A stretch of 64,000 nucleotides of DNA from positions 372,001-436,000 of the forward strand of contig NZ_JABMLE010000001.1 of assembly GCF_013205025.1 (NCBI RefSeq), written 5' to 3'. Shown one piece after another: positions 1 to 64,000 of the stretch. The first letter of the stretch is position 1. Each line of letters starts with the position of its first letter. Source of the DNA: Rathayibacter sp. VKM Ac-2857 (GTDB lineage Bacteria; Actinomycetota; Actinomycetes; Actinomycetales; Microbacteriaceae). The notes under the pieces were generated by a model, which saw nothing but the letters and a program-made list of their open reading frames with translations, did no database searches and had not been told where the DNA came from. Both the position numbers and the translations under genes were made by a program.

Positions 1-86
1 GCCACAGGTGTGTCCTACTTCTGTGAGGGTGGGGGTGGGCGCGCGCTCGGAGGGCGCCTGCGTCCGACGAACAACCCTACTGGCCT
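1..86. other. Short non-coding start of window
   Basis: No convincing coding region is seen here. It lies downstream of the pabB stop codon and probably separates pabB from a gene outside the window. Confidence 0.4.
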
Positions 87-1481
87 CTAGCGACCGGGCG
101 ACGACTCCGCCGTGACGTGCAGGTCGACTCCGAGCGCGGCGAGCAGCGCGCGGGCCTTGAGGAGGGTCTCCTCCACCTCCTCGTCCGGGATCGACAGGGT
201 CGTGATGCCCCCGCCCGTGCCGATCCTGGCGCGGACGCCGTCGAGCACGAGGGTCCGGATGGTCATCGCGAGATCGAGTGAGCCGTCGCCGCCGAGCCGG
301 CCGAACGCACCGGCGTAGAGACCGCGCGGCCCCGCCTCCCACTCCCGCAGCAGCTCGATCGCCCGCCGCTTCGGCGCTCCCGTCATCGACCCGGCGGGGA
401 AGGTCGCCGCGAGCAGCTCGGCCAGGCCGACACCCGGCGCGCGCTGCGCCGACACCTCGCTCACCAGCTGGTGCACGTGCGGGTAGCTCTCGACCTCGAG
501 GAGGCGGTCCACCCGCACGGAGGAGGGAGCGGCGATGCGCGCGAGGTCGTTGCGCACCAGGTCGACGATCATCACGTTCTCGGCGCGCTCCTTGACGCTC
601 GCGAGCAGCTCGGCGCGCAGCTCCGCGTCGACGACCGGGTCGGCGCTGCGGGTGCGGGTGCCCTTGATCGGGTGCGTCGAGACGCGACCGTCTGCGGAGG
701 CGTCGAGGAAGCGCTCGGGAGAGGCGCTGACGAGGGCGAGCCCGCCGACCCGGATCAGGCCGCCGTGGTGACTGGGGCTCGACCGCCGGAGACGGCGGTA
801 CGCCTCGACGGGGTCGAAGGCGCCCTCGACCACCACCTCGTTGGTGAGGCACAGCTGGTAGGCGTCGCCCGCGCGGATCGCGGCCCGGCAGCGCGCGATC
901 AGGGCGCGGTACTGCTCGGGGTCGTGCCGCCACTCCACGGGGCCGGCGGGCTCGGCGCTGCGCGGCTCGTCGGCGCCGGCCTCGTCGGCGGTATCCGGGG
1001 CCGCGGCGAGCGCCGTCAGCGCCTGCTCGAGTCGCCGCGCCTCGCCCTCCTGCCGACGGGAGGAGACGCGGTGCAGAGTCCTCCGGGCGTGATCGAACTC
1101 GAGCACCGGATCGCCGCGGATCAGCGCGAGCGCCGGCGGCGCGTCCGCACCGGTGGGCGCCGCCGGGAGGGAAACGAAGGGCGCGCCCGCCTCGTAGGAG
1201 ATCCAGCCGTAGCGGCCGAGCGCGCGGTCGCCGCTCCGCTCCTCGTCGACCGCGGCGAGCGCCGCCGACACGTCAGCGCCGGCCTCGACCGTGAGCACGT
1301 CGTCTGAGGCGCCGAGGAAGGTTCGGCCCTCGACGGCGTCCCGACCGGAGTCGAGCCAGAAGGAGGCGTCCGCGCCGGCGAACAGGGCGAGGTAGGCGCG
1401 CTCGGGATCGACCCACGGCAGCTCCCGGCGGAGTGCGGGGTCCTCGAGGAGAGCGGCCACTGGGCTAGCGTAGGCCGTCAT
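87..1481 (-). CDS. pabB: Aminodeoxychorismate synthase component I (PabB)
   Basis: A 464-residue chorismate-binding enzyme expected to aminate chorismate to 4-amino-4-deoxychorismate for folate synthesis. The chorismate-binding domain fills the C-terminal half. PIKGT is near residue 270, where Lys is the PabB-type residue and anthranilate synthases have Ala. KERAENVMIVDLVRNDL follows, and GSMTGAPKRRAIELL is near residue 365. There is no fused glutaminase or lyase domain, so a separate PabA is presumably encoded elsewhere. The start used is MTAYASPVAAL. Its ATG shares two bases (CATG) with the start of the divergent aminotransferase gene, so each promoter would have to lie inside the other gene unless a start is misplaced. 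Family assignment is firm; the exact start is less so. Confidence 0.9.
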   Translation of the reverse strand: MTAYASPVAALLEDPALRRELPWVDPERAYLALFAGADASFWLDSGRDAVEGRTFLGASDDVLTVEAGADVSAALAAVDEERSGDRALGRYGWISYEAGAPFVSLPAAPTGADAPPALALIRGDPVLEFDHARRTLHRVSSRRQEGEARRLEQALTALAAAPDTADEAGADEPRSAEPAGPVEWRHDPEQYRALIARCRAAIRAGDAYQLCLTNEVVVEGAFDPVEAYRRLRRSSPSHHGGLIRVGGLALVSASPERFLDASADGRVSTHPIKGTRTRSADPVVDAELRAELLASVKERAENVMIVDLVRNDLARIAAPSSVRVDRLLEVESYPHVHQLVSEVSAQRAPGVGLAELLAATFPAGSMTGAPKRRAIELLREWEAGPRGLYAGAFGRLGGDGSLDLAMTIRTLVLDGVRARIGTGGGITTLSIPDEEVEETLLKARALLAALGVDLHVTAESSPGR

Positions 1482-2256
1482 GGACGGCGAGCTGGTGCGG
1501 GTCTGGGACGGGCACGAGCTCGGTCCCGCGGTCGACGCTCCGGCCGGCGCCCTCCTCGCGGCCGACTCCTGGCTGGTGTCGGCGGGCCGCGTCCGCGGTC
1601 TCGAGCTGCACCGCGAGCGCTTCCTCGCCGCGGTCGCCGACGCCGGGACGTCCGGCACGGCGAGCCCTGTCGACGCCGAGACGTTCTTCGACGCCGCCGT
1701 CACCGCGCTCCCCCGGACCGGCGACTCCTTCCCCCGGGTCGAGCTGACCGCCGAGGGACTGCGCCTGCGTCTTCGCCCCGCCCCGCCGCGAGGCCGCACC
1801 GTCGTCCTCTGGACCAGCCCCGTGGATCCGCGGCGCACCCCGGAGCGCAAGGGACCCGACATCGCTCGCCTGGCGCTCCTGCGCTCGCGCGCTCTCGCCG
1901 CGGGCGCGGACGAGGCCGTGATCCTCGGAGCGGACGGCGCGGTCATCGACGGCGCCTCGAGCGCCGTCCTCTGGTGGCTCGGCGACGCACTGGTCGTCCC
2001 GCCCGCGAGCAGCCGCCGGGTCCGGAGCGTGACGGCCCGCACGGTCTCGGTGCTCGCCGGAGCGCTGGGTGTCGACGTCATCGAGGCCCCGGCCGAGCCC
2101 GCCGACCTCGACGGCCGCGAGGTCTGGACGGCGAACGCGCTGCACGGCCTGCGCCTGGCCACCGGCTGGGTCGACGGGCCGGCGCTCGCCGCGGTGCCGA
2201 GCCGTCTCGACACCTGGCGCAAGCGACTCGACGCCCTCCGCCGTCCCCTCCCCTGA
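1480..2256 (+). CDS. Class-IV aminotransferase, PabC-like
   Basis: A 258-residue fold-type IV PLP enzyme. The candidate Schiff-base lysine is Lys124 in RTPERKGPD, followed by the family-typical segment ALAAGADEAVIL. The region that normally carries a Glu plus Ser/Asn motif reads VIDGASSAVLWW, so it is a little divergent. It lies head-to-head with pabB, which suggests 4-amino-4-deoxychorismate lyase activity giving p-aminobenzoate. A second, more canonical member of the same family is at 23283-24128, so substrate specificity cannot be settled from context alone. Branched-chain or D-amino-acid aminotransferase activity is the alternative. Confidence 0.75.
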   Translation: MDGELVRVWDGHELGPAVDAPAGALLAADSWLVSAGRVRGLELHRERFLAAVADAGTSGTASPVDAETFFDAAVTALPRTGDSFPRVELTAEGLRLRLRPAPPRGRTVVLWTSPVDPRRTPERKGPDIARLALLRSRALAAGADEAVILGADGAVIDGASSAVLWWLGDALVVPPASSRRVRSVTARTVSVLAGALGVDVIEAPAEPADLDGREVWTANALHGLRLATGWVDGPALAAVPSRLDTWRKRLDALRRPLP

Positions 2257-2446
2257 CCCTCGACGAGGCGGTGAAGTGGACGGCGTGCCGCCGTCCGGAA
2301 GCGCCGGAGACCGGACCACGCGACAGGGATCCCGCACCGCACGCCAAAGGGTGACAGATTCGAGCGCGAGTGCTTCGGTGAGAGGAAGACCGTTCGGCGA
2401 TGCCGCCTCGTCGACGGCGGTGCCCATCTCTCGAGAAGGAACTGCC

Positions 2447-3304
2447 ATGACGTCCACATCACATCCACGCTCCCTCGCCTCCGGCCTCGTCGCGCTCGTC
2501 GCGGCGGGAGCCCTGCTCCTCGGCACGACACCCGCCCTCGCCCAGAGCGCCGTCGGTGCAGCCGCTTCGCAGAACGGTGCTCCCGTCCGGTCCGCCGGCG
2601 CCGGGACGACGGCCGCACCGCCGCACGCCACCCTCCCCACCGGCGGCACCCTCGCACCGGGTGACCGGCTCACGTCGAAGAACGGGCTCTTCCACGCGGT
2701 CATGCAGACCGACGGCGACCTCGTCGGCGACGGACCCGACGGAATGATCTGGCACACCGGCACCCGCGGCGCCGGCAACCGCTTCGTCATGCAGGACGAC
2801 GGCGACGCCGTCGTCCTCGGCACCGACGGCTCGGTCGAGTGGTCGTCCGGCACCGCCGCGTGGTCGACCGACTCCAACGTCGAGAACCTCGCCGTCGAGC
2901 TCAACGACAGCGGAGTGCTCACGATCGTCGACGACGAGGGCGACCTGGGCTGGGACAGCCAGTCCCAGCTGCCGGGGTCGGTCCTGTACGCCCCGAACCA
3001 CCTCTCGACCGGTGACGTCCTGCGCTCGGACGACGGTCTGTACCTGGCGGTGATGCAGTCCGACGGGAACCTCGTCGTCCACGGCCCGACGGGTCTGATC
3101 TGGCAGACCGGGACTCACGGCATCGCCAACGGGCTGTACGTCGCCGAGAACGGCGTCGCGTCGATCTACGACTGGAGTGACACCGTGGTCTGGGCGAACC
3201 GCTCCGCCTCCGGCGCGACCGGGCCGTTCCGCTTCGTGCTGCAGAACGACGGGAAGCTCGTCGAGTACGACGGACAGGGCCACGTCGTCTGGTCCAGCCG
3301 CTGA
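2447..3304 (+). CDS. Secreted tandem bulb-type (B-)lectin domain protein
   Basis: A 285-residue protein. The start is ATG 2447, preceded by AGAAGGA at 2434-2440. It has a signal peptide with probable cleavage after ALA at residue 32 and no lipobox. Two B-lectin (monocot mannose-binding lectin) domains span about residues 68-175 and 185-285. Sugar-pocket motifs of the QxDxNxVxY type are present but mostly degenerate: QTDGDLVGD and QDDGDAVVL in the first domain, QSDGNLVVH and QNDGKLVEY in the second. A secreted pair of such domains with nothing else attached is the architecture of LlpA-type lectin-like bacteriocins. A plain carbohydrate-binding exoprotein is equally possible. The gene stands alone between the pabC-like and AlkD-like genes. 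Confidence 0.8.
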   Translation: MTSTSHPRSLASGLVALVAAGALLLGTTPALAQSAVGAAASQNGAPVRSAGAGTTAAPPHATLPTGGTLAPGDRLTSKNGLFHAVMQTDGDLVGDGPDGMIWHTGTRGAGNRFVMQDDGDAVVLGTDGSVEWSSGTAAWSTDSNVENLAVELNDSGVLTIVDDEGDLGWDSQSQLPGSVLYAPNHLSTGDVLRSDDGLYLAVMQSDGNLVVHGPTGLIWQTGTHGIANGLYVAENGVASIYDWSDTVVWANRSASGATGPFRFVLQNDGKLVEYDGQGHVVWSSR

Positions 3305-3375
3305 CGCAGCGGACAGCAGGCTCCGCGAAGGCGCCCGGTTCGTCGCTGCTCCCCCGCGCGTCGCATGATGGAGGG

Positions 3376-3858
3376 GTGAGCGACGCCGGCGACTTCATCC
3401 GCGCGGCGCTCGAGTACGAGGGCGACGTCTGGCGGGCGCAGGACGTGCGCGAGCGGCTCGGCGCGGGGCTCGACTCCACCGGCGCGTCCGTCGGCGCGGT
3501 GCGCGGCACCGTGCGGGACGCGCTGAAGAAGTTCCGCGGCCTCGAGCACGACGACGTCACGGTGCTGTCCTCGGAGCTGTGGGCGCCGCCCGTCTTCGAG
3601 ACTCGGCTGGCGGTGGTGGTCCTGCTGCAGTCGCGGGTGACGCTGCTGCGCGCCTCCGATCTCACCCGGCTGGAGGGCTTCGCTCGGGACTCGCGGGTCG
3701 ACGAGCTCGGCGATCCCCTGGCCGTCGACGTGATCGCTCCCCTGCTGTCCGCGCTGACCGGTCCGGCGCGGACGCGGGCCGACGCCGTTCTCGACCGCTG
3801 GGCCGTCGAGGGTGATCGCCTGGCACGCGTGGCGACGCTGGCCCGAGCGCCCCGCTGA
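3376..3858 (+). CDS. Short AlkD-like (DNA alkylation repair, HEAT-repeat) protein
   Basis: A 160-residue soluble protein with a GTG start and GAGGG just upstream. The segments SSELWAPPVFETRLAVVVLL and RVDELGDPLAVDVIAPLL resemble the HEAT-repeat core of AlkC/AlkD-type 3-methyladenine glycosylases (LW..p..E.Rl.a...L and W..vD.la). Full-length members are about 220-240 residues. This one stops at the point where the family normally continues with W...RRaA and further helices (here DRWAVEGDRLARVATLARAPR), so the C-terminal third is absent. The stop is followed within 16 bp by the end of cydC. It may be a decayed gene or a shortened family variant. Activity is uncertain. Confidence 0.5.
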   Translation: MSDAGDFIRAALEYEGDVWRAQDVRERLGAGLDSTGASVGAVRGTVRDALKKFRGLEHDDVTVLSSELWAPPVFETRLAVVVLLQSRVTLLRASDLTRLEGFARDSRVDELGDPLAVDVIAPLLSALTGPARTRADAVLDRWAVEGDRLARVATLARAPR

Positions 3859-3873
3859 CGGTCGCGCGGCGGC

Positions 3874-5541
3874 TCACTCCTCGGTGGCCGCACCGGCCGC
3901 CGTGCCGCCGGCGACCGTGATCCGCCGGTCGAAGGCGAGCGCCCCGGTGACGCGGTGCGCGATCAGCACGACCGTGCGTCCGGACGCGGCGCGCAGCAGG
4001 TCGGCGAGCAGCGCGTCGGCGACCGGTGCGTCCACCGAGGCGGTCGGCTCGTCGAGCACCAGCACGTCGAAGTCGGCGAGCAGCGCGCGCGCGAGCGCCA
4101 GCCGCTGCGCCTGGCCGCCCGAGACCAGCGAGCCGCGCTCGCCCACCCGGGCGTCGAGTCCGCCGCGGGACGCCGTCCAGGAGGCGAGACCGACCCGCTC
4201 GAGGACGGCGGTGAGCACCGCGTCGTCGGCCTCGGGGCGCGCGAAGAGCAGGTTCTGCCGAATGGTGTCGTCGAAGAGGTAGGGCTGCTGCTCGACGAGG
4301 CCGACCATGCGCCGGAGCTCGGCCTGCGGGAGCGTCCGCGCCTCCACTCCGCCGATCCGGTACGAGCCGGTGTGGTCGAGGAAGCGGACGAGGGCGTGCG
4401 CGAGCGTCGTCTTGCCCGAGCCGCTGCCGCCGGTGACGAGGATCCGCTCGCCGGCCCGCAGCTCGAGCGAGACTCCCGCGAGCGCCGGACCCGCTGCACC
4501 GGGCCAGGCGACCGAGAGGTCCCGGAGGACGATGTCGCGGCCGGTCGGGACCGCGACCGCGGGATCGACCTGGGCATCCGTCGCCAGCGCGGGCGACTCC
4601 GCCTGCGCATCGAGGTCCGCGAGGCGCTGCGCGCTCGAGAGCGCCGAGCGGGCGCTCTGCACGGCGAGCGGCGCGGCAGCGGCGACCTCGAACACGGCCA
4701 GCGGCACCAGGACGAGCACTCCGAGGGCGGGGCCGCCCAGCTGCCCGATCGCGGGGATCCCGAGGGCGAGACCGGCCCAGACCGCGCCGCCGGAGCAGAG
4801 CGCGAGGACGGCGGCAGCGAGCCCGGCCGACGCCGCACGCCGCCGCGTCGCCCGGGTGAGCGCCGTCTCCGCCTCCGCGACGTCGGCAATCGCGCCGTCG
4901 GCCGCGTCGAAGGCGATCAGCACGTCGAGGCGGGTGATCAGCAGATTCAGCCGCTCCGCCAGCTCGCCCCGGAGCGGCGCGAGGTCGCGGTCGGCGCGCG
5001 CCGACACGAGACCCGAGCCGAGGGCTCCCCCGGCGAAGGCGAGCACGAGCAGACCGAGGAGCACGGCGCCCATCGCGGGCAGCAGGAGCCACACGCCGAC
5101 CACCGCGGCGGTGGACACCACGGCGGAGACGACCAGGGGCTGCACGATCCGCAGCGGCACGTCCTGCTGCGCGTCGACGTCGGCGACCACGCGCGAGACG
5201 AGGTCGCCGCGGCGCACCCGCCCGAGCCCGTCGGGCGCCACAGGGATCAGCCGCTCGTAGACGCCCGCCCGCAGCTCCGCCAGTGCGCGGAACGCCGCGT
5301 CGTGCCCGGAGAGGCGCTCGAGGTAGCGGAAGAAGGCCCGCGAGAGCGCGAACGCGCGCACCCCGACGACGGCGAGCGAGAGGAAGAGGATCGGCGGCTG
5401 CTCGGCCGCCCGCACGATCAGCCAGGCCGAGCAGGCGAGCAGCGCGACGACCGACGCCGAGGAGAGCAGACCGAAGGACAGTCCGGGCAGGAAGCGCCGC
5501 GGCGCCGGCATCGCCGCGCGCAGCACGTCGGCGCGGTTCAC
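3874..5541 (-). CDS. cydC: Thiol reductant ABC exporter subunit CydC
   Basis: A 555-residue fused membrane/ATPase half of the CydDC exporter. CydDC moves cysteine or glutathione-type reductants across the membrane and is needed to assemble cytochrome bd. An N-terminal six-helix transmembrane domain occupies roughly residues 15-300. The ATPase domain has Walker A GGSGSGKTTLAHAL near 370, signature LVSGGQAQRLALARALL near 470 and Walker B VLVLDEPTASVDAP near 493. The GTG start (VNRADVLRAAM) overlaps the cydD stop in a GTGA tetranucleotide, so the two are translationally coupled. It is the last gene of the cydABDC operon. Confidence 0.93.
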   Translation of the reverse strand: MNRADVLRAAMPAPRRFLPGLSFGLLSSASVVALLACSAWLIVRAAEQPPILFLSLAVVGVRAFALSRAFFRYLERLSGHDAAFRALAELRAGVYERLIPVAPDGLGRVRRGDLVSRVVADVDAQQDVPLRIVQPLVVSAVVSTAAVVGVWLLLPAMGAVLLGLLVLAFAGGALGSGLVSARADRDLAPLRGELAERLNLLITRLDVLIAFDAADGAIADVAEAETALTRATRRRAASAGLAAAVLALCSGGAVWAGLALGIPAIGQLGGPALGVLVLVPLAVFEVAAAAPLAVQSARSALSSAQRLADLDAQAESPALATDAQVDPAVAVPTGRDIVLRDLSVAWPGAAGPALAGVSLELRAGERILVTGGSGSGKTTLAHALVRFLDHTGSYRIGGVEARTLPQAELRRMVGLVEQQPYLFDDTIRQNLLFARPEADDAVLTAVLERVGLASWTASRGGLDARVGERGSLVSGGQAQRLALARALLADFDVLVLDEPTASVDAPVADALLADLLRAASGRTVVLIAHRVTGALAFDRRITVAGGTAAGAATEE

Positions 5542-7160
5542 CGGAGCACCGCCTCGGCGGGAGCGAGCGCGAGCACGGCGTCGGCCGCCGCGATCGTCGC
5601 GGGGCGGTGGGTGGCGACGAGGACGACGAGTCCCTGGTCCGCGAGACCGCGGAGCCCTGCGAGCAGCGCGCGCTCCGAGTCGTCGTCGAGCGCGGCGGTC
5701 GGCTCGTCGAGGGCGAGCACCGCGCAGCCGCGCTCGAGGACGCGGTGCACGGCGCGCGCGACGGCGACCCGCGCCGCCTGCCCGCCGGACAGGCCCGTGC
5801 CGTCCGCGTCGATGCGCCGGTCGGGGTCGAGATCGGCGCCCGCGACCGCGAGTGCCCTCAGGATCCGCTCCGGATCGGGCGAGCGCGAGCCGAGCGCGAC
5901 GTTGGACCCGACGGTCCCCGGGAGCAGGTCGGGCCGCTGCCCGGACCAGGCGAGCCAGTCGCGACCGGTGGCCGCGTCGACGGTCGCGCCGCCGAGGGCG
6001 ATCGCGCCGGTCGCGGGGGCGAAGCCGGCCAGAGCGGCCAGCAGGGTGGACTTGCCGGAGCCGCTGGGCCCGGTCAGAGCCGTGATCGAGCCGAGGGGCA
6101 GGACGGCGTCGACGGGCGCGAGGACGCGACCCGCGCCGTCGTCCACCGCGAGACCGCGGAGCTCGAGCGTCCCGGACCGGCCGGGGGCCGAGGTCCGCGC
6201 GGGCACCACCGCCGCGGCCTCGATGATCGTGAACGCCTCGTCCGCCGCCTGGACCCCGTCCGCCGCGGCGTGGAACTCGGCGCCGACCTGCCGCACCGGC
6301 AGGAACACGTCCGGCGCCAGCACCAGCACGAAGAGCCCGATCGCGAGCCCGAGCGAGCCGTCGACCAGGCGCAGCCCGATCGACACCGCGACGAGCGCGA
6401 CCGAGAGCGAGCCGGCCAGCTCGAGGACGAAGCTGCTGACGAAGGTCACCCGCAGCACCTTCATCGTGTGCACGCGGTAGTCCTCGGTGAGAGCGCGGAT
6501 CCGGGCGCCCTGCCGCTCCGCGCGCCCGAAGATCTTCAGCGTGGCCAGCCCGCCGACCGTGTCGACGAAGCCGGAGGCGAGCGCCTGCAGCCGGCTCCAC
6601 TGCTGCTTCTGCACCGCCTGGGTCGCCCAGCCGATCAGCACCATGAACACCGGGATCAGCGGGAGCGTGACCACCAGGAAGAGCGCGCTGAGCGGATCGG
6701 CGAGGAAGACGACGAGCACCAGGATCGGCGTCGTGATCGCGGTGGCGATCAGCTGCGGCAGGTAGCGGGCGAAGTAGCCGTCGAGCGCGTCGAGCCCGCC
6801 GCCGAGCAGGGCGACGACTCCGCCCGATCCACCCGAGCGGCCGGACGGCCCGAGCGCGACCAGCGCGGCGAGGACCGCCGAGCGCAGCTGCGCCTTCGCA
6901 CCGGCGCCGCCGCGGGCCGCGTTCACCTCGACGGCCCAGGCCAGCAGCGCGCGCACCGCCACCACGCCCAGCAGCGCCGCGAGCGAGGGGGCCAGCTCGG
7001 CGGCGGAGCGCCCGTCGACCGCCCCGGCCACCAGCTGCGCCACCAGCCAGGCGAACGCGACGACGGTCGCCGTGCGGGCGAGCGCGAGCGCTCCGCCGAG
7101 CAGGAGGAACAGCCGCGCGGCCCGGGCGTAGCGGAGCAGTCGGGGATCGAGGGGTTTCAC
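5538..7160 (-). CDS. cydD: Thiol reductant ABC exporter subunit CydD
   Basis: A 540-residue partner of CydC with the same build: N-terminal transmembrane helices, then an ATPase domain with Walker A TGPSGSGKSTLLAAL near residue 365, signature LSGGQAARVAVARAV near 457, and Walker B VLALDEPTAALDDDSERALL. The ATG start (MKPLDPRLLRYARAAR) is 12 bp after the cydB stop, leaving no room for a CydX-type small subunit gene between them. It is co-transcribed with cydA, cydB and cydC. Confidence 0.93.
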   Translation of the reverse strand: MKPLDPRLLRYARAARLFLLLGGALALARTATVVAFAWLVAQLVAGAVDGRSAAELAPSLAALLGVVAVRALLAWAVEVNAARGGAGAKAQLRSAVLAALVALGPSGRSGGSGGVVALLGGGLDALDGYFARYLPQLIATAITTPILVLVVFLADPLSALFLVVTLPLIPVFMVLIGWATQAVQKQQWSRLQALASGFVDTVGGLATLKIFGRAERQGARIRALTEDYRVHTMKVLRVTFVSSFVLELAGSLSVALVAVSIGLRLVDGSLGLAIGLFVLVLAPDVFLPVRQVGAEFHAAADGVQAADEAFTIIEAAAVVPARTSAPGRSGTLELRGLAVDDGAGRVLAPVDAVLPLGSITALTGPSGSGKSTLLAALAGFAPATGAIALGGATVDAATGRDWLAWSGQRPDLLPGTVGSNVALGSRSPDPERILRALAVAGADLDPDRRIDADGTGLSGGQAARVAVARAVHRVLERGCAVLALDEPTAALDDDSERALLAGLRGLADQGLVVLVATHRPATIAAADAVLALAPAEAVLR

Positions 7161-7172
7161 GTCTGCGTTCGG

Positions 7173-8192
7173 TCAGTGCGCGTCCACCGGGATGTGCGTC
7201 CGGGTGATGCGCTTGCGGAAGATCCAGTAGGTCCAGGCCTGGTAGCCGACGATGAGCGGCACGAAGACCAGCGCCGTCCAGCTCATCACCGTCAGGGTAT
7301 AGGGCGTGCTCGAGGCGTTCTCGATGGTCAGGCTGTTCGCGATGTCGTTCGAGGCGGGCATCACCGCGGGGAAGAGCGTGGTGAACAGGGCGAGCACCGC
7401 GAGGGCGATCGTGCCGGCCAGCAGGGCGAAGGCGCGGCCCTCCCGCCCGCGCACGTTGGCGATCCAGGCGAGGATCAGCGCGGTCGCCGCGGCGATCGAG
7501 AGCAGCCAGGAGGGGCCGCTCCCCTGCGCCAGGTTCGTCCAGCCGAGGAACACCGCGGCGACCGCGATCGTCACGAGTCCCGCCCGCGTCGCGAGCCGGC
7601 GCGCCCGCTCGCGGATCTCGCCGTCCGTCTTCAGCGAGACGAAGACGACGCCGTGGGTGAAGAAGAGCAGGAGCGTCGTCGCACCGCCGAGCAGCGCGTA
7701 CGGGTTGAGCAGGTCGAAGACCGTCCCGATGTAGTTGTGGTCCGCGTCCAGCGGCACGCCCTGCACGATGTTCGCGAAGGCGACGCCCCAGAGGAACGCG
7801 GGGACGGCCGAGCCGACCACGATCATCGAGTCGAACCGCTTCTTCCAGGCGGCCTCCGGCCGCTGGTGGCGGTACTCGAAGGAGACGCCGCGGGCGATCA
7901 GCGCGAGCAGGATCAGCAGCAGCGGCAGGTAGAAGCCGCTGAAGAGCGTCGCGTACCACTCGGGGAAGGCGGCGAACATCGCGGCCCCCGCGACGATGAC
8001 CCAGGTCTCGTTGAGGTCCCAGACCGGCCCGATCGTGTTGATCAGGACGCGGCGGTCGGTGTCGTCGCGGCCGAGGAACGGCAGCGACATCCCGACGCCG
8101 AAGTCGAAGCCGTCGAGCACGAAGTAGCCGATGAAGAAGACGGCGACGATCCAGAACCAGAGCGTGGCCAGATCGAGCGATCCGAGGTCCAT
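7173..8192 (-). CDS. cydB: Cytochrome bd ubiquinol/menaquinol oxidase subunit II
   Basis: A 339-residue polytopic membrane protein, starting MDLGSLDLATLWFWIVAVFFIGYFV and carrying the family's DGFDFGVG segment in the first helix pair and GPVWDLNETWV near residue 57. It has about eight to nine transmembrane helices. It forms the heterodimeric bd oxidase with CydA, which reduces O2 to water with quinol at high affinity. It starts 16 bp after cydA. Confidence 0.95.
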   Translation of the reverse strand: MDLGSLDLATLWFWIVAVFFIGYFVLDGFDFGVGMSLPFLGRDDTDRRVLINTIGPVWDLNETWVIVAGAAMFAAFPEWYATLFSGFYLPLLLILLALIARGVSFEYRHQRPEAAWKKRFDSMIVVGSAVPAFLWGVAFANIVQGVPLDADHNYIGTVFDLLNPYALLGGATTLLLFFTHGVVFVSLKTDGEIRERARRLATRAGLVTIAVAAVFLGWTNLAQGSGPSWLLSIAAATALILAWIANVRGREGRAFALLAGTIALAVLALFTTLFPAVMPASNDIANSLTIENASSTPYTLTVMSWTALVFVPLIVGYQAWTYWIFRKRITRTHIPVDAH

Positions 8193-8208
8193 GTGCGCAG
8201 TGCCCTTC

Positions 8209-9618
8209 TCAGTAGACGGTGCCGACGAGTTGCGGGCGACCGCTCTCCTCGTCGATCTCGGGGGCGTCGTCGGGACCGGCCTGGGCCGCCCGCTTGATCA
8301 GCCGGAACTCGACGACCGCGAGGGTGCCGTAGATCGCGGTGAAGGCGATCAGCGAGATCAGCACCTCGATGCCGCTCACGCCGGGCGAGACGCCGTCCGC
8401 GGTCTTCAGCAGTCCGAAGACCAGCCAGGGCTGACGGCCCATCTCGGTGAAGACCCAGCCGACGATCATCGCCAGCAGCGGCAGCGGGGCGGCCCAGATC
8501 GCGATCTTCCACATCCACTGCTTCGGCTCGCGGCCCTTGCGGGTGAACCAGAGGCCGGCGGCGGCGACGCCGATGGCGAGGACGCCGAGCGCCATCATCC
8601 AGCGGAACGACCAGTAGGTGATCCAGATGATCGGCGTGTAGTCGCCGGGGCCGTAGACCGCGCTGTACTGCGCCTGCAGGTCGTTGATGCCCTCGACGGT
8701 GCCGGTGAAGGTGTGCGTCGAGAGGAAGGAGAGCAGATAGGGGATGCGGATCGAGAAGAGCTCGCTCGAGCCGTCGGGAGTGCCCCAGGTGAAGATCGAG
8801 AAGGAGGCGTCGGCACCGGTCGAGGTCTTGTAGAGCGCCTCCGCAGCCGCCATCTTCATCGGCTGGGTGTCGACCATCGCGAGGCCGAGCGAGTCGCCGG
8901 TGAAGAGGGTGAGGCCACCGCTGATCAGCATCATCCAGGCGCCGAACTTCAGCGCCGGGCGCATCGTCTCGAGGTGCTGGTTCCGCGAGAGGTGGTAGGC
9001 GGCGACGCTGATGATCACGGCGGCCGAGACCATGAAGCAGGCGAAGATCGTGTGCGGGAACGCGGCGAGGGCGACCTTGTTGGTGAGCAGGGCCCAGATG
9101 TCGGTGAGCTCGGCGCGGCCCTTGGCCTCGTTGATCCGGAAGCCGACCGGGTTCTGCATGAAGGCGTTCGCGGCGATGATGAAGTAGGCCGAGAGCGTGG
9201 TGCCGAGCGTGGTGAGCCAGATCGTGGCGAGGTGCAGCTTCTCGGGGAGCTTGTCCCAGCCGAAGATCCAGAGGCCGATGAAGGTCGCCTCGAGGAAGAA
9301 CGCGAGCAGCCCCTCGAAGGCGAGCGGGGCGCCGAAGACGTCGCCGACGAAGCGGGAGTAGTCGCTCCAGTTCATGCCGAACTGGAACTCCTGGACGATG
9401 CCGGTGACGACGCCCATCGCGAAGTTGATCAGGAAGATCTTGCCGAAGAACTTCGTCAGCTGGAGGTAGTGCACGCGGCCGGTGCGCACCCAGCAGGTCT
9501 GGAAGATCGCCACCGTGAGCGCCATGCCGATGGTGAGCGGCACGAAGAGGAAGTGGTAGATCGTCGTCAGGCCGAACTGCCAGCGCGACAGGAGGAGCGG
9601 ATCCAGGAGTTCGTTCAC
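8209..9618 (-). CDS. cydA: Cytochrome bd oxidase subunit I
   Basis: A 469-residue membrane subunit carrying the b558, b595 and d hemes. The N terminus LLSRWQFGLTTIYHFLFVPLTIG supplies the conserved early His ligand. Further family segments are FGMNWSDYSRFVGDVFGAPLAFEGLLAFFLEATFIG and TEMGRQPWLVFGLLKT (GRQPW). The length fits the short Q-loop type usual in Gram-positives. It is the first gene of cydABDC, and the 408 bp upstream are non-coding and contain a strong inverted repeat. Confidence 0.96.
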   Translation of the reverse strand: MNELLDPLLLSRWQFGLTTIYHFLFVPLTIGMALTVAIFQTCWVRTGRVHYLQLTKFFGKIFLINFAMGVVTGIVQEFQFGMNWSDYSRFVGDVFGAPLAFEGLLAFFLEATFIGLWIFGWDKLPEKLHLATIWLTTLGTTLSAYFIIAANAFMQNPVGFRINEAKGRAELTDIWALLTNKVALAAFPHTIFACFMVSAAVIISVAAYHLSRNQHLETMRPALKFGAWMMLISGGLTLFTGDSLGLAMVDTQPMKMAAAEALYKTSTGADASFSIFTWGTPDGSSELFSIRIPYLLSFLSTHTFTGTVEGINDLQAQYSAVYGPGDYTPIIWITYWSFRWMMALGVLAIGVAAAGLWFTRKGREPKQWMWKIAIWAAPLPLLAMIVGWVFTEMGRQPWLVFGLLKTADGVSPGVSGIEVLISLIAFTAIYGTLAVVEFRLIKRAAQAGPDDAPEIDEESGRPQLVGTVY

Positions 9619-10026
9619 GGCCCCGAGCCTAGGTCGGCGGCGGGGGCTCGATCGGCTCGGATCCCAGTACTGGAGCGGATGTGCGGCCGTCAGGGCCCCC
9701 TCTACGACACCCTTCCCGGGGTGGTCGCCGCGGCCTCGCGCACACCCCCTCGCCGGTGATTCCTCGACGTCGAGACAGAGCGTCTCGACGTCGAGCGACC
9801 TCCCCGCGCAGGTCCGGTCGAGCAGCGGCCGGAGTCGTCCGTGCGCTGTCCACGGGCCTCTCGACGGCGAGTGATCGACGTACGCTCCAGAACCTGAGCG
9901 GAAGGCCGCTTGACTGCCAGGATTTCCACAGGTTCACCGTCGCCCGGCACCGACCGCGGGAAAGCGTGCACCGCCCTCCTGCGCCGCTCGCGGCTCCCGC
10001 CCGGCCGCGCCCCCTACGATCGAGGA
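9619..10026. other. Divergent intergenic region between cydA and a tetR gene
   Basis: About 410 bp without a credible gene; the open frames here are short and low-complexity. It must hold the promoter for cydABDC (leftward) and the one for the TetR gene (rightward). The one clear internal feature is the inverted repeat at 9763-9795, annotated separately. Confidence 0.6.
9763..9795. promoter_or_regulatory. Perfect 14-bp inverted repeat upstream of cydA
   Basis: CTCGACGTCGAGAC at 9763-9776 is repeated exactly in inverted orientation at 9782-9795 with a 5-bp spacer. Each arm also contains the self-complementary 12-mer CTCGACGTCGAG. It lies about 145 bp upstream of cydA and 230 bp upstream of the TetR gene. 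This could be a double operator for a dimeric regulator or a transcript hairpin. The sequence does not identify the binding protein. Confidence 0.45.
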
Positions 10027-10611
10027 ATGCCGAGCAAGGGGAGCTACGCCAAGGGTGTCGCGAAGCGCGAGGAGATTCTGCAGACCGCTCTCGAGGTGTT
10101 CTCGCGGCAGGGGTACCGCAAGGCCTCGCTGCGCGAGATCTCGGAGGAGGTCGGGCTGACGCAGGCGGGGCTGCTGCACTACTTCGACTCGAAGGAGGAG
10201 CTCTTCGCGGAGGTCCTCCGCAAGCGCGACGACACCGACCGCGCCGTCTACGACCTCGAGCAGAAGGGCGACCAGGCGATCGAGGAGGTCGTCCGGCTGA
10301 TCCGGCACAACAGCGAGGTACCCGGTCTCGTCCACCTCTACGCCACGCTCTCCGCCGACGCGACCGACGAGTCGCACCCCGCGCACGAGTTCTTCATCGA
10401 GCGCTACCGGACCGTCAACGAGGTCTTCGCCGCCCGCGTCCGCGAGGACCAGAGCGAGGGCCTGATCGCCGCCGACATCGACCCCGAGCTCGCCGCCAAG
10501 ATGATCACCGCACTGTCCGACGGACTGCAGGTGCAGTGGCTGCTCGACGACCAGGTCGACATGGGCTCGATCGTCGAGACGTTCTGGTCGCTGCTCAAGC
10601 GGGTCCGCTGA
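10027..10611 (+). CDS. TetR/AcrR family transcriptional regulator
   Basis: A 194-residue regulator. The helix-turn-helix region is at residues 15-60: REEILQTALEVFSRQGYRKASLREISEEVGLTQAGLLHYF, then DSKEELFAEVL. The start MPSKGSYAKG is preceded by GAGGA at 10022-10026. The C-terminal ligand domain is of the TetR_C type but its ligand is not predictable. The DedA gene follows after 22 bp and may be co-transcribed. Confidence 0.88.
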   Translation: MPSKGSYAKGVAKREEILQTALEVFSRQGYRKASLREISEEVGLTQAGLLHYFDSKEELFAEVLRKRDDTDRAVYDLEQKGDQAIEEVVRLIRHNSEVPGLVHLYATLSADATDESHPAHEFFIERYRTVNEVFAARVREDQSEGLIAADIDPELAAKMITALSDGLQVQWLLDDQVDMGSIVETFWSLLKRVR

Positions 10612-10633
10612 CCCCGATGGACGCCACGATCCC

Positions 10634-11272
10634 GTGAACGACGCTCTGACCGGCCTCCTCGCCTTCGTCGTCAGCGTGCCGCCCGTCTGGCGGACGCTGC
10701 TCGCCGGCCTCGCCGTCTTCTTCGAGACGACGATCCTCGCCGGGCTGATCGTGCCGGGCGACACCGTCGTGATCGTCAGCGCGACCGGAGTGACCTCTCC
10801 CCTGCAGTTCGTCGCGCTGGCCGTCGCCGTGATCATCGGGGCGCTCTGCGGCGAATCGGTCGGCTTCTACCTGGGCCGCTGGTTCGGACCGCGGATCCGC
10901 GGGTCGCGCCTGGGCCGCCGCCTCGGCGAGAAGAACTGGCTGCGCGCCGAGCGCTACCTCGCACGCCGCGGCGGCATCGCCGTGTTCCTCTCCCGCTTCC
11001 TCCCGGTCCTGCACTCGCTCATCCCCCTCACGGTCGGGATGAGCGGCATGAGCTACCGCACGTTCATGGCCTGGACGACGCCCGCGTGCATCCTCTGGTC
11101 GTTCGCCTACGTCGGCGTCGGGGCCGCCGCGGCGGGCGGCTACCGCGAGCTGTCGGACAGCCTGCACTACGCCGGCTACCTCTTCGTCGGGGCGATCGTG
11201 GTCTTCGTGCTGGTCGTGATCGGAGTGAAGAAGCTCCTCTCACGCGCAGAGGCGCGTCACCTCGACGAGTGA
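10634..11272 (+). CDS. DedA family membrane protein
   Basis: A 212-residue membrane protein with a GTG start. DedA/SNARE-associated segments are LIVPGDTVVIVSA, GALCGESVGFYLGRWFGPRIR and the conserved FLSRFLPVLHSLIPLTVGMSGMSYRTFMAW. The family contributes to lipid (undecaprenyl phosphate or phospholipid) translocation and envelope homeostasis. The terminator at 11249-11280 overlaps its last codons. Confidence 0.88.
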   Translation: MNDALTGLLAFVVSVPPVWRTLLAGLAVFFETTILAGLIVPGDTVVIVSATGVTSPLQFVALAVAVIIGALCGESVGFYLGRWFGPRIRGSRLGRRLGEKNWLRAERYLARRGGIAVFLSRFLPVLHSLIPLTVGMSGMSYRTFMAWTTPACILWSFAYVGVGAAAAGGYRELSDSLHYAGYLFVGAIVVFVLVVIGVKKLLSRAEARHLDE

Positions 11273-11280
11273 CGCGCCTC
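11249..11280. terminator. Bidirectional hairpin terminator between dedA and the osmoprotectant operon
   Basis: A perfect 12-bp stem: GAGGCGCGTCAC at 11249-11260 pairs with GTGACGCGCCTC at 11269-11280, with an 8-nt loop. It lies between the convergent ends of the DedA gene and the substrate-binding-protein gene. There is no long T-run on either side. Confidence 0.7.
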
Positions 11281-11299
11281 CGGGCGTGAGCGGGTCGCG

Positions 11300-12226
11300 T
11301 CAGCCGATCAGGCCGGCCGAGGTGAGCCACTCGGTCGCGATGGCCGCGGCCGACTTCTCCTCGTTGACGCTCTCGGAGTTGAGTTCGACGAGGTCCTCGG
11401 CGGTCAGCTTCGCGCTGACGCCGTCGATGATCTCCGCGGCGTCGTCGTCGACCTTGTCGGAGACGATCGGCACCACGTTGTCCGCGACGAACAGGCCGTC
11501 GGGGTCGGCGAGGGGCAGCAGGTCGTTCGACTCGATGTTCGGGTCGGCGGTGTAGATGTTCGCCATCTGGATCTGGTTGCTGGCCAGCGCGTCGACGGTC
11601 GTCGATCCGCCGCTGTCCTCGATCGCCTGGAACGTCGTGGTGATGCCGTACTTCGACTGCAGCGCGTCGGGCCCGTAGGGACGGGTCTGCAGCTCGGAGT
11701 TGCCGCCGAGCACGATCGGGTCGGTGACGTTCTTCAGCGAGGCGATGTCGGTCAGCTTCCACTGGTCGGCGAAGGCCTGGGTGACCGTGTACGAGTTCTG
11801 GTCGCTCGCGTCCGCGGCGTCGAGCGCGCGCAGTCCGTCGGGCAGGGCGTCGGTGAGCGCCGAGTAGACGTCGTCGGCCGTGGTCGCGGTCGTGTCCGGC
11901 TCCAGCGCCTGCAGGAGGCTGCCGCCGTACTCGGGGAAGACGTCGATCGAGCCGCTCTCGATCTCGGGCAGGTAGATCTCGCGCTGACCGATGCGGAAGT
12001 CGCGCTGCACGGTCATCCCCCCGTCCTCGAGGGCCTGCGCGTAGATCTCGGCGATGATCTCGTTCGAGTAGTAGTCCTGCGAGCCGATGACGATGGTGTC
12101 GCCGCCGGCGGTCGCTCCCGATCCTTCGTCGAGCGGATCGCTGGACGAGCACCCTGCCAGCGCCACCACGGCGCCGACCGCGAGTGCGCTGAGAACGACA
12201 CGGCCCTTCTTGGTTGCTGTGAACAT
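11300..12226 (-). CDS. Osmoprotectant ABC transporter substrate-binding lipoprotein (OpuCC/ProX type)
   Basis: A 308-residue lipoprotein with signal and lipobox ALAVGAVVALAGC, lipid attachment at Cys25. It has the quaternary-amine binding protein domain (IVIGSQDYYSNEIIAEIYAQALEDGGMTV..., EIYLPEIESGSIDVFPEYGGSLLQ). It captures glycine betaine, choline or carnitine-like solutes for the two permeases. It is the last gene of the ATPase-permease-permease-binding protein operon, 3 bp after the upstream permease stop. Confidence 0.9.
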   Translation of the reverse strand: MFTATKKGRVVLSALAVGAVVALAGCSSSDPLDEGSGATAGGDTIVIGSQDYYSNEIIAEIYAQALEDGGMTVQRDFRIGQREIYLPEIESGSIDVFPEYGGSLLQALEPDTTATTADDVYSALTDALPDGLRALDAADASDQNSYTVTQAFADQWKLTDIASLKNVTDPIVLGGNSELQTRPYGPDALQSKYGITTTFQAIEDSGGSTTVDALASNQIQMANIYTADPNIESNDLLPLADPDGLFVADNVVPIVSDKVDDDAAEIIDGVSAKLTAEDLVELNSESVNEEKSAAAIATEWLTSAGLIG

Positions 12227-12229
12227 CTC

Positions 12230-12985
12230 TTATTTCCCTTCGTCGATGGGGATTCCCACCACCGCGCGGCGTCGGAGTGACGACGCGCGGAAACCTGTGC
12301 GCTCGGTCGAGGCGCGGCCGAGGCCGAGCACGACACCGCGGGGCACGGCGACCCTCTGCAGGATCGCGAACAGCACCTCGCTGAGCAGCGTGAGCACGAT
12401 CACGATGATCGAGCCCGCGAGCATCTGCGGGTAGTCGCCCGCCTTGACGCCCTGGAAGATGTAGCGGCCGAGACCGCCGGCGCCGATGTAGTCGGCGAGC
12501 GTGGCCGTCGCGATGATCTGCAGGGCCGCGACGCGCAGACCGCCGATCAGCAGCGGCAGGCCCAGCGGGATCTCGACCTTCGCCAGGATCTGCCACTCCG
12601 TCATGCCGACGGCGCGCGCGGCGTCGACGGTGCGGCGGTCGACCGCCTCGAGACCGGAGTAGGCGCCCGCGAGGATCGACGGGATCGCCAGGATCACCAG
12701 CGCGATGAGCGGCGCCCCGAGGCCGAGGCCGAGGCTCATGGCCGCCAGCACGAGCACACCGAGCGTGGGCAGTGCGCGGAGGCCGCCGGCGATCGGCACG
12801 GCGATGCCCTTGCCCTTGCCGGTGTGCCCGATCAGGTAGCCGAGCGGGATGGCGATCGCGGCGGCGATCAGGAGGACGATGAGGCTGATGCCGAGGTGCT
12901 GCCCGACACGGGTGGGGATGCCGTAGATGCCCTCCCAGTGCGCGGGGTCGCCGATCCAGGCGAAGGCCTGCACGATGAGGTTCAC
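12230..12985 (-). CDS. Osmoprotectant ABC transporter permease (second)
   Basis: A 251-residue inner-membrane permease of the OpuC/ProW type. The start used is GTG (VNLIVQAFAWIGDPAHWEG), which overlaps the preceding permease stop as GTGA at 12982-12985. The binding-protein-dependent transport signature includes EAVDRRTVDAARAVGMTEWQILAKVEIPLGLPLLIGG (EAA loop), followed by TATLADYIGAGGLG. It probably forms a heterodimer with the neighbouring permease. Confidence 0.9.
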   Translation of the reverse strand: MNLIVQAFAWIGDPAHWEGIYGIPTRVGQHLGISLIVLLIAAAIAIPLGYLIGHTGKGKGIAVPIAGGLRALPTLGVLVLAAMSLGLGLGAPLIALVILAIPSILAGAYSGLEAVDRRTVDAARAVGMTEWQILAKVEIPLGLPLLIGGLRVAALQIIATATLADYIGAGGLGRYIFQGVKAGDYPQMLAGSIIVIVLTLLSEVLFAILQRVAVPRGVVLGLGRASTERTGFRASSLRRRAVVGIPIDEGK

Positions 12986-13668
12986 GTCGTCACCGCCTTC
13001 TCGACGCGCACGGCTCTCCGGCGCGAGCGGGCCCGGTCGAGGGTCGTCCACGGCATCAGCAGGCGGCCGAGAAGGACGAGGAGGCCGTCGAGCACGAGGG
13101 CCAGCACGATCGTGAGCACGATGCCGGTGATGATCTCGCCCTGGATGCCGCGCTGGAAGCCGTCGGTGAAGAGCAGGCCGAGGCTCTGGATGCCCAGCAC
13201 CGCGCCGACGGTGACCAGGCTGACCGTGCTGACGGTCACCACGCGGAGACCGGAGAGCAGGACGGGACCGGCGAGCGGGAACTCGACCTTCCAGAACCGG
13301 GCCCAGGCGGAGTAGCCCATCGCCGTCGCCGACTGGGTGACGTCCTCCGACACCGCCGACAGCGCGTCGGAGGTGGTGCGCACCATCAGCGCGATGCCGT
13401 AGAGGGTGAGGCCGATGATGACGTTCGCGGTGGAGCGCAGCGGGATGCCGAGCAGCGCGGGCAGCAGGATGAACATCGCCAGCGACGGGATGGCGTACAG
13501 CACGCCGAGCCCGGTGAGCAGGGTGCCGCGGCTCCAGCGGTAGCGGTTGGCGATCCAGCCGAACGGCAGCGAGATCACGAAGCTCAGCAGGATCGGCGGG
13601 ACCGAGAGCGCGAGGTGCGCCAGCAGGTTCGCGACGATCTGATCGGTGTTGTTGACGACCCAGTTCAC
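12982..13668 (-). CDS. Osmoprotectant ABC transporter permease (first)
   Basis: A 228-residue permease starting MNWVVNNTDQIVANLLAHLALS. It carries the EAA-like loop SEDVTQSATAMGYSAWARFWKVEFPLAGPVLLSGLRV and later TVGAVLGIQSLG. Both ends overlap neighbours by 4 bp (ATGA with the ATPase gene, GTGA with the next permease), showing a tightly coupled operon. Confidence 0.9.
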   Translation of the reverse strand: MNWVVNNTDQIVANLLAHLALSVPPILLSFVISLPFGWIANRYRWSRGTLLTGLGVLYAIPSLAMFILLPALLGIPLRSTANVIIGLTLYGIALMVRTTSDALSAVSEDVTQSATAMGYSAWARFWKVEFPLAGPVLLSGLRVVTVSTVSLVTVGAVLGIQSLGLLFTDGFQRGIQGEIITGIVLTIVLALVLDGLLVLLGRLLMPWTTLDRARSRRRAVRVEKAVTT

Positions 13669-14495
13669 GCGCCGACGCCGTCCTGCCCGCGCAGGACGCC
13701 GGTGGGCCGCCCGTCGCCGTCGACGACGATCCGGGCGCCGTCGCGCTCCTCGATCGAGAGGGAGCGCTTGCCGCGGTCGGCGCCGACGAAGCCGGCGACG
13801 AACTCGCTCGCGGGGTTCGCGAGGATCTCGGCGGGCGAGCCCTTCTGCGCGATCCGGCCGCCCTTCTCGAGGATGACGACCTGGTCGCCGAGCAGGAAGG
13901 CCTCGTCGATGTCGTGGGTGACGAAGACGACCGTCTTGTCGAGCTCGCGCTGCAGGCGGAGCGTCTCGCGCTGGAGGTCGGCGCGCACGAGCGGGTCGAC
14001 GGCGCCGAACGGCTCGTCCATCAGCAGGATGTTGGGGTCGACGGCGAGGCCGCGCGCGACTCCGACGCGCTGCTGCTGCCCGCCCGAGAGCTGGCTCGGA
14101 TAGCGAGTGGCGAGGGAGCGGTCGAGTCCGACGGTGTCCATCAGCTCGAGCGCGCGGTCGTGGGCGGGCTTCTTCGCCACTCCGTTGAGACGCGGCACCG
14201 TGGCGATGTTGTCGATGACCCGCCGGTGCGGCAGGAGGCCCGAGTTCTGCATGACGTAGCCGATGCGGCGACGCAGCGAGACGGCGGGGAGCTTGGAGAT
14301 GTCCTCGCCGTCGATCTCGATCGTGCCGCCGGTCGGCTCGATCATGCGGTTGATCATCCGCAGGATCGTCGTCTTGCCGCAGCCGGACGAGCCGACGAAG
14401 ACGGTGGTCTGCCGGGAGGGCAGCACGAGCGAGAAGTCGTCCACCGCCCGCGTGCCGTCCGGATACTGCTTGCTCACTCCGCGGAATTCGATCAC
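13665..14495 (-). CDS. Osmoprotectant ABC transporter ATP-binding protein
   Basis: A 276-residue ATPase. Walker A is GSSGCGKTTILRMINR near residue 38, signature LSGGQQQRVGVARGL, Walker B NILLMDEPFGAVDPL, switch His VFVTHDIDEAF. Full-size OpuCA/ProV proteins carry two CBS domains used for ionic-strength sensing. Here only about 40 residues follow the core (GARIVVDGDGRPTGVL), so the regulatory part is reduced. It is the first gene of the operon. Confidence 0.9.
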   Translation of the reverse strand: MIEFRGVSKQYPDGTRAVDDFSLVLPSRQTTVFVGSSGCGKTTILRMINRMIEPTGGTIEIDGEDISKLPAVSLRRRIGYVMQNSGLLPHRRVIDNIATVPRLNGVAKKPAHDRALELMDTVGLDRSLATRYPSQLSGGQQQRVGVARGLAVDPNILLMDEPFGAVDPLVRADLQRETLRLQRELDKTVVFVTHDIDEAFLLGDQVVILEKGGRIAQKGSPAEILANPASEFVAGFVGADRGKRSLSIEERDGARIVVDGDGRPTGVLRGQDGVGA

Positions 14496-14654
14496 GGTCC
14501 TGCTCTTCCCTGTCCCGTGGTCCCGGTCAGAACCTGGCGCTCAGCAAAACATCAATCGGAGACGCGTGCCAACCCGGATGGCGCAGTGTTGCGATGGAGC
14601 GTGGAAAGAGCTAGGCCGCGGTCGGCCCCCGATGACCGGGGGACGGCCGGGCGG

Positions 14655-15311
14655 TCAGGCCTCGATCGGCCCGTAGTGCATCGAGAGGTAGTTGCGCAGC
14701 AGCGCGCGGCTCTCGTCGATGAAGCGCTGGTCGCCGTTGGGGTCGATCAGGAAGGCGCGGGTGAGCATCGCATCGGCGACCTCGACCGTGACCTCGAGGC
14801 GGAACGACAGCTGCGCACCGCCGGGCAGGCCGTACTCCGACGCGAGGATCTCGGCGAAGCGGCGCGCGAAGAAACCGGCCTCGAACGCCTCCCCCGCGAC
14901 CTCGGGGGCGTGGATCGTGTCGACGAAGCGGATGGAGCGGAAGCCGGCCTCCGTGCGGTGCATGTCGCAGAACGCGTCGACCGCGCAGTCCACGGCGCCC
15001 CACCAGTCGGCCGGGTGCTTCTCGCGGATGTCGGTGATGACCTTCTTGCGGAAGCGCTCGAGGGCGCGCTCGCGCAGCGCCTGGAGTACCGCGATGCGGT
15101 CGGGGAAGTAGCGGTAGACGGTGCCGATCGCGGCGCCGGCACGCTCGGCCACCATCGCGGTGGTGAGACGGTCGAAGCCGACCTCGTCGACCACGGCCGC
15201 GGCGGCGTCGAGGAGGGAGGCCAGCCGGGCCGCGCTGCGGACCTGGACCGGCTCGTTGCGGACCTGAGGCGACTCTCCGAAAGGTCGATCGACGAGATTT
15301 CCAAGCGGCAC
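14655..15311 (-). CDS. TetR family transcriptional regulator
   Basis: A 218-residue regulator. The start chosen is GTG 15311 (VPLGNLVDRPFGE) because GAAGGAG stands 7 nt upstream. The DNA-binding domain is ARLASLLDAAAAVVDEVGFDRLTTAMVAERAGAAIGTVYRYFPDRIAVLQAL at about residues 30-80. The C-terminal domain has no recognisable ligand class. It is divergent from the SRAP gene across 131 bp and downstream of nothing it clearly controls; the osmoprotectant operon begins 160 bp past its stop. Confidence 0.85.
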   Translation of the reverse strand: MPLGNLVDRPFGESPQVRNEPVQVRSAARLASLLDAAAAVVDEVGFDRLTTAMVAERAGAAIGTVYRYFPDRIAVLQALRERALERFRKKVITDIREKHPADWWGAVDCAVDAFCDMHRTEAGFRSIRFVDTIHAPEVAGEAFEAGFFARRFAEILASEYGLPGGAQLSFRLEVTVEVADAMLTRAFLIDPNGDQRFIDESRALLRNYLSMHYGPIEA

Positions 15312-15442
15312 GGCGAAGCTCCTTCGGGATCGGTTTCTACAATCGTACGCACGCGGACGTGCCGTTCGCGTCGAATCACCGAATGTCTCTCGCTTTCTAC
15401 GCCCCACGTCGGGTGGCCGAGCAGCACCACCCAGGAGGACCC

Positions 15443-16156
15443 ATGTGCGGACGCTTCGTCCTCTCTCAGACCAGCGCGGATCTGGTCGCGCTCTTCGACA
15501 TCGACGAGCCCGGCCCCGATCTGCCCGGCCCGTCCTGGAACATCGCGCCGACGCAGCGGATCGCCGTCGTCGCCGAATCGATGAAGGGCGTGGAGGAGGG
15601 CGAGCCGCCGCGCCGTCGCCTGGCCGGCGCCCGCTGGGGCCTGGTACCGCGCTCGGCCGCGGATCCGTCCGGGGCGCCGCTGTTCAACGCCCGGATCGAG
15701 TCGGTCGCCGAGAAGCCGTCCTTCCGCGAGTCGTTCGCTGCCCGCCGGGCGATCGTCCCCGCCTCCGGCTGGTACGAGTGGCGCGTCGGCGCCGACGGCA
15801 CGAAGGCCCCCGTGTTCGTCTCGCCGGGCGGCGGTGCCCTGGTGCTGTTCGCGGGGCTGTACGAGTGGTGGCGCTCGGCGGAGCCCGGCGCGCCGTGGCT
15901 GCTGTCGGCGACGGTCCTGACCCGCCCTTCCGCGGGAGCGGTGGCGGAGGTGCACGAGCGGATGCCGGTGCTGCTGCAGCCCGAACTGATCGAGGACTGG
16001 CTCGACCCGCTCACCGAGGGCGACGGCGGGCTGCTGCGCGCGGCGTCCGACGGTGCGGCCGAGCTCGCCGAGGAGCTCGAGGTGCAGCAGGTCGGTGCCG
16101 CGGTCGGCACGGTGGGGACGAACGGTCCCGAGCTGATCGAGCCGGTCGCGGACTGA
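15443..16156 (+). CDS. SOS response-associated peptidase, SRAP family (YedK/HMCES)
   Basis: A 237-residue protein starting MCGRFVL with an AGGAGG site at 15433-15438. After Met removal, Cys2 is the residue that forms a thiazolidine DNA-protein crosslink with abasic sites in single-stranded DNA. Other family residues are visible: Asn in LFNARIES, Glu in SGWYEW and His in VHERMPVLL. It protects abasic sites from cleavage during replication. The next gene is App1-like, 64 bp downstream. Confidence 0.93.
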   Translation: MCGRFVLSQTSADLVALFDIDEPGPDLPGPSWNIAPTQRIAVVAESMKGVEEGEPPRRRLAGARWGLVPRSAADPSGAPLFNARIESVAEKPSFRESFAARRAIVPASGWYEWRVGADGTKAPVFVSPGGGALVLFAGLYEWWRSAEPGAPWLLSATVLTRPSAGAVAEVHERMPVLLQPELIEDWLDPLTEGDGGLLRAASDGAAELAEELEVQQVGAAVGTVGTNGPELIEPVAD

Positions 16157-16220
16157 CCGGTGACGACCGATCGCGACCGCCGCCCCGCGGCCGCGCCGGA
16201 GGGTCTGGCACACTGGGCGG

Positions 16221-17276
16221 ATGCCGCTGACGCCTGAGAGCAAACCGATGAGCGCCGGGGCGGCCGAGGTCCTGCACCGAGCCGCACGCATCGAGGACCG
16301 GATCCACGCGCTGCGCATGCGCCGGGTTACCCGCAAGGGCTACGTGCCGCGGGTCATCCCCTACACCGGCTACGGCACCACAGAGCAGCTGCGGGTGCTC
16401 GCGCGGGTCCTCTACACCCGGCCGACGCCGCCCGGCGCGGAGGAGGTCCAGCCCGTCGAGAGCGTCCGCGGCTGGCGGAGCTTCACCAGCCTCTACATCA
16501 GCGGCGCGGTCGTCTCGGTCGCGGTCGACGGGCAGAGCCACCGCGTGGTCGCCGACCGCGGCGGCGTGGTCGACACGGACATCCCGATCACGCTCGAGCC
16601 GGGCTGGCACGTCATCACGCTCACCGTCGAGGGCGGCCTGCCGGTCGAGGCCCCCGTCTTCATCGTCCGTCCGGAGGCGAGGATCGGCGTCGTGTCCGAT
16701 GTCGACGACACGGTCATGGTCACCGCGCTCCCCCGGCCGTTCGTCGCCGCCTGGAACACCTTCGTGCTCGACGAGCACGCGCGGATGCCCACGCCGGGGA
16801 TGGCCGTCTTCCTCGACCGCTTCTCGCGGCAGAACCCGGGCTCGCCCGTCATCTACCTCTCGACCGGCGCGTGGAACGTGGCGCCGGCGCTGACGCGCTT
16901 CCTCTCGCGGCACCTCTACCCCGCGGGAGCGCTGCTCCTGACCGACTGGGGGCCGACGCACGACCGCTGGTTCCGCAGCGGCAAGCTGCACAAGGAGGAG
17001 AACCTCCGCCGCCTCGCCGTCGAGTTCCCCGACGTGCGCTGGCTGCTGGTCGGCGACGACGGGCAGCACGACGAGGAGATCTACTCGGACTTCGCGCACG
17101 AGCACCCGGAGAAGGTCGCGGCGATCGCGATCCGCCAGCTCTCCAACGGCGAGGCGGTGCTCGCCGGCGGCCGGTCTAAGGCGGCCGACCTCTCGGAGAC
17201 GAGCGGCACCCCGTGGGTCTACGCCCCGGACGGCGCCGGCATCTCCGAGCAGCTGAAGGACCTCGGCATCCTCTAG
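16221..17276 (+). CDS. App1-type phosphatase (DUF2183) domain protein
   Basis: A 351-residue protein whose C-terminal half is the App1 phosphatidate phosphatase catalytic domain (HAD-like). It has GVVSDVDDTVMVT near residue 160 (DxDxT), then YLSTGAWNVAPAL and KEENLRRLAVEFPDVRWLLVGDDGQHDEEIY. The N-terminal part is a beta-rich region common in bacterial relatives. There is no signal peptide. It may act on lipid phosphates at the membrane, but the bacterial substrate is not established. The gene is followed directly by repeat cluster A. Confidence 0.85.
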   Translation: MPLTPESKPMSAGAAEVLHRAARIEDRIHALRMRRVTRKGYVPRVIPYTGYGTTEQLRVLARVLYTRPTPPGAEEVQPVESVRGWRSFTSLYISGAVVSVAVDGQSHRVVADRGGVVDTDIPITLEPGWHVITLTVEGGLPVEAPVFIVRPEARIGVVSDVDDTVMVTALPRPFVAAWNTFVLDEHARMPTPGMAVFLDRFSRQNPGSPVIYLSTGAWNVAPALTRFLSRHLYPAGALLLTDWGPTHDRWFRSGKLHKEENLRRLAVEFPDVRWLLVGDDGQHDEEIYSDFAHEHPEKVAAIAIRQLSNGEAVLAGGRSKAADLSETSGTPWVYAPDGAGISEQLKDLGIL

Positions 17277-17290
17277 CCTCCCGGGGCGAC

Positions 17291-17366
17291 CTCCGGCACG
17301 CGGAACGGGTCCCGGCACGCGATTCTCGCCCCGAACGACGAGCCGGAGCCGCTTTCGCATGCCGAG
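17291..17366. repeat. 75-bp-type imperfect palindromic repeat, copy 1
   Basis: The left arm, beginning CTCCGGCACGCGGAACGG, and the right arm, GAGCCGGAGCCGCTTTCGC and on to ATGCCGAG, are imperfect inverted copies with an AT-richer centre. The same design recurs at 40809-40883 and 40912-40986. It directly abuts the first 129-bp repeat. Confidence 0.75.
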
Positions 17367-17495
17367 CATGCTGCTCGAGTAGCCCCGCAGGGGCGCATCG
17401 AGACCCGCCTTCATCAGCGAGCCGGGACTGCGGGCTCGACATCCGGCGACGGTGGATCTCGATACGCCCGCTCCGCGGGCTACTCGATCAGCATG
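17367..17495. repeat. 129-bp palindromic repeat, copy A1
   Basis: The unit begins CATGCTGCTCGAGTAGCC and ends TACTCGATCAGCATG. The outer roughly 40 bp on each side are near-perfect inverted copies, each with a small internal palindrome (CCCCGCAGGGG on the left, CCCGCTCCGCGGG on the right). The 45-bp centre is less conserved. The length equals that of copies A2, B1 and B2. Confidence 0.88.
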
Positions 17496-17514
17496 AGGTC
17501 GACGCGTCTCTCTC

Positions 17515-17643
17515 CATGCTGGTCGAGTAGCCCCGCAGGGGCGTATCGAGACCCGCCGTCCTCAGCAGGGCGGGACTGCAGACTCGCCGCACGGCGACGG
17601 GGGATCTCGATACGCCCGCTCCGCGGGCTGCTCGATCAGCATG
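17515..17643. repeat. 129-bp palindromic repeat, copy A2
   Basis: Same length and arms as A1, 19 bp further on, in the same orientation. Its centre carries GGGACTGCAGACTCG, close to the centres of B1 and B2. Confidence 0.88.
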
Positions 17644-17657
17644 GAGCTGGAACGACC

Positions 17658-17694
17658 GAGGCCGCCCGCTCCCCGAGCGGGGAGGGGCGGCCTC
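17658..17694 (-). terminator. Hairpin terminator downstream of the YceI gene
   Basis: A long stem: GAGGCCGCCC then GCTCCCC at 17658-17674 pairs with GGGGAGGGGCGGCCTC at 17679-17694, with small imperfections and a 4-nt loop. It begins 18 bp past the yceI stop on the minus strand. Confidence 0.65.
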
Positions 17695-17711
17695 GAGCAT
17701 GCGGGGACGGA

Positions 17712-18269
17712 CTACGCCTGGTGCGCGGCCTGGAGGTCGAGCGTGATGGTGACCTTCTCGCCGATGAGCACGCCACCGGTCTCGAGGGCGGCGTTGTAGG
17801 TGAGACCGAAGTCGGTGCGGTCGATGGTCGCCTTGGCGGTCAGACCGGCCTTGTAGTTGCCGTAGGGGTCGGAGCCGAAGCCGCCGAACTCGACCTCGAA
17901 GGTCACGGGCTTGGTGACGTCCTTGATGGTGAGCTCGCCGTCGACGAGGAAGTCGTCGCCGTTCGCGCGGACCGCGGTCGACACGAAGTGGATCGAGGGG
18001 TACGTCTCGGCCTCGAAGAAGTCGCCGGTGCGGAGGTGACCGTCGCGGTTGGGCTCGTTGGTGTTGATGGAGGCGACCTCGGCGGTGGCCTCGACCTTGG
18101 AGTCCAGCGGGTTCTCGCCGGTGGTGAAGGTGGCGGTGAAGCGCTCGAACTTGCCCTTGACCTTGCTGATCATCAGGTGGCGGACGCTGAAGCCGACCTC
18201 GCTGTGCGTGGGGTCGATGACCCAGGTGCCGGCGCGGTATCCGGGGATGGTGGTGGTGGTGTCGCTCAT
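17712..18269 (-). CDS. YceI family protein
   Basis: A 185-residue YceI/TT1927b lipocalin-like protein. The ATG start (MSDTTTTIPGYRAGTWVID) is preceded by GAGGAGAG. Typical segments are WVIDPTHSEVGFSVRHLMISKVKGKFERF, the DGHLRTGDFFEAETYP motif and the C-terminal LDLQAAHQA. The fold binds polyisoprenoids. There is no signal peptide, so it is probably cytoplasmic as in many actinobacteria. Single gene with its own terminator. Confidence 0.92.
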   Translation of the reverse strand: MSDTTTTIPGYRAGTWVIDPTHSEVGFSVRHLMISKVKGKFERFTATFTTGENPLDSKVEATAEVASINTNEPNRDGHLRTGDFFEAETYPSIHFVSTAVRANGDDFLVDGELTIKDVTKPVTFEVEFGGFGSDPYGNYKAGLTAKATIDRTDFGLTYNAALETGGVLIGEKVTITLDLQAAHQA

Positions 18270-18485
18270 GGTCTCTCCTCGTGAGTGTGAATCGCGCGGG
18301 AAGCTCGTCCCCGTCCGATGTATGCAAGCGCATCGACGGATCGAGTATTCCATGTAGCGACAACCTTTTTCGACACCGGTCACCGGGTCGTCGACGGATG
18401 GACACGTCGGCGCCGGTCTCGACCCTCGGAAAGGGGCCACGCAGCTCTGACCAGGGCCGCGTCGCCGAATTCGACGGCCGACCCG

Positions 18486-19874
18486 TCAGAGGGCGGCGGA
18501 CGGCTCCGCGTCGCGCACGGGATTCCGGATGCCGACCAGCGAGACCAGCCCGCCGAGGAAGAGCAGCACCGCGGTGGCGATCGCCGCGCGGCTGAAGCCC
18601 TCGGCGTCGAGGCTGTCGCCCACGATCAGCGAGGTGGCGGCGATCGCGACCAGACCGGCGATCCGCGAGACCGCGTTGTTGATCGCGGAGCCGACTCCGC
18701 TGTGCCGGCTGTCGACCGCGCCGAGGATGGTCGAGGTCAGCGGGGCGACGGTGATCGCGAGGCCGAGGCCGAAGAGCAGGATGCCCGGCAGCAGCTGGGT
18801 GACGTAGTCGGCCGGCGGGCGGACGCCGGCCAGCAGCAGGAAGCCGACGCCGGCGACCAGTGGGCCGACACCCATGAACAGCCGCGGCCCGAACCGCGCC
18901 GTGAGCGAGCCCGCCACCTGCGAGAGCAGCAGGAGCAGGATCGTCGGCGGCAGGGTCGCGAGCCCGGCGAGTGTCGCCGAGAAGCCGAGGCCCTGCTGCA
19001 GGTACAGCCCGAGGCCGAAGAAGCCGAACGAGAGCGCCCCGTAGACGAAGGCCGTCGAGACGTTGCCCACGGTGAAGTTGCGCGAGGCGAACAGCGAGAG
19101 CGGCAGCATCGGGTTCGGCGTCCGCCGCTCCCAGAGCACGAACGCGACCAGGGCGGCCAGTCCGCCGATCAGGGCCACGAGCACCAGCGGGTTCCCGAAC
19201 CCGAGCCGCTCCTGCTCGATCAGGGCGAAGACGGGGCCGCCGAGGCCGACGATGCCGAGCACCGCGCCGACCCCGTCGATCGGCACCCGGGTGCCGGAAT
19301 CGACGTGACCGAGCCGGCGCAGCAGCAGGAGCGTCACCGCGATCGGGAGGATGTTGAGCGCGAAGACGTAGCGCCAGGACCCGGCGTCCACGAGCAGACC
19401 GCCGATGACCGGCCCGGCGATCGTGGCCGTCCCCGTCCAGGCGGTCCAGGCGCCGATGGTCTTCGCCTGCGCGGCACCGTGGACCGTCGCAATGATCAGC
19501 GCGAGCGAGCTGGGCACGAGGATCGCCCCGGCCGCGCCCTGGAGCATCCGCGCGACGATCAGCACCTCCGCCGACGGCGCGAGCGCGCAGAGCAGCGAGG
19601 TGACGCCGAAGCCGATCAGGCCGATCGTCATGCTGCGGGCGCGCCCGATCCGGTCGGCCAGCGAGCCGGCGACGAGGATCAGCGCGCCGAGCGTGATCAG
19701 GTAGCCGTCGACCACCCACTGCTGCACCGCCAGCCCGCCGCCGAGCTCCCGGGTGATCGCGGGCAGCGCCACATTGACGACGGTGCCGTCCAGGAACGCC
19801 ACGAAAGAGGCCAGGATCGCCACCACGAGCACCGCGCGCGGGCGGGTGGTGGCGGGGTCCACGGGGGTGCTCAT
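18486..19874 (-). CDS. MFS transporter, DHA2 (EmrB/QacA) family
   Basis: A 462-residue exporter, probably 14 transmembrane helices. The DHA2 signatures are FLDGTVVNVALPAITRELGG in helix 1, QWVVDGYLITLGALILVAGSLADRIGRAR (motif A) and GAAGAILVPSSLALI. It likely expels toxic organic compounds by proton antiport. No adjacent regulator is seen. It is divergent from the penicillin-binding protein gene with 92 bp between. Confidence 0.9.
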   Translation of the reverse strand: MSTPVDPATTRPRAVLVVAILASFVAFLDGTVVNVALPAITRELGGGLAVQQWVVDGYLITLGALILVAGSLADRIGRARSMTIGLIGFGVTSLLCALAPSAEVLIVARMLQGAAGAILVPSSLALIIATVHGAAQAKTIGAWTAWTGTATIAGPVIGGLLVDAGSWRYVFALNILPIAVTLLLLRRLGHVDSGTRVPIDGVGAVLGIVGLGGPVFALIEQERLGFGNPLVLVALIGGLAALVAFVLWERRTPNPMLPLSLFASRNFTVGNVSTAFVYGALSFGFFGLGLYLQQGLGFSATLAGLATLPPTILLLLLSQVAGSLTARFGPRLFMGVGPLVAGVGFLLLAGVRPPADYVTQLLPGILLFGLGLAITVAPLTSTILGAVDSRHSGVGSAINNAVSRIAGLVAIAATSLIVGDSLDAEGFSRAAIATAVLLFLGGLVSLVGIRNPVRDAEPSAAL

Positions 19875-19966
19875 CGCTGCTGCCGGCTCATCCGCTCACC
19901 GTACTCCGAGCCGACGCGGCACACCCGGGCACCGGGGATGCAGACTCGTCGCCTACTCTCGTAGCC

Positions 19967-22444
19967 ATGTCTGCGCAAGGAACCGCCCGCAGCGGCGTGC
20001 TCGCCCGCGTCCTCGGTGTCGTCGGAGCGAGCCTGGCCGGAGGGCTGCTGATCACCGTCGGCGTCACTCCCGCCCTCGCCGTCACCGGGCTCGCCGCCAA
20101 CAACCCGATCGGCCTCTTCGAGACCGTGCCCGAGTACCTCGAGCTGGGCCAGCTGGCGCAGAAGACCGAGATCTACGCGAAGAACGCGGACGGGACCGAC
20201 GGTCTCCTCGCCTCCTTCTACGCGCAGAACCGCGAGGAGGTGGCTTTCGACCAGGTCAGCCAGTTCGTCAAGAACGCGGCCGTCTCGACCGAGGACCCGC
20301 GCTTCTACGAGCACGGCGGCGTCGATCTGCAGGGCACGATCCGCGCGGTGCTCAGCAACGTGGTCGGCGGCGACCTGCAGGGCGGATCCTCGATCACCCA
20401 GCAGTACGTGAAGAACGTCCTCGTGCAGAAGGCCGAGGCGCTGAGCGACACCGACGCCGCGGCCTCGCAGGCCGCCTACGACGAGGCGACCGCCACGACT
20501 CCGGCGCGCAAGCTCAAGGAGATGAAGCTCGCCGTCGACCTCGAGAAGAAGTACAGCAAGGACGACATCCTGCTCGGCTACCTGAACATCGCCGGCTTCG
20601 GCGGACAGGTCTACGGGATCCAGGCCGCGGCCGAGTACTACTTCTCCAGCACCGCGGCGACCCTCACGCTCGCGCAGGCCGCCAGCCTGATCGCGACGGT
20701 GAACAACCCGAACGGCCTCCGCATCGACCAGCCGGAGAACATCCCCGAGAACAAGGTCCGGCGCGACTACGTCCTCGACCGGATGCTCGAGGAGGGGAAG
20801 ATCTCGCAGGCCGACCACGACGCCGCGGTGGCCGAGGAGGTCGTCCCCGCGATCAAGGAGACGCCCACGGGCTGCCAGCAGGCCGGCAACGCCGCCTTCT
20901 TCTGCGACTACGTGACCCGGGTCATCCAGAACGACCCCGCCTTCGGCGACGACGAGAACACCCGCTTCGCCAACTTCCAGCGCGGCGGCTACAAGATCTA
21001 CACGACGCTCGACCGCGACCTGCAGGACGTCGCCACGGCGACCACGAACGAGTGGGTGCCGAAGACGCCGATCGACGACGTCAACATCGGCAGCTCGACG
21101 CTCTCGATGGAGGTCGGCACCGGCCGGGTCCTGGCGATGGTGCAGAACAAGGACTACGACGCAGCCGGCTCGGTCAACGGCGAGAACTTCTCCGCGATCA
21201 ACTTCAACGCCGACACGGCCTACGGCGGCTCCGCGGGCTTCCAGGTCGGCTCGACCTACAAGATCTTCACCCTCGCGCAGTGGATCGCCAACGGCCACAC
21301 GATCTTCGAGACGGTCAACGGCCGCGAGCGCACCTTCTCCGAGTTCCCCGCCTCCTGCGAGCCGGGCGGCGAGTGGACGGGCTCCTTCCCGGTCGGCAAC
21401 GACGAGAACGAGAACGGCACCTACAGCGTGCTCCAGGGCACGATGCGCTCGATCAACACCGTCTTCGTCGCGATGGCGCAGCAGCTCGACCTCTGCTCGA
21501 TCCGCGACCAGGCCGCGGCCTTCGGCGTGAAGACCGCGTCCGGAGCACCGCTGCAGCCGATCCCCTCGGCGATCCTCGGCTCGGCCGACCAGATCGCGCC
21601 GATCTCGATGGCGACCGCCTTCGCCGGCTTCGCGAACAACGGCACGGCCTGCACCGCGATCGCGATCGACTCGATCACGGACTCGACCGGGGTCGGTGTC
21701 CAGGCGCCGGTCTCGACCTGCACCCAGGCGCTCTCCCCCGAGCTCACCGCGGTGGCGAACGACGCACTCCAGGACGTCGTCACCAGCGGCACCGCCGCCG
21801 CCTCCGATCCGGACGACGGCATCGAGCACATCGGCAAGACCGGCACGACCGACGACGCCGTGCACACCTGGATGGACGGGGCGTCGAGCCGCGTGGCGAC
21901 CGTGGTCTGGGTCGGCAACATCACCGGTGACGCGTCGATGCGCGGCGTGCTGGTCCGCAGCGCGGAGACGAACGCGCGCGCCTACGCCTCGAACCTGCGC
22001 CACTACATCTGGAACGCGGTGATGACCCGCGCCGACGAGAAGTACGGCGGAGACGACTTCGCCGACCCGAGCAGCGCACTGCTGAACGGCCGGCAGATCG
22101 CCGTGCCGAACGTGGCCGGGCAGTCCGTCGACGACGCGACCGAGGTGCTCGAGGACCTCGGCTTCGACGTCGAGGAGGGCGCCACCGTGGACGCGGCGAC
22201 ACCCGCCGGGACCGTCGCCGGGACCGATCCCGGCGCCGGGACGACGATCGCCCGCTACTCGAGCATCACCCTGCTGGTGAGCAACGGCGCTCTGGTGCCC
22301 GCGCCCGAGACGCAGGCGCCCGCTCCGACGGCCACCGCGACGCCGACCGCCACGGCCGAGCCGACCGCCGAGCCGACGGCGACGGAGACGCCGGTGCCGA
22401 CCGCGACTCCCACCACCACCCCGACGGCGGAGGTCGACCAGTGA
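19967..22444 (+). CDS. Bifunctional penicillin-binding protein (class A) with PASTA domain
   Basis: An 825-residue peptidoglycan synthase. A short N-terminal hydrophobic stretch (residues 15-40) anchors or exports it. The glycosyltransferase family 51 domain has EDPRFYEHGGVD near residue 108 and GSSITQQYVKN near 140. The transpeptidase has the catalytic serine in STYK (Ser429), SIN near 495 and KTGTTDD near 624. One PASTA domain follows at about 708-774 (IAVPNVAGQSVDDATEVLEDLGF), then a Thr/Pro/Ala-rich tail. The stop overlaps the start of the nuclease gene (ATGA). Confidence 0.94.
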   Translation: MSAQGTARSGVLARVLGVVGASLAGGLLITVGVTPALAVTGLAANNPIGLFETVPEYLELGQLAQKTEIYAKNADGTDGLLASFYAQNREEVAFDQVSQFVKNAAVSTEDPRFYEHGGVDLQGTIRAVLSNVVGGDLQGGSSITQQYVKNVLVQKAEALSDTDAAASQAAYDEATATTPARKLKEMKLAVDLEKKYSKDDILLGYLNIAGFGGQVYGIQAAAEYYFSSTAATLTLAQAASLIATVNNPNGLRIDQPENIPENKVRRDYVLDRMLEEGKISQADHDAAVAEEVVPAIKETPTGCQQAGNAAFFCDYVTRVIQNDPAFGDDENTRFANFQRGGYKIYTTLDRDLQDVATATTNEWVPKTPIDDVNIGSSTLSMEVGTGRVLAMVQNKDYDAAGSVNGENFSAINFNADTAYGGSAGFQVGSTYKIFTLAQWIANGHTIFETVNGRERTFSEFPASCEPGGEWTGSFPVGNDENENGTYSVLQGTMRSINTVFVAMAQQLDLCSIRDQAAAFGVKTASGAPLQPIPSAILGSADQIAPISMATAFAGFANNGTACTAIAIDSITDSTGVGVQAPVSTCTQALSPELTAVANDALQDVVTSGTAAASDPDDGIEHIGKTGTTDDAVHTWMDGASSRVATVVWVGNITGDASMRGVLVRSAETNARAYASNLRHYIWNAVMTRADEKYGGDDFADPSSALLNGRQIAVPNVAGQSVDDATEVLEDLGFDVEEGATVDAATPAGTVAGTDPGAGTTIARYSSITLLVSNGALVPAPETQAPAPTATATPTATAEPTAEPTATETPVPTATPTTTPTAEVDQ

Positions 22445-23256
22445 GCGGCTTCGACCCCGGCTTCCTCGGCGTCCCGCTCGCGGCGCCCCGGCCGGTCGGC
22501 GATCGCCCGGTGCGGGAGCTGCCGTACACGCACTTCGAGGTGCTCCTCGACCCGGAGCGCCGCCTCGCGCTGTCGACCGCGGTGAACATCGACGGGGCGC
22601 GGCTGCTCGACCTCGGCCGCGGCGACGACTGGCACCTCGACGAGCGGGTGCCCGCGAGCGAGCAGACCGGCCCCGAGGTGTACGCGCGGAACGACTTCGA
22701 CCGCGGCCACCTCGTCCGCCGCCGCGACCCCGTCTGGGGCGAGCCGGCCGAGGCGCGCGCGGGCAACGTGGACAGCTTCTGCTACACGAACGCGGCACCG
22801 CAGGCGAGCGGCTTCAACCAGTCGAAGGAGCTGTGGCTCGGTCTCGAGGACCTCGTGCTCGAGTACGCCCAGGCGAACCGCGCCCGGATCGACGTCTTCA
22901 CCGGCCCGGTGCTGGCCGAGGGCGACCCGGTCTACCGCGGGGTGGGCGTCCCGCTCCGCTTCTGGAAGATCGCGGCCTGGAGCCCCGACGGCACGACGCT
23001 CGCCGCGAGCGCGTACCTCCTCGACCAGACCGCGCTGGTGCAGCGCATCGTCGACGGCGAGGACCGCGAGGGCCTCGCTCCGCTCGGTGCCTACCGGACC
23101 TTCCAGGTCGCCGTGTCGAGCCTGACCGGACCCACGGGGCTCGACCTCGACGCGCTCGCCGCCGTCGACGTGCTGGCCGCGGCGGGAGCCCGCGCGGAGC
23201 CGCCGCGCGAGCTGCTCACGGCGGACGACGTGGCGCGCGGTCTCACCGCCCGCTGA
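22441..23256 (+). CDS. DNA/RNA non-specific endonuclease (NUC family)
   Basis: A 271-residue beta-beta-alpha-metal nuclease. The catalytic motif is NDFDRGHLVRRRD with His90 as general base, followed by NVDSFCYTNAAPQASGFNQSKELWLGLE, where the Asn is the Mg2+ ligand. There is no signal peptide, although relatives are commonly secreted. It is translationally coupled to the penicillin-binding protein gene by an ATGA overlap, which is unusual company for a nuclease. No inhibitor gene is recognisable next to it. Its role is unclear. Confidence 0.88.
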   Translation: MSGFDPGFLGVPLAAPRPVGDRPVRELPYTHFEVLLDPERRLALSTAVNIDGARLLDLGRGDDWHLDERVPASEQTGPEVYARNDFDRGHLVRRRDPVWGEPAEARAGNVDSFCYTNAAPQASGFNQSKELWLGLEDLVLEYAQANRARIDVFTGPVLAEGDPVYRGVGVPLRFWKIAAWSPDGTTLAASAYLLDQTALVQRIVDGEDREGLAPLGAYRTFQVAVSSLTGPTGLDLDALAAVDVLAAAGARAEPPRELLTADDVARGLTAR

Positions 23257-23282
23257 GCTCCGCCGCGGGCCAGGATGGGGGG

Positions 23283-24128
23283 ATGACCTCCCCCGTCCTC
23301 GTCGAGATCGACGACACCGGCACCCCGCGGCTGCGCGATCCCGAGGCCGGTCTCGTCCACGTCGACGAGCCCGGCTATCTGCGCGGCGACGGCGTCTTCG
23401 AGACGCTGGCCGTGATCCGGGGCCGTGCGCACGGGCGGGAGGAGCACCTCGCGCGCCTGGCCGCATCGGCCGCCGCCGTCGGGCTCGAGATCCCGCCGGC
23501 CGAGGCGTGGTCGGCGGCGATCGCCCTCGCGGTCGCGGAGCACGACGCGGTCGAGGACCTGAGCATCCGGATGGTCGCGGGCTACCGGGACGCGACGACG
23601 GCGCGAGCCACGGTCCGCGCGGAGCCGACCGCCGACTCCTCGGCGCTGCGCGAGCACGGCGTCGCCGTCGCCGTCCTCGACCGCGGCTACGCGCACGGCG
23701 CGCTGGAGGACGCGCCCTGGCTCCTCGGCGGCGTCAAGTCGACCTCCGGGGCCGTCACCCGAGCGGCCCTGCGCGAGGCGAGGAGCCGCGGCGCCGAGGA
23801 CGTGGTCTGGCGGACGAGCGACGGCCTCCTCCTCGAGGGCGCGACCTCGAGCCTGGTACTGCTGGCCGACGGGGTGCTCCTGACGCCCGCGGCGGGCGCG
23901 GGGATCCTCGACGGCACGACGGTATCGCGGCTGCTCGCGATCGGCGAGCGGGCCGGATTCGACTCCGCGCGACGGGACCTGCCCGTCTCCGCACTGGCGG
24001 GTGCCGACGCGGCCTGGCTGGTGTCGAGCACCCGGCGCGCCGTGCCGATCCGCTCGGTGGACGAAGCAACCCTGGCGCTGGACCGCGGGCTGACCGCGGC
24101 CTTCGAGGAGGGACTGCTCGCCGACTGA
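23283..24128 (+). CDS. pabC: Class-IV aminotransferase, probable aminodeoxychorismate lyase
   Basis: A 281-residue PLP enzyme. LRGDGVFETLAV is in the N-terminal part, Schiff-base lysine Lys152 is in GGVKSTS, then REARSRGAEDVVW and LLLEGATSSLVLL with the conserved Glu. This is the canonical pattern for PabC-like lyases that release pyruvate from aminodeoxychorismate. It lies 26 bp after the nuclease gene. The window has a second member at 1480-2256, so which of the two serves folate synthesis is not certain. Confidence 0.8.
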   Translation: MTSPVLVEIDDTGTPRLRDPEAGLVHVDEPGYLRGDGVFETLAVIRGRAHGREEHLARLAASAAAVGLEIPPAEAWSAAIALAVAEHDAVEDLSIRMVAGYRDATTARATVRAEPTADSSALREHGVAVAVLDRGYAHGALEDAPWLLGGVKSTSGAVTRAALREARSRGAEDVVWRTSDGLLLEGATSSLVLLADGVLLTPAAGAGILDGTTVSRLLAIGERAGFDSARRDLPVSALAGADAAWLVSSTRRAVPIRSVDEATLALDRGLTAAFEEGLLAD

Positions 24129-24165
24129 TCGCCGCGCGGCAGGAGGACCGGCGGCGGACCGGCGC

Positions 24166-24783
24166 TCAGGCGGCGGCGTCGAACTCGCGCGCGGTCCAGA
24201 CCCCCACGCCGACCGACTCGGCGTGGCGCAAGTCGTCGACGGTGTCGACGTCGAGCCGCAGGGTCGAGGACTCGGGCAGGTCGAGCACGCGATAGCCGGC
24301 GCCGACGTGCTTCTCGCGCGAGCCGACGCCGAAGGCGGGCTCGGGGCCGGTACCGCCGGGCAGGAGCAGCGCGGTCGTGCCGCTGCCGGCCCGGTCGCCG
24401 ACCATCGACGGGACCTCGCCGGCGGCCGCGAGGGCGGCGTCGAGGTCGGCGGCGGTGAGCGCGGGCAGATCGGCCGTCAGCGCGATCACGGGCGAGCCGG
24501 GACGGAGGTCCCCGGCCTGCGCGATGCCCGCCGCGACCGCGGGGTTGAGCTGTCCGGGATCGCGCACGACGTGCAGGCCGGGGTGCTCGAGCGCGGCCCG
24601 CTCGACCGCGGAGATGTCGGAGGTGACGAGGACGACGGCGCCGACCGACTCCGCCGCGCCGACCGCGGCGAGGGTGTCCAGGAGGAACGCTTCGGCGAGG
24701 GCGGAGCGCGCCACGAGCTCGAGCCGGGTCTTGGAGATGCCGCGGCCCCGGTAGACGACGACGGCGGTCCAGGCGCCGCTCAC
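24166..24783 (-). CDS. cofC: 2-phospho-L-lactate / phosphoenolpyruvate guanylyltransferase (CofC/FbiD)
   Basis: A 205-residue nucleotidyltransferase of the CofC family: [15 protein letters not shown] at the N terminus, then [34 protein letters not shown] and TTALLLPGG. It makes the guanylylated intermediate used by CofD in coenzyme F420 synthesis. In actinobacteria phosphoenolpyruvate is the reported substrate. The GTG start overlaps the cofE stop (GTGA), so the two are coupled. CofD is not in this window. Confidence 0.88.
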
Positions 24784-25577
24784 GAGGCGACCCGCCCGGC
24801 TGCCGCAGCGAGCCCGGCCGCGTAGCCCTCGGCGTGCGCCTCGTCGGCGCCGACGCGGAACATGTCGTCCGGACCGGTGCGGGTCAGCGTGCGGGCGCCC
24901 GGCGCGTCCAGCCCGGTGACGAGCCGCTCGAGGCCGCGCACGACGGCCACGGGATGACCGGTCGCCTTGCCCTTCACGAGGTCGCCGAGCGCGGCGATCT
25001 CGTCGGCCACCGCGGGCATGGTCACCGCGAGCGTCCGGCCGAGCGCGTCGACGGCGCCGCGCAGGTCGTCGATCACGAGCAGCCCGGCCGCTCCGATCGC
25101 CGCGTCGGTCTGGCCCACCCGCCAGGCGCGGCCGAGGGTGTCGCTGACGATCACGCCGACGCGGGCCCCCAGCCGCTCGCGCAGACCGGAGCAGAGCGCG
25201 CGGGCGGAGGCGTCCGGGTCCTCGGGCAGCAGCAGCACCGTGCCCTCCGCGACGTTGCTGGAGTCGACTCCGGCGGCGGCCTGGACGATGCCGAGGCGGT
25301 TCTCCACGATCCTGGTGATCCCGTGCGCGTGCGCGCGGGTGGCGACGACGCGGACCGTCTCGGCCGTGATGGCGTCCTCGCGGTCGTCCGCGGCGACCAC
25401 CCGGCCCTCGGCCTTCGAGACGACCTTGCTGGTCACCACGAGGACGTCGCCGTCGACGGGACGGTCGGCGACCGGAGCGGCCTCGACCGCCGCGAGGATC
25501 AGCTCGAGCAGGTCGTCCCCCGGGACCACTTCGGGGATCCCCTCGAGGACCCAGGCCGCCACGCGCATCGCACTCAT
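24780..25577 (-). CDS. cofE: Coenzyme F420-0:L-glutamate ligase
   Basis: A 265-residue CofE domain protein: [56 protein letters not shown] and [24 protein letters not shown]. It adds the glutamate tail to F420-0. Mycobacterial FbiB carries an extra C-terminal nitroreductase-like domain, which is absent here. First gene of the cofE-cofC pair. An alternative start is the Met at residue 4. Confidence 0.9.
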
Positions 25578-25662
25578 CCCGCCATTGTCCCAGGCGCCGG
25601 AGACGCGGAGCGCACGCCGACGAGGCGCTTGCGGCCCGGGGCGGGAACGTGCGAGCGGGCGG

Positions 25663-26142
25663 TCAGGAGGCGAGGTACGCCGCGACGGCCGGCGGCACGT
25701 ACGGCGAGACGTCGCCGCCGAGGGCCGAGACCTGGCGGACGAGCGAGGACGAGACGTGGGCGTGGGCCGGGTCGGGCAGGAGGAACACGGTCTCGACGTG
25801 CGCGAGGTTGCGGTTCACGATGGCCATCGGCGTCTCGTAGGCCACGTCGACCTGCGAGCGGATGCCCTTCACCAGGATGCTCGCGCCGACGTCGGTGCAG
25901 TAGTCGACGAGCAGGCCCATGCTCCAGGAGGCGACGACGATCGTCCCCTCGATGCCGGCCTCGGCGATCGACTGCTCGATCAGCGCGACGCGCTGCGCGA
26001 TCGGCAGCAGCGCCGTCTTGGCCGGATTGTGCACGACGACCACGTGCAACTCGTCGACGAGGCGCGCGGCGCGCTCGATGACGTCGAGATGCCCGAGGGT
26101 GACGGGGTCGAACGAGCCGGGGACGACGGCGATGCGGGCCAT
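25663..26142 (-). CDS. coaD: Pantetheine-phosphate adenylyltransferase
   Basis: A 159-residue enzyme of coenzyme A synthesis. The start [22 protein letters not shown] contains the HxGH nucleotidyltransferase motif in the TLGH form. Later segments are [22 protein letters not shown] and [23 protein letters not shown] (ISSSxVR-like motif). It lies 58 bp after recG, a common actinobacterial neighbour. Confidence 0.96.
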
Positions 26143-26200
26143 GCCCTCAGCGTATCGGGCGTCCCGGCGGGCGAGCCGGGGCGGACCCTCCCCGTCGGGG

Positions 26201-28378
26201 TCAGCTCTTGCCGAGGAACTCGCGGTCGCGGTCCTGCACGCGCCGCTCGAGGGCGGCGCGGAGGCGGTCATGCGTCGCGAGCACCGGGTCGGTCTCGAGC
26301 AGCCGCTCGGCCAGCACCCGCGCCTCGAGGATGAGCCAGGAGTCCTGCACCACGCGCAGCAGGCGCAGGGAGGAGCGGCCGCCGGACTGCGAATCGCCCA
26401 GCACGTCGCCCTCGCGGCGCAGCTCGAGGTCGGCCTCGGCCAGGTCGAAGCCGTCGAGCGTCGCCGCGACGGTCTCCACCCGCTCGCGCGGCGTCCTGCC
26501 GGCCTCGGCCGCCGTGACGAAGAGGCAGACGCCGGGCACGCCGCCGCGCCCGATCCGGCCGCGCAGCTGATGCAGCTGCGAGACGCCGAACCGCTCGGCG
26601 TCGAGGACGATCATCATCGACGCGTTCGGCACGTCGACACCGACCTCGATGACGGTGGTCGAGACGAGGACGTCGATCTCCCCGGCCGCGAAGGACTGCA
26701 TGACGGCGTCCTTCTCCTCCGCCGTCATCCGCCCGTGCAGGGCGGCCGAGCGGCGCTTGCCGAGCAGGACGTGCCGGCGGACGCCCTCGAGGGTCTCCGA
26801 CACCGTGGTCAGCGGAGTGGCCGCGGGCTCGTCCTCCGCGGCGAGCGGGCCCTCGGCCGCCTCCCCCGGCTCGATCGCCGGGCAGACGAGGTAGACCTGG
26901 TGGCCCTTGCGGATCTCCTCGTCGGCCCGCTCCCACGCGCGGGCGATGAGGGCGGGACGGTCGGCCAGCGACACGACGTGGCTGCTGATGCCGGGTCGGC
27001 CGGCCGGCAGTTCGCGGATGGTCGAGACGTCGAGGTCGCCGAAGACCGTCATCGCGACGGTGCGCGGGATGGGCGTCGCGGTCAGCACCAGCACGTGCGG
27101 CGGCTGGGCGCCCTTCCGCCGGAGGACGTCGCGCTGGTCGACTCCGAAGCGGTGCTGCTCGTCGATCACCACCAGCCCGAGGTCGTAGAACGAGACCTTG
27201 TCGCCGAGCAGGGCGTGGGTGCCGACGACGATCTTCGCGGTGCCCGAGACGATCCGCAGCAGCGCCGCGCGCCGGGCGGCCGCGCCGAGACCGCCGGTGA
27301 GGAGGGTCGGCACGAGCTCGGCCGACAGCTCGGGCCCGAGGGTGCGGACGATCGAGCGGAGGTGCTGACCGGCGAGCACCTCGGTCGGCGCGAGCAGCGC
27401 CGCCTGCCCGCCGCTCTCGGCCGTCGCGAGCATGGCCCGGAGCGCCACCAGGGTCTTGCCCGAGCCGACCTCGCCCTGCACGAGCCGCGACATCGGCGAC
27501 TCGTCCGCGAGGTCCGCGGTGATCTCGCGGCCGACCGTCTTCTGATCGTCGGTGAGGGTGAACGGGAGCGCGGCGTCGAAGCGCTCGAGCAGCCCGCCCG
27601 GCGCGGCGACCCGCGCGGTCCCCGGTGTCGAGCGAGCGGCCGCCCGCCGCTCGAGCAGGGCCAGCTGCAGCAGGAACGCCTCGTGGAAGCGCAGGGTGTC
27701 GCGCGCCGGGATCTCCTCGCCCTCGCGCTGCGGCCGGTGGATCAGCTCGAGGGCGGCGCCGAGGTCGAGCAGCTTGCGGCTCGCCCGCACCTCCGCGGGG
27801 ATCGGGTCCTGCACGTACTTGAGGTCGTCGAGCACCACGTCGATCGCCGCCTGCAGCTGCCAGCTGGCGATCGTGCTGGTCGCGGGGTAGATCGGGATCG
27901 GCCGCTCGGTCCAGTCCTTCGCGAGCACCGACTTCCCGATCGGGCCGTGCGCCGTGACCTCCTCGTCGTCGAAGAGCCGGTAGTCGGGGTGGGTCAGCTG
28001 CTTCGTCTCGCGGAACATCGACACGGTCCCGGCGAAGATGCCGCGCACGCCCCGGCGCAGCTGCGTGGCGCGCCAGGGCTGACTGAAGAACGTCAGCGAC
28101 AGGGTGCCCGTGCCGTCCGAGATGATGACCTCGAGCAGTCCCCCGCGGCGGTTCTTCATCTCGCGCGAGCGCACCTCGCGGACCTCGGCGACGATCGTCA
28201 CGTTCTCACCGACCGGCAGGCGGGACACGTCGGTGAGCTCCCCGCGCTTGGCGTAGCGGCGCGGGTAGTGGCCGAGCAGCTCGCCGACCGTGCGGTAGCC
28301 GAACGCCTTCTCGATCGGCTTGGCGGTGCGCGGGCCGATCAGCGGCGCGAGCGAGGCGTCGAGGGGGTCCGGGATCAC
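26201..28378 (-). CDS. recG: ATP-dependent DNA helicase RecG
   Basis: A 725-residue branch-migration helicase with a GTG start. The N-terminal wedge/OB domain ([22 protein letters not shown]) is followed by the helicase core: Walker [14 protein letters not shown] near residue 307, DEQH box [14 protein letters not shown] near 404, LTATPIPRT, and motif [12 protein letters not shown]. It starts 7 bp after the transglutaminase gene stop, so it is probably read from the MoxR operon. Confidence 0.95.
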
Positions 28379-28385
28379 CCGACGA

Positions 28386-30632
28386 TCATAGGTCGGACCT
28401 CGGACGCCGGGTCCGCGCGAGGCCCGGGAGGACCGATCGCGGCGCGACGGCGGCGGTCAGCCGCGCGCCGGCTCCGGCGGAGGCGCGCAGTCCCGCGACC
28501 ACGGTCGACGCCGCACCCCAGCCCGCGGCCTGCTCGGCGGCCACCGGCGCGTAGCGCACGCGCTCGACCCCCTGCCGGAGCTCTCGCAGGGCCGAGCGGG
28601 CGCCCTCGTCGTCGCCGAGGGCGGCGGAGATCAGCGCCGCCTGGGCCCGCGGCGACTCCCCCTCCTCGATCGGGATCCCGAGATCGCGGGCACTCGCCAG
28701 CAGCTCTGCCCAGGCGGGCTCGAGCGCCCCCTCGGCCGCCCGGCGCCGGCGCACGGCGCGCTGGACGACGCGCAGGAGCCACGGCACGAGCAGCAGCAGG
28801 ACCAGCAGCGACCACAGGGTGACGACCGGCGCGCTGGTCGCGGTGCCGCCGCCGAGGGCGCCGGGCCTCGCGGTCGCGGTCGAGGCGCTGGGCGTCGGCG
28901 TCGCGGTCTGACCGGGCTCGGCTCCGGGCGCCGCGCTCGCGGCGGCACCGGGGGTCGTCGACGGTGCGGACGTCGTGGCGCTCGGCAGCGTGTACGAGGC
29001 GGGCGCGCCGCGGCTCGGCGTCGGCTCGAACGGCAGCCAGCCGACGCCCTCGAAGTAGAGCTCGGGCCAGGCGTGCAGGTCGGACGACTGCACCCGGTAG
29101 CTCGTCAGCTCGGTGCCCGGAGACGGGACGACCGAGCCCGGCTGGTAGCCGATGGCGAGTCGCGAGGGGATGCCGAGCTCGCGCGCCATCACGGCCATCG
29201 CCGAGGCGAAGTGCACGCAGTAGCCCTCGCGGACCTCGAGGAAGGAGGCGAGCACGCCGACGCCGTCGCCGTCGTAGCCCTCCTCGGCCGGGGTGTCCTC
29301 GGAGTAGCGGAACTCCGACGAGCGGAAGAACCGCTGCAGCGCGCGGGCCCGGTCGTAGGCGGTGACCTCGTCCGCGGTGACGTCGTTCGCCGTGGTTCGC
29401 ACGATCTCGGGGACGTCCTCCGGGAGCGAGAGGTAGCGGTCGAAGCCGCTGGGCACCGGGGCGTCGAGCAGCTGCTGCGGGTCGGGCTCGAGGCGCAGCG
29501 CCTGCACCTCGTACTCGTCGCCGGCGCGGGTGGTGGCGTCGCCGCGGATCGAGCCGTCCTGCACGTCCTGCAGCCAGCCGTCGCCGACGCCGCTCAGCTC
29601 GGAGACGGGGTACGGCACCGGGAGCCAGCGGCTGCGGAGGGTCTCGACGGAGACGTCGACCTCCTCCGTCTCGCGCGGGACGGCCTCGCCGAGGCCGGCG
29701 GGAGCGATCGGAGCCGCGATGTCGGCGGTCTCCTCGGTGTCGCTGGGCGCCCAGTCCTCGCCCTCGAAGTCCGAGACGGTGAGCACGCGGAGGTAGACCG
29801 GCAGATCGGAGTCGGTCGAGTAGCGCAGCACGGTCACCGGATTCGGCCGGCGCAGGTCGGCGCCGAGCGCGACGACCGGGTCGATCGAGCCGTTGAAGAG
29901 CGTGCCGGAGACGCCGGACGGCGTGGCGACGCGGGCGAAGCCGCCCGCGGACCCGGCGACGAGACCGGCGACGATCACGACGACGCCGGCGATCGCGATC
30001 GACGGCACGGTGGCGCCGAGCGAGGCGCTGCGCGGGCCGCGGCGCTCGGGCCGCGCACTGACCGCGAGGATCCCGAGGTAGACGAGCGCCGTGAGCAGCA
30101 GGCTGGGCCAGGAGACCTCGGCCGGGTCGATGATCGCGGGCACCGCCAGCAGGGTGGCGGGGAAGAGACCCGCGAGCGCGGGGAGGCGCACCGAGAAGGC
30201 GAAGAGGTCGGCCGCCCAGGCGAGCACGACGACACCGCCGACGAGGAGGAAGGCGATCCCGCTGTCGGCGACCGCCGGGAGGCCCTGCTCCGCGATCGAG
30301 GTGAAGCCCGCCTGAGCGAGCGTCTGCGCATCGGCGATCGCGCCGGGAGTCGGGACCAGGAAGAGCAGAGCCCGCCCGGGCACGAACATCGCGGTGAGCA
30401 CGCCGACGACCGCGAGCGTGCCGAGCACCGGCGGGATCACCGGGTGGGTGCGGAGCGCACGCGCCGCGGCGGGGACGGCGAGGACGACGCCGACAGCGAC
30501 GGCCAGCTGGACGAGCCAGCCGATCCCCTCGAGCAGGCGGCCGATCCCCGAGGAGGCCGTGACGAGCGAGAGCCAGAGCAGGACCGAGAGCAGGACCGAG
30601 CCCGAGCGGGCGTCGCGCCCGCGGCGGCTCAC
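28386..30632 (-). CDS. Membrane transglutaminase-like protein (TgpA type)
   Basis: A 748-residue protein. The N-terminal third has about six transmembrane helices. The periplasmic-side transglutaminase core has catalytic Cys in EGYCVHFASAMAVMARELG near residue 471, His in LHAWPELYF near 519, and then WLPFEPTPS. A Pro/Thr/Ala-rich linker and another helix (VTLWSLLVLLLLVPWLLRVV) precede a C-terminal cytoplasmic tail. The GTG start overlaps the DUF58 stop (GTGA). Together with DUF58 and MoxR it forms the typical three-gene set thought to process or assemble surface proteins; the target is unknown. Confidence 0.88.
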   Translation of the reverse strand: MSRRGRDARSGSVLLSVLLWLSLVTASSGIGRLLEGIGWLVQLAVAVGVVLAVPAAARALRTHPVIPPVLGTLAVVGVLTAMFVPGRALLFLVPTPGAIADAQTLAQAGFTSIAEQGLPAVADSGIAFLLVGGVVVLAWAADLFAFSVRLPALAGLFPATLLAVPAIIDPAEVSWPSLLLTALVYLGILAVSARPERRGPRSASLGATVPSIAIAGVVVIVAGLVAGSAGGFARVATPSGVSGTLFNGSIDPVVALGADLRRPNPVTVLRYSTDSDLPVYLRVLTVSDFEGEDWAPSDTEETADIAAPIAPAGLGEAVPRETEEVDVSVETLRSRWLPVPYPVSELSGVGDGWLQDVQDGSIRGDATTRAGDEYEVQALRLEPDPQQLLDAPVPSGFDRYLSLPEDVPEIVRTTANDVTADEVTAYDRARALQRFFRSSEFRYSEDTPAEEGYDGDGVGVLASFLEVREGYCVHFASAMAVMARELGIPSRLAIGYQPGSVVPSPGTELTSYRVQSSDLHAWPELYFEGVGWLPFEPTPSRGAPASYTLPSATTSAPSTTPGAAASAAPGAEPGQTATPTPSASTATARPGALGGGTATSAPVVTLWSLLVLLLLVPWLLRVVQRAVRRRRAAEGALEPAWAELLASARDLGIPIEEGESPRAQAALISAALGDDEGARSALRELRQGVERVRYAPVAAEQAAGWGAASTVVAGLRASAGAGARLTAAVAPRSVLPGLARTRRPRSDL

Positions 30633-31999
30633 GCGACCACCCGGAGTGCGAGGGCCTGCGCCCACGCCTCCTCGACGGCGGTGCGCGGCGACACCGGGAC
30701 GGGGTACCAGCCGAGGGAGCCGAGCGCGGCCTCCTCCTCGGGGGTGCCGCCGACGAGGAAGGCGACGGCCGGGCGTGCGTGCGCGGCGAGGGAGGCCAGC
30801 GCGGCCAGGTCCTCCTCGTGCAGCCGGGAGAGCACGGCGAAGACCGGGCGGCTGCCGCCGGCGTCGCGCATCTCGGCGGCGATCCGGCCGACCGCCTCCA
30901 CCGATTCGGCGGCGGGAGCGAGCTCGGCCAGGCGCAGCAGCACGTCGTGCGCGGCCTCGCGCTCGTCCTCGGAGCGCGCGGGCTGGTCGGGCGCGCCGGT
31001 CTCGATCAGGTGCGTCTCGAAGCCGCGCTCGAGCAGGTGCACCGCGAGCGAGGCGGTCATCGAGACCGCCCACTCCAGGCGATCGTCGCCGCCGCGCTCG
31101 TCGAGGATCCGCGCGGCGCGGGTCTCCAGCAGGATCCAGGCGTGCGGATCGGTGTTCTGCTCGTCCTGGCGCACCTTGAGCTCGCCCGAGCGGGCGCTGG
31201 CCCGCCAGTGCACGCGGCGCATCGCGTCGCCGGGGCGGTAGTCGCGCGGGATGACGTCGTCGGTGCCCGCGCCGGCCGTCGCGTGCGCGACCGGGCTCGA
31301 GCCGCCGGCGCCGTGGGCGTCGAGGACGTCGCTCTGCAGCGGGACGGCCCGCGGGGTCACCACGAAGGGCTGGGCCGCGCCGGCGATCGTCTCGCGCACG
31401 GCCAGCCCGAAGGCGTCGCCGCGGGTGAGCCGCAGCGGGCCGATGCGGTGGATGCCTCGGCGGCCGGCTGGGAGGCGGTAGCGCGCGCGGACCCGGCTCG
31501 AGCCGCTCCCCCGCAGCGCGATCGCCGGCAGCGTGAAGGCTCCGCGCGCGACGGTGCGCCCGGAGACGAGACCGCGCTCGACCCGGTCGAGCCGGTCCTC
31601 CGCACGGGCACCGGCCCTCAGCGCCGAGCCGCGGTTGTCGAGGACGACGTCGACGTCGACCACGTCGCCGACCGCGACGACCTGGGGGGCGAAGCGGCGC
31701 TGCACCTGCAGCACCGGCGTCACGACGAGCAGCGCGAGGATCGCGGCGACCGGCAGGCCGAGCAGGACGATCCCGACGAAGAGCAGCTCGCGGAACGCGA
31801 TGATCGGGGCGACGACGATCGCGACCGCGCCGAGCACGACCAGCGTCCAGCCGCGCACGGTGAGGGCGACCCCGCGGACGGCCGGGAGCGCGCCGATCCG
31901 CCGCGCCGGGCGCTCGGGACCGCGGCGCTCAGGACCACGGGGCTCGGGACCACGGGGCTCCGGCTGACGGCGCTGCGGATCGCGCGGGTCAGTCGGCAC
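30629..31999 (-). CDS. DUF58 domain protein
   Basis: A 456-residue protein: a basic, Arg/Pro-rich N terminus, two transmembrane helices around residues 45-95 (LVVLGAVAIVVAPIIAF, IVLLGLPVAAILALLVV), and the DUF58 core with IPRDYRPGDAMRRVHWRASARSGELKVRQDE. Such proteins partner with MoxR ATPases and have a von Willebrand A-like C-terminal part. The GTG start overlaps the MoxR gene end by 11 bp. Confidence 0.9.
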   Translation of the reverse strand: MPTDPRDPQRRQPEPRGPEPRGPERRGPERPARRIGALPAVRGVALTVRGWTLVVLGAVAIVVAPIIAFRELLFVGIVLLGLPVAAILALLVVTPVLQVQRRFAPQVVAVGDVVDVDVVLDNRGSALRAGARAEDRLDRVERGLVSGRTVARGAFTLPAIALRGSGSSRVRARYRLPAGRRGIHRIGPLRLTRGDAFGLAVRETIAGAAQPFVVTPRAVPLQSDVLDAHGAGGSSPVAHATAGAGTDDVIPRDYRPGDAMRRVHWRASARSGELKVRQDEQNTDPHAWILLETRAARILDERGGDDRLEWAVSMTASLAVHLLERGFETHLIETGAPDQPARSEDEREAAHDVLLRLAELAPAAESVEAVGRIAAEMRDAGGSRPVFAVLSRLHEEDLAALASLAAHARPAVAFLVGGTPEEEAALGSLGWYPVPVSPRTAVEEAWAQALALRVVA

Positions 32000-33032
32000 G
32001 GCCGCTGAACGGGACGGGGGTGGCGGCGACGATGCGCTGGACGATCTCGGTCACCGAGTGCGAGGTGCCGGTGCCGGAGCGGCCGGGGAGCCGGGTCGCG
32101 GGCAGCAGCCGGTGGCCGAGCACCGGCACCGCGAGCACGTCGATGTCGTCCGGGACGACGAAGTCGCGGTCGTTGATCGCGGCGAGCGCCTTGGCCGCGG
32201 CGATCAGCTGCAGGGTCGCGCGCGGGCTGCCACCGAGGCGCAGCTCGGGGTCGATGCGGGTCGCCTGCATGATCGCGACCACGTACTCCTGCACCGGCGG
32301 GGCGACGTAGATCGACTGGACGTAGTCCATCATCCGGGCGAGCTGGTCGTGGCCGACGACCTGGCGCAGCTCCTCCAGCGGGCTCGCGGCGTCGCGGGTG
32401 CGGATCATCTCGAGCTCGGCGCGCTCATCGGGGTAGCCGAGCGAGAGCCGCGCCATGAAGCGGTCGCGCTGCGCCTCGGGGAGGCTGTAGGTGCCCTCCA
32501 TCTCGACGGGGTTCTGCGTCGCGACGACCGCGAACGGCCGCGGCAGGATGTGGGTGACACCGTCGACCGAGACCTGGCGCTCCTCCATGCACTCGAGCAG
32601 CGCGGACTGGGTCTTGGGCGAGGCGCGGTTGATCTCGTCGCCGATGACGACGTTCGCGAAGACCGGGCCGGGCTTGAACTCGAAGTCGCGGGTGGCCTGG
32701 TTGAAGACCGAGACGCCGGTGACATCGGAGGGCAGGAGGTCCGGGGTGAACTGGATGCGCGAGACGGTGCCGCCGACGGAGGCCGCGAGCGACTTCGCGA
32801 GCACGGTCTTGCCGGTGCCCGGCACGTCCTCCATCAGCAGGTGGCCGCCGGCCAGGAAGACGGTCAGTGCCATCGAGACCTCGGCGTCCTTGCCGTCGAT
32901 CACACTGCAGAGGTTCTTCAGGATCGCGGCGCAGTGGGCGCTGAACTCCTCGCGGGTCATCGCCGATCCGGGAGCCGCACCGCGGTCCGATGCCGTGCCG
33001 ACTGCGGAGCGGGTCTCATCGAGGGACGTCAT
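31989..33032 (-). CDS. MoxR family AAA+ ATPase
   Basis: A 347-residue AAA+ chaperone-like ATPase. Walker A is DVPGTGKTVLAKSL near residue 70, Walker B VVIGDEINRASPKTQSALLECMEE near 130, and VATQNPVEMEGTYSLPEAQRDRFM is the sensor region. First gene of the MoxR-DUF58-transglutaminase-recG operon. Divergent from rsmD, with 88 bp in between for both promoters. Confidence 0.93.
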   Translation of the reverse strand: MTSLDETRSAVGTASDRGAAPGSAMTREEFSAHCAAILKNLCSVIDGKDAEVSMALTVFLAGGHLLMEDVPGTGKTVLAKSLAASVGGTVSRIQFTPDLLPSDVTGVSVFNQATRDFEFKPGPVFANVVIGDEINRASPKTQSALLECMEERQVSVDGVTHILPRPFAVVATQNPVEMEGTYSLPEAQRDRFMARLSLGYPDERAELEMIRTRDAASPLEELRQVVGHDQLARMMDYVQSIYVAPPVQEYVVAIMQATRIDPELRLGGSPRATLQLIAAAKALAAINDRDFVVPDDIDVLAVPVLGHRLLPATRLPGRSGTGTSHSVTEIVQRIVAATPVPFSGRAD

Positions 33033-33120
33033 AACTGGTGATTCTCGCAGTGCGAACCGGAAAACGGCTCAGGCTTCCGGGGGGCTCCCAGCCCTCGGCG
33101 CGAGTCCTATGCTCGGAACG

Positions 33121-33705
33121 GTGACCAGGATCATCGCCGGCTTCGCCGGATCGCTCACCCTGCGGGTCCCCCGCGCCGGCACCCGGCCCACGAGCGATCG
33201 GGTCCGGGAGGCGATCTTCTCGGCGCTCGAGGCGCGGGACGCCCTCGACGGCGCGACCGTGATCGACCTCTACGCCGGCTCTGGAGCGCTCGGGCTCGAG
33301 GCTGCCAGCCGCGGCGCCGCCTCCGTGCTGCTCGTGGAGCGCGACCCGAAGGCCGCGAAGACGGCCGGCGAGAACGCCCGCGCGATCACGACGTCCGCCG
33401 CCGCGAACAAGCGCCCGAAGCCGCGGATCGAGGTCGTGATCGCCTCGGTGCGCTCATTCCTCGACGGCTCCCCCGCCGTCAACGCGGACACGGTCTTCCT
33501 CGATCCGCCCTACGACCTCCCCGAGGACGAGCTGGCGGCCGATCTCGCCGGCGTCCTGCCGCTGCTCGCCGAGCACTCCGTCGTCGTCGTCGAGCGGAGC
33601 TCGCGGAGCCCGGAGCCGACGTGGCCCGCAGGGCTCGAGCGCGACCGGCGGAAGGACTACGGCGAGACGACGATCTGGTGGGCGTCGCCCGCGGCGGGCG
33701 AGTAG
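33121..33705 (+). CDS. rsmD: 16S rRNA (guanine(966)-N(2))-methyltransferase
   Basis: A 194-residue SAM methyltransferase: TRIIAGFAGSLTLRVPRAGTRPTSDRVREAIFSAL at the start, motif I DLYAGSGALGLEAASRGA and catalytic DPPYDLP near residue 130. The GTG at 33121 gives the usual N terminus; an in-frame ATG 12 bp upstream is an alternative. It modifies G966 of 16S rRNA. In many actinobacteria rsmD is read together with recG and coaD; here it is inverted and separated from them. Confidence 0.92.
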   Translation: MTRIIAGFAGSLTLRVPRAGTRPTSDRVREAIFSALEARDALDGATVIDLYAGSGALGLEAASRGAASVLLVERDPKAAKTAGENARAITTSAAANKRPKPRIEVVIASVRSFLDGSPAVNADTVFLDPPYDLPEDELAADLAGVLPLLAEHSVVVVERSSRSPEPTWPAGLERDRRKDYGETTIWWASPAAGE

Positions 33706-33756
33706 GCCCTCCGCCCGAGCATTCCGACGCCCGAGCCGCTCCGTCCTCGCCGCGGA

Positions 33757-34791
33757 TCAGCCCGCGGCGCCGTCCCAGCCGAGGTAGGGGTCCCAGCCGC
33801 CGCGCTCGTCCAGCGCGACGCCGCCGAGCCGCACCTCCGGCGCGCCCTCGCGCACCGTCCCCAGGGCGGTGAAGCCCGGAGGCAGCGCCGCGCCGGGAGG
33901 GAAGCAGGCGAGCATCGCGTGGTCCTCCCCGCCGCCGAGCACCAGCGCACGGGCGAGCGCCGCGTCGATGCCGTCCACGGCCGTCACCAGGGCGGCGTGC
34001 GCGTCGACGGCCTCGGGATCGAGATCGAGCACGACCCCGCTCGCCCGGGCCATCCTCCGCGCGTCGAGGACCACGCCGTCCGAGACGTCCATCATCGCCG
34101 TGGCGACCCCGCCCGCCGCGATGCCGGCCGCGATCGGCGGCGTCGGCCGCAGCTGCGCGTCGAGCACCTCCGGGTGCTCCGCGCGCAGCGCCCGGGCGAG
34201 CGCCGCGTCGGGTTCGCCGGCCGTCCGCGCGCGCTCGAAGAGCAGCCGGAGGCCCAGCCCGGAGACGCCGAGCGGCCCGGCGGTCGCGACGACGTCACCC
34301 GGGCGCGCACCGCTCCGGAGCACCGGCTGCCGGCCGTCGAGCGAGCCGAACGCCGTGATCGCCAGGGTCAGTGTGCCGGAGGCGGACAGGTCGCCGCCGA
34401 CGACGCCGCAGCCTGGCGCCATCGCCGCGCAGCCGGCGGCGAGCCCGTCGGCGATCCCCTCGAGCACGTCGACGCCGAGGCGCTGGGGCGCGGCGATGGC
34501 GACCACCAGCGCGGTCGGACGGGCGCCCATCGCGGCGACGTCCGAGAGGTTGGAGGCGGCGGCCTTCCAGCCGAGATCGAAGGGCGAGGACCAGGCGAGC
34601 CGGAAGTCCGGGCCGTGCACCATCATGTCGGTCGTGACCACGAAGCGGCCGTCCGGCGCCCGCAGCACCGCGGAGTCGTCGCCCGGACCGACGAGCGTCT
34701 CGACGCCGCCGCCGCCGAGCCTCGACAGGATCCGCGCGAGGACCTCGCCCTCGCTGAGCTCGGCCAGGGTGGGGCTCGGATCCGGTGCCAT
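33757..34791 (-). CDS. thiL: Thiamine-monophosphate kinase
   Basis: A 344-residue AIR-synthase-fold kinase. Motifs: VGPGDDSAVLRAPDGRFVVTTDMMVHGPDFRL, WKAAASNLSDVAAMGARPTALVVAIAAP, VVGGDLSASGTLTLAITAFG and MMDVSDGVVLDARRMA. It phosphorylates thiamine monophosphate to the diphosphate cofactor. Only 25 bp separate it from the divergent DUF3515 gene, so at least one transcript is probably leaderless. Confidence 0.94.
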   Translation of the reverse strand: MAPDPSPTLAELSEGEVLARILSRLGGGGVETLVGPGDDSAVLRAPDGRFVVTTDMMVHGPDFRLAWSSPFDLGWKAAASNLSDVAAMGARPTALVVAIAAPQRLGVDVLEGIADGLAAGCAAMAPGCGVVGGDLSASGTLTLAITAFGSLDGRQPVLRSGARPGDVVATAGPLGVSGLGLRLLFERARTAGEPDAALARALRAEHPEVLDAQLRPTPPIAAGIAAGGVATAMMDVSDGVVLDARRMARASGVVLDLDPEAVDAHAALVTAVDGIDAALARALVLGGGEDHAMLACFPPGAALPPGFTALGTVREGAPEVRLGGVALDERGGWDPYLGWDGAAG

Positions 34792-34816
34792 GGTTCACAC
34801 GCTAGCGTTGCCGTCG

Positions 34817-35320
34817 ATGTCCTCCCGCCTGCTCCGCGCTCCCCTGGCCGTGGCCTCCGCCGTCCTGCTCCTGAGCGGCTGCTCGGCCGCCGTGGCCCTC
34901 GAACCCGCGGCGGACGCGACGAACGAGGGCTGCGCCGAGGTCTCGGTCCGCCTGCCCGACGTCGTCGCCGAGCTGCCCGAGCGCGAGACGAACGCGCAGG
35001 GCACGGCCGCCTGGGGCAGCCCGGCGGCCGTCATCCTGCACTGCGGCGTCACGCCGCCCGGCCCCACGACCGACTTGTGCGTCTCGGTCAGCGGTGTCGA
35101 CTGGATCATCGACGAGTCGCAGGCCGCCGACGACGTCTACACGCTGACCACCTACGGCCGCGATCCGGCCGTCGAGATCACCGTCGACCAGAGCCGCGCC
35201 TCCGGCACCTCGGCGGTCGTCGACCTCGCGAACGCGGTCTCCTACCTCCCGCAGGAGCGCGCCTGCACGAACGTCTCCGACACGGACACCCTCGACCCCG
35301 CGGGCACGCCGACGGGCTGA
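34817..35320 (+). CDS. DUF3515 family lipoprotein
   Basis: A 167-residue lipoprotein with lipobox LLLSGC (Cys24). Family-typical segments are AAWGSPAAVILHCGVTPPGPTTDLCVSVSGVDWII and a second Cys near the C terminus (RACTNV). Its function is unknown. In actinobacteria this family is regularly found between ddl and thiL, as here, although in this window it is on the opposite strand to both. Confidence 0.85.
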   Translation: MSSRLLRAPLAVASAVLLLSGCSAAVALEPAADATNEGCAEVSVRLPDVVAELPERETNAQGTAAWGSPAAVILHCGVTPPGPTTDLCVSVSGVDWIIDESQAADDVYTLTTYGRDPAVEITVDQSRASGTSAVVDLANAVSYLPQERACTNVSDTDTLDPAGTPTG

Positions 35321-35438
35321 TCCGTCTGCCGAGGCACGTCCGATCTGCAGGTTCCGCACCACGGAGAGCGCTCACCGCGCGATGGACTCCAGCTGGCGTC
35401 CCCGGATCGCCTGCAGATCGATCGTGAGCAGCCTCGTC

Positions 35439-35813
35439 TCAGCCCGGGGAGCGGAGCGCCGCGGCCGCTACCTCGAGCGCTCGCTCCGACGTCGCTCCGA
35501 GTGCCCTCGCCCGCGCCGCATAGGCCCCGGCCGCGAGCTGCAGCTCGTGCTCCACCGCGTCGACCCCGCCGGACACGACGGTGCCGGCGCGGCCCCGCGT
35601 CTCCACGATCCCCGCCGCCTCGAGCTCCTTGTAGGCGCGCGCGACGGTCCCCGGAGCGACGCCGAGCTCCTCGGCGAGCGCGCGCACCGCGGGCAGCCGG
35701 GTCCCCACCAGGAGCGATCCGGCCGCGACCTGCGCGGTGATCCCCTCCCGGATCTGCTCGAACGGCGCCCGCGGGCCCGCCTCGAGCCGGAGCCCGAGGC
35801 CGGCCTCGGTCAT
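35439..35813 (-). CDS. GntR family regulator (YtrA type)
   Basis: A 124-residue short GntR protein. The winged-helix domain fills residues 15-80: PFEQIREGITAQVAAGSLLVGTRLPAVRALAEELGVAPGTVARAYKELEAAGIVETRGRAGTVV. Only a short dimerisation tail follows, as in the YtrA subgroup, which often controls transporters. The ATG overlaps the ddl stop (ATGA), so it is the last gene of the gpsA-ddl unit. Its target is not apparent. Confidence 0.85.
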   Translation of the reverse strand: MTEAGLGLRLEAGPRAPFEQIREGITAQVAAGSLLVGTRLPAVRALAEELGVAPGTVARAYKELEAAGIVETRGRAGTVVSGGVDAVEHELQLAAGAYAARARALGATSERALEVAAAALRSPG

Positions 35814-36916
35814 CGGACCGCGGCCGGGACGCGCTCGAGCGCCAGGTCGAGCAGCTCGCTGATCAGGTCGGGGTAGTCGACGCCGCTCGCGCCCCACATC
35901 CGCGGGAACATCGAGATCGGCGTGAAGCCCGGCATCGTGTTGATCTCGTTGATGACGAAGCCGTCCGCCGTCAGGAAGAAGTCGACCCGCGCGAGGCCCT
36001 CGGCGCCGATCGCGGTGAAGGCCCTGACCGCGAGGGCGCGCATCTCGGCGAGCTCGTCCTCGGTGAGGTCGGCCGGGCAGACCAGCTCGACGCCCTTCAT
36101 CCCGAGGTACTTGGCCTCGAAGTCGTAGAAGCCGCCGCCGCTGACGACGACCTCGCCGGCCACGGACGCCCGCGCCGTCGCCCCGCGGCGCCCGCCGAGC
36201 ACGCCGATCTCGACCTCGCGGCCGACGATCGCGGACTCGATCAGCACCCGGGAGTCGTGCGCGAACGCCTCCTCGAGCGCGGCGTCCAGCTCGGAGCGCT
36301 CGTCGACCCGGCTCACTCCGACGCTCGATCCGGCGCGGGCCGGCTTGACGAACGCGGGCAGGCCGAGCTCGTCGAGGGCCGACGCCGCGTCGCTCGGGTC
36401 GTCGCGCCACTCCGCCTCGGTCACGGTGTACCAGGGGGCGACCGCGATGCCCGCGGCGCGGAAGACGGTCTTGGTGAAGTGCTTGTCCATCCCGAGTGCG
36501 GAGGCGAGCACGCCGGAGCCGACGTAGGGCAGACCGACCAGCTCGAGCATCCCCTGGACGGTGCCGTCCTCGCCCCACGGGCCGTGCAGGATCGGCAGCA
36601 CCACGTCGATGTCGCCCAGTGAGCGGACGGAGCCGTCGGCCGCGGTGACGGTCAGCTCGCGCGAGAGCGCCGACTCCGGCCAGCGCACGCGGGTTCCGTT
36701 GTCCTCGACCCGCGGCAGGGCGTTCGCGTCGAGCGCGAACTTCTCCGGCCGGTCCTCCTCGAGCACGAACGCGCCGTCGGCGGTGATCCCCACCGGGATC
36801 ACGTCGAAGCGGTCACGATCGATCGCCCGCAGCACCCCCGCCGCCGTTGCGCAGCTGATCGAGTGCTCGCTTGAACGCCCCCCGAACAGAACGGCCACTG
36901 CGAGCTTGCTGGTCAT
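35810..36916 (-). CDS. ddl: D-alanine--D-alanine ligase
   Basis: A 368-residue ATP-grasp enzyme making D-Ala-D-Ala for peptidoglycan. Motifs: VLFGGRSSEHSISCATA at the N terminus, LHGPWGEDGTVQGMLELVGLPYVGSGVLASALGMDK, PAFVKPARAGSSVGVSRV, and FLTADGFVINEINTMPGFTPISMFP at the Mg/ATP site. The start chosen is ATG 36916 (MTSKLAVAVLFGG) because GAGAGGA stands 6 nt upstream; GTG 36931 is an alternative. Its first 35 codons are overlapped by the 3' extension of gpsA. Confidence 0.95.
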   Translation of the reverse strand: MTSKLAVAVLFGGRSSEHSISCATAAGVLRAIDRDRFDVIPVGITADGAFVLEEDRPEKFALDANALPRVEDNGTRVRWPESALSRELTVTAADGSVRSLGDIDVVLPILHGPWGEDGTVQGMLELVGLPYVGSGVLASALGMDKHFTKTVFRAAGIAVAPWYTVTEAEWRDDPSDAASALDELGLPAFVKPARAGSSVGVSRVDERSELDAALEEAFAHDSRVLIESAIVGREVEIGVLGGRRGATARASVAGEVVVSGGGFYDFEAKYLGMKGVELVCPADLTEDELAEMRALAVRAFTAIGAEGLARVDFFLTADGFVINEINTMPGFTPISMFPRMWGASGVDYPDLISELLDLALERVPAAVR

Positions 36917-37967
36917 CGAGGTTCCTCTCACCCTGGGGCTCGTCCGAATCCGTGGTCAGGTGCGGCGCGATGTCCTTCGGATCGAGCGTACCGGCGAGCA
37001 CCTGCGACACCTGCTCGACGATGGGCATGTCGACTCCGCGGGCCCGGGCGAGCTCGAGGATCGGCGCGACCGAGGAGAGCCCCTCCGCCGTCTGCTGCAT
37101 CGACTTCACGACGTCGCCGAAGCTGTAGCCCTGGCCGAGCAGGCGCCCGGCCGTGTTGTTGCGGGAGAGCGACGAGCTGGACGTGGCGATCAGGTCGCCG
37201 AGGCCGGCCAGCCCGGACATCGTCTCGGGCCGCCCGCCGTAGGCGACGGCGAAGTCGGTCATCTCGGCGAGGCCGCGGGTGATGATCGAGGCCTTGGTGT
37301 TCTCGCCGTAGCCGACCCCGTCGACGATGCCGATCGCGACGGCGATCAGGTTCTTCAGCACACCGCCGAACTCGGTCCCGATCACGTCGGTGTTGACGTA
37401 GGAGCGGAAGTAGCGGTTGGTCGCGGCGAGCGCGACCTCCTGGGCGGTGACGAGGCTCTCCGAGGCGATGACCGCTGCCGTCGGCTGCTCCTTCGCGATC
37501 TCGAGCGCGAGGTTCGGGCCGGAGGCGACCGCGATGCGGCTCGGATCGATCGGAAGCACCTGCGAGATCACCTCGCTCATCCGCTGGCCGGTGCCCTTCT
37601 CGACGCCCTTCATCAGGCTGACGAGGACGGTCCGCTCGGTGAGGAACGGCGTGATCGCCTCGAGGTTGCCGCGCAGGGTCTGCGACGGGATGGAGAGGTA
37701 GACGTGGTCGGCGCCCTCGAGCGCCTCCTCGATCCGCGGGGTCGCCCGGATGTTGCGCGGCAGATTGATGCCGGGGAGGTAGTCGCTGTTGCGCTTGGCC
37801 TCGGTGATCTCGCGGGCGAGCTCGGCGCGCCGCGCCCACATCACCACGTCGGAGCCGCCGTCGGCGAGGATCTTGGCGAACGTGGTCCCCCAGCTGCCGG
37901 CGCCGAGGACGGCGACGCGGCGCGGCACGGGGATCGGCGCCTTCTCGGCCCTACTGCTCCTGCTCAA
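36813..37967 (-). CDS. gpsA: NAD(P)-dependent glycerol-3-phosphate dehydrogenase, with C-terminal extension
   Basis: GpsA makes sn-glycerol-3-phosphate for phospholipids. N-terminal Rossmann motif VAVLGAGSWGTTFAK, then ASGPNLALEIAKEQPTA, catalytic region NLIAVAIGIVDGVGYGENTKASIITRGLAEM, and SGLAGLGDLIAT. The annotated frame has 384 residues, versus about 330-345 normally. The last roughly 38 residues (after EPQG) are Arg/Gly-rich and run 104 bp into ddl. One extra G in the GGG run near 36930 would place TGA right after EPQG. The start used is TTG 37967, overlapping plsC by 17 bp; GTG 37928 is an alternative. Confidence 0.88.
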   Translation of the reverse strand: MSRSSRAEKAPIPVPRRVAVLGAGSWGTTFAKILADGGSDVVMWARRAELAREITEAKRNSDYLPGINLPRNIRATPRIEEALEGADHVYLSIPSQTLRGNLEAITPFLTERTVLVSLMKGVEKGTGQRMSEVISQVLPIDPSRIAVASGPNLALEIAKEQPTAAVIASESLVTAQEVALAATNRYFRSYVNTDVIGTEFGGVLKNLIAVAIGIVDGVGYGENTKASIITRGLAEMTDFAVAYGGRPETMSGLAGLGDLIATSSSSLSRNNTAGRLLGQGYSFGDVVKSMQQTAEGLSSVAPILELARARGVDMPIVEQVSQVLAGTLDPKDIAPHLTTDSDEPQGERNLDDQQARSGRSVRGAFKRALDQLRNGGGGAAGDRS

Positions 37968-38694
37968 AGCGTCCCGTGCCCTTCTGGTTGTGCTCGGCGG
38001 GGTTCCAGCGCTTCTCGGGCGCCGTCTCGCCGCGCAGTTCCTCGAGCAGACGGGTGATCGCGGCCATCACGACGGTCGAGGCCTCGTTGAGCGTCGCGGA
38101 GTCGAGGCTGCGCCCGCGGAACGCGGAGAGGTCGACCGGGTCGCCGACGAGGACGTCGACGCGCTTGCGGCGGAAGAGGGTGATCTTCTTGGAGTAGCGG
38201 CCCATCAGCTGCTGCGTGCCCCAGTGCGCGACGGGCACGACGGGCAGTCCGTACTGCAGCGCCATCCGGACCGCGCCGGTCTTGCCGCGCATCGGCCAGA
38301 GCTCGGGGTCGCGGGTGAGGGTGCCCTCCGGGTAGATCAGGACGGAACCGCCCTTGTCGACCAGCTCCTTCGCCGCCTTGAGCGGCTCGCTGCCGCGCAC
38401 GGAGCCGGCCCGCTCGACCGGGATCTGTCCCGAGGCGCGGAGGATCGCTCCAGCGACGGGGATCTTGAACAGCGAGGCCTTGGCGAGGAAGCGCGGCGCG
38501 CGACCGGCGCGCCAGAGCACCCAGCCCGTGATGAACGGGTCGATCTCGCTGTAGTGGTTCGGCGCGAAGACGAACGCCCCCTTGCTCGGGATCTTGTCGA
38601 TGTCGCGGACCCGGAGGTCCACGGAGGCGGTGAGCGTCGGGATCACCAACGCCGCGAGGAGCCAGAAGATGGACGGACGGCTTCGTTCAGACAC
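37951..38694 (-). CDS. plsC: 1-acyl-sn-glycerol-3-phosphate acyltransferase
   Basis: A 247-residue acyltransferase with a GTG start (VSERSRPSIFWLLAALV). An N-terminal membrane segment precedes the catalytic HX4D motif in APNHYSEIDPF. Substrate motif VLIYPEGTLTRDPELW and the ASGQIPVER segment follow. It makes phosphatidic acid from lysophosphatidic acid and feeds from the adjacent gpsA product. First gene of plsC-gpsA-ddl-gntR. Repeat cluster B lies immediately upstream, so its promoter is near or within the cluster edge. Confidence 0.92.
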   Translation of the reverse strand: MSERSRPSIFWLLAALVIPTLTASVDLRVRDIDKIPSKGAFVFAPNHYSEIDPFITGWVLWRAGRAPRFLAKASLFKIPVAGAILRASGQIPVERAGSVRGSEPLKAAKELVDKGGSVLIYPEGTLTRDPELWPMRGKTGAVRMALQYGLPVVPVAHWGTQQLMGRYSKKITLFRRKRVDVLVGDPVDLSAFRGRSLDSATLNEASTVVMAAITRLLEELRGETAPEKRWNPAEHNQKGTGRFEQEQ

Positions 38695-38818
38695 CCGCCC
38701 ATCCTCGCACCCCGGGTCCGCCGCCCCCCGCCGCCCACGCCCGCGCACGGCGCGGCGCGGCGCCCGCGGCACGTCGCGCCGTGCTGGTCGAGCAGCCCCG
38801 CCGCGGCACATCGCGCTG

Positions 38819-38947
38819 CATGCTGGTCGAGTAGCCCCGCAGGGGCGTATCGAGACCCGCCGTCCCCAACAGGGCGAGTCTGCAGACCCGTGTTCTGACG
38901 CTGGCGGATCTCGATACGCCCTCTGCGAGGGCTACTCGATCAGCATG
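38819..38947. repeat. 129-bp palindromic repeat, copy B1
   Basis: Starts CATGCTGGTCGAGTAGCC and ends TACTCGATCAGCATG, exactly 129 bp like A1, A2 and B2. The right inner palindrome has diverged to CCCTCTGCGAGGG, with matching changes on both sides that keep the small stem paired. The centre has GAGTCTGCAGACCCG. Confidence 0.88.
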
Positions 38948-39001
38948 CAGAGACCCGCCCCTCTGACGACGGTGGATCTACTTGGAAGAGACACCCGCAC
39001 A

Positions 39002-39130
39002 CATGCTGGTCGAGTAGCCCCGCAGGGGCGTATCGAGACCCGCCGTCATCAGCACGGCGGGTCTGCAGACTCGACTTCTGACGGTGGTGGATCTCGATAC
39101 GCCCGCTGCGCGGGCTACTCGATCAGCATG
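39002..39130. repeat. 129-bp palindromic repeat, copy B2
   Basis: Same 129-bp length and arms as B1, in the same orientation 54 bp further on. The right inner palindrome is CCCGCTGCGCGGG, and the centre has GGGTCTGCAGACTCG. Confidence 0.88.
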
Positions 39131-39142
39131 ACGATCCCCTCC

Positions 39143-39185
39143 CATGCTGGTCGAGTAGCCCTGCAGGGGCGTATCGAGATCCCGG
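39143..39185. repeat. Left half of a 129-bp repeat, copy B3
   Basis: Only the left arm is present (CATGCTGGTCGAGTAGCC, then CTGCAGGGG and GCGTATCGAGAT). The centre and right arm are missing, so it cannot form the long hairpin. It looks like a decayed or recombined copy. Confidence 0.75.
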
Positions 39186-39230
39186 CGAACGTCGGACTCT
39201 CCGCCGCTGTGTGCTGCCTGCGCCGCGAGT

Positions 39231-39268
39231 ACCGGCATGCCGAGACGGCTCCCGCACGCGGTTCCGGC
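39231..39268. repeat. Half copy of the 75-bp-type repeat
   Basis: ACCGGCATGCCGAGACGGCT followed by CCCGCACGCGGTTCCGG matches one arm of the 75-bp family seen at 17291, 40809 and 40912. It again lies within 50 bp of a 129-bp family member. Confidence 0.45.
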
Positions 39269-39307
39269 CGATCACGGGAGGGGGCATCGCCGCGTTAGCG
39301 TGGCGGA

Positions 39308-39991
39308 GTGAGCGAGCGACGCGAGAACCCGGTCTCCGCCGCGCTCCGCGGGCTCACCGAGTCGGGGGCGGCGCTCCAGACGCTCGCCTTCGTGCTCCTC
39401 CTCGGGTTCTTCGGCGTGTACTCGATCGGCACCCGCAGTCCGGAGCTGCTCGCCCAGCTGCTCGCCCGGGTCGGTCTCGCCGCGGCGGGAGCCGCTGCCG
39501 TCACGGGGCTCGTCGTGGTCGTCGTCCGCTCCGTCGCACGCGCGGTCGGCGGCCCGCTCGCGCACGTCGAGGCCGAAGCGAGCGACGGCGAGGTCGTGCT
39601 GGGCCGCGGCGACCTGGTCGACGTCCTCCGCTGGGTGGAGCCCCGACTCCCGAGGCGGATCTCCCGCCCCTACGCCGTCGTCGTCCCCGGAGCGAGGGGA
39701 CTCTCCGTCTCCCTCCGCTCGCACGTCGTGATCGTCCCCTGGTCGCGCGTCCGCACCGTCCGGCGACTCAGGATCCGCCGGGGGATGCGCCGGCACGACG
39801 CCGTCGTCGTCGACCTCTCCCGATCCGGTGGCGGCCGAACGCGGTCGCTCACGCTCGTCCCGGTCGAGCGGCCCGGACTGCTGGGGCAGCGCCCCGCCTC
39901 GGAGCAGGCGCTGGCCCTGCTCCACCGTCGCGTCGCCGCTGCACTGCCCCCCGGTGAGCCAGCGCCGACCTGGGGCACCCCCGACGAGTGA
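39308..39991 (+). CDS. Two-helix membrane protein with PH-like cytoplasmic domain
   Basis: A 227-residue protein with a GTG start. Two transmembrane helices (about residues 22-42 and 52-75) are followed by a beta-rich soluble part of about 140 residues resembling bacterial PH-like folds (GLSVSLRSHVVIVPWSRVRTVRRL). Its C-terminal stretch VERPGLLGQRPASEQALALLHRRVAAAL is matched by the next gene (VEEPGLLGLRPASAESVDRFHGRLRA). No function is recognised. Confidence 0.7.
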   Translation: MSERRENPVSAALRGLTESGAALQTLAFVLLLGFFGVYSIGTRSPELLAQLLARVGLAAAGAAAVTGLVVVVVRSVARAVGGPLAHVEAEASDGEVVLGRGDLVDVLRWVEPRLPRRISRPYAVVVPGARGLSVSLRSHVVIVPWSRVRTVRRLRIRRGMRRHDAVVVDLSRSGGGRTRSLTLVPVERPGLLGQRPASEQALALLHRRVAAALPPGEPAPTWGTPDE

Positions 39992-40132
39992 CGCCGCCCT
40001 CAAGAAGCTGCGACGGCGGGAAAGAGCGATCCGCTTCGGGGCGTCGCGCAGACGAGATGCAGCGATGCCCCTCCGGACACGTCCCGTGCGTCACCGTCAT
40101 CGTGCGGCGGATCGCCCCGGTACCGTGTCGAC

Positions 40133-40687
40133 GTGATCCGCGCCCCTCGCCTCCTCGAAGCGGTGCTCGCCGCCGCATCGGAGAGCCCCGCGCTCCTGGT
40201 CGCTGCGGCGACCGCCGCGGTCACGATCGTGCTCCTGGTGGTGCTCGTTGCCGCGCGTCTCGTCACCGCTCCGCGCGCCCTCGTCCAGGCGAGCGCGATC
40301 GGCGGAGTCGTGGTCGTCGGCGGACCGGCGGTCTCGCGCCTGCTGCGGTTCGGCGACCCGACCGTCCCGACGCCCGATCTGCACCCGTACCTCGTCCTCG
40401 ATCCGGCGGAGGAGGCCCTCGTGGTGCTCGCCGGCGATCGGCGCATCGAGATCCTCTGGGACGAGATCCGCACCCTCGAGCAACGCACCGTCGGCCTCGG
40501 GGGCCGGACCGCGATCGTCGTCACGGTGTCCCGCGGGTTCCGGCCCCGGTCCGCGGACCTGCGTCTCGTCGAGGAGCCCGGACTCCTCGGACTGCGGCCG
40601 GCGTCGGCGGAGAGCGTCGACCGCTTTCACGGGCGGCTCCGCGCGCGGGTGGAGGCGGCCGGGTCCGCGTCCCCCGGCAGCCGCTGA
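40133..40687 (+). CDS. Membrane protein related to the preceding gene
   Basis: A 184-residue protein with a GTG start. Two helices lie at residues 20-60 (LLVAAATAAVTIVLLVVLVAARLV, AIGGVVVVGGPAV), then a soluble domain EALVVLAGDRRIEILWDEIRTLEQRTVGLGGRTAIVVTVSRGF and the shared PGLLGxRPAS tail motif. It is a diverged paralogue of the 227-residue neighbour, 141 bp upstream, in the same orientation. No function is recognised. Confidence 0.7.
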   Translation: MIRAPRLLEAVLAAASESPALLVAAATAAVTIVLLVVLVAARLVTAPRALVQASAIGGVVVVGGPAVSRLLRFGDPTVPTPDLHPYLVLDPAEEALVVLAGDRRIEILWDEIRTLEQRTVGLGGRTAIVVTVSRGFRPRSADLRLVEEPGLLGLRPASAESVDRFHGRLRARVEAAGSASPGSR

Positions 40688-40808
40688 GCACGGCGCCGCA
40701 GCGGGACCCGTGCTCACGCACGTCCTGCGGGTATCGATCGCGAACGAGGCGGAGTCCTGTGCTCCCTGGAACACCTGCCGGAGCCTCGGACCGACCGCGC
40801 GGGCGACG

Positions 40809-40883
40809 TTCGGCACGCGAAAACGACTCCGGCACGCGCAATCCAACCGATCCGACGAGCCGGACGCGGTTCCGCGGGCCGGA
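40809..40883. repeat. 75-bp-type palindromic repeat, copy 2
   Basis: Left arm TTCGGCACGCGAAAACGACT and on, right arm ACGAGCCGGACGCGGTTCCG ending GGGCCGGA. The arms are imperfect inverted copies around an AT-richer centre (AATCCAACCGATCC). Confidence 0.78.
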
Positions 40884-40911
40884 GGTCGGGTCGGCTGCCC
40901 GGGTCGTGATG

Positions 40912-40986
40912 TCCGGCACGCGGAAACGGCTCCGGCTCGCAGGATCGGGAGGATTCTGCGAGCCGGAGCCGTTCCAGCGTGCCGGA
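40912..40986. repeat. 75-bp-type palindromic repeat, copy 3
   Basis: The best-formed copy: TCCGGCACGCGGAAACGGCT opposite AGCCGGAGCCGTTCCAGCGT, ending GCCGGA. The second half of each arm (CCGGCTCGCA against TGCGAGCCGG) is a perfect match. It ends 13 bp from the murA stop codon. Confidence 0.82.
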
Positions 40987-40998
40987 GGTGCTGCGGGA

Positions 40999-42369
40999 CT
41001 ACGCGTCGAGCGAGAAGTCCGCGCCGAGCAGCTCGAGCTTGGTGAGGAAGTTCTCGTAGCCGCGGCTGATGATGCCGACGTTCGAGACGTGCGACGTGCC
41101 CTCGGCCGAGAGCGCCGCGATCAGGTGCGAGAAGCCGCCGCGCAGGTCCGGCACGACGATGTCGGCGCCGTGCAGCTTCGACGGGCCGGAGATGACCGCG
41201 GAGTGCATGAAGTTGCGCTGACCGAAGCGGCAGGCCTGGCCGCCGAGGCACTCGCGGTGGATCTGGATGGTCGCGCCCATCTCGACCAGCGCGTCGACGA
41301 AGCCGAAGCGCTGCTCGTAGACGGTCTCGTGCACGATCGACACGCCCTTCGCCTTGGTCAGCGCCACGACGAGCGGCTGCTGCCAGTCGGTCATGAAGCC
41401 GGGGTGCACGTCGGTCTCGATGATGACCGGCTTCAGCTCGCCACCGGGGTGGTAGAAGCGGATGCCGTCCTCGGCGATCTCGAACGCGCCGCCGACCTTG
41501 CGGAAGACGTTGAGGAAGGTCGTCATCTCCTGCTGGCGGGCGCCGCCGACGAAGATGTCGCCGTCGGTCGCGAGCGCCGCGGCGGCCCAGGAGGCGGCCT
41601 CGTTGCGGTCGAAGAGCGCGCGGTGGGTGTACCCCTCGAGGCGGTCGACACCCTCGATGCGGATCACGCGGTCGGTGTCGACCGAGATGATGGCGCCCAT
41701 CTTCTGCAGGATGTTGATGAGATCCATGATCTCCGGCTCGATCGCCGCACCCGACAGCTCGGTGATGCCCGAGGCGCGGACCGCGGTGAGCAGCACCTGC
41801 TCGGTCGCTCCGACGCTCGGGTAGGGCAGCGACACCTTCGCGCCGTGCAGGCCCTCGGGCGCCGACATCCGGATGCCGGAGGGCAGCTTCTCGACGATGG
41901 CGCCGAAGTTGCGGAGCACCTCGAGGTGGTAGTCGATCGGGCGGTCGCCGATGCGGCAGCCGCCGAGGTCGGGGATGAACGCCTCGCCGAGGCGGTGCAG
42001 CAGCGGGCCGCAGAACAGGATCGGGATGCGGCTGGAGCCGGCGTGCGCGTCGATGTCGGCGAAGTGCGCCGACTCGACGGCGGACGGGTCGAGGATCAGC
42101 TCGCCCACCTCCGGGCCCTGCTTCACCTTCACGCCGTGCACCTCGAGGAGGCCCTTCACGACGCGGACGTCGCTGATGTCGGGCACGTCGCGCAGCGTCG
42201 AGGCGGTCTCGCCGAGGAGCGCCGCCACCATCGCCTTGGTGACGAGGTTCTTCGCCCCCTTGAGCTCGATCCGGCCCTTCAGCGGACGACCACCGTGGAT
42301 CGTGAGCCGCTCGGTCGTCATCCCCACCCGTGCTCCCGCCGCCTTGGCATCCTGAAGAAGTGTGTTCAC
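40999..42369 (-). CDS. murA: UDP-N-acetylglucosamine 1-carboxyvinyltransferase
   Basis: A 456-residue enolpyruvyl transferase, the first committed step of peptidoglycan synthesis. Motifs: LKGRIELKGAKNLVTKAMVAALL, with Lys and Asn of the active site, and the catalytic Cys in DLGGCRIGDRPIDYHLEVLRNFGA. Because Cys rather than Asp is present, the fosfomycin target residue is retained. The GTG start lies 1 bp after the leuD stop, so murA is read with leuCD. Confidence 0.93.
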   Translation of the reverse strand: MNTLLQDAKAAGARVGMTTERLTIHGGRPLKGRIELKGAKNLVTKAMVAALLGETASTLRDVPDISDVRVVKGLLEVHGVKVKQGPEVGELILDPSAVESAHFADIDAHAGSSRIPILFCGPLLHRLGEAFIPDLGGCRIGDRPIDYHLEVLRNFGAIVEKLPSGIRMSAPEGLHGAKVSLPYPSVGATEQVLLTAVRASGITELSGAAIEPEIMDLINILQKMGAIISVDTDRVIRIEGVDRLEGYTHRALFDRNEAASWAAAALATDGDIFVGGARQQEMTTFLNVFRKVGGAFEIAEDGIRFYHPGGELKPVIIETDVHPGFMTDWQQPLVVALTKAKGVSIVHETVYEQRFGFVDALVEMGATIQIHRECLGGQACRFGQRNFMHSAVISGPSKLHGADIVVPDLRGGFSHLIAALSAEGTSHVSNVGIISRGYENFLTKLELLGADFSLDA

Positions 42370-42370
42370 G

Positions 42371-42967
42371 CTATTTCACCGGCAATGTCTTGGGCCGCCA
42401 GCTCGCGCGACGGGTCTCGAATTCGGAAATGAGCGCTTCGTCGCGCAGGGTCAGGCCGATGTCGTCCAGCCCTTCGATCAGGCGCCAACGAGTGTAGTCG
42501 TCGACCTCGAAGGGGAAGGTCTCGCCACCGGCGGTGACCGTACGACCAACCAGATCGACGGTCGCTTCTATTCCCGGCGTGCCGTCGATCAGCTCCCAGA
42601 GCCGCTTGACGTCGCTCTCGGCGAGGGCCGCGGCGAGCAGCCCCTGCTTGCCGGAGTTGCCGCGGAAGATGTCGCCGAAGCGCGAGGAGAGCACGACGCG
42701 GAAGCCGAAGTCGCGCAGCGCCCAGACAGCGTGCTCGCGGCTGGAGCCGGTGCCGAAGTCGGGGCCCGCGACGAGGATCTGCGCGCCCTGGAAGGCCGGC
42801 TGGTTCAGCACGAACTCCGGGTCCTGGCGCCAGCCGTGGAAGAGCGCGTCCTCGAAGCCGGTCTTGGTGACCCGCTTGAGGAACACCGCCGGGATGATCT
42901 GGTCGGTGTCGACGTTGCTGCGCTTCAGCGGCGCGGCGATGCCGGTGACGGTCTCGAACTTCTCCAT
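42371..42967 (-). CDS. leuD: 3-isopropylmalate dehydratase small subunit
   Basis: A 198-residue swivel-domain subunit: [32 protein letters not shown], then [41 protein letters not shown]. It forms the LeuCD isomerase of leucine synthesis with the preceding gene, 2 bp away. Confidence 0.96.
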
Positions 42968-42969
42968 GA

Positions 42970-44472
42970 TCAGGCCTCCACCAGCTCGCGGACGGGCTCC
43001 AGATCCGACGGACTGGAGAGGGTGCCGCGGACGGCGGTCGCGGCGGCCACGAGCGGCGACACCAGGTGCGTGCGGCCGCCCTTGCCCTGCCGGCCCTCGA
43101 AGTTGCGGTTCGAGGTGGAGGCGCAGCGCTCCCCCGGGGCCAGCTGGTCCGGGTTCATGCCGAGGCACATCGAGCAGCCGGCGAAGCGCCACTCGGCGCC
43201 GAACGCGGTGATCACCTTGTCCAGGCCCTCGGCCTCGGCCTCGATGCGCACGCGGGCGGAGCCGGGGACGACCATCACCCGGACGCCGGGCGCCTTGGTG
43301 CGGCCCGCGATGATCGAGGCGAAGGCGCGGAGGTCCTCGATGCGCGAGTTGGTGCAGGAGCCCATGAAGACCGCGTCGACCGGGATCTCCTTCATCGGCG
43401 TGCCGGCCTCGAGGTCCATGTACTCCAGAGCGCGGCGGGCGTTCGAGCGCTCGTTCGGGTCCTCGATCGTGTCGGGATCCGGCACGGCCTGCGAGAGCGA
43501 GACGCCCTGGCCGGGGTTGGTGCCCCAGGTGACGAACGGCTCGAGGGCGTCGGCGTCGAGGACGACCTCGGCGTCGAAGACGGCGCCCTCGTCGCTCGGG
43601 AGCTTCCGCCAGTAGGCGACCGCGTCGTCCCAGTCCTGGCCCTCGGGAGCGTGCGGACGGCCCTTGAGGTAGGCGAAGGTCGTCTCGTCCGGTGCGACCA
43701 TGCCGGCGCGGGCACCGGCCTCGATCGACATGTTGCAGATCGTCATCCGGCCCTCCATCGAGAGCGCGCGGATCGCCGAGCCGCGGTACTCGAGCACGTA
43801 GCCCTGACCGCCGCCGGTGCCGATCTTCGCGATGACCGCGAGGATGATGTCCTTCGCGGTGACGCCCTCGCGCAGCTCGCCCTCGACCGTGATCGCCATG
43901 GTCTTGAACGGTTTGAGCGGCAGGGTCTGGGTCGCCATCACGTGCTCGACCTCGCTGGTGCCGATGCCGAACGCCATCGCGCCGAACGCGCCGTGCGTCG
44001 AGGTGTGCGAGTCTCCGCAGACCACGGTGATGCCGGGCATCGTCAGCCCGAGCTGCGGGCCGACGACGTGCACGATGCCCTGCTCGATGTCGCCGAGCGA
44101 GTGCAGGCGGACGCCGAACTCGGCGGCGTTGCGCCGCAGGGTCTCGATCTGGGTGCGGCTGGTGAGGTCGGCGATCGGCTTGTCGATGCCGACGGTCGGG
44201 GTGTTGTGGTCCTCGGTCGCGATCGTGAGATCGGGCCGGCGGACCGGGCGACCGGCCTGGCGGAGGCCGTCGAAGGCCTGCGGGCTGGTCACCTCGTGCA
44301 CGAGGTGCAGGTCGATGTAGATCAGGTCGGGGGTGCCGTCCTCGCCCTTGGCGACGAGGTGGTCGTCCCAGACCTTCTCGGCCAGGGTGCGCGGGCGCTC
44401 GACGGCCGGGGGCACGGTGGCCGAGGGCACAGCGGCCGACGGCACAGCGGTATCGGGGGAACTGTCGTTCAT
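42970..44472 (-). CDS. leuC: 3-isopropylmalate dehydratase large subunit
   Basis: A 500-residue aconitase-family subunit. Fe-S ligands sit in [31 protein letters not shown] and [22 protein letters not shown] opens the domain. The start used is ATG 44472 ([17 protein letters not shown]), giving an Ala/Pro/Val-rich N-terminal leader of about 25 residues not usual in the family; GAAGAGA is 9 nt upstream. It converts 2- to 3-isopropylmalate. Preceded by a Leu-rich leader peptide and hairpin. Confidence 0.95.
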
Positions 44473-44484
44473 GGCGGGATTCTC

Positions 44485-44495
44485 TTCCTCAGGAA
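44485..44495 (-). promoter_or_regulatory. Small hairpin near the leuC ribosome-binding site
   Basis: TTCC-TGA-GGAA is a self-complementary stretch whose right half contributes to the purine-rich Shine-Dalgarno region of leuC. If formed, it could hide part of that site. It is very short and may have no effect. Confidence 0.25.
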
Positions 44496-44518
44496 TGGTG
44501 GTCAGCCCACGAGAGACA

Positions 44519-44559
44519 CCGCGACGAGAGAGGCCTGTCAGATCGAGGTCTCGTCGCGG
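44519..44559 (-). promoter_or_regulatory. Attenuator-like hairpin in the leuCD leader
   Basis: On the minus strand, CCGCGACGAGA (44559-44549) and TCTCGTCGCGG (44529-44519) form a perfect 11-bp stem with a 19-nt loop. The left arm starts 2 nt after the four consecutive Leu codons of the leader peptide, so a ribosome stalled there would cover it. No U-tract follows, so it is not a classic intrinsic terminator; Rho-dependent or translational control would be needed. Confidence 0.6.
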
Positions 44560-44588
44560 CGGAGAAGGAGGAGCCGGCCGAACAGCAT
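44538..44588 (-). CDS. Leucine-rich leader peptide of leuCD
   Basis: A 16-residue peptide, [16 protein letters not shown], with the codons CTC CTC CTT CTC in a row (44573-44562) and another CTG at codon 2. It is 66 bp upstream of leuC on the same strand. No Shine-Dalgarno site precedes it. Instead an extended -10 box ends 6 nt upstream, which puts the transcription start at the A of its ATG, so it is probably translated as a leaderless message. Its likely job is to sense charged tRNA-Leu and control leuCD-murA. Confidence 0.65.
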
Positions 44589-44594
44589 GGACCG

Positions 44595-44603
44595 AGGATA
44601 GCA
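44595..44603 (-). promoter_or_regulatory. Extended -10 promoter of the leu leader
   Basis: On the minus strand the bases read TGCTATCCT: a TGn extension directly before a TATCCT -10 hexamer. No good -35 box is seen 17 bp further up, which fits an extended -10 promoter. The predicted start is at or near 44588. Confidence 0.5.
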
Positions 44604-44674
44604 CCGCGCCGACGCCCGCCCGGGAGGCGCGGCCCGAGCGGATCGGGGCGGGTCGGAGCGGTCGGGATCCGCGA

Positions 44675-45241
44675 TCAGGGCGCGACGAGCATGGCGATCA
44701 GCACCGCCGGGACCACCAGCAGCGCCGCCGCGCCGACCACCACGCCGCCGACGACGAAGACCGCGGCGAACGCGGCGCCGACCATCCCGACGAAGCCGGA
44801 GCGCCGCTTCACCGGCAGCGCCTCGTGCTCGAACCAGTCGCCGTCGAGCGGATCTGGCGACTCCTGCTCGAAGCGCTCGGCCTCGTCGATCCGGGCCGGC
44901 AGCTCGGAGAGCATCATCGCGGCGTGCGGTGACTCGGCCGCCAGCTCGAGCGGGCGCACCAGGGCGCGCTCCGCGAACTCGAACGGATCCTCGTCGGTGC
45001 GCACCAGCGCGCGCTCGAACGCCCGGCGCTCCTCGGGAGCGGCGCAGTTCTCGATCAGGTAGCCCCAGCGGCCGGCCTCGATGAGGTCGCCCGAACGGCG
45101 GTAGAGCTCGGACAGGAGGACCCGGGGATCGAGCCAGGTGGGGTCGGCCTCGACGCAGCGCTCGAGGAGCGACACAGCTCCTCGGACGTCCCCCTCTGCG
45201 AAGCGCGTCTTCGCGCGATCGAGAGCCTCGACGGTGTCCAT
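44675..45241 (-). CDS. Tetratricopeptide-like membrane-anchored protein (DUF6584-like)
   Basis: A 188-residue protein. The N-terminal 60 residues form a TPR-like helical hairpin ([57 protein letters not shown]). The AGRWGYL motif with RRAFERAL recalls the DUF6584 family. A hydrophobic segment of 30-35 residues ends the protein ([27 protein letters not shown]). The Shine-Dalgarno GGAGGG sits immediately before the ATG, closer than usual, so the start may be off. Function unknown. Confidence 0.65.
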
Positions 45242-45339
45242 CCCTCCAGTATGCCAATCGACAGCCGGGCTCTGCAGTCGCTGGTCGACGCGGCTGTCAC
45301 ACGTTCGAGGGTCACGGCGCCCGCGGAGCGGTCGGCGGC

Positions 45340-46128
45340 TCAGGCTCGGGGAGAGAGCACCGCGTCCACGACGACGACCGTCACGTTGTCCCGGCCGCCG
45401 GCCTCGACCGCGGCGCCCACGAGCCCCTCGGCGAGATCGCCCCCGTGCAGCGCACCGGCGTCGCGCCGGGCGAAGAGCTCGGCGATGTCCGTGTCGGAGA
45501 GCTCCTTGGTGAGGCCGTCGGAGCAGAGCAGATAGCTCGCCCGGGGCACGATCGGCAGGGTCCAGACGTCGGTCTCGACCTCGTCGTCGGCGCCGAGCGC
45601 GCGGGTGACGATGTTGCGATCGGGGTGCGACTCCGCCGCCTCGCGGGTGAGGAAGCCCGCCGAGACCAGCTCCTGCACCGCCGAGTGGTCGACGGTGAGC
45701 TGCTGGATCCCGGCACCGTCCCAGCGGTAGACGCGGGAGTCGCCGACGTTGAACAGCGCCCAGGACGCCGGCCCCTCGTCGTCGGGGCGGACGAGGGTCA
45801 GGCCGGTGAGCGTCGTCCCGCACAGCGCGCCGCCGACATCCAGGTCGCGGACGGCGGCGTTCGCGGCCTCGACGGCTGCGAAGACGTCGGACACGGGGCC
45901 GATCGCCTCGGCCGTGCTCGCCCGCAGGCTCTCCACCGCGGTTGCGCTGGCGAGGTCGCCGCGCGCGTGCCCGCCCATGCCGTCGGCGACGGCGACCAGC
46001 GTCGGCGCGACGAGGAGCGCGTCCTCGTTCACCCGCCGGACGGCGCCGACGTCGGTGCAGCTCGACACCGTCAGGAGGAGGACGCCCTGCGGCAGGTCGA
46101 TACTGGTCGTGGTCGTCGTCGCAGTCAC
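45340..46128 (-). CDS. PP2C-family serine/threonine phosphatase
   Basis: A 262-residue phosphatase. Metal-binding motifs: SSCTDVGAVRRVNEDALL, VAVADGMGGHARGDLAS, LLCSDGLTKELSD and GGRDNVTVVVVDA. It dephosphorylates Ser/Thr-phosphorylated proteins and normally counteracts Hanks-type kinases; no kinase gene is in the window. The GTG start is 10 bp after the terC stop. No transmembrane segment is present. Confidence 0.9.
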   Translation of the reverse strand: MTATTTTTSIDLPQGVLLLTVSSCTDVGAVRRVNEDALLVAPTLVAVADGMGGHARGDLASATAVESLRASTAEAIGPVSDVFAAVEAANAAVRDLDVGGALCGTTLTGLTLVRPDDEGPASWALFNVGDSRVYRWDGAGIQQLTVDHSAVQELVSAGFLTREAAESHPDRNIVTRALGADDEVETDVWTLPIVPRASYLLCSDGLTKELSDTDIAELFARRDAGALHGGDLAEGLVGAAVEAGGRDNVTVVVVDAVLSPRA

Positions 46129-46138
46129 GAGGCCCGGC

Positions 46139-47182
46139 TCACTTCTTCTCGGCGCGGTCCTGCCCGTCGGCGTCCGCGACGACCTCCGGGTGACCGTCGT
46201 GCAGCTCGATGTGGGAGTGCTCGCGGCGCATCTTGATCAGGCTCGCGACCGTGGCGACGGTCATGCTGACGACGATGACGGCCAGCGAGGTGATCGTGTC
46301 GATGTCCCAGACCGGCAGCGGCTCGCCGCCGTTGAGGAACGGCAGGTCGTTCTCGTGCAGGGCGTGCAGCACGAGCTTCACGCCGATGAAGGCCAGGATG
46401 AACGCGATGCCGTACTTGAGGTACTCGAGCTTGTCGATCAGTCCGCCGAGCAGGAAGTAGAGCTGGCGCAGGCCCATCAGGGCGAAGATGTTCGCGGTGA
46501 AGACGATGAACGGGCTCTCGGTGATGCCGAAGATCGCCGGGATCGAGTCGAGCGCGAACAGCAGGTCGGTCGAGCCGATCGCGAGGAACACGATCAGCAT
46601 CGGCGTGAAGTACTTCGTGCCGTCCTTCACCGTGCGGATCTTCGAGCCGTCGAACTCGTCCGAGATCTTCACGCGCTTGCGCAGCAGGCGGATGAGGAGG
46701 TTGTCGGTGCCCTCGTTCTCGTCCTCCTTGCCGAACGCCTGGTTCCAGGCCGTGTAGACGAGGAACGCGCCGAAGAGGTAGAAGATCCAGCTGAAGCTCT
46801 CGATCAGCTGCGCGCCGAGCAGGATGAACACCCCGCGGAAGATCAGCGCGATGATGATGCCCACCATCAGCACTTCCTGCTGGTACTTCGGCGGCACCGC
46901 GAAGCGTCCCATGATGATCACGAAGACGAACAGGTTGTCGATCGACAGGCTGTACTCCGTCAGCCAGCCCGCGACGAACTGGCCGGCGACCTCTCCCCCG
47001 CCCAGCAGCAGCATCACCAGGGCGAAGATCAGCGCGAGCGTGACGTAGAAGCCGACCCAGAGGCCGGACTCCTTCAGGCTCGGGACGTGCGGGCGCTTGT
47101 AGACCAGCAGCAGGTCCGCGGCCAGGATGAGGCTCAGGACGACGAACGAGCCGGTCACGAACCAGACGGGCAGCTCTTGCAT
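46139..47182 (-). CDS. TerC family integral membrane protein
   Basis: A 347-residue protein with about nine transmembrane helices. TerC/Alx signatures include FVAGWLTEYSLSIDNLFVFVIIMGRFAVP (acidic residues in the membrane) and STDLLFALDSIPAIFGITESPFIVFTANIFALMGLRQLYFLL. The family is implicated in metal (Mn2+) efflux and metalation of exported proteins. First gene of terC-PP2C. Confidence 0.93.
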   Translation of the reverse strand: MQELPVWFVTGSFVVLSLILAADLLLVYKRPHVPSLKESGLWVGFYVTLALIFALVMLLLGGGEVAGQFVAGWLTEYSLSIDNLFVFVIIMGRFAVPPKYQQEVLMVGIIIALIFRGVFILLGAQLIESFSWIFYLFGAFLVYTAWNQAFGKEDENEGTDNLLIRLLRKRVKISDEFDGSKIRTVKDGTKYFTPMLIVFLAIGSTDLLFALDSIPAIFGITESPFIVFTANIFALMGLRQLYFLLGGLIDKLEYLKYGIAFILAFIGVKLVLHALHENDLPFLNGGEPLPVWDIDTITSLAVIVVSMTVATVASLIKMRREHSHIELHDGHPEVVADADGQDRAEKK

Positions 47183-47248
47183 GGGGACCTTCCGGGGGTC
47201 AGTGGATTCCGACGGTCTCTCCCCGGGGAGCGGGCCGTTAAACGAGAA

Positions 47249-47274
47249 GAACCCCCGGCCATGACCGGGGGTTC
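47249..47274 (-). terminator. Terminator of the tRNA-Glu transcript
   Basis: GAACCCCCGG and CCGGGGGTTC form a perfect 10-bp stem with a short loop. On the minus strand it is followed by TTCTCGTTT. It lies 15 bp downstream of the tRNA and upstream of terC. Confidence 0.8.
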
Positions 47275-47288
47275 TGCTCGTGTTGCCG

Positions 47289-47364
47289 TGGTGACCCCAG
47301 CGGGATTTGAACCCGCGTTACCGCCGTGAGAGGGCGACGTCCTAGGCCGCTAAACGATGGGGCC
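47289..47364 (-). tRNA. tRNA-Glu (CTC)
   Basis: A 76-nt tRNA with encoded CCA. The acceptor stem GGCCCCA pairs with TGGGGTC. The anticodon loop CTCTCAC sits between TCGCC and GGCGG and carries CTC. The T arm is CGCGGGTTCAAATCCCGCT, a canonical GTTCAAATC loop. CTC reads GAG codons, the main Glu codon in this GC-rich genome. Confidence 0.96.
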
Positions 47365-47384
47365 GCGTTTTTGCAACTCGAAGA

Positions 47385-47413
47385 GTGTTGCACACGGATC
47401 CGCACCGGTGCAA
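47385..47413 (-). promoter_or_regulatory. Possible tRNA-Glu promoter
   Basis: On the minus strand TTGCAC (47413-47408) lies 17 bp before CAACAC (47390-47385), about 20 bp upstream of the mature tRNA. The TTGCAC and GTGCAA edges also form an inverted repeat. This is a weak match to consensus in the -10. Confidence 0.35.
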
Positions 47414-47484
47414 ATCGAGCGCGCGGACGGCGCGCTCCCCGGGACCGTCTTGCACCGCGGTCGCCCCCGCGAGAGGCTCGAAGC

Positions 47485-48123
47485 ATGCGACTGACCAAGC
47501 TCGAGCACGCCACCGTCCTCGTCGAGGAGGCGGGCTCGCGGCTCGTCCTCGACCCCGGCTCCTTCACCCGCCCCGTGGAGGGCACGGCCGACACCGTCGC
47601 GGTCGTGATCACCCACGAGCACGCCGACCACTGGACCGCGGAGCAGCTGGAGCGGCTGCGCGCCGCGAACCCGGCGCTGCGTGTCCTCGGCCCGGCCGGT
47701 GTCGCCGCGGCGGCCGAGGGCTTGGACGTCGAGACGGTCGCCGAGGGCGACGTCGTCGAGGTCGGCCCGTTCGAGCTGCGCTTCTTCGGCTCGCGGCACG
47801 CGGTGATCCACTCCTCCATCCCGGTGATCGACAACGTCGGAGTGCTGGTGAACGGCCGGTTCTACTACGCGGGCGACTCCTTCACCGTGCCGACCGGCGT
47901 CGACGTCGAGGTGCTGGCGGCCCCCTCGGGAGCCCCGTGGATGAAGATCGCGGAGTCGATCGACTACGTCCTCGAGCTCGCGCCGCGCCACGCCTTCGCG
48001 ACGCACGAGCGGGTGCTGTCGGAGGCCGGCCAGAAGCTCGGCCACGACCGCCTCGGCTGGGCGACCCGCGAGGGCGGCGGGGAGTACCACGCCCTCGAGC
48101 CGGGCGACGTGCTCGAGCTCTAG
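47485..48123 (+). CDS. Metallo-beta-lactamase fold hydrolase (UlaG-like)
   Basis: A 212-residue MBL-fold protein: MRLTKLEHATVLVEEAGSRLVLDPG, metal motif VITHEHADHW (HxHxDH), HAVIHSSIPVIDNVGVLVNGRFYYAGDS with the bridging Asp, and a late His in FATHERVLSEAG. It is most similar to UlaG/L-ascorbate-6-phosphate lactonase-like hydrolases, for which substrates are diverse. Stands alone beyond the tRNA. Confidence 0.85.
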   Translation: MRLTKLEHATVLVEEAGSRLVLDPGSFTRPVEGTADTVAVVITHEHADHWTAEQLERLRAANPALRVLGPAGVAAAAEGLDVETVAEGDVVEVGPFELRFFGSRHAVIHSSIPVIDNVGVLVNGRFYYAGDSFTVPTGVDVEVLAAPSGAPWMKIAESIDYVLELAPRHAFATHERVLSEAGQKLGHDRLGWATREGGGEYHALEPGDVLEL

Positions 48124-48140
48124 CCGCCGCCCGGCGGTCG

Positions 48141-49439
48141 TCAGAGGATGCGGGAGTCGAGGATCTCGGCCTGATCGATGTCGGTCCCGGCCGGCAGCAC
48201 TCCGATCTGGACGAGCGCGTCTTCCGGAACGGTGCCGTCGGGCGTGACGATCGAGGCGCCGTCGATGTTCGTCTTCGACGCGTACAGCGAGACGTCGTCG
48301 AGCACCTCGGCCCGGTAGACGCCGTCGACCCAGATCACGACCCGCTTCCCGGAGTTCACCAGCGCGCGACTCATCGCCACCGCGATTCGATCACCGGTCC
48401 GCTGGATGCTGTCGACGCCTGTCAGCGATTTCTGGAAGAGCAGGTCGGCCGCAGCGACGTCCACGCCGGAGGCCAGCTCGCCGACCTGGACGAGGTCGCC
48501 GTCCTTCACGGGCGTGGTGGGGACGATCTTCGTGCCACCCGGGACGTCGTACTTCCACGCGTACCACCCCCTGCCCTCGTTGTAGTCACCCGCGTATCGG
48601 CCGTCGATCCAGACCACGATCCGCTTCCCGGAATGGACCAGCGCCTCGCTCATCGTCACCTCCGCGTACCCGCGGACGACTGAGACGTCCGTGATGCCCG
48701 CCGTCGCATCCGAGGCCGCCTCCCGGGGGGATCGGTCGTGACCCTGCAACTGCTTCAGCTTCGCCGCCGCCGGCCTCACATCGGTGTACCCCATCATCTG
48801 AACCCGTTCGCCGGGGAGGGTCGTCCCGTAGAACACGCCGACGAGATTCCCGTTCACGATCAGCGGCCCGCCCGAGTCGCCGGTCTCGCCGAGCTGCTCG
48901 GTGCCGCCCGTCGTCGCCGTCGAGTGGAAGCCGATGACGCCGTTCGGCATCCGTCCCACCCTTCTGATCCAGACCTTCTCTGTCCTCTGCGTGGGGAACA
49001 GGTCCGGGCCCAGCCCGTAGACGTGGCCGACCGAACCGACCCGGTAGCCGTCCGGCACCAGTCGCGGGTAGCGCGGCAGCGCATGCGGGCGGGAGAGCCG
49101 GAGGAGCTTCATGTCCGCAGGAGCGAGCGAGATCGACTCCGCCACCGGGACCGCTTCCGTCACCTCGTCCTCCGACGGCGACGGGGCGTAGCGGTAGTAG
49201 ACGTGGCTCGCGGGGCAGTGATCCGCGGTGAGCACCCAGTCGTCGGCGATCGCCGTTCCGGTGCAGGTGGTGGTCTGGATGCCGGCGAGCGTGTCGTACA
49301 CCTGCACCACCCAGGGCTCGTTCGACTTCGTCCCCGACGTCAGTGCCGCAACGGGCGCCGTCGTCTGCACACCGATACCCAGCACGATCGCCAAGACGGC
49401 CAGCACGGCCGCCGTCCGACGCAGCACTCGAGCCCTCAT
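48141..49439 (-). CDS. Secreted trypsin-like serine protease with duplicated C-terminal module
   Basis: A 432-residue exported protein. The signal peptide is at residues 1-35 (VLAVLAIVLGIGVQTTAPVAA). The chymotrypsin-fold domain has the triad His in LTADHCPASH near 74, Asp in PADMKLLRL near 105 and Ser in GETGDSGGPL near 187. After residue 250 two related modules of about 85 residues follow, sharing VTMSEALVHSGKRIVVWIDG and VAMSRALVNSGKRVVIWVDG and ending VQVGELASGVDVAAADLL or VQIGVLPAGTDIDQAEIL. The start chosen is the second ATG (49439), 8 nt after GAGG; the Met two codons earlier is an alternative. Target unknown. Confidence 0.82.
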   Translation of the reverse strand: MRARVLRRTAAVLAVLAIVLGIGVQTTAPVAALTSGTKSNEPWVVQVYDTLAGIQTTTCTGTAIADDWVLTADHCPASHVYYRYAPSPSEDEVTEAVPVAESISLAPADMKLLRLSRPHALPRYPRLVPDGYRVGSVGHVYGLGPDLFPTQRTEKVWIRRVGRMPNGVIGFHSTATTGGTEQLGETGDSGGPLIVNGNLVGVFYGTTLPGERVQMMGYTDVRPAAAKLKQLQGHDRSPREAASDATAGITDVSVVRGYAEVTMSEALVHSGKRIVVWIDGRYAGDYNEGRGWYAWKYDVPGGTKIVPTTPVKDGDLVQVGELASGVDVAAADLLFQKSLTGVDSIQRTGDRIAVAMSRALVNSGKRVVIWVDGVYRAEVLDDVSLYASKTNIDGASIVTPDGTVPEDALVQIGVLPAGTDIDQAEILDSRIL

Positions 49440-49561
49440 CGTCATCACCTCTCTCAGATCGAGCGGCCTCCCGGGGCCGGGATCCCACATCGCTCGAGAA
49501 CGATCGACGAAGCGCCGAGGAGGCGTCAAAGATCTGGCGGTGGAGCGACCGGACGGCGGGA

Positions 49562-50056
49562 TCAGGACCGAGCGACGACGTGCTCGAGGTCGGCGCCGAA
49601 CTCGAACGTGCGGTCGACCACGGCGCCGGAGTGCAGCACCGCGGGCAGCCAGAAGCGCGCGTCGTCCCACATCCGGTCGTAGGGGACCTCGTCGAGCGGG
49701 ACGAACGCCGCGGCGAGCTCGCCCGAGGCGACCACCTCGCCCGACCAGCGGCGGCAGACGAAGACGTGCGAGCGCTGGCTCCAGGCGGGGCGGTGCGGGA
49801 AGAGGTAGTCGAGGGAGCCGCGAGGCTCGAGGTCGCGGGGATCCGCGCGCAGGCCGACCTCCTCCGCCAGCTCGCGGACGGCGGCCGCCACGGGCGACTC
49901 CCCCGGCTCGAGCTTGCCGCCGGGTGCCACGACCCGGCCCTCGCCGAGACCGCGGAGCTTCCGACCGAGCAGCACCTCGACGCCGCCGGGCGCCTCGCGG
50001 AGGACGTAGACGACGCAGACCTCGGGCAACGGGCCGATCGGTGCCTGCACGCCCAT
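49562..50056 (-). CDS. Nudix hydrolase
   Basis: A 164-residue Nudix protein. The box GGKLEPGESPVAAAVRELAEEVGL matches GX5EX7REUXEEXGU. The N terminus MGVQAPIGPLPEVCVVYVLREAPGG and the later SLDYLFPHRPAWSQRSHVFVC suggest an MTH1/MutT-like 8-oxo-dGTP or related nucleotide pyrophosphatase, but specificity is not certain. Divergent from the M20 peptidase gene over 57 bp. Confidence 0.88.
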   Translation of the reverse strand: MGVQAPIGPLPEVCVVYVLREAPGGVEVLLGRKLRGLGEGRVVAPGGKLEPGESPVAAAVRELAEEVGLRADPRDLEPRGSLDYLFPHRPAWSQRSHVFVCRRWSGEVVASGELAAAFVPLDEVPYDRMWDDARFWLPAVLHSGAVVDRTFEFGADLEHVVARS

Positions 50057-50113
50057 GCCGCACCTCCGCTCGCCGGGTCCGAGGGGTCGGGACCGCCGTC
50101 GTAGGCTAGCCCG

Positions 50114-51466
50114 GTGACGACGACCGCGCTCGAGCGCTTCCAGGCCCTGCTGCGGGTCGACACGGTGTCGCACTCCGACGAGTCCGACACCGACTGGAGC
50201 CGGTTCCGCGTCTTCCAGGAGCTGCTCGAGCAGTTCTACCCCGTGCTGCACGCCGCCCTCGAGCGCGAGACCGTCGCAGGCCACTCCCTGCTCTGGCGCT
50301 GGCGCGGCACCGAGGACGGCGAGCCGTCCGTCCTGATGGCGCACTACGACGTGGTCAGCGTCACCCCCGACGACTGGTCGATCGCGCCGTTCGCGGCCGA
50401 CACGGTCCTCCGCCCGGACGGCCGCACCGCGATCGTGGGGCGCGGCGCGCTCGACGACAAGGGCTCCCTCGTCGCGCTGCTCGAGGCCGTCGAGGCGGCC
50501 GTCCTGCGGGGTGAGCGTCCTCGCCGGGACGTGTACCTGGTCTCCACGCACAACGAGGAGACGGCCGGGGACGGCGCGCCGTCGATCGTCGCGCTGCTCG
50601 GCGCGCGCGGCGTGCGCCCGCGCTTCGTGCTCGACGAGGGAGGCAACGTCCGCCGCGGCATCGTGCCCGGAGTGACCACTCCGATCGCCGTCATCGGCGT
50701 CACCGAGCGCGGCATCATGAACCTCGAGCTGACCTGCCGGGACGCGGGCGGGCACGCCTCCGCCCCGCCGCCCCTGCCGGGCATGCTCGCCACGCAGCGC
50801 CTCGCTCGGGCGATCCACCGCCTCACCGAGAACCCGTTCCCCTCGACGCTGCCCGAGCCGATCGCCGAGCTGGTGCGCGCCGCCGCGCCCCGCGCCGACG
50901 CCGCGCACGCCGTCTGGTACGCGAGCCCGCACGAGCACCCCGACGCGGTCATCGGCGCCCTGGCCGCGCACTCCAACCGCGCCGCGGCGATGCTCCGGAC
51001 CACCGTGGCGATCACGCAGCTGCGCGGCAGCACCGGGGCGAACGTCCTCGCGTCCTCCGCCAGCGCGATCGCGAACGTGCGCATCAATCCGGGCGGCACC
51101 GTCGCCGGCGTGGTCGAGCGGATCCGCGCGGTGATCGACGACCCCGAGGTCGAGATCGAGGTGCGCGTCGCGCACGAGCCCTCCCCCGTCTCCCCCACCG
51201 GAGAGACCGGCGACGGCGGGCCCTACGACGTGCTCCGCGGCGTCGTGCAGGAGGTCTTCCCGGAGGCGATCGTCGCGCCCTACGTGCAGACAGGCGGCAG
51301 CGACGCCCGGCACTTCCACGCGATCAGCGACGGCGTCTACCGCTTCATCCCGTTCGAGATCAGCCCGCAGCAGCAGCTCGGCATCCACGGCGCCGACGAG
51401 TCGGTCGAGGTCGACCAGTTCGAGCGCGCCATCGCCTTCTACGCGCGCCTCCTGCTCGAGCTCTGA
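50114..51466 (+). CDS. M20 family metallopeptidase (carboxypeptidase/dipeptidase)
   Basis: A 450-residue di-zinc peptidase. Ligands and catalytic residues: VLMAHYDVVSV (His), GRGALDDKGSLVALLEA (bridging Asp), THNEETAGDGAPS (catalytic Glu), RFVLDEGGNVRRG, and QTGGSDARHFHAI near the C terminus. A lid/dimerisation domain occupies the middle. No signal peptide. It resembles carboxypeptidase S-like members. It probably takes part in peptide or amino-acid conjugate turnover. Confidence 0.9.
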   Translation: MTTTALERFQALLRVDTVSHSDESDTDWSRFRVFQELLEQFYPVLHAALERETVAGHSLLWRWRGTEDGEPSVLMAHYDVVSVTPDDWSIAPFAADTVLRPDGRTAIVGRGALDDKGSLVALLEAVEAAVLRGERPRRDVYLVSTHNEETAGDGAPSIVALLGARGVRPRFVLDEGGNVRRGIVPGVTTPIAVIGVTERGIMNLELTCRDAGGHASAPPPLPGMLATQRLARAIHRLTENPFPSTLPEPIAELVRAAAPRADAAHAVWYASPHEHPDAVIGALAAHSNRAAAMLRTTVAITQLRGSTGANVLASSASAIANVRINPGGTVAGVVERIRAVIDDPEVEIEVRVAHEPSPVSPTGETGDGGPYDVLRGVVQEVFPEAIVAPYVQTGGSDARHFHAISDGVYRFIPFEISPQQQLGIHGADESVEVDQFERAIAFYARLLLEL

Positions 51467-51750
51467 CGTCTCCCTCTGCGCTGCCGATGCGCGGCGTGGG
51501 CGATCGGTGTGCGGGGAGTGCGCGCGCGGTGTGCGGTTCCTGAGGACCGAGGCGCCGGGCGGCGCCGAATCTGGGAAAACCGTTCGATGACGCGCCGGTC
51601 CTCGTTGGCCCGCCGTTCACCCCGCGATGATGGACTGAGCCTCGCGGGAGCAGTTCCCAGCCCGCGGACCAGCAGTGCAGCACCATGCGACATCCCGTAC
51701 CGACGCCGACTCGATCGAGCCGGCCCCACCGATCGTGGAACCCGAGGATC

Positions 51751-52704
51751 ATGACTGTCCGCCAGGCCGAGTACCCCCGGCCGAACCACTTCATCCTTCA
51801 CCTCAGCGACACCCACTTCATCGCCGGAGACGGCGGGCTGTACGGCTCCGACGTCGACAGCGAGGCGCAGCTCCGCCGCCTGTTCGACGAGCTGAAGGCC
51901 TCGGGCGGTCGCCCGGAGGCCGTCGTCATCACCGGGGATCTGGCCGACAAGGGCGAGCCGCAGGCGTACGCCAAGCTCCGCGCCGTCGTCGAGCCGGCCG
52001 CCGCCCGCCTCGGCGCGGAGGTGATCTGGGTGATGGGCAACCACGACGACCGCGGCGCCTTCCGCTCCGGACTGCTCGACCAGCTGCCGACCACGCAGCC
52101 GATCGACCGCGTGCACGACGTGAACGGCCTGCGCATCATCGCGCTCGACTCCACCGTCCCGGGCGCCCACTACGGCGAGATCTCGGACGCCCAGCTCGAC
52201 TGGCTCGCGGAGGAGCTCTCCAGCCCCGCGCCGCACGGCACGATCCTCGCGCTGCACCACCCGCCGGTGCCGAGCGTGCTCGACCTCTCGGTGCTCGTCG
52301 AGCTCCGCGACCAGCCCGCGCTCGCGGAGGTGCTCGAGGGCTCGGACGTCCGCAGCATCATCGCCGGCCACCTGCACTACTCCTCGACGGCGACGTTCGC
52401 CGGCATCCCCGTCTCGGTCGCGTCGGCCACCTGCTACACGCAGGACCTCAACGTGCCGGTCGGCGGCACCCGCGCCCGCAACTCCGCGCAGGCCTTCAAC
52501 CTCATCCACGTCTACGACGGCACCGTGCTGCACTCCGTGGTGCCGATCGGCGCGTCGACCGAGGTGTCCTACGTCTCGGCGAACGAGACCGAGCGGATCC
52601 TCGCCTCGCACGGCGTCGAGATCGCGCCGGCCACGGCCGCTCCCCTGGAGCAGGTCGAGGCGCTCTACCCGCCCGTCGCGGAGCCGGTCGGCGTCAGCGC
52701 CTAG
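51751..52704 (+). CDS. Calcineurin-like phosphodiesterase (CpdA type)
   Basis: A 317-residue metallophosphoesterase. Metal motifs run in order [51 protein letters not shown] and [11 protein letters not shown]. It is close to 3',5'-cyclic nucleotide phosphodiesterases of the CpdA/Rv0805 kind. The start ATG 51751 ([17 protein letters not shown]) is preceded by GAGG. It is followed by a strong terminator. Preceded by 284 bp of non-coding sequence in which I see no clear element. Confidence 0.88.
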
Positions 52705-52709
52705 GGGAA

Positions 52710-52734
52710 AGCGCGCGGAGGACCTCCGCGCGCT
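52710..52734. terminator. Hairpin terminator between convergent genes
   Basis: AGCGCGCGGAGG and CCTCCGCGCGCT are perfectly complementary around one central base, giving a stem of at least 9 bp with a small loop. It lies 6 bp after the phosphodiesterase stop, between two convergent genes, preceded by GGGGAAA. Confidence 0.7.
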
Positions 52735-52758
52735 CCCGACGTCGGCGCGGACTCCCCG

Positions 52759-52938
52759 TCAGCGCTTCGGCCTGCTCCGCGCCCGGTCGAGGGCGAACAG
52801 GTGGCCGGCGAAGGCGAGGGCCGCGCCGAGCGCGATCCCCACTCCGAGGCCCGCACCGATCCCGATGCCGGGGAAGACGAGCGCGCTGGCGAGTCCGAGC
52901 AGCAGCCCGAGGACTCCCCCGCCGATCGCCCAGCCCAT
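52759..52938 (-). CDS. Small two-helix membrane protein
   Basis: A 59-residue protein, MGWAIGGGVLGLLLGLASAL followed by FPGIGIGAGLGVGIALGAALAFAG and a basic C terminus (LDRARSRPKR). It consists of two Gly/Ala-rich hydrophobic helices. It starts 2 bp after the Stealth-protein gene stop, so it is co-transcribed with it. Function unknown. Confidence 0.6.
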   Translation of the reverse strand: MGWAIGGGVLGLLLGLASALVFPGIGIGAGLGVGIALGAALAFAGHLFALDRARSRPKR

Positions 52939-52940
52939 GA

Positions 52941-54485
52941 TCAGTCGACCGTCTCCCACGGCGCCGGGATCGGGTAGTACTCCTCGAGGAAGTCGATCAC
53001 CGCGCGGGTCCGGACCTCCGCGGAGATCTCGGGGAAGCTGCCGTCGTTGAGGCAGAAGAAGTCGACGGCGCGGTTCTTCAGCAGCTTCTTCATGTCCTTG
53101 AGGCCCTGGTGCATCGTCGTGTCGACGTACTTCACCGAGGCGTTCTCCTGCACCACCGCGCGGCCGGTCATCAACGCGTAGTAGTGGTAGAGCGAGTTGG
53201 TGACGGAGACGTCGCTCGCCGAGCGGAAGCGGCTCGCGGCGGTCGCGGTGAACTCCGGCTCGAACTCGGCCTCGAGCTCGGCCATCACGGTCTTGCGGAG
53301 CGGCGTGGCGGCGTGCTCGAGGTGGCGGGTGGTCATCGCGCCGAAGCGCTCGCGGAGCAGCCGACGGTTGACCCGGGCGGCGTTCTCGAAGCCGCTGCGC
53401 GAGGCGTTGGAGTCGCCCATGCCGATGCGGGTGGTCGCCTCGATGAACTTGGTGATCCCGCCGGGCGAGAAGAAGATCGACGGGTCGACGGGGCGGCCGA
53501 AGAACATGTCGTCGTTCGAGTAGAGGAAGTGCTCGGCCAGGCCGGGGATCCGGTGCAGCTGGCTCTCGACCGCGTGCGAGTTGTGCGTGGGCAGCACCGA
53601 GAGGTCGCGGAAGTGGTCCTCGCTGCGGACCAGGGTGACGTCGGGATGCTCGTCGAGCCAGCGCGGGCGCGGCGAGTCGGTGACGATGTAGATGTGCCGG
53701 ACCCACGGCGCGTACATGTAGACGCTGCGCAGGGCGTACTTGAGCTCGTCGATCTGGCGGAAGCGCGCGGGGGCGTCGTCGCCCTCGCCCACGACGTAGC
53801 TGGCCATCCGGGCGGCACGGGCGCGCTGGAACTCCAGGTCCGTCCCGTCGACCCAGGAGAAGACGATGTCGACGTCGAAGCGGATGTCACTGACGAGGGG
53901 CTCGAACATGCCCTCGAAGGTCGGCCAGGTGCGGCCGTAGGCCTCGACGTGCGCGTCGATCGCCTCGGCGACCGGGAGGCTGCTGCGCATCAGCGCGTTC
54001 TCGGCGGGAGTGGTGATCTCCTCCTCGCCGACCTTCCAGAACTCCAGGCGGACACCGCTGCGGGCGCCGTAGCGGAGCGAGCCGCTCGAGGAGACGCGGG
54101 GGCGGAAGAGCGAGAAGACCGCGGCGCGCGGATACGGAGCGATGGCTCCCTCCGCCAGGAGCAGCGGCGGGGTGCCGCGCTTGTCGAGGGTCTTCACGTA
54201 GAAGGGCTCGGTGGCGAAGGCGCGGGCGAGCAGCGTGGCCAGCTCGGCGCCGAGCGAGCGGTCGATCGCGAGGAAGGGCGCGCCCTTCGTGCCGCGGATG
54301 AGGCGGTAGGGGAACTCGGCCTCGTCGAGCACCTCGCCGAGCGCGATCAGGTCCTCGGTCCAGGCCGCCTGCGGGGTCGTACTCGAGTTGACCAGCGAGA
54401 ACAGTCCGGCATGGACGACGACGTCGTCCCGGTCGAAATGGCGCGGACGCAGGAGGGCAGACGGCAGAGGACGGACGGAAGGCAT
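52941..54485 (-). CDS. Stealth-family sugar phosphotransferase
   Basis: A 514-residue protein with Stealth conserved regions: CR1 VDIVFSWVDGTDLEFQ near residue 205, CR2 RFRQIDELKYALRSVYMYAPWVRHIYIVTDS through THNSHAVESQLHRIPGLAEHFLYSNDDMFFG, and CR3/CR4-like parts (RERFGAMTTRHLEHAATPLRKTVM, FFCLNDGS). These enzymes transfer hexose-1-phosphate to build phosphodiester-linked capsular or cell-wall polysaccharides. The N-terminal 200 residues are of uncertain role. No other glycan genes adjoin it. Confidence 0.88.
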   Translation of the reverse strand: MPSVRPLPSALLRPRHFDRDDVVVHAGLFSLVNSSTTPQAAWTEDLIALGEVLDEAEFPYRLIRGTKGAPFLAIDRSLGAELATLLARAFATEPFYVKTLDKRGTPPLLLAEGAIAPYPRAAVFSLFRPRVSSSGSLRYGARSGVRLEFWKVGEEEITTPAENALMRSSLPVAEAIDAHVEAYGRTWPTFEGMFEPLVSDIRFDVDIVFSWVDGTDLEFQRARAARMASYVVGEGDDAPARFRQIDELKYALRSVYMYAPWVRHIYIVTDSPRPRWLDEHPDVTLVRSEDHFRDLSVLPTHNSHAVESQLHRIPGLAEHFLYSNDDMFFGRPVDPSIFFSPGGITKFIEATTRIGMGDSNASRSGFENAARVNRRLLRERFGAMTTRHLEHAATPLRKTVMAELEAEFEPEFTATAASRFRSASDVSVTNSLYHYYALMTGRAVVQENASVKYVDTTMHQGLKDMKKLLKNRAVDFFCLNDGSFPEISAEVRTRAVIDFLEEYYPIPAPWETVD

Positions 54486-54530
54486 GATTCACATTATCCG
54501 CCGCCTGTTTCGTGCGGATGACCGTCCTGC

Positions 54531-56054
54531 TCAGCTTGACAGGGAGTGCAGCCGCTCCAGGGCCGCGTCCCCGGCGCGCACGGCCTCCTGAGACCGGCTC
54601 TCCTCGCGGGCCGAGGCGACCCCGAGAGCGAACGCCGGCTCGCCGCGGCGGGCCGCCACGAGCGCGTGCGCGCGGAGCACGTCGCGGGCGGCGAGGGCGT
54701 CGCGCTCCTCGCCGAGCGCGTCGGCGACGGCCTTCGCCGCCTTCGCGATCCGTCGCTGCGTGCCGCCGACGGCGGAAGGGACGACCGCGCTCCAGGCCTC
54801 GACGACGTAGCGGAGGCGCTTCGCGGCCTTGCGCAGCTCGTGCCGGGCCTCGAGGTCGTCCCCGCCCTTGCGGGCCGCGTCGACGCGCGAGACCTCCTTG
54901 GCGAGGGAGCGGCGGACGAGCTTCTTCGCGCTCGTGCCCGCCTTCGCGGTCCGCGGCGGATCGGCGAGCAGTGCGTCGAGGGCTGCCAGGAGTGCGAGGT
55001 AGCGGGCACCGCGCAGCGTCTTCGCGACCCGCTGCAGGGCGAGAGCGTGCCGGCGCTCGATCGCGTCGAAGAGCGAGCTGCCTCCGACGGCCCTCGCGGG
55101 CAGCCCCTCCCCCGCCTCGTCGACGGCGGTGCGGAGCCGGGCGGCGAGCACCTCCTCGTCGCGGACGGCGCCGAGGACGCCGGCGAGCCAGCGCAGCTCG
55201 TCGCGGAGCGGATCGAGCGCGTCGCGCTCCAGGACGAACCGGGAGGCGGCGAGGACGCTGCGCAGGCGGCGGGTGTGCAGGCGCATCCGATGCAGCGCGT
55301 CGTCGGCCTCGAGCCGCACCCGCGGGTCGACGGCGCGCAGACCCGTGAGGAGCTCGCGGATCGCGGCGAGCGCCGCCTCCCCGCCGTCCTCGGGTGCGGA
55401 GCGGCCGTCCTCGATCGGGCCGCCGGTGGCCCGGGCGAGCTTCGAGGCGCTCTCGGCGGGGCGGGCGCCGGCGGCGAGCAGTCGCTCCTCGATCGCGTCG
55501 AGCACCGCCTCGCCCTCGGGGCCGTGGACGTCGACGAGCTCGACCTCCCACTCCCGCCAGCGCCGCTCGACGCCGGAGCGCTGGTCGTGCGCGATGACCA
55601 GGTCGTCGGCGATCTCGGCGAGGCGGCGGCCAGCGGAGTCGGCGACGCGGGTGATCGAGCGGACGGTCTCGAGGGCGGCGAGCGGCTCGAGCCGCGCCCG
55701 GCCGACGTGGCCGAGCACCGGGTCCCGGACCTCGGCCGGCACGGTGCGGGAGGCGGTCAGCGGGGCGTGGATCTCGGTGCGGCCGGCCGAGCCGGGCAGC
55801 TTGACGTGCCAGCCCTCGTCCTCGCCGCCCTCGCGGCGGCGGAGGGTGATCCGGCCGCGGGAGAGCGCGCGGTCGGCGGTGTCGAAGTACTGGGCGGAGA
55901 GGCGGACGGGCTCCTCGGCGAGTGCCGTCGCGACGGTGCCCGCGCCGATGAGCTCCGGCAGGGCGGTGTCGGCGTCGACGTCGTACTTCCGCTCCACCTC
56001 GGTCTGCACGCGCCGCGGCGCCTCCGCCTTCGTCCGGTCCGCACGCTGAGCCAT
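54531..56054 (-). CDS. CYTH and CHAD domain protein
   Basis: A 507-residue protein. The CYTH domain occupies residues 15-220, with the signature ExExK in TEVERKYDVD and further charged strands (YFDTADRALSRGRITLRRREGG, HVKLPG). The helical CHAD domain occupies about 240-500 with repeated His/Arg-rich helices (ALHRMRLHTRRLRSVL, ARHELRKAAKRLRYVVEAW). CYTH domains hydrolyse triphosphates and CHAD binds polyphosphate, so a polyphosphate-related role is likely. It lies 45 bp upstream of the Stealth gene on the same strand. Confidence 0.92.
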   Translation of the reverse strand: MAQRADRTKAEAPRRVQTEVERKYDVDADTALPELIGAGTVATALAEEPVRLSAQYFDTADRALSRGRITLRRREGGEDEGWHVKLPGSAGRTEIHAPLTASRTVPAEVRDPVLGHVGRARLEPLAALETVRSITRVADSAGRRLAEIADDLVIAHDQRSGVERRWREWEVELVDVHGPEGEAVLDAIEERLLAAGARPAESASKLARATGGPIEDGRSAPEDGGEAALAAIRELLTGLRAVDPRVRLEADDALHRMRLHTRRLRSVLAASRFVLERDALDPLRDELRWLAGVLGAVRDEEVLAARLRTAVDEAGEGLPARAVGGSSLFDAIERRHALALQRVAKTLRGARYLALLAALDALLADPPRTAKAGTSAKKLVRRSLAKEVSRVDAARKGGDDLEARHELRKAAKRLRYVVEAWSAVVPSAVGGTQRRIAKAAKAVADALGEERDALAARDVLRAHALVAARRGEPAFALGVASAREESRSQEAVRAGDAALERLHSLSS

Positions 56055-56131
56055 GGTCCATTGTGCGCACGCGGGAGGCGCTCCCGGCGGCAGGCCCGCG
56101 GCGGGGCGCGAGGTCGGCCTAGGCTGGAGCG

Positions 56132-58270
56132 ATGACCGCGCCCGTCCCCCCCGTCGCCCGCCGTGTCCCGCTCGAACGCCGTCACCACGGCGATCTGGTG
56201 GTCGATCAGTACGAGTGGCTGCGGCAGAAGGAGGAGCCCGAGGTGATCGCGCACCTCGAGGCCGAGAACGCCTACACCGACGCCCTCCTCGCTCCCCTCG
56301 CCCCGCTGCGCGAGCGCCTCTTCGACGAGATCCGCTCCCGGACGAAGGAGACCGACCTGTCGGTGCCCGTCCGCGAGGGCGCCTGGTGGTACTTCTCCCG
56401 CTCCTACGAGGGCCGCCAGTACGGCGTGCACTGCCGCGCGCCGATCTCGGGTCCGGACGACTGGACCCCGCCCTCCATCGCCGAGGGCGGACCGCTCGAG
56501 GGCGAGCAGGTCGTCCTCGACGGCAACATCGAGGCCGAGGGCCACGACTTCTTCTCGCTCGGCAGCTTCGACGTCTCCAGCGACGGGCGCTTCCTGCTCT
56601 TCGGCACCGACGTCGAGGGCGACGAGCGCTACACCCTGCGCATCCGCGACCTCAGCACCGGCGAGGACCTCCCCGACGTCGTCGAGGGCACCGGCGGCGG
56701 CGCCACCTTCGGCGCGGACGCCCGCTTCGTCTTCTACCCCACGGTCGACGAGTCCTGGCGGCCCGACACGATCTGGCGGCACACCGTCGGCACCGACTCC
56801 ACCGCCGACGAGGTCGTCTTCTCGGAGCCCGACGAGCGCTACTGGATCGGCGTGGGGCTCACCCGCAGCCGCCGCTTCCTCGTCATCGAGATCGGCAGCA
56901 AGATCACCAGCGAGAGCCTGCTGCTCGACGCGGAGGACCCGACCGGCGAGTTCCGCTCGGTCTGGCCGCGCCGCGAGGGCGTCGAGTACGAGGTCGACCA
57001 CGCCGTCGTCGACGGCCGCGACCGCCTGCTGATCGTGCACAACGACGGCGCACTCGACTTCGAGATCGTCGAGGAGCCGGCCGACCTCTCGCTCTCCCCC
57101 GAGGAGCGCGCGGCCGAGAGGCGCGTCCTCGTCCCGCACACCCCCGGCCGCCGGATCGAGGGCGTCGACGCCTTCGCCCGGCACGTCGTCGTCTCCTACC
57201 GCGAGGCGGGGGCGACGCGCCTCGGCCTCCTGATCGACGGCGACGGCGGCGCGCGCCTGGAGGAGATCGTCTTCGACGAGCCGCTGTACGACGCCGGCCT
57301 CGCCGGCAACCCGGAGTGGGAGCAGCCCGCGCTGCGGCTCGCCTACACCTCGTTCGTCACTCCCTCCACGGTGCTCACCCTCGACGTCGCGACCGGCGAG
57401 CGGACCGTGCTCAAGCAGCAGCCGGTGCTCGGCGACTACGACCCCGCCCGCTACGAGCAGCGCCGCGAGTGGGCGGTCGCCCAGGACGGCACGCGCATCC
57501 CGCTCTCGCTGGTCTGGCGGAAGGACGCGGCGGCGCCCGACGAGGCCCCCGCGCCGCTGCTGCTCTACGGCTACGGCTCCTACGAGGCGAGCATCGACCC
57601 CGGCTTCTCGATCGCGCGGCTCTCGCTGCTCGACCGCGGCGTGGTCTTCGCCATCGCGCACGTCCGCGGCGGCGGCGAGATGGGGCGCTCCTGGTACGAG
57701 GAGGGCAAGACCCTCGCCAAGCGCACCACCTTCACCGATTTCGTCGACTCCGCCCGGCACCTCGTCGAGGCGGGCTTCACCACGCCGGAGCGCCTCGTCG
57801 CGCAGGGCGGCTCGGCCGGCGGCCTGCTGATGGGCGCGGTCGCGAACCTCGCTCCGGAGGCCTTCGCCGGGATCCTGGCGCAGGTGCCGTTCGTCGACGC
57901 GCTGACCTCGATCCTCGACCCGTCGCTGCCGCTGACCGTGATCGAGTGGGACGAGTGGGGCGACCCGCTGCACGACCCCGAGGTCTACGCCTACATGAAG
58001 TCGTACTCGCCGTACGAGAACGTGCGCGAGGGCGTCGCCTACCCGCGGATCCTCGCGACGACGAGCCTCAACGACACGCGCGTGCTCTACGTGGAGCCGG
58101 CCAAGTGGGTCGCGCGGCTGCGCGAGGTCGGCGCGCCGGCGCTGCTCAAGATCGAGATGACGGCCGGGCACGGCGGCGTGAGCGGGCGCTACGAGCGCTG
58201 GCGCGAGGTGGCGTTCGAGTACGCCTGGATCCTCGACGTGCTCGGGCTGGCGGAGGAGACCAGCAACTGA
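56132..58270 (+). CDS. ptrB: Prolyl oligopeptidase family serine peptidase (oligopeptidase B)
   Basis: A 712-residue S9A peptidase. The N-terminal beta-propeller (residues 70-410) covers the alpha/beta-hydrolase domain. The catalytic Ser is in AQGGSAGGLLMGAVAN near residue 567, Asp in TSLNDTRVLYVEP, His in TAGHGGVSGRYE. YGYGSYEASIDPGFS and HVRGGGEMGRSWYEEGK are typical of oligopeptidase B, which cuts after Arg/Lys in short peptides. No signal peptide, so cytosolic. Confidence 0.93.
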   Translation: MTAPVPPVARRVPLERRHHGDLVVDQYEWLRQKEEPEVIAHLEAENAYTDALLAPLAPLRERLFDEIRSRTKETDLSVPVREGAWWYFSRSYEGRQYGVHCRAPISGPDDWTPPSIAEGGPLEGEQVVLDGNIEAEGHDFFSLGSFDVSSDGRFLLFGTDVEGDERYTLRIRDLSTGEDLPDVVEGTGGGATFGADARFVFYPTVDESWRPDTIWRHTVGTDSTADEVVFSEPDERYWIGVGLTRSRRFLVIEIGSKITSESLLLDAEDPTGEFRSVWPRREGVEYEVDHAVVDGRDRLLIVHNDGALDFEIVEEPADLSLSPEERAAERRVLVPHTPGRRIEGVDAFARHVVVSYREAGATRLGLLIDGDGGARLEEIVFDEPLYDAGLAGNPEWEQPALRLAYTSFVTPSTVLTLDVATGERTVLKQQPVLGDYDPARYEQRREWAVAQDGTRIPLSLVWRKDAAAPDEAPAPLLLYGYGSYEASIDPGFSIARLSLLDRGVVFAIAHVRGGGEMGRSWYEEGKTLAKRTTFTDFVDSARHLVEAGFTTPERLVAQGGSAGGLLMGAVANLAPEAFAGILAQVPFVDALTSILDPSLPLTVIEWDEWGDPLHDPEVYAYMKSYSPYENVREGVAYPRILATTSLNDTRVLYVEPAKWVARLREVGAPALLKIEMTAGHGGVSGRYERWREVAFEYAWILDVLGLAEETSN

Positions 58271-58367
58271 GCCGCCGCTCCGGATCGGGCGGGCGCGCCG
58301 CAAGCCCCACCGGCGCGTCGATCGCGCCGCGTAAGGTTCGGGGTGCCGACCGAGGGGAAGTGCAGAG

Positions 58368-59741
58368 ATGAGCGCAGGACTGTCGATCGACCGGGCCGCG
58401 GCCTGGGTCGCCGATCAGCGGTGGTACGCGAGCAAGGGGCGGCGCCCCGAGCTGGAGATCCGGGGCGAGTGGCGGCTGGAGCGCGCCGACGGCGACGTCG
58501 TCGTGCACCTCGTCATCGACCGGGCGGGCTCGAGCCCGGTGCTCTACCAGGTGCCGGTGACGGTGCGCTCGGCGCCCGTCGCGGGCCTCGAGGACGCGCT
58601 GATCGAGAGCGGCGGCTCCCGCTTCGTCTACGACGGTCCCCGCGACCCGCTCTTCGCGCGAGCGCTCTTCGAGCTGATCGCCGACGGCGGCTCCTCCGAC
58701 GCGGAGGGCGCCCTGGGCGGCGCCCGCGCGGAGGGACACCGCCAGCCCGGCGCCGTGATCGGCGCGTTCGCCTCGTCGCGGATCCTCAGCGGCGAGCAGT
58801 CGAACACGTCGATCATCGTGCAGACCACGGCGGAGGACGGCTCGGCCGGCACCCCCGTGATCGTCAAGGTCTTCCGCGCGCTGCACCACGGCGAGAACCC
58901 GGACGTCACCGTGCAGTCGGCACTGAACGCCGCGGGCAGCACGCTCGTGCCGCCCGTGATCGGCAATGTCACCGGCGAGTGGGACGACCGCGGCGAGCCG
59001 ACCGGCCGCGCGTTCGGGCACCTCGCCTTCGCGCAGGAGTTCCTGCCGGGCGTCGAGGACGCCTGGCGCGTCGCGCTCGAGGCCGTCGCCGGCGACACCG
59101 ACTTCACCGGACCGGCCCGCGAGCTGGGCCTCGCGACCGCGCAGGTGCACTCCACCCTCGCCGCGGTGATGCCGACCGAGGACGCGACCCCCGAGGTCGT
59201 GCAGCGGATGATCGCGACCATGCGCCGCCGGCTGCGGATCGCCTCCTCCGAGGTGCCCGTCATCGCCGAGGACGCCGACGCGATCGACGCGGTCTTCCAG
59301 GCGGCCGAGCAGGCCCCGTGGCCGCGGCTGCAGCGCATCCACGGCGACTACCACCTCGGCCAGGTGCTGGCCGTGCCCGGCCGCGGCTGGGTGCTCCTCG
59401 ACTTCGAGGGCGAGCCGCTGCGGCCGATGCACGAGCGGCTGCTGCCGGACATCGCGCTGCGCGATGTGGCCGGGATGCTGCGCTCGTTCGACTACGCTGC
59501 GGGCGCCCACGAGCAGGCGTCGCCGGGCGATTCCCGGGCCGCCTGGGCGCTGGCGAGCCGGAGCGCCTTCCTCGAGGGCTACACCGAGGAGGCGGGCGAC
59601 GCGGTCACCGCGCACCGCGCCGTCCTGGACGCCTTCGAGCTCGACAAGGCCATCTACGAGGCGATCTACGAGGCGCGCAACCGCCCCGAGTGGCTGTCGA
59701 TCCCGGTGACCGCGGTGCAGCGGCTCGTCGGACGCTCGTAG
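58368..59741 (+). CDS. mak: Maltokinase
   Basis: A 457-residue kinase of the Mak/Pep2 family. The N-terminal cap domain (AAWVADQRWYASKGRRPELEIRGEWRL) is diagnostic. The kinase-like part has LSGEQSNTSIIVQ, catalytic LQRIHGDYHLGQVLAVPGRGWVLLDFEGEPLRPM near residue 325. It phosphorylates maltose to maltose-1-phosphate for GlgE-type alpha-glucan synthesis. In many actinobacteria mak is fused to, or next to, treS. Neither treS nor glgB/glgE is in this window. GAGGGGAAG lies upstream of the ATG. Confidence 0.93.
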   Translation: MSAGLSIDRAAAWVADQRWYASKGRRPELEIRGEWRLERADGDVVVHLVIDRAGSSPVLYQVPVTVRSAPVAGLEDALIESGGSRFVYDGPRDPLFARALFELIADGGSSDAEGALGGARAEGHRQPGAVIGAFASSRILSGEQSNTSIIVQTTAEDGSAGTPVIVKVFRALHHGENPDVTVQSALNAAGSTLVPPVIGNVTGEWDDRGEPTGRAFGHLAFAQEFLPGVEDAWRVALEAVAGDTDFTGPARELGLATAQVHSTLAAVMPTEDATPEVVQRMIATMRRRLRIASSEVPVIAEDADAIDAVFQAAEQAPWPRLQRIHGDYHLGQVLAVPGRGWVLLDFEGEPLRPMHERLLPDIALRDVAGMLRSFDYAAGAHEQASPGDSRAAWALASRSAFLEGYTEEAGDAVTAHRAVLDAFELDKAIYEAIYEARNRPEWLSIPVTAVQRLVGRS

Positions 59742-59750
59742 GGTGCAGGT

Positions 59751-59930
59751 ATGACCGCACGCGACGAGACCAGTGACGCCCCCGACTCCGACGCTCCCGA
59801 GGACGGGCCGCTCGACCCGCTGAGCGACTTCAGCATCCCCGGCGACACCGACCTGCACGTGGACGGCGACGCCTCGGGCGCCGACGGTCGGAAGGTCGCG
59901 GAGCCCTCCGAGGACGACTCGGCCGAGTAG
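59751..59930 (+). CDS. Small acidic protein
   Basis: A 59-residue protein, MTARDETSDAPDSDAPEDGP at the start, very rich in Asp, Glu, Ser and Pro, with a GDTDLHVDGDASGADG middle. It begins 9 bp after the mak stop, so it is probably in the same transcript. No domain is recognised and it looks disordered. Codon-position composition is consistent with coding. Confidence 0.55.
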   Translation: MTARDETSDAPDSDAPEDGPLDPLSDFSIPGDTDLHVDGDASGADGRKVAEPSEDDSAE

Positions 59931-59933
59931 CGC

Positions 59934-59979
59934 CGACGGCGGATCTCGATACGCCCGCTCCGCGGGCTACTCGATCAGC
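59934..59979. repeat. Right half of a 129-bp repeat, copy C0
   Basis: GACGGCGGATCTCGATACGC, then CCGCTCCGCGGGCTACTCGA and TCAGCA. This is the centre edge and right arm only. It begins 3 bp after the stop codon of the small acidic protein. Confidence 0.78.
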
Positions 59980-60059
59980 AAGAACGGCCGCTTCGCGGGC
60001 TGCTCCGTCACATGAGGACCCGCTCCGCGGGCTGCTCCACCAACCGCAGAATCACCCTC

Positions 60060-60168
60060 CATGCTGGTCGAGTAGCCCCGCAGGGGCGTATCGAGACCCA
60101 CCATCACCCGCACCCCTGGCGACAGCGGATCTCGATACGCCCGCTCCGCGGGCTACTCGATCAGCATG
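60060..60168. repeat. Shortened palindromic repeat, copy C1 (109 bp)
   Basis: Both arms are intact (CATGCTGGTCGAGTAGCC ... TACTCGATCAGCATG), but the centre is 20 bp shorter than in the 129-bp copies and lacks the CTGCAG core. Confidence 0.85.
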
Positions 60169-60275
60169 GGGGGCCGCTCCGAGGGCTACTCGATCAAGAG
60201 GGGCGGCCCGCAATGCGGGCTGCTCGATCAGCATGGGCGGCCCGCTGCGAGGGCTGCTCCATCAGCAGAGGGTCA
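60169..60275. repeat. Tandem right-arm fragments
   Basis: Three successive fragments of about 35 bp repeat the right arm with drift: CCGCTCCGAGGGCTACTCGA, GCCCGCAATGCGGGCTGCTC and GCCCGCTGCGAGGGCTGCTC. Each keeps the small inner palindrome. Two similar fragments lie on the other side of C1 at about 59985-60045. Confidence 0.6.
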
Positions 60276-60284
60276 GGCCGGCGC

Positions 60285-60833
60285 TCAGCCGCCCATCTCG
60301 GGCTCGGCCCAGGAGGCGAGGGTCGAGCCGGCCGCGACGCAGCCGACGCCGAGGTCGGACTGCAGGGTGCTCCACTCCGGCGAGGAGGGGTCGTACGTCC
60401 ATCGGCCGGCCGCCGCCTGGGACTCCTGCAGGTAGGTGCGGATGCCCGAGGAGGCGGCGGAGACTCCGGTCTCGTCCGGCTCCGGGTTCTGCATCCGCAC
60501 CGTCTGGAGCTGGAAGGCCTGCCGCTCGAGGAACACCTGGTAGGCCTCGTCGGAGACGTCGCCGCGGTCGTGGTACCACTGCATCGTCCACCCGAGGCTG
60601 AGCAGCGAGCTGTACCGGCCGCAGGCGTAGGACGCGCTGGTGTCCTGCTCGCCCGGGACGGTGCCGCGCGCCGTCGGCTCGACCGTCACCGTGACGGTCG
60701 GCGCCGGGGTCTGCGCCTCGGCGCCTCCCCCGCTCGTGCAGCCCGTCAGAGCGGCGGCTGCGGCGGCGATGCCGAGCGCGGCGGCCGCGAGTCGAGGCGC
60801 GATCGGACGTCGGATGTGCGTGTGATCCCCCAT
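60285..60833 (-). CDS. Putative lipoprotein
   Basis: A 182-residue protein. The signal peptide ends in lipobox AALTGC (Cys32), preceded by an Arg-containing N region and an Ala-rich core. A Thr/Pro-rich spacer (PAPTVTVTVEPTARGTVPGE) links to a helical domain with two Cys (SYACGRYSSLLSLGW and LGVGCVAAGSTLASW). No family is recognised. It is likely attached to the outer face of the membrane. Confidence 0.7.
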   Translation of the reverse strand: MGDHTHIRRPIAPRLAAAALGIAAAAAALTGCTSGGGAEAQTPAPTVTVTVEPTARGTVPGEQDTSASYACGRYSSLLSLGWTMQWYHDRGDVSDEAYQVFLERQAFQLQTVRMQNPEPDETGVSAASSGIRTYLQESQAAAGRWTYDPSSPEWSTLQSDLGVGCVAAGSTLASWAEPEMGG

Positions 60834-60876
60834 GCGCCGACCCTACCGGGCGACCGGCGCCGGAGGCCGCCCGACG

Positions 60877-62391
60877 TCAGCGCACCGGCGCGAGCGGCGT
60901 GACCGCGGGTCCCTCCAGCACCGTCCCGTCGGCGGCGAACCGCGAGCCGTGCAGCGGGCAGTCCCAGCTGCGCTCGGCGTCGTTCCAGGTGACCACGCCG
61001 CCCAGGTGCGGGCAGACCGCCGACACCGCGCAGCGGCGGCCCTCGATGGTCGAGACGGCGACCGGCTGGAGGCCGTCGCGCGCGAGCAGGCCCTCGCCCT
61101 CCACCGGCACCACGTCCACCGAGCGCGGCGCGCGCAGCGCCGACCAGTAGCCGCGGGCGTACCAGGCGCCGACCGCAGCGAGCGCGCCGGCGCCCTCCGC
61201 CATCACCCGGGGCAGGGTCGGGCGGCGGTGCAGCGTCTTCGCCCACGGCGGCGTCTCGCCCCGGGAGTCGCCGACCAGCGTCAGCGCCGCCTGCACCGCG
61301 TTGGTCATCCCCCACTTGTCGTAGCCGGAGGCGAAGAAGATCCGCCCACGACCGCGCGGCAGCCAGCCGACGAACGGCACGCGGTGGAACGCCTCGTAGT
61401 CCTGCGCGCTCCACTGCGCGATCGGCTCGGCGCCGTGGAAGGAGCGGCGGGTCCAGGCGATCAGGTCGTCGACGCTCTCCTGAGTCCGCGCGCGCTGGCC
61501 GACCCCGTGGCCGTTGCCGCCGATCAGCAGCAGCCGCTCGCCGTCCCGCTCCACGTCGCGGATCGAGCGCGAGGGCCCGTCGACGGAGAGGTACATGCCG
61601 TCCGGGATCGACTCGGCCCCGCGGAAGGCGACGGCGTAGGAGCGCAGCGCGACCTGCTTCGCGAAGTACAGCCCGCGGTCCAGGATCGGCGTGCCGGTGA
61701 GCAGGTAGGCCCGCTCGCCGGTCACCTCCCCGGCACTGGTCCGCACGCGCACGGGCGAGGAGGCGCGCATCCCGAGCACACGGACGCCCTGGACGAGGAC
61801 TCCCCCGGCCGCGCGGAAGTCGGCGGCGAGCGCCGTCAGCACCGCCATCGGGTCGAACTCCGCCTGGTCGTCGAGCGCCACGGCCGCGGTGCTCGGGAAC
61901 GGCGTGTCCAGCGCGCCGACGAGGCGGGTGGCCAGGCCGAAGCGGCGGGCCGTCGCGTGCTCGCGGAGCACCGCGTCCACGCCGTCGGGCGACTGGGCGT
62001 AGCTGTAGGCGGTGCGGCGCTGCACGGGGACGCCGGCCTCGCGGAGGTAGTCGATGAGCCAGGTGAAGCCGGCGAGGTTCGCGGCGACGTAGGCCTGCGT
62101 GACCGCGGGGGTGTTGCGGGCGGCGATCTTCGAGAGGTGCGTCCCCTGCAGGAGGCTGAGCTTCGCGGTGCTGCTGCCGGTCGCGACCGCGCCGACCTCG
62201 CGGGCCTCGAGGACGAGGACGCGGCGGCCGCTGCGCTGGAGCAGGAGCGCCGTCACGAGTCCGGAGAGGCCGGCTCCCACGATCACGTCGTCGTAGTGCG
62301 CGCCCGGGACGAACGCGTCGTTCGGGATCGGGGCCGCGCCCTGTCGCCAGAGCGAGGTCCGCTCGATCGCCGGCACGTCGATTCGCTTCAT
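60877..62391 (-). CDS. FAD-dependent oxidoreductase with C-terminal Rieske domain
   Basis: A 504-residue fusion. The N-terminal DAO-type FAD domain has YDDVIVGAGLSGLVTALLLQRSGRRVLVLEA near residue 35 and GSSTAKLSLLQG. FFASGYDKWGMTNAVQAAL is the C-terminal FAD motif. The last 70 residues are a Rieske 2Fe-2S domain: CPHLGGVVTWNDAERSWDCPLHGSRF (CxH...CxxH). The substrate is unknown. The start chosen is ATG 62391 (MKRIDVPAIERTSLW) with GGGAGA 6 nt upstream. Confidence 0.9.
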   Translation of the reverse strand: MKRIDVPAIERTSLWRQGAAPIPNDAFVPGAHYDDVIVGAGLSGLVTALLLQRSGRRVLVLEAREVGAVATGSSTAKLSLLQGTHLSKIAARNTPAVTQAYVAANLAGFTWLIDYLREAGVPVQRRTAYSYAQSPDGVDAVLREHATARRFGLATRLVGALDTPFPSTAAVALDDQAEFDPMAVLTALAADFRAAGGVLVQGVRVLGMRASSPVRVRTSAGEVTGERAYLLTGTPILDRGLYFAKQVALRSYAVAFRGAESIPDGMYLSVDGPSRSIRDVERDGERLLLIGGNGHGVGQRARTQESVDDLIAWTRRSFHGAEPIAQWSAQDYEAFHRVPFVGWLPRGRGRIFFASGYDKWGMTNAVQAALTLVGDSRGETPPWAKTLHRRPTLPRVMAEGAGALAAVGAWYARGYWSALRAPRSVDVVPVEGEGLLARDGLQPVAVSTIEGRRCAVSAVCPHLGGVVTWNDAERSWDCPLHGSRFAADGTVLEGPAVTPLAPVR

Positions 62392-62496
62392 CGGGTCTCC
62401 CTGCACTCGGGCCGCGGAGGGCGGCTCGGACCGACGCTACGCGCGGCGGCCGGGCCCGTCAGGGTGTTGACAGCGCGCGCGGCCGTCGACCGCGGC

Positions 62497-63630
62497 TCAG
62501 AGCCAGCCCCAGCGCTTGAAGAGCCGGTGCAGGACCACGCTCGAGGCGACCATCGCCGCCAGCGCCGCCGGGTAGCCCCACGCCAGGTGCAGCTCGGGCA
62601 TCGCGTCGAAGTTCATGCCGTAGACGCTCGAGATCATGGTCGGCGCGAAGAAGATGGCGGCCCAGGCCGAGATCCGCTTGACCTCGTCGTTCTGCTGGTT
62701 GCCCGCCTCCGCGAGCTTCTTCATGTCCTCGTTCTGGCGCTGGGCGACGAGCGTCGCGTTCACGGCGAGGATCTCGCGGAGCGTCGTCCGGAAGCCCTCG
62801 ACGCGCTCGTCGACCACCGCGACGTGGTCGGCGACGTCGCGGAGGTAGCGGCGCAGCTCGACGTCCTCGCGGAAGACCTCGAAGTCGGTGACGAGCCGGC
62901 CGAGCATCCCGGTCAGCGGGCGGGTCGCGCGCTGGAAGTCGAGCACCTCCTGCGAGAGCTCGTAGATGCGCCGGGACACGGCGGGGTCCCCCTCGAAGAC
63001 CTGGGCCTCGATCTCGTCGATGTCGTTCTCGAGGCCCGCGACGACCGGGGCGTACTGGTCGACGACCGCGTCGAGGATCGCGTAGAGGACCGCCACCGGG
63101 CCCTTGCGCAGCAGCTCGGGGTCGGCCTCCATCCGGCGCCGGACCAGCGAGAGGTCGGGCTTCTCGGAGTGGCGGACGGTGACGACGAAGTTCGGGCCGA
63201 CGAAGAGGTGCAGCTCGCCGAAGTCGACCTCCTCGCGCTGGTCCGCGTAGCTCGCGGCGCGCAGCACCACGAACATGTCGCTGCCGTAGCGCTCCAGCTT
63301 GGGGCGCTGATGGGCGCTGATCGCGTCCTCGAGGGCGAGGGGGTGCATCGAGAACTCGTCCTCGAGCGCGGCCAGCTCGGCCTCCGTCGGGCGGTAAAGG
63401 CCGATCCAGGCCATCGCGTCGGGCAGCTTCTGCAGCGCGGCGAGCGCCTCGGGGATGCTGCGCGGCGAGACGACGCGCCGGCCGTCCTGGTAGATCGCGT
63501 TGTCGACGGTGCTCCGGCGGGCCGGCTCCTCCTCGGGGAGGATCCGCTCGATCGGGCTGGTGTCCTCCGCGGCGGCGCGCGTGCGCGAGCCGAGGTTGAG
63601 GAGGGTCGAGGGCACTCGGGGCAGCTTCAC
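62497..63630 (-). CDS. corA: CorA-family magnesium/cobalt transporter
   Basis: A 377-residue channel subunit. A long N-terminal cytoplasmic domain is rich in charged helices. Two C-terminal transmembrane helices follow, with the pore motif in SSVYGMNFDAMPELHLAWGYP and a basic end (LHRLFKRWGWL). It forms a pentameric divalent-cation channel. The GTG start (VKLPRVPSTLLNLGSR) is preceded by AGAGGAGGA. Divergent from sbcD. Confidence 0.92.
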   Translation of the reverse strand: MKLPRVPSTLLNLGSRTRAAAEDTSPIERILPEEEPARRSTVDNAIYQDGRRVVSPRSIPEALAALQKLPDAMAWIGLYRPTEAELAALEDEFSMHPLALEDAISAHQRPKLERYGSDMFVVLRAASYADQREEVDFGELHLFVGPNFVVTVRHSEKPDLSLVRRRMEADPELLRKGPVAVLYAILDAVVDQYAPVVAGLENDIDEIEAQVFEGDPAVSRRIYELSQEVLDFQRATRPLTGMLGRLVTDFEVFREDVELRRYLRDVADHVAVVDERVEGFRTTLREILAVNATLVAQRQNEDMKKLAEAGNQQNDEVKRISAWAAIFFAPTMISSVYGMNFDAMPELHLAWGYPAALAAMVASSVVLHRLFKRWGWL

Positions 63631-63798
63631 GCGGGTCCTCCTCTGATCGACCGACGACCCATTCTGCACCCGCGGGTGAACGGCAGGTGTCCGGCGTCGG
63701 CGGCCCGGCCGGCGTCCGGTGTCGGAGCCGCTCAGTAGCCTGGAGGGGCACGACAGGGAGCGCCACCGCACACCCGCAGACCCCGCGAAAGGACGGTC

Positions 63799-64000
63799 GT
63801 GAAGCTCCTGCACACCTCCGACTGGCACATCGGCCGCACCTTCCACGGCCACTCGAGCGTCGCCGCGCTCGGCGTCGTGCTCGACGCCCTGGTCGAGACG
63901 GTGCGCGCGGAGCGGGTCGACGTCGTCCTGATCGCCGGCGACGTCTTCGACTCCGCGGTGCCGGCGGCCGAGCACTACACCCTGCTCACCCGCACGCTCG
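63799..64000 (+). CDS. sbcD: Exonuclease SbcCD subunit D, 5' part only
   Basis: The first 67 codons are in the window; the gene runs off the end. GTG start with AAAGGACGG upstream. VKLLHTSDWHIGRTFHGHSS and VVLIAGDVFDSAVPAAEHY are the first two metal-binding motifs of the Mre11/SbcD phosphoesterase. With SbcC it cleaves hairpins and cruciforms in DNA, including long palindromes. Confidence 0.9.
   Translation, partial: MKLLHTSDWHIGRTFHGHSSVAALGVVLDALVETVRAERVDVVLIAGDVFDSAVPAAEHYTLLTRTL

Follow-up and report, generated by a model that had tools for sequence, protein, structure and literature searches.

A conserved leader upstream of leuC in Microbacteriaceae, probably a leucine-responsive control element

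On the minus strand of the window, which is the whole stretch of 64,000 nucleotides of Rathayibacter DNA that was analysed, the leuC and leuD genes are preceded by a short open reading frame (ORF) with four consecutive leucine codons and by a perfect hairpin (Table 1). The locus raises the question of whether this ORF senses leucine and, if so, which step of leuC expression it would control. The sequence and coordinates of the -10 element, the ATG, the Leu codons and the hairpin given in the original prediction are correct to the base. The leader reads ATG CTG TTC GGC CGG CTC CTC CTT CTC CGC CGC GAC GAG ACC TCG ATC TGA; six bases separate TGCTATCCT from its ATG (44588), and the left arm of the hairpin, CCGCGACGAGA, begins two bases past the Leu run. 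Taken as a single sequence, the leader folds with a modest advantage over its shuffles (z -2.07, with 6 of 200 equalling it). Rfam release 15, applied to the whole window at gathering score, returned tRNA only and no family for the leader, and at E up to 5 the leader gave two matches, both far under their gathering scores.

Table 1. Features of the leuC leader and the genes behind it (positions in the window)
Feature	Positions	Strand	Role or reading	Basis
Extended -10, TGCTATCCT	44595..44603	-	Predicted transcription start at or adjoining the leader start codon	Sequence
Leader ORF, 16 codons	44538..44588	-		Sequence; conserved upstream of leuC
Leu codon run CTC CTC CTT CTC	44562..44573	-	Presumed sensor and predicted anti-Shine-Dalgarno	Sequence, predicted pairing, codon bias
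5' arm of perfect 11-bp hairpin, CCGCGACGAGA	44549..44559	-		Sequence; stem covariation
3' arm of perfect 11-bp hairpin, TCTCGTCGCGG	44519..44529	-		Sequence; stem covariation
Candidate pseudoknot loop strand, CAG(G)CC	44532..44537	-		Significant over 114 elements, but not when the family's leuC leaders are taken by themselves
Candidate pseudoknot 3' strand, GGCTG	44503..44507	-		Same helix and permutation tests as the loop strand
leuC Shine-Dalgarno region, GAGGAAGAGA	44481..44490	-	Predicted to pair with the Leu run	Sequence
leuC, 3-isopropylmalate dehydratase large subunit	42970..44472	-	Presumed controlled gene	NCBIfam TIGR00170/NF004016
leuD, small subunit	42371..42967	-	Start 2 nt past the leuC stop codon	NCBIfam
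murA	40999..42321	-	Passenger gene downstream of leuD	NCBIfam

The leuC gene is present in 116 of the 120 genomes of the family, which we infer to be Microbacteriaceae; 61 upstream fragments were compared, namely that of the window and those of 60 of the 115 other leuC-bearing genomes, those most similar in leuC, with 55 left out. Conservation of the leader upstream of leuC far exceeds chance expectation. ORFs of 6-45 codons containing a leucine or branched-chain run occur in 48 of the 61 fragments, window included; the reverse complements give 3 of 61, and 20 mononucleotide shuffles give 4.15 of 61 on average. A covariance model was built from 44 elements (43 leuC leaders and one other). With E values no worse than 1.4e-9, it matches 49 of the 61 regions, of which 43 trained the model and six are independent of the training. 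The element is absent, by this model, from the other 12 regions, among them one with a degenerate remnant (L011, E 0.29). Among 80 named leuC loci, 21 carry the element at E 1e-9 or better, all of them inside the 30 loci whose genus names place them in Microbacteriaceae (Microbacterium, Leifsonia, Agromyces, Agreia, Cryobacterium, Rathayibacter, Leucobacter, Glaciibacter, Terrimesophilobacter and one unclassified). The leader thus withstands the search for peptide and stem in relatives that had been proposed as its check, both in the family (49/61) and in the named Microbacteriaceae loci (21/30). The remaining matches among the 80 named loci have E 0.05 or worse, none lying directly before leuC in sense orientation, and the 59 named loci that lack a model match have no Leu-run ORF within 350 nt upstream. 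By the covariance model, the leuC loci of Curtobacterium, Frigoribacterium, Salinibacterium, Rhodoluna and Agrococcus are devoid of the element, as are all 50 named loci beyond Microbacteriaceae (E 1e-9); the model was trained on the family, so that absence beyond the family weighs less than presence inside it.

A second copy of the element, 75% identical to the leuC copy, lies before leuA (assigned by NCBIfam) in the same genome, and at least one copy is found by the covariance model in 118 of the 120 family genomes. The 59 best-scoring matching loci comprise 53 before leuA and six before leuC; among 26 further matching loci, 23 lie before leuA and three do not. Both kinds of copy are found by one covariance model and have in common a hairpin directly after the Leu run. 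The family-trained model matches at least 65 of 396 genomes of the phylum, and a broader model matches 78 of 89 genomes of the order.

The leuC leader is an element of the LEU or LeuL1 kind, known at leuA, at a new gene, leuC. Seliverstov et al. 2005 (PMC1262725) described the LEU element upstream of leuA in Actinobacteria as a leader ORF with a Leu run, a pseudoknot or alternative hairpin, and a base stem formed by the Leu codons with the Shine-Dalgarno sequence; they summarised mutations of the S. coelicolor leuA leader that do not behave as in classical attenuation, left the mechanism open and preferred a bound protein. The leader ORF with its Leu run and, in predicted folds, the base stem recur in the window, whereas the published copy stands at leuA and the window copy at leuC, with a sister copy at leuA; the whole words leuC and leuB have 0 occurrences in the main text of that paper. 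The LeuL1 peptide of S. lividans TK24, MRFGLLLLSCRGEGL, is encoded before leuA by a transcript described as leaderless by RNA-seq and as having no typical terminator (PMC8079986). It shares with the window leader the run of four Leu and the lack of a typical terminator, and it is reported to be leaderless, as the window leader is predicted to be, but LeuL1 lies upstream of leuA and the window leader upstream of leuC. Two loci from genomes of the same class (L119 and L123) encode exactly the LeuL1 peptide, and in C. glutamicum a presumed leuA leader with four Leu codons has been described (PMC4046766). No report of the element at leuC was found in the full-text literature, covered by titles and abstract openings, with subscription papers mostly outside.

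In 18 genomes with both copies, selected from the fetched loci, the between-genome likeness is 0.871 for leuA elements and 0.783 for leuC elements. Pairs made of a leuC and a leuA element reach 0.801 between genomes and 0.824 within the same genome, a value that none of 5000 re-pairings attains. These figures fit a copying of the leuA element to leuC in Microbacteriaceae, in that presumed direction, with some within-genome exchange or shared composition.

The start of the leader, its codons and its folding were analysed on 102 elements, i.e. 49 from leuC, 32 from leuA in the family and 21 from leuA outside it, both leuA groups comprising best-scoring matches only; one (L054) was dropped for want of a usable ORF, leaving 101. 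Of the in-frame starts, the one closest to 12 nt before the element was taken as the leader start codon, blind to the -10. A TAnnnT hexamer begins 12-13 nt upstream of this codon in 93 of the 101 elements (leuC 47/48, family leuA 32/32, outside leuA 14/21), while all other offsets from 6 to 44 nt give ten occurrences in total. A Shine-Dalgarno-like motif is found before the leader in 7 of 101 elements and before the structural gene in 87 of 101. From the conserved -10 spacing, the leader transcripts are predicted to be leaderless and to start at the leader start codon, which favours the leaderless ORF originally proposed and agrees with the LeuL1 report in PMC8079986. A leaderless sensor peptide, which had been regarded as unusual, is not so in actinobacteria (PMC8079986, and the title of a reference in PMC13236596). 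The discussion of PMC13236596 mentions, in the context of translation attenuation of cysteine genes, the polycysteine leaderless sORFs of mycobacteria (Canestrari et al. 2020); these resemble the window leader, which is predicted to be leaderless and presumed to sense an amino acid, a different one in the mycobacterial case.

Codon usage in the run is strongly shifted. Its 357 codons comprise CTT 185, CTC 118, CTG 51 and TTG 3, with no CTA or TTA; the 2002 Leu codons of the downstream genes, a background made mostly of leuA genes as most leuC loci ended just inside the gene, are CTG 1288, CTC 624, TTG 56, CTT 29 and CTA 5. CTT is the last Leu codon in 83 of 101 elements. Rarity alone does not explain this bias, since other rare codons are hardly used; it is explained by complementarity to AAGGAG. 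The sensor codons therefore seem to double as an anti-Shine-Dalgarno sequence.

Folding predictions, made with the pseudoknot left out, are available for 99 of the 101 elements (46 leuC, 32 family leuA, 21 outside leuA). The predicted mean pairing probability between the Shine-Dalgarno sequence and the run is 0.51, 0.64 and 0.40 in the three groups, compared with 0.03 to 0.05 in dinucleotide shuffles (leuC 0.03); in the window the core AGGA pairs with the run at 0.94, and the mean of 12 shuffles is 0.06. A ribosome footprint placed on the first Leu codon raises the predicted unpaired fraction of the Shine-Dalgarno sequence from 0.23 to 0.45 for leuC, from 0.18 to 0.52 for family leuA and from 0.22 to 0.38 for outside leuA, and in shuffles from 0.35 to 0.37, 0.33 to 0.36 and 0.33 to 0.35, respectively. 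With the footprint at the stop codon the fractions are 0.24, 0.28 and 0.26. For the window leader, the predicted values are 0.03 when free, 0.38 with the ribosome on the first Leu codon and 0.03 at the stop. Against such a switch, 18 of the 46 leuC leaders fall short of a pairing probability of 0.3, accessibility drops by more than 0.1 in some elements when the footprint covers the second-last Leu codon (5/46 leuC, 5/32 family leuA, 2/21 outside leuA), and only 27/46, 23/32 and 11/21 elements beat all 12 of their shuffles. Taken together, the three tests, on start, codons and folding, point to leuC translation as the regulated step.

The leuC leader is therefore likely to be a LEU element of the LeuL1 type that acts as a leucine-responsive translational attenuator. 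Transcription would start at the leader start codon, as the conserved -10 suggests, and a ribosome would translate the leader. When leucine is plentiful, this ribosome would pass the Leu codons, terminate and depart; the hairpin would form, and the pyrimidine-rich run would pair with the purine-rich Shine-Dalgarno sequence of leuC, so that leuC and the closely following leuD would be translated little. Under a shortage of charged Leu-tRNA, the ribosome would stall on the run and cover it, and the Shine-Dalgarno sequence would be freed. In this scheme the Leu codons would serve as the sensor and also as the strand that switches. Pairing and relief were predicted by computation, with shuffles as controls; stalling, induction and the leaderless start are inferred. 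The reading lends support to the leucine-sensing leader originally assigned to leuC and leuD, and, unlike PMC1262725 with its bound protein, the present data speak for direct translational attenuation. The non-classical Leu-codon mutants of leuA reported there are what a dual-use run might give, because changes in these codons would remove the sensor and the switch strand together. The leader is conserved and probably a leucine-responsive control element.

The attenuator of the enterobacterial leu operon senses charged tRNA through a run of Leu codons; it is based on a terminator and has a different codon choice, in both of which it departs from the window leader. A comparable transcription attenuation, where the leader ribosome would choose between terminator and antiterminator in a classical or Rho-dependent way, is unlikely at leuC. 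The search for terminators gave nothing on the minus strand, its single terminator-like site falling on the plus strand, and no U-tract follows the stable hairpin, which so lacks the mark of an intrinsic terminator on which a classical transcription attenuator relies; moreover, the complementarity between run and Shine-Dalgarno sequence would be superfluous under a terminator model. The lack of a U-tract had been noted correctly, and it ceases to be a puzzle if the target is leuC translation initiation, with the Leu run pairing with the Shine-Dalgarno sequence. Actinobacterial ilvB and leuS leaders that use, or are predicted to use, terminators (PMC1262725, PMC13236596, PMC8079986) speak for transcription attenuation, and untranslated leuC mRNA could still invite Rho, but S. 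lividans LeuL1 is likewise reported without a typical terminator (PMC8079986).

The hairpin itself was examined on a wider alignment of 57 sequences. Six of the 11 stem pairs are changed on both sides, 97.8% of the cells are paired and 63 cells are changed on both sides, values reached by none of 500 shuffles; the compensatory changes that had been sought are thus present. Three of the 11 pairs never vary, and in a further two the variation is confined to one side. Within 44519-44561 of the window, eight of ten stem pairs are identical across 44 leaders, which, with the three invariant pairs, goes beyond base-pairing needs. At columns 23/55, a compensated change from A-U to G-C (G-C in 21 of 57) turns a GAC codon into GGC, so that pairing outranks the residue. 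Arrest by a specific peptide was judged unlikely, given this change and the variation of leader residues 2-5 among elements.

A pseudoknot between the hairpin loop and the 3' flank is a candidate part of the structure. The hairpin finder missed six of the 101 elements, so the tests used 95, and 114 after 19 of 21 further elements were added. In the permutation test of helix length, none of 2000 permutations reached the observed value over the 114 elements, nor over the 37 outside or paralogous ones; permutations within the family, where the motif hardly varies, did so in 198 of 2000 cases for leuC leaders and 577 of 2000 for leuA leaders. Both the Watson-Crick helix and the permutation tests are significant only when sequences from outside the family are included. 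The loop/flank duplex energy of family leuC elements is -9.45, almost the same as with swapped or shuffled partners (-9.09 each); that of leuA elements outside the family is -15.83, clearly different from the -12.30 and -12.10 of swapped and shuffled partners.

The excess of conservation in the stem, i.e. its invariant and one-sided pairs, is what a protein or another trans factor binding the structured element would explain, with the leader ORF secondary, and the non-classical mutations summarised in PMC1262725, where this explanation is preferred, agree with it. It is nonetheless decidedly unlikely: the start codon, the -10 spacing, the in-frame Leu run and the stop are all conserved, and five related loci keep the structure with Val/Ile/Leu runs before another gene, which an amino-acid sensor fits better. 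That the ORF is incidental to a 5'-structured leuC mRNA with no leucine control is hardly credible, as the codon bias, the conserved Leu run and the companion element at leuA outweigh the 12 of 61 family leuC upstream regions that lack the element.

For this known kind of element, the mechanism proposed here is better supported than any found on record. Codon bias, -10 spacing, stem covariation and the shuffle-controlled Shine-Dalgarno switch converge on a testable translational mechanism, for which the leuC copies provide a second set of sequences, and the known range of the element widens from a single gene to a small leucine regulon. On a wider reading we are evenly divided: the LEU element may be a translational sensor that can be moved and recoded, its sensing codons being themselves the anti-Shine-Dalgarno; it may have been copied from leuA to leuC in Microbacteriaceae, which would place two pathway steps under one leucine signal, and elsewhere in the order a Val/Ile/Leu copy may control a conserved protein, about 26 residues long, encoded beside leuB. 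On this reading the switch strand must be pyrimidine-rich, which would limit sensing to amino acids whose codons are of that kind.

The five LEU-like elements whose run mixes branched-chain codons lie in genomes of the same order (L259; L260, the place of L127; L263; L264; L268, the place of L139) and encode the peptides MTQRVVILIRRGEFR, MARQLVILSSRGEFR, MQRQVLLIASRGGVR, MQRQVGLLIASRGEVR and MRHALILRCRGGA. The gene that follows is a conserved ORF, some 20-28 codons long, that encodes MSEEAQKARQALQESMDLREQGHSDD or a related peptide. A search of 149 genomes of the order detects it in 11 at E up to 0.05, eight of these below 1e-4; it has no Pfam match. In 7 of 10 loci inspected, this tiny ORF is followed by a leuB-like gene, profile-confirmed at L127 and L139; in 5 of the 10 it lacks such a leader. 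At L145 a weak LEU-like leader (MSWQKLLVTRRSGV, a 35-bit match) stands before the gene of a protein some 140 residues long; this protein resembles neither LeuA nor LeuC, and Pfam gives no match to it above the curated cut-off. Third copies are present in six family genomes (L167-L172), before a second leuA paralogue, which so has a LEU element of its own, and also in G021, G023 and G078, which were left out of the inspected loci. This paralogue is 54-58% identical to LeuA of the window genome and is a 2-isopropylmalate synthase by profile at L167; its elements have a GACCGGC-like loop, as outside the family. The paralogue and its element may have come together from elsewhere.

The inclusion of murA in the presumed controlled transcript, also regarded as unusual in the original prediction, reflects a shared gene order: murA follows leuD in all 30 named Microbacteriaceae loci, including the nine that lack the element, with a spacing of 9 to 194 nt, and lies within about 400 nt of leuD in 25 of the 50 other named loci. 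A special role for murA was rejected, as the gene order is unchanged without the element. In the window, the murA ATG lies 49 nt after leuD, and an alternative in-frame GTG is found at 42369, directly behind leuD. Co-transcription of murA, with some response to leucine, is possible, and nothing suggests selection for it. The divergence of the neighbouring genes is uneven in Rathayibacter iranicus (L188), whose murA is 97.7% identical to that of the window, while leuD is 82% and leuC 86% identical.
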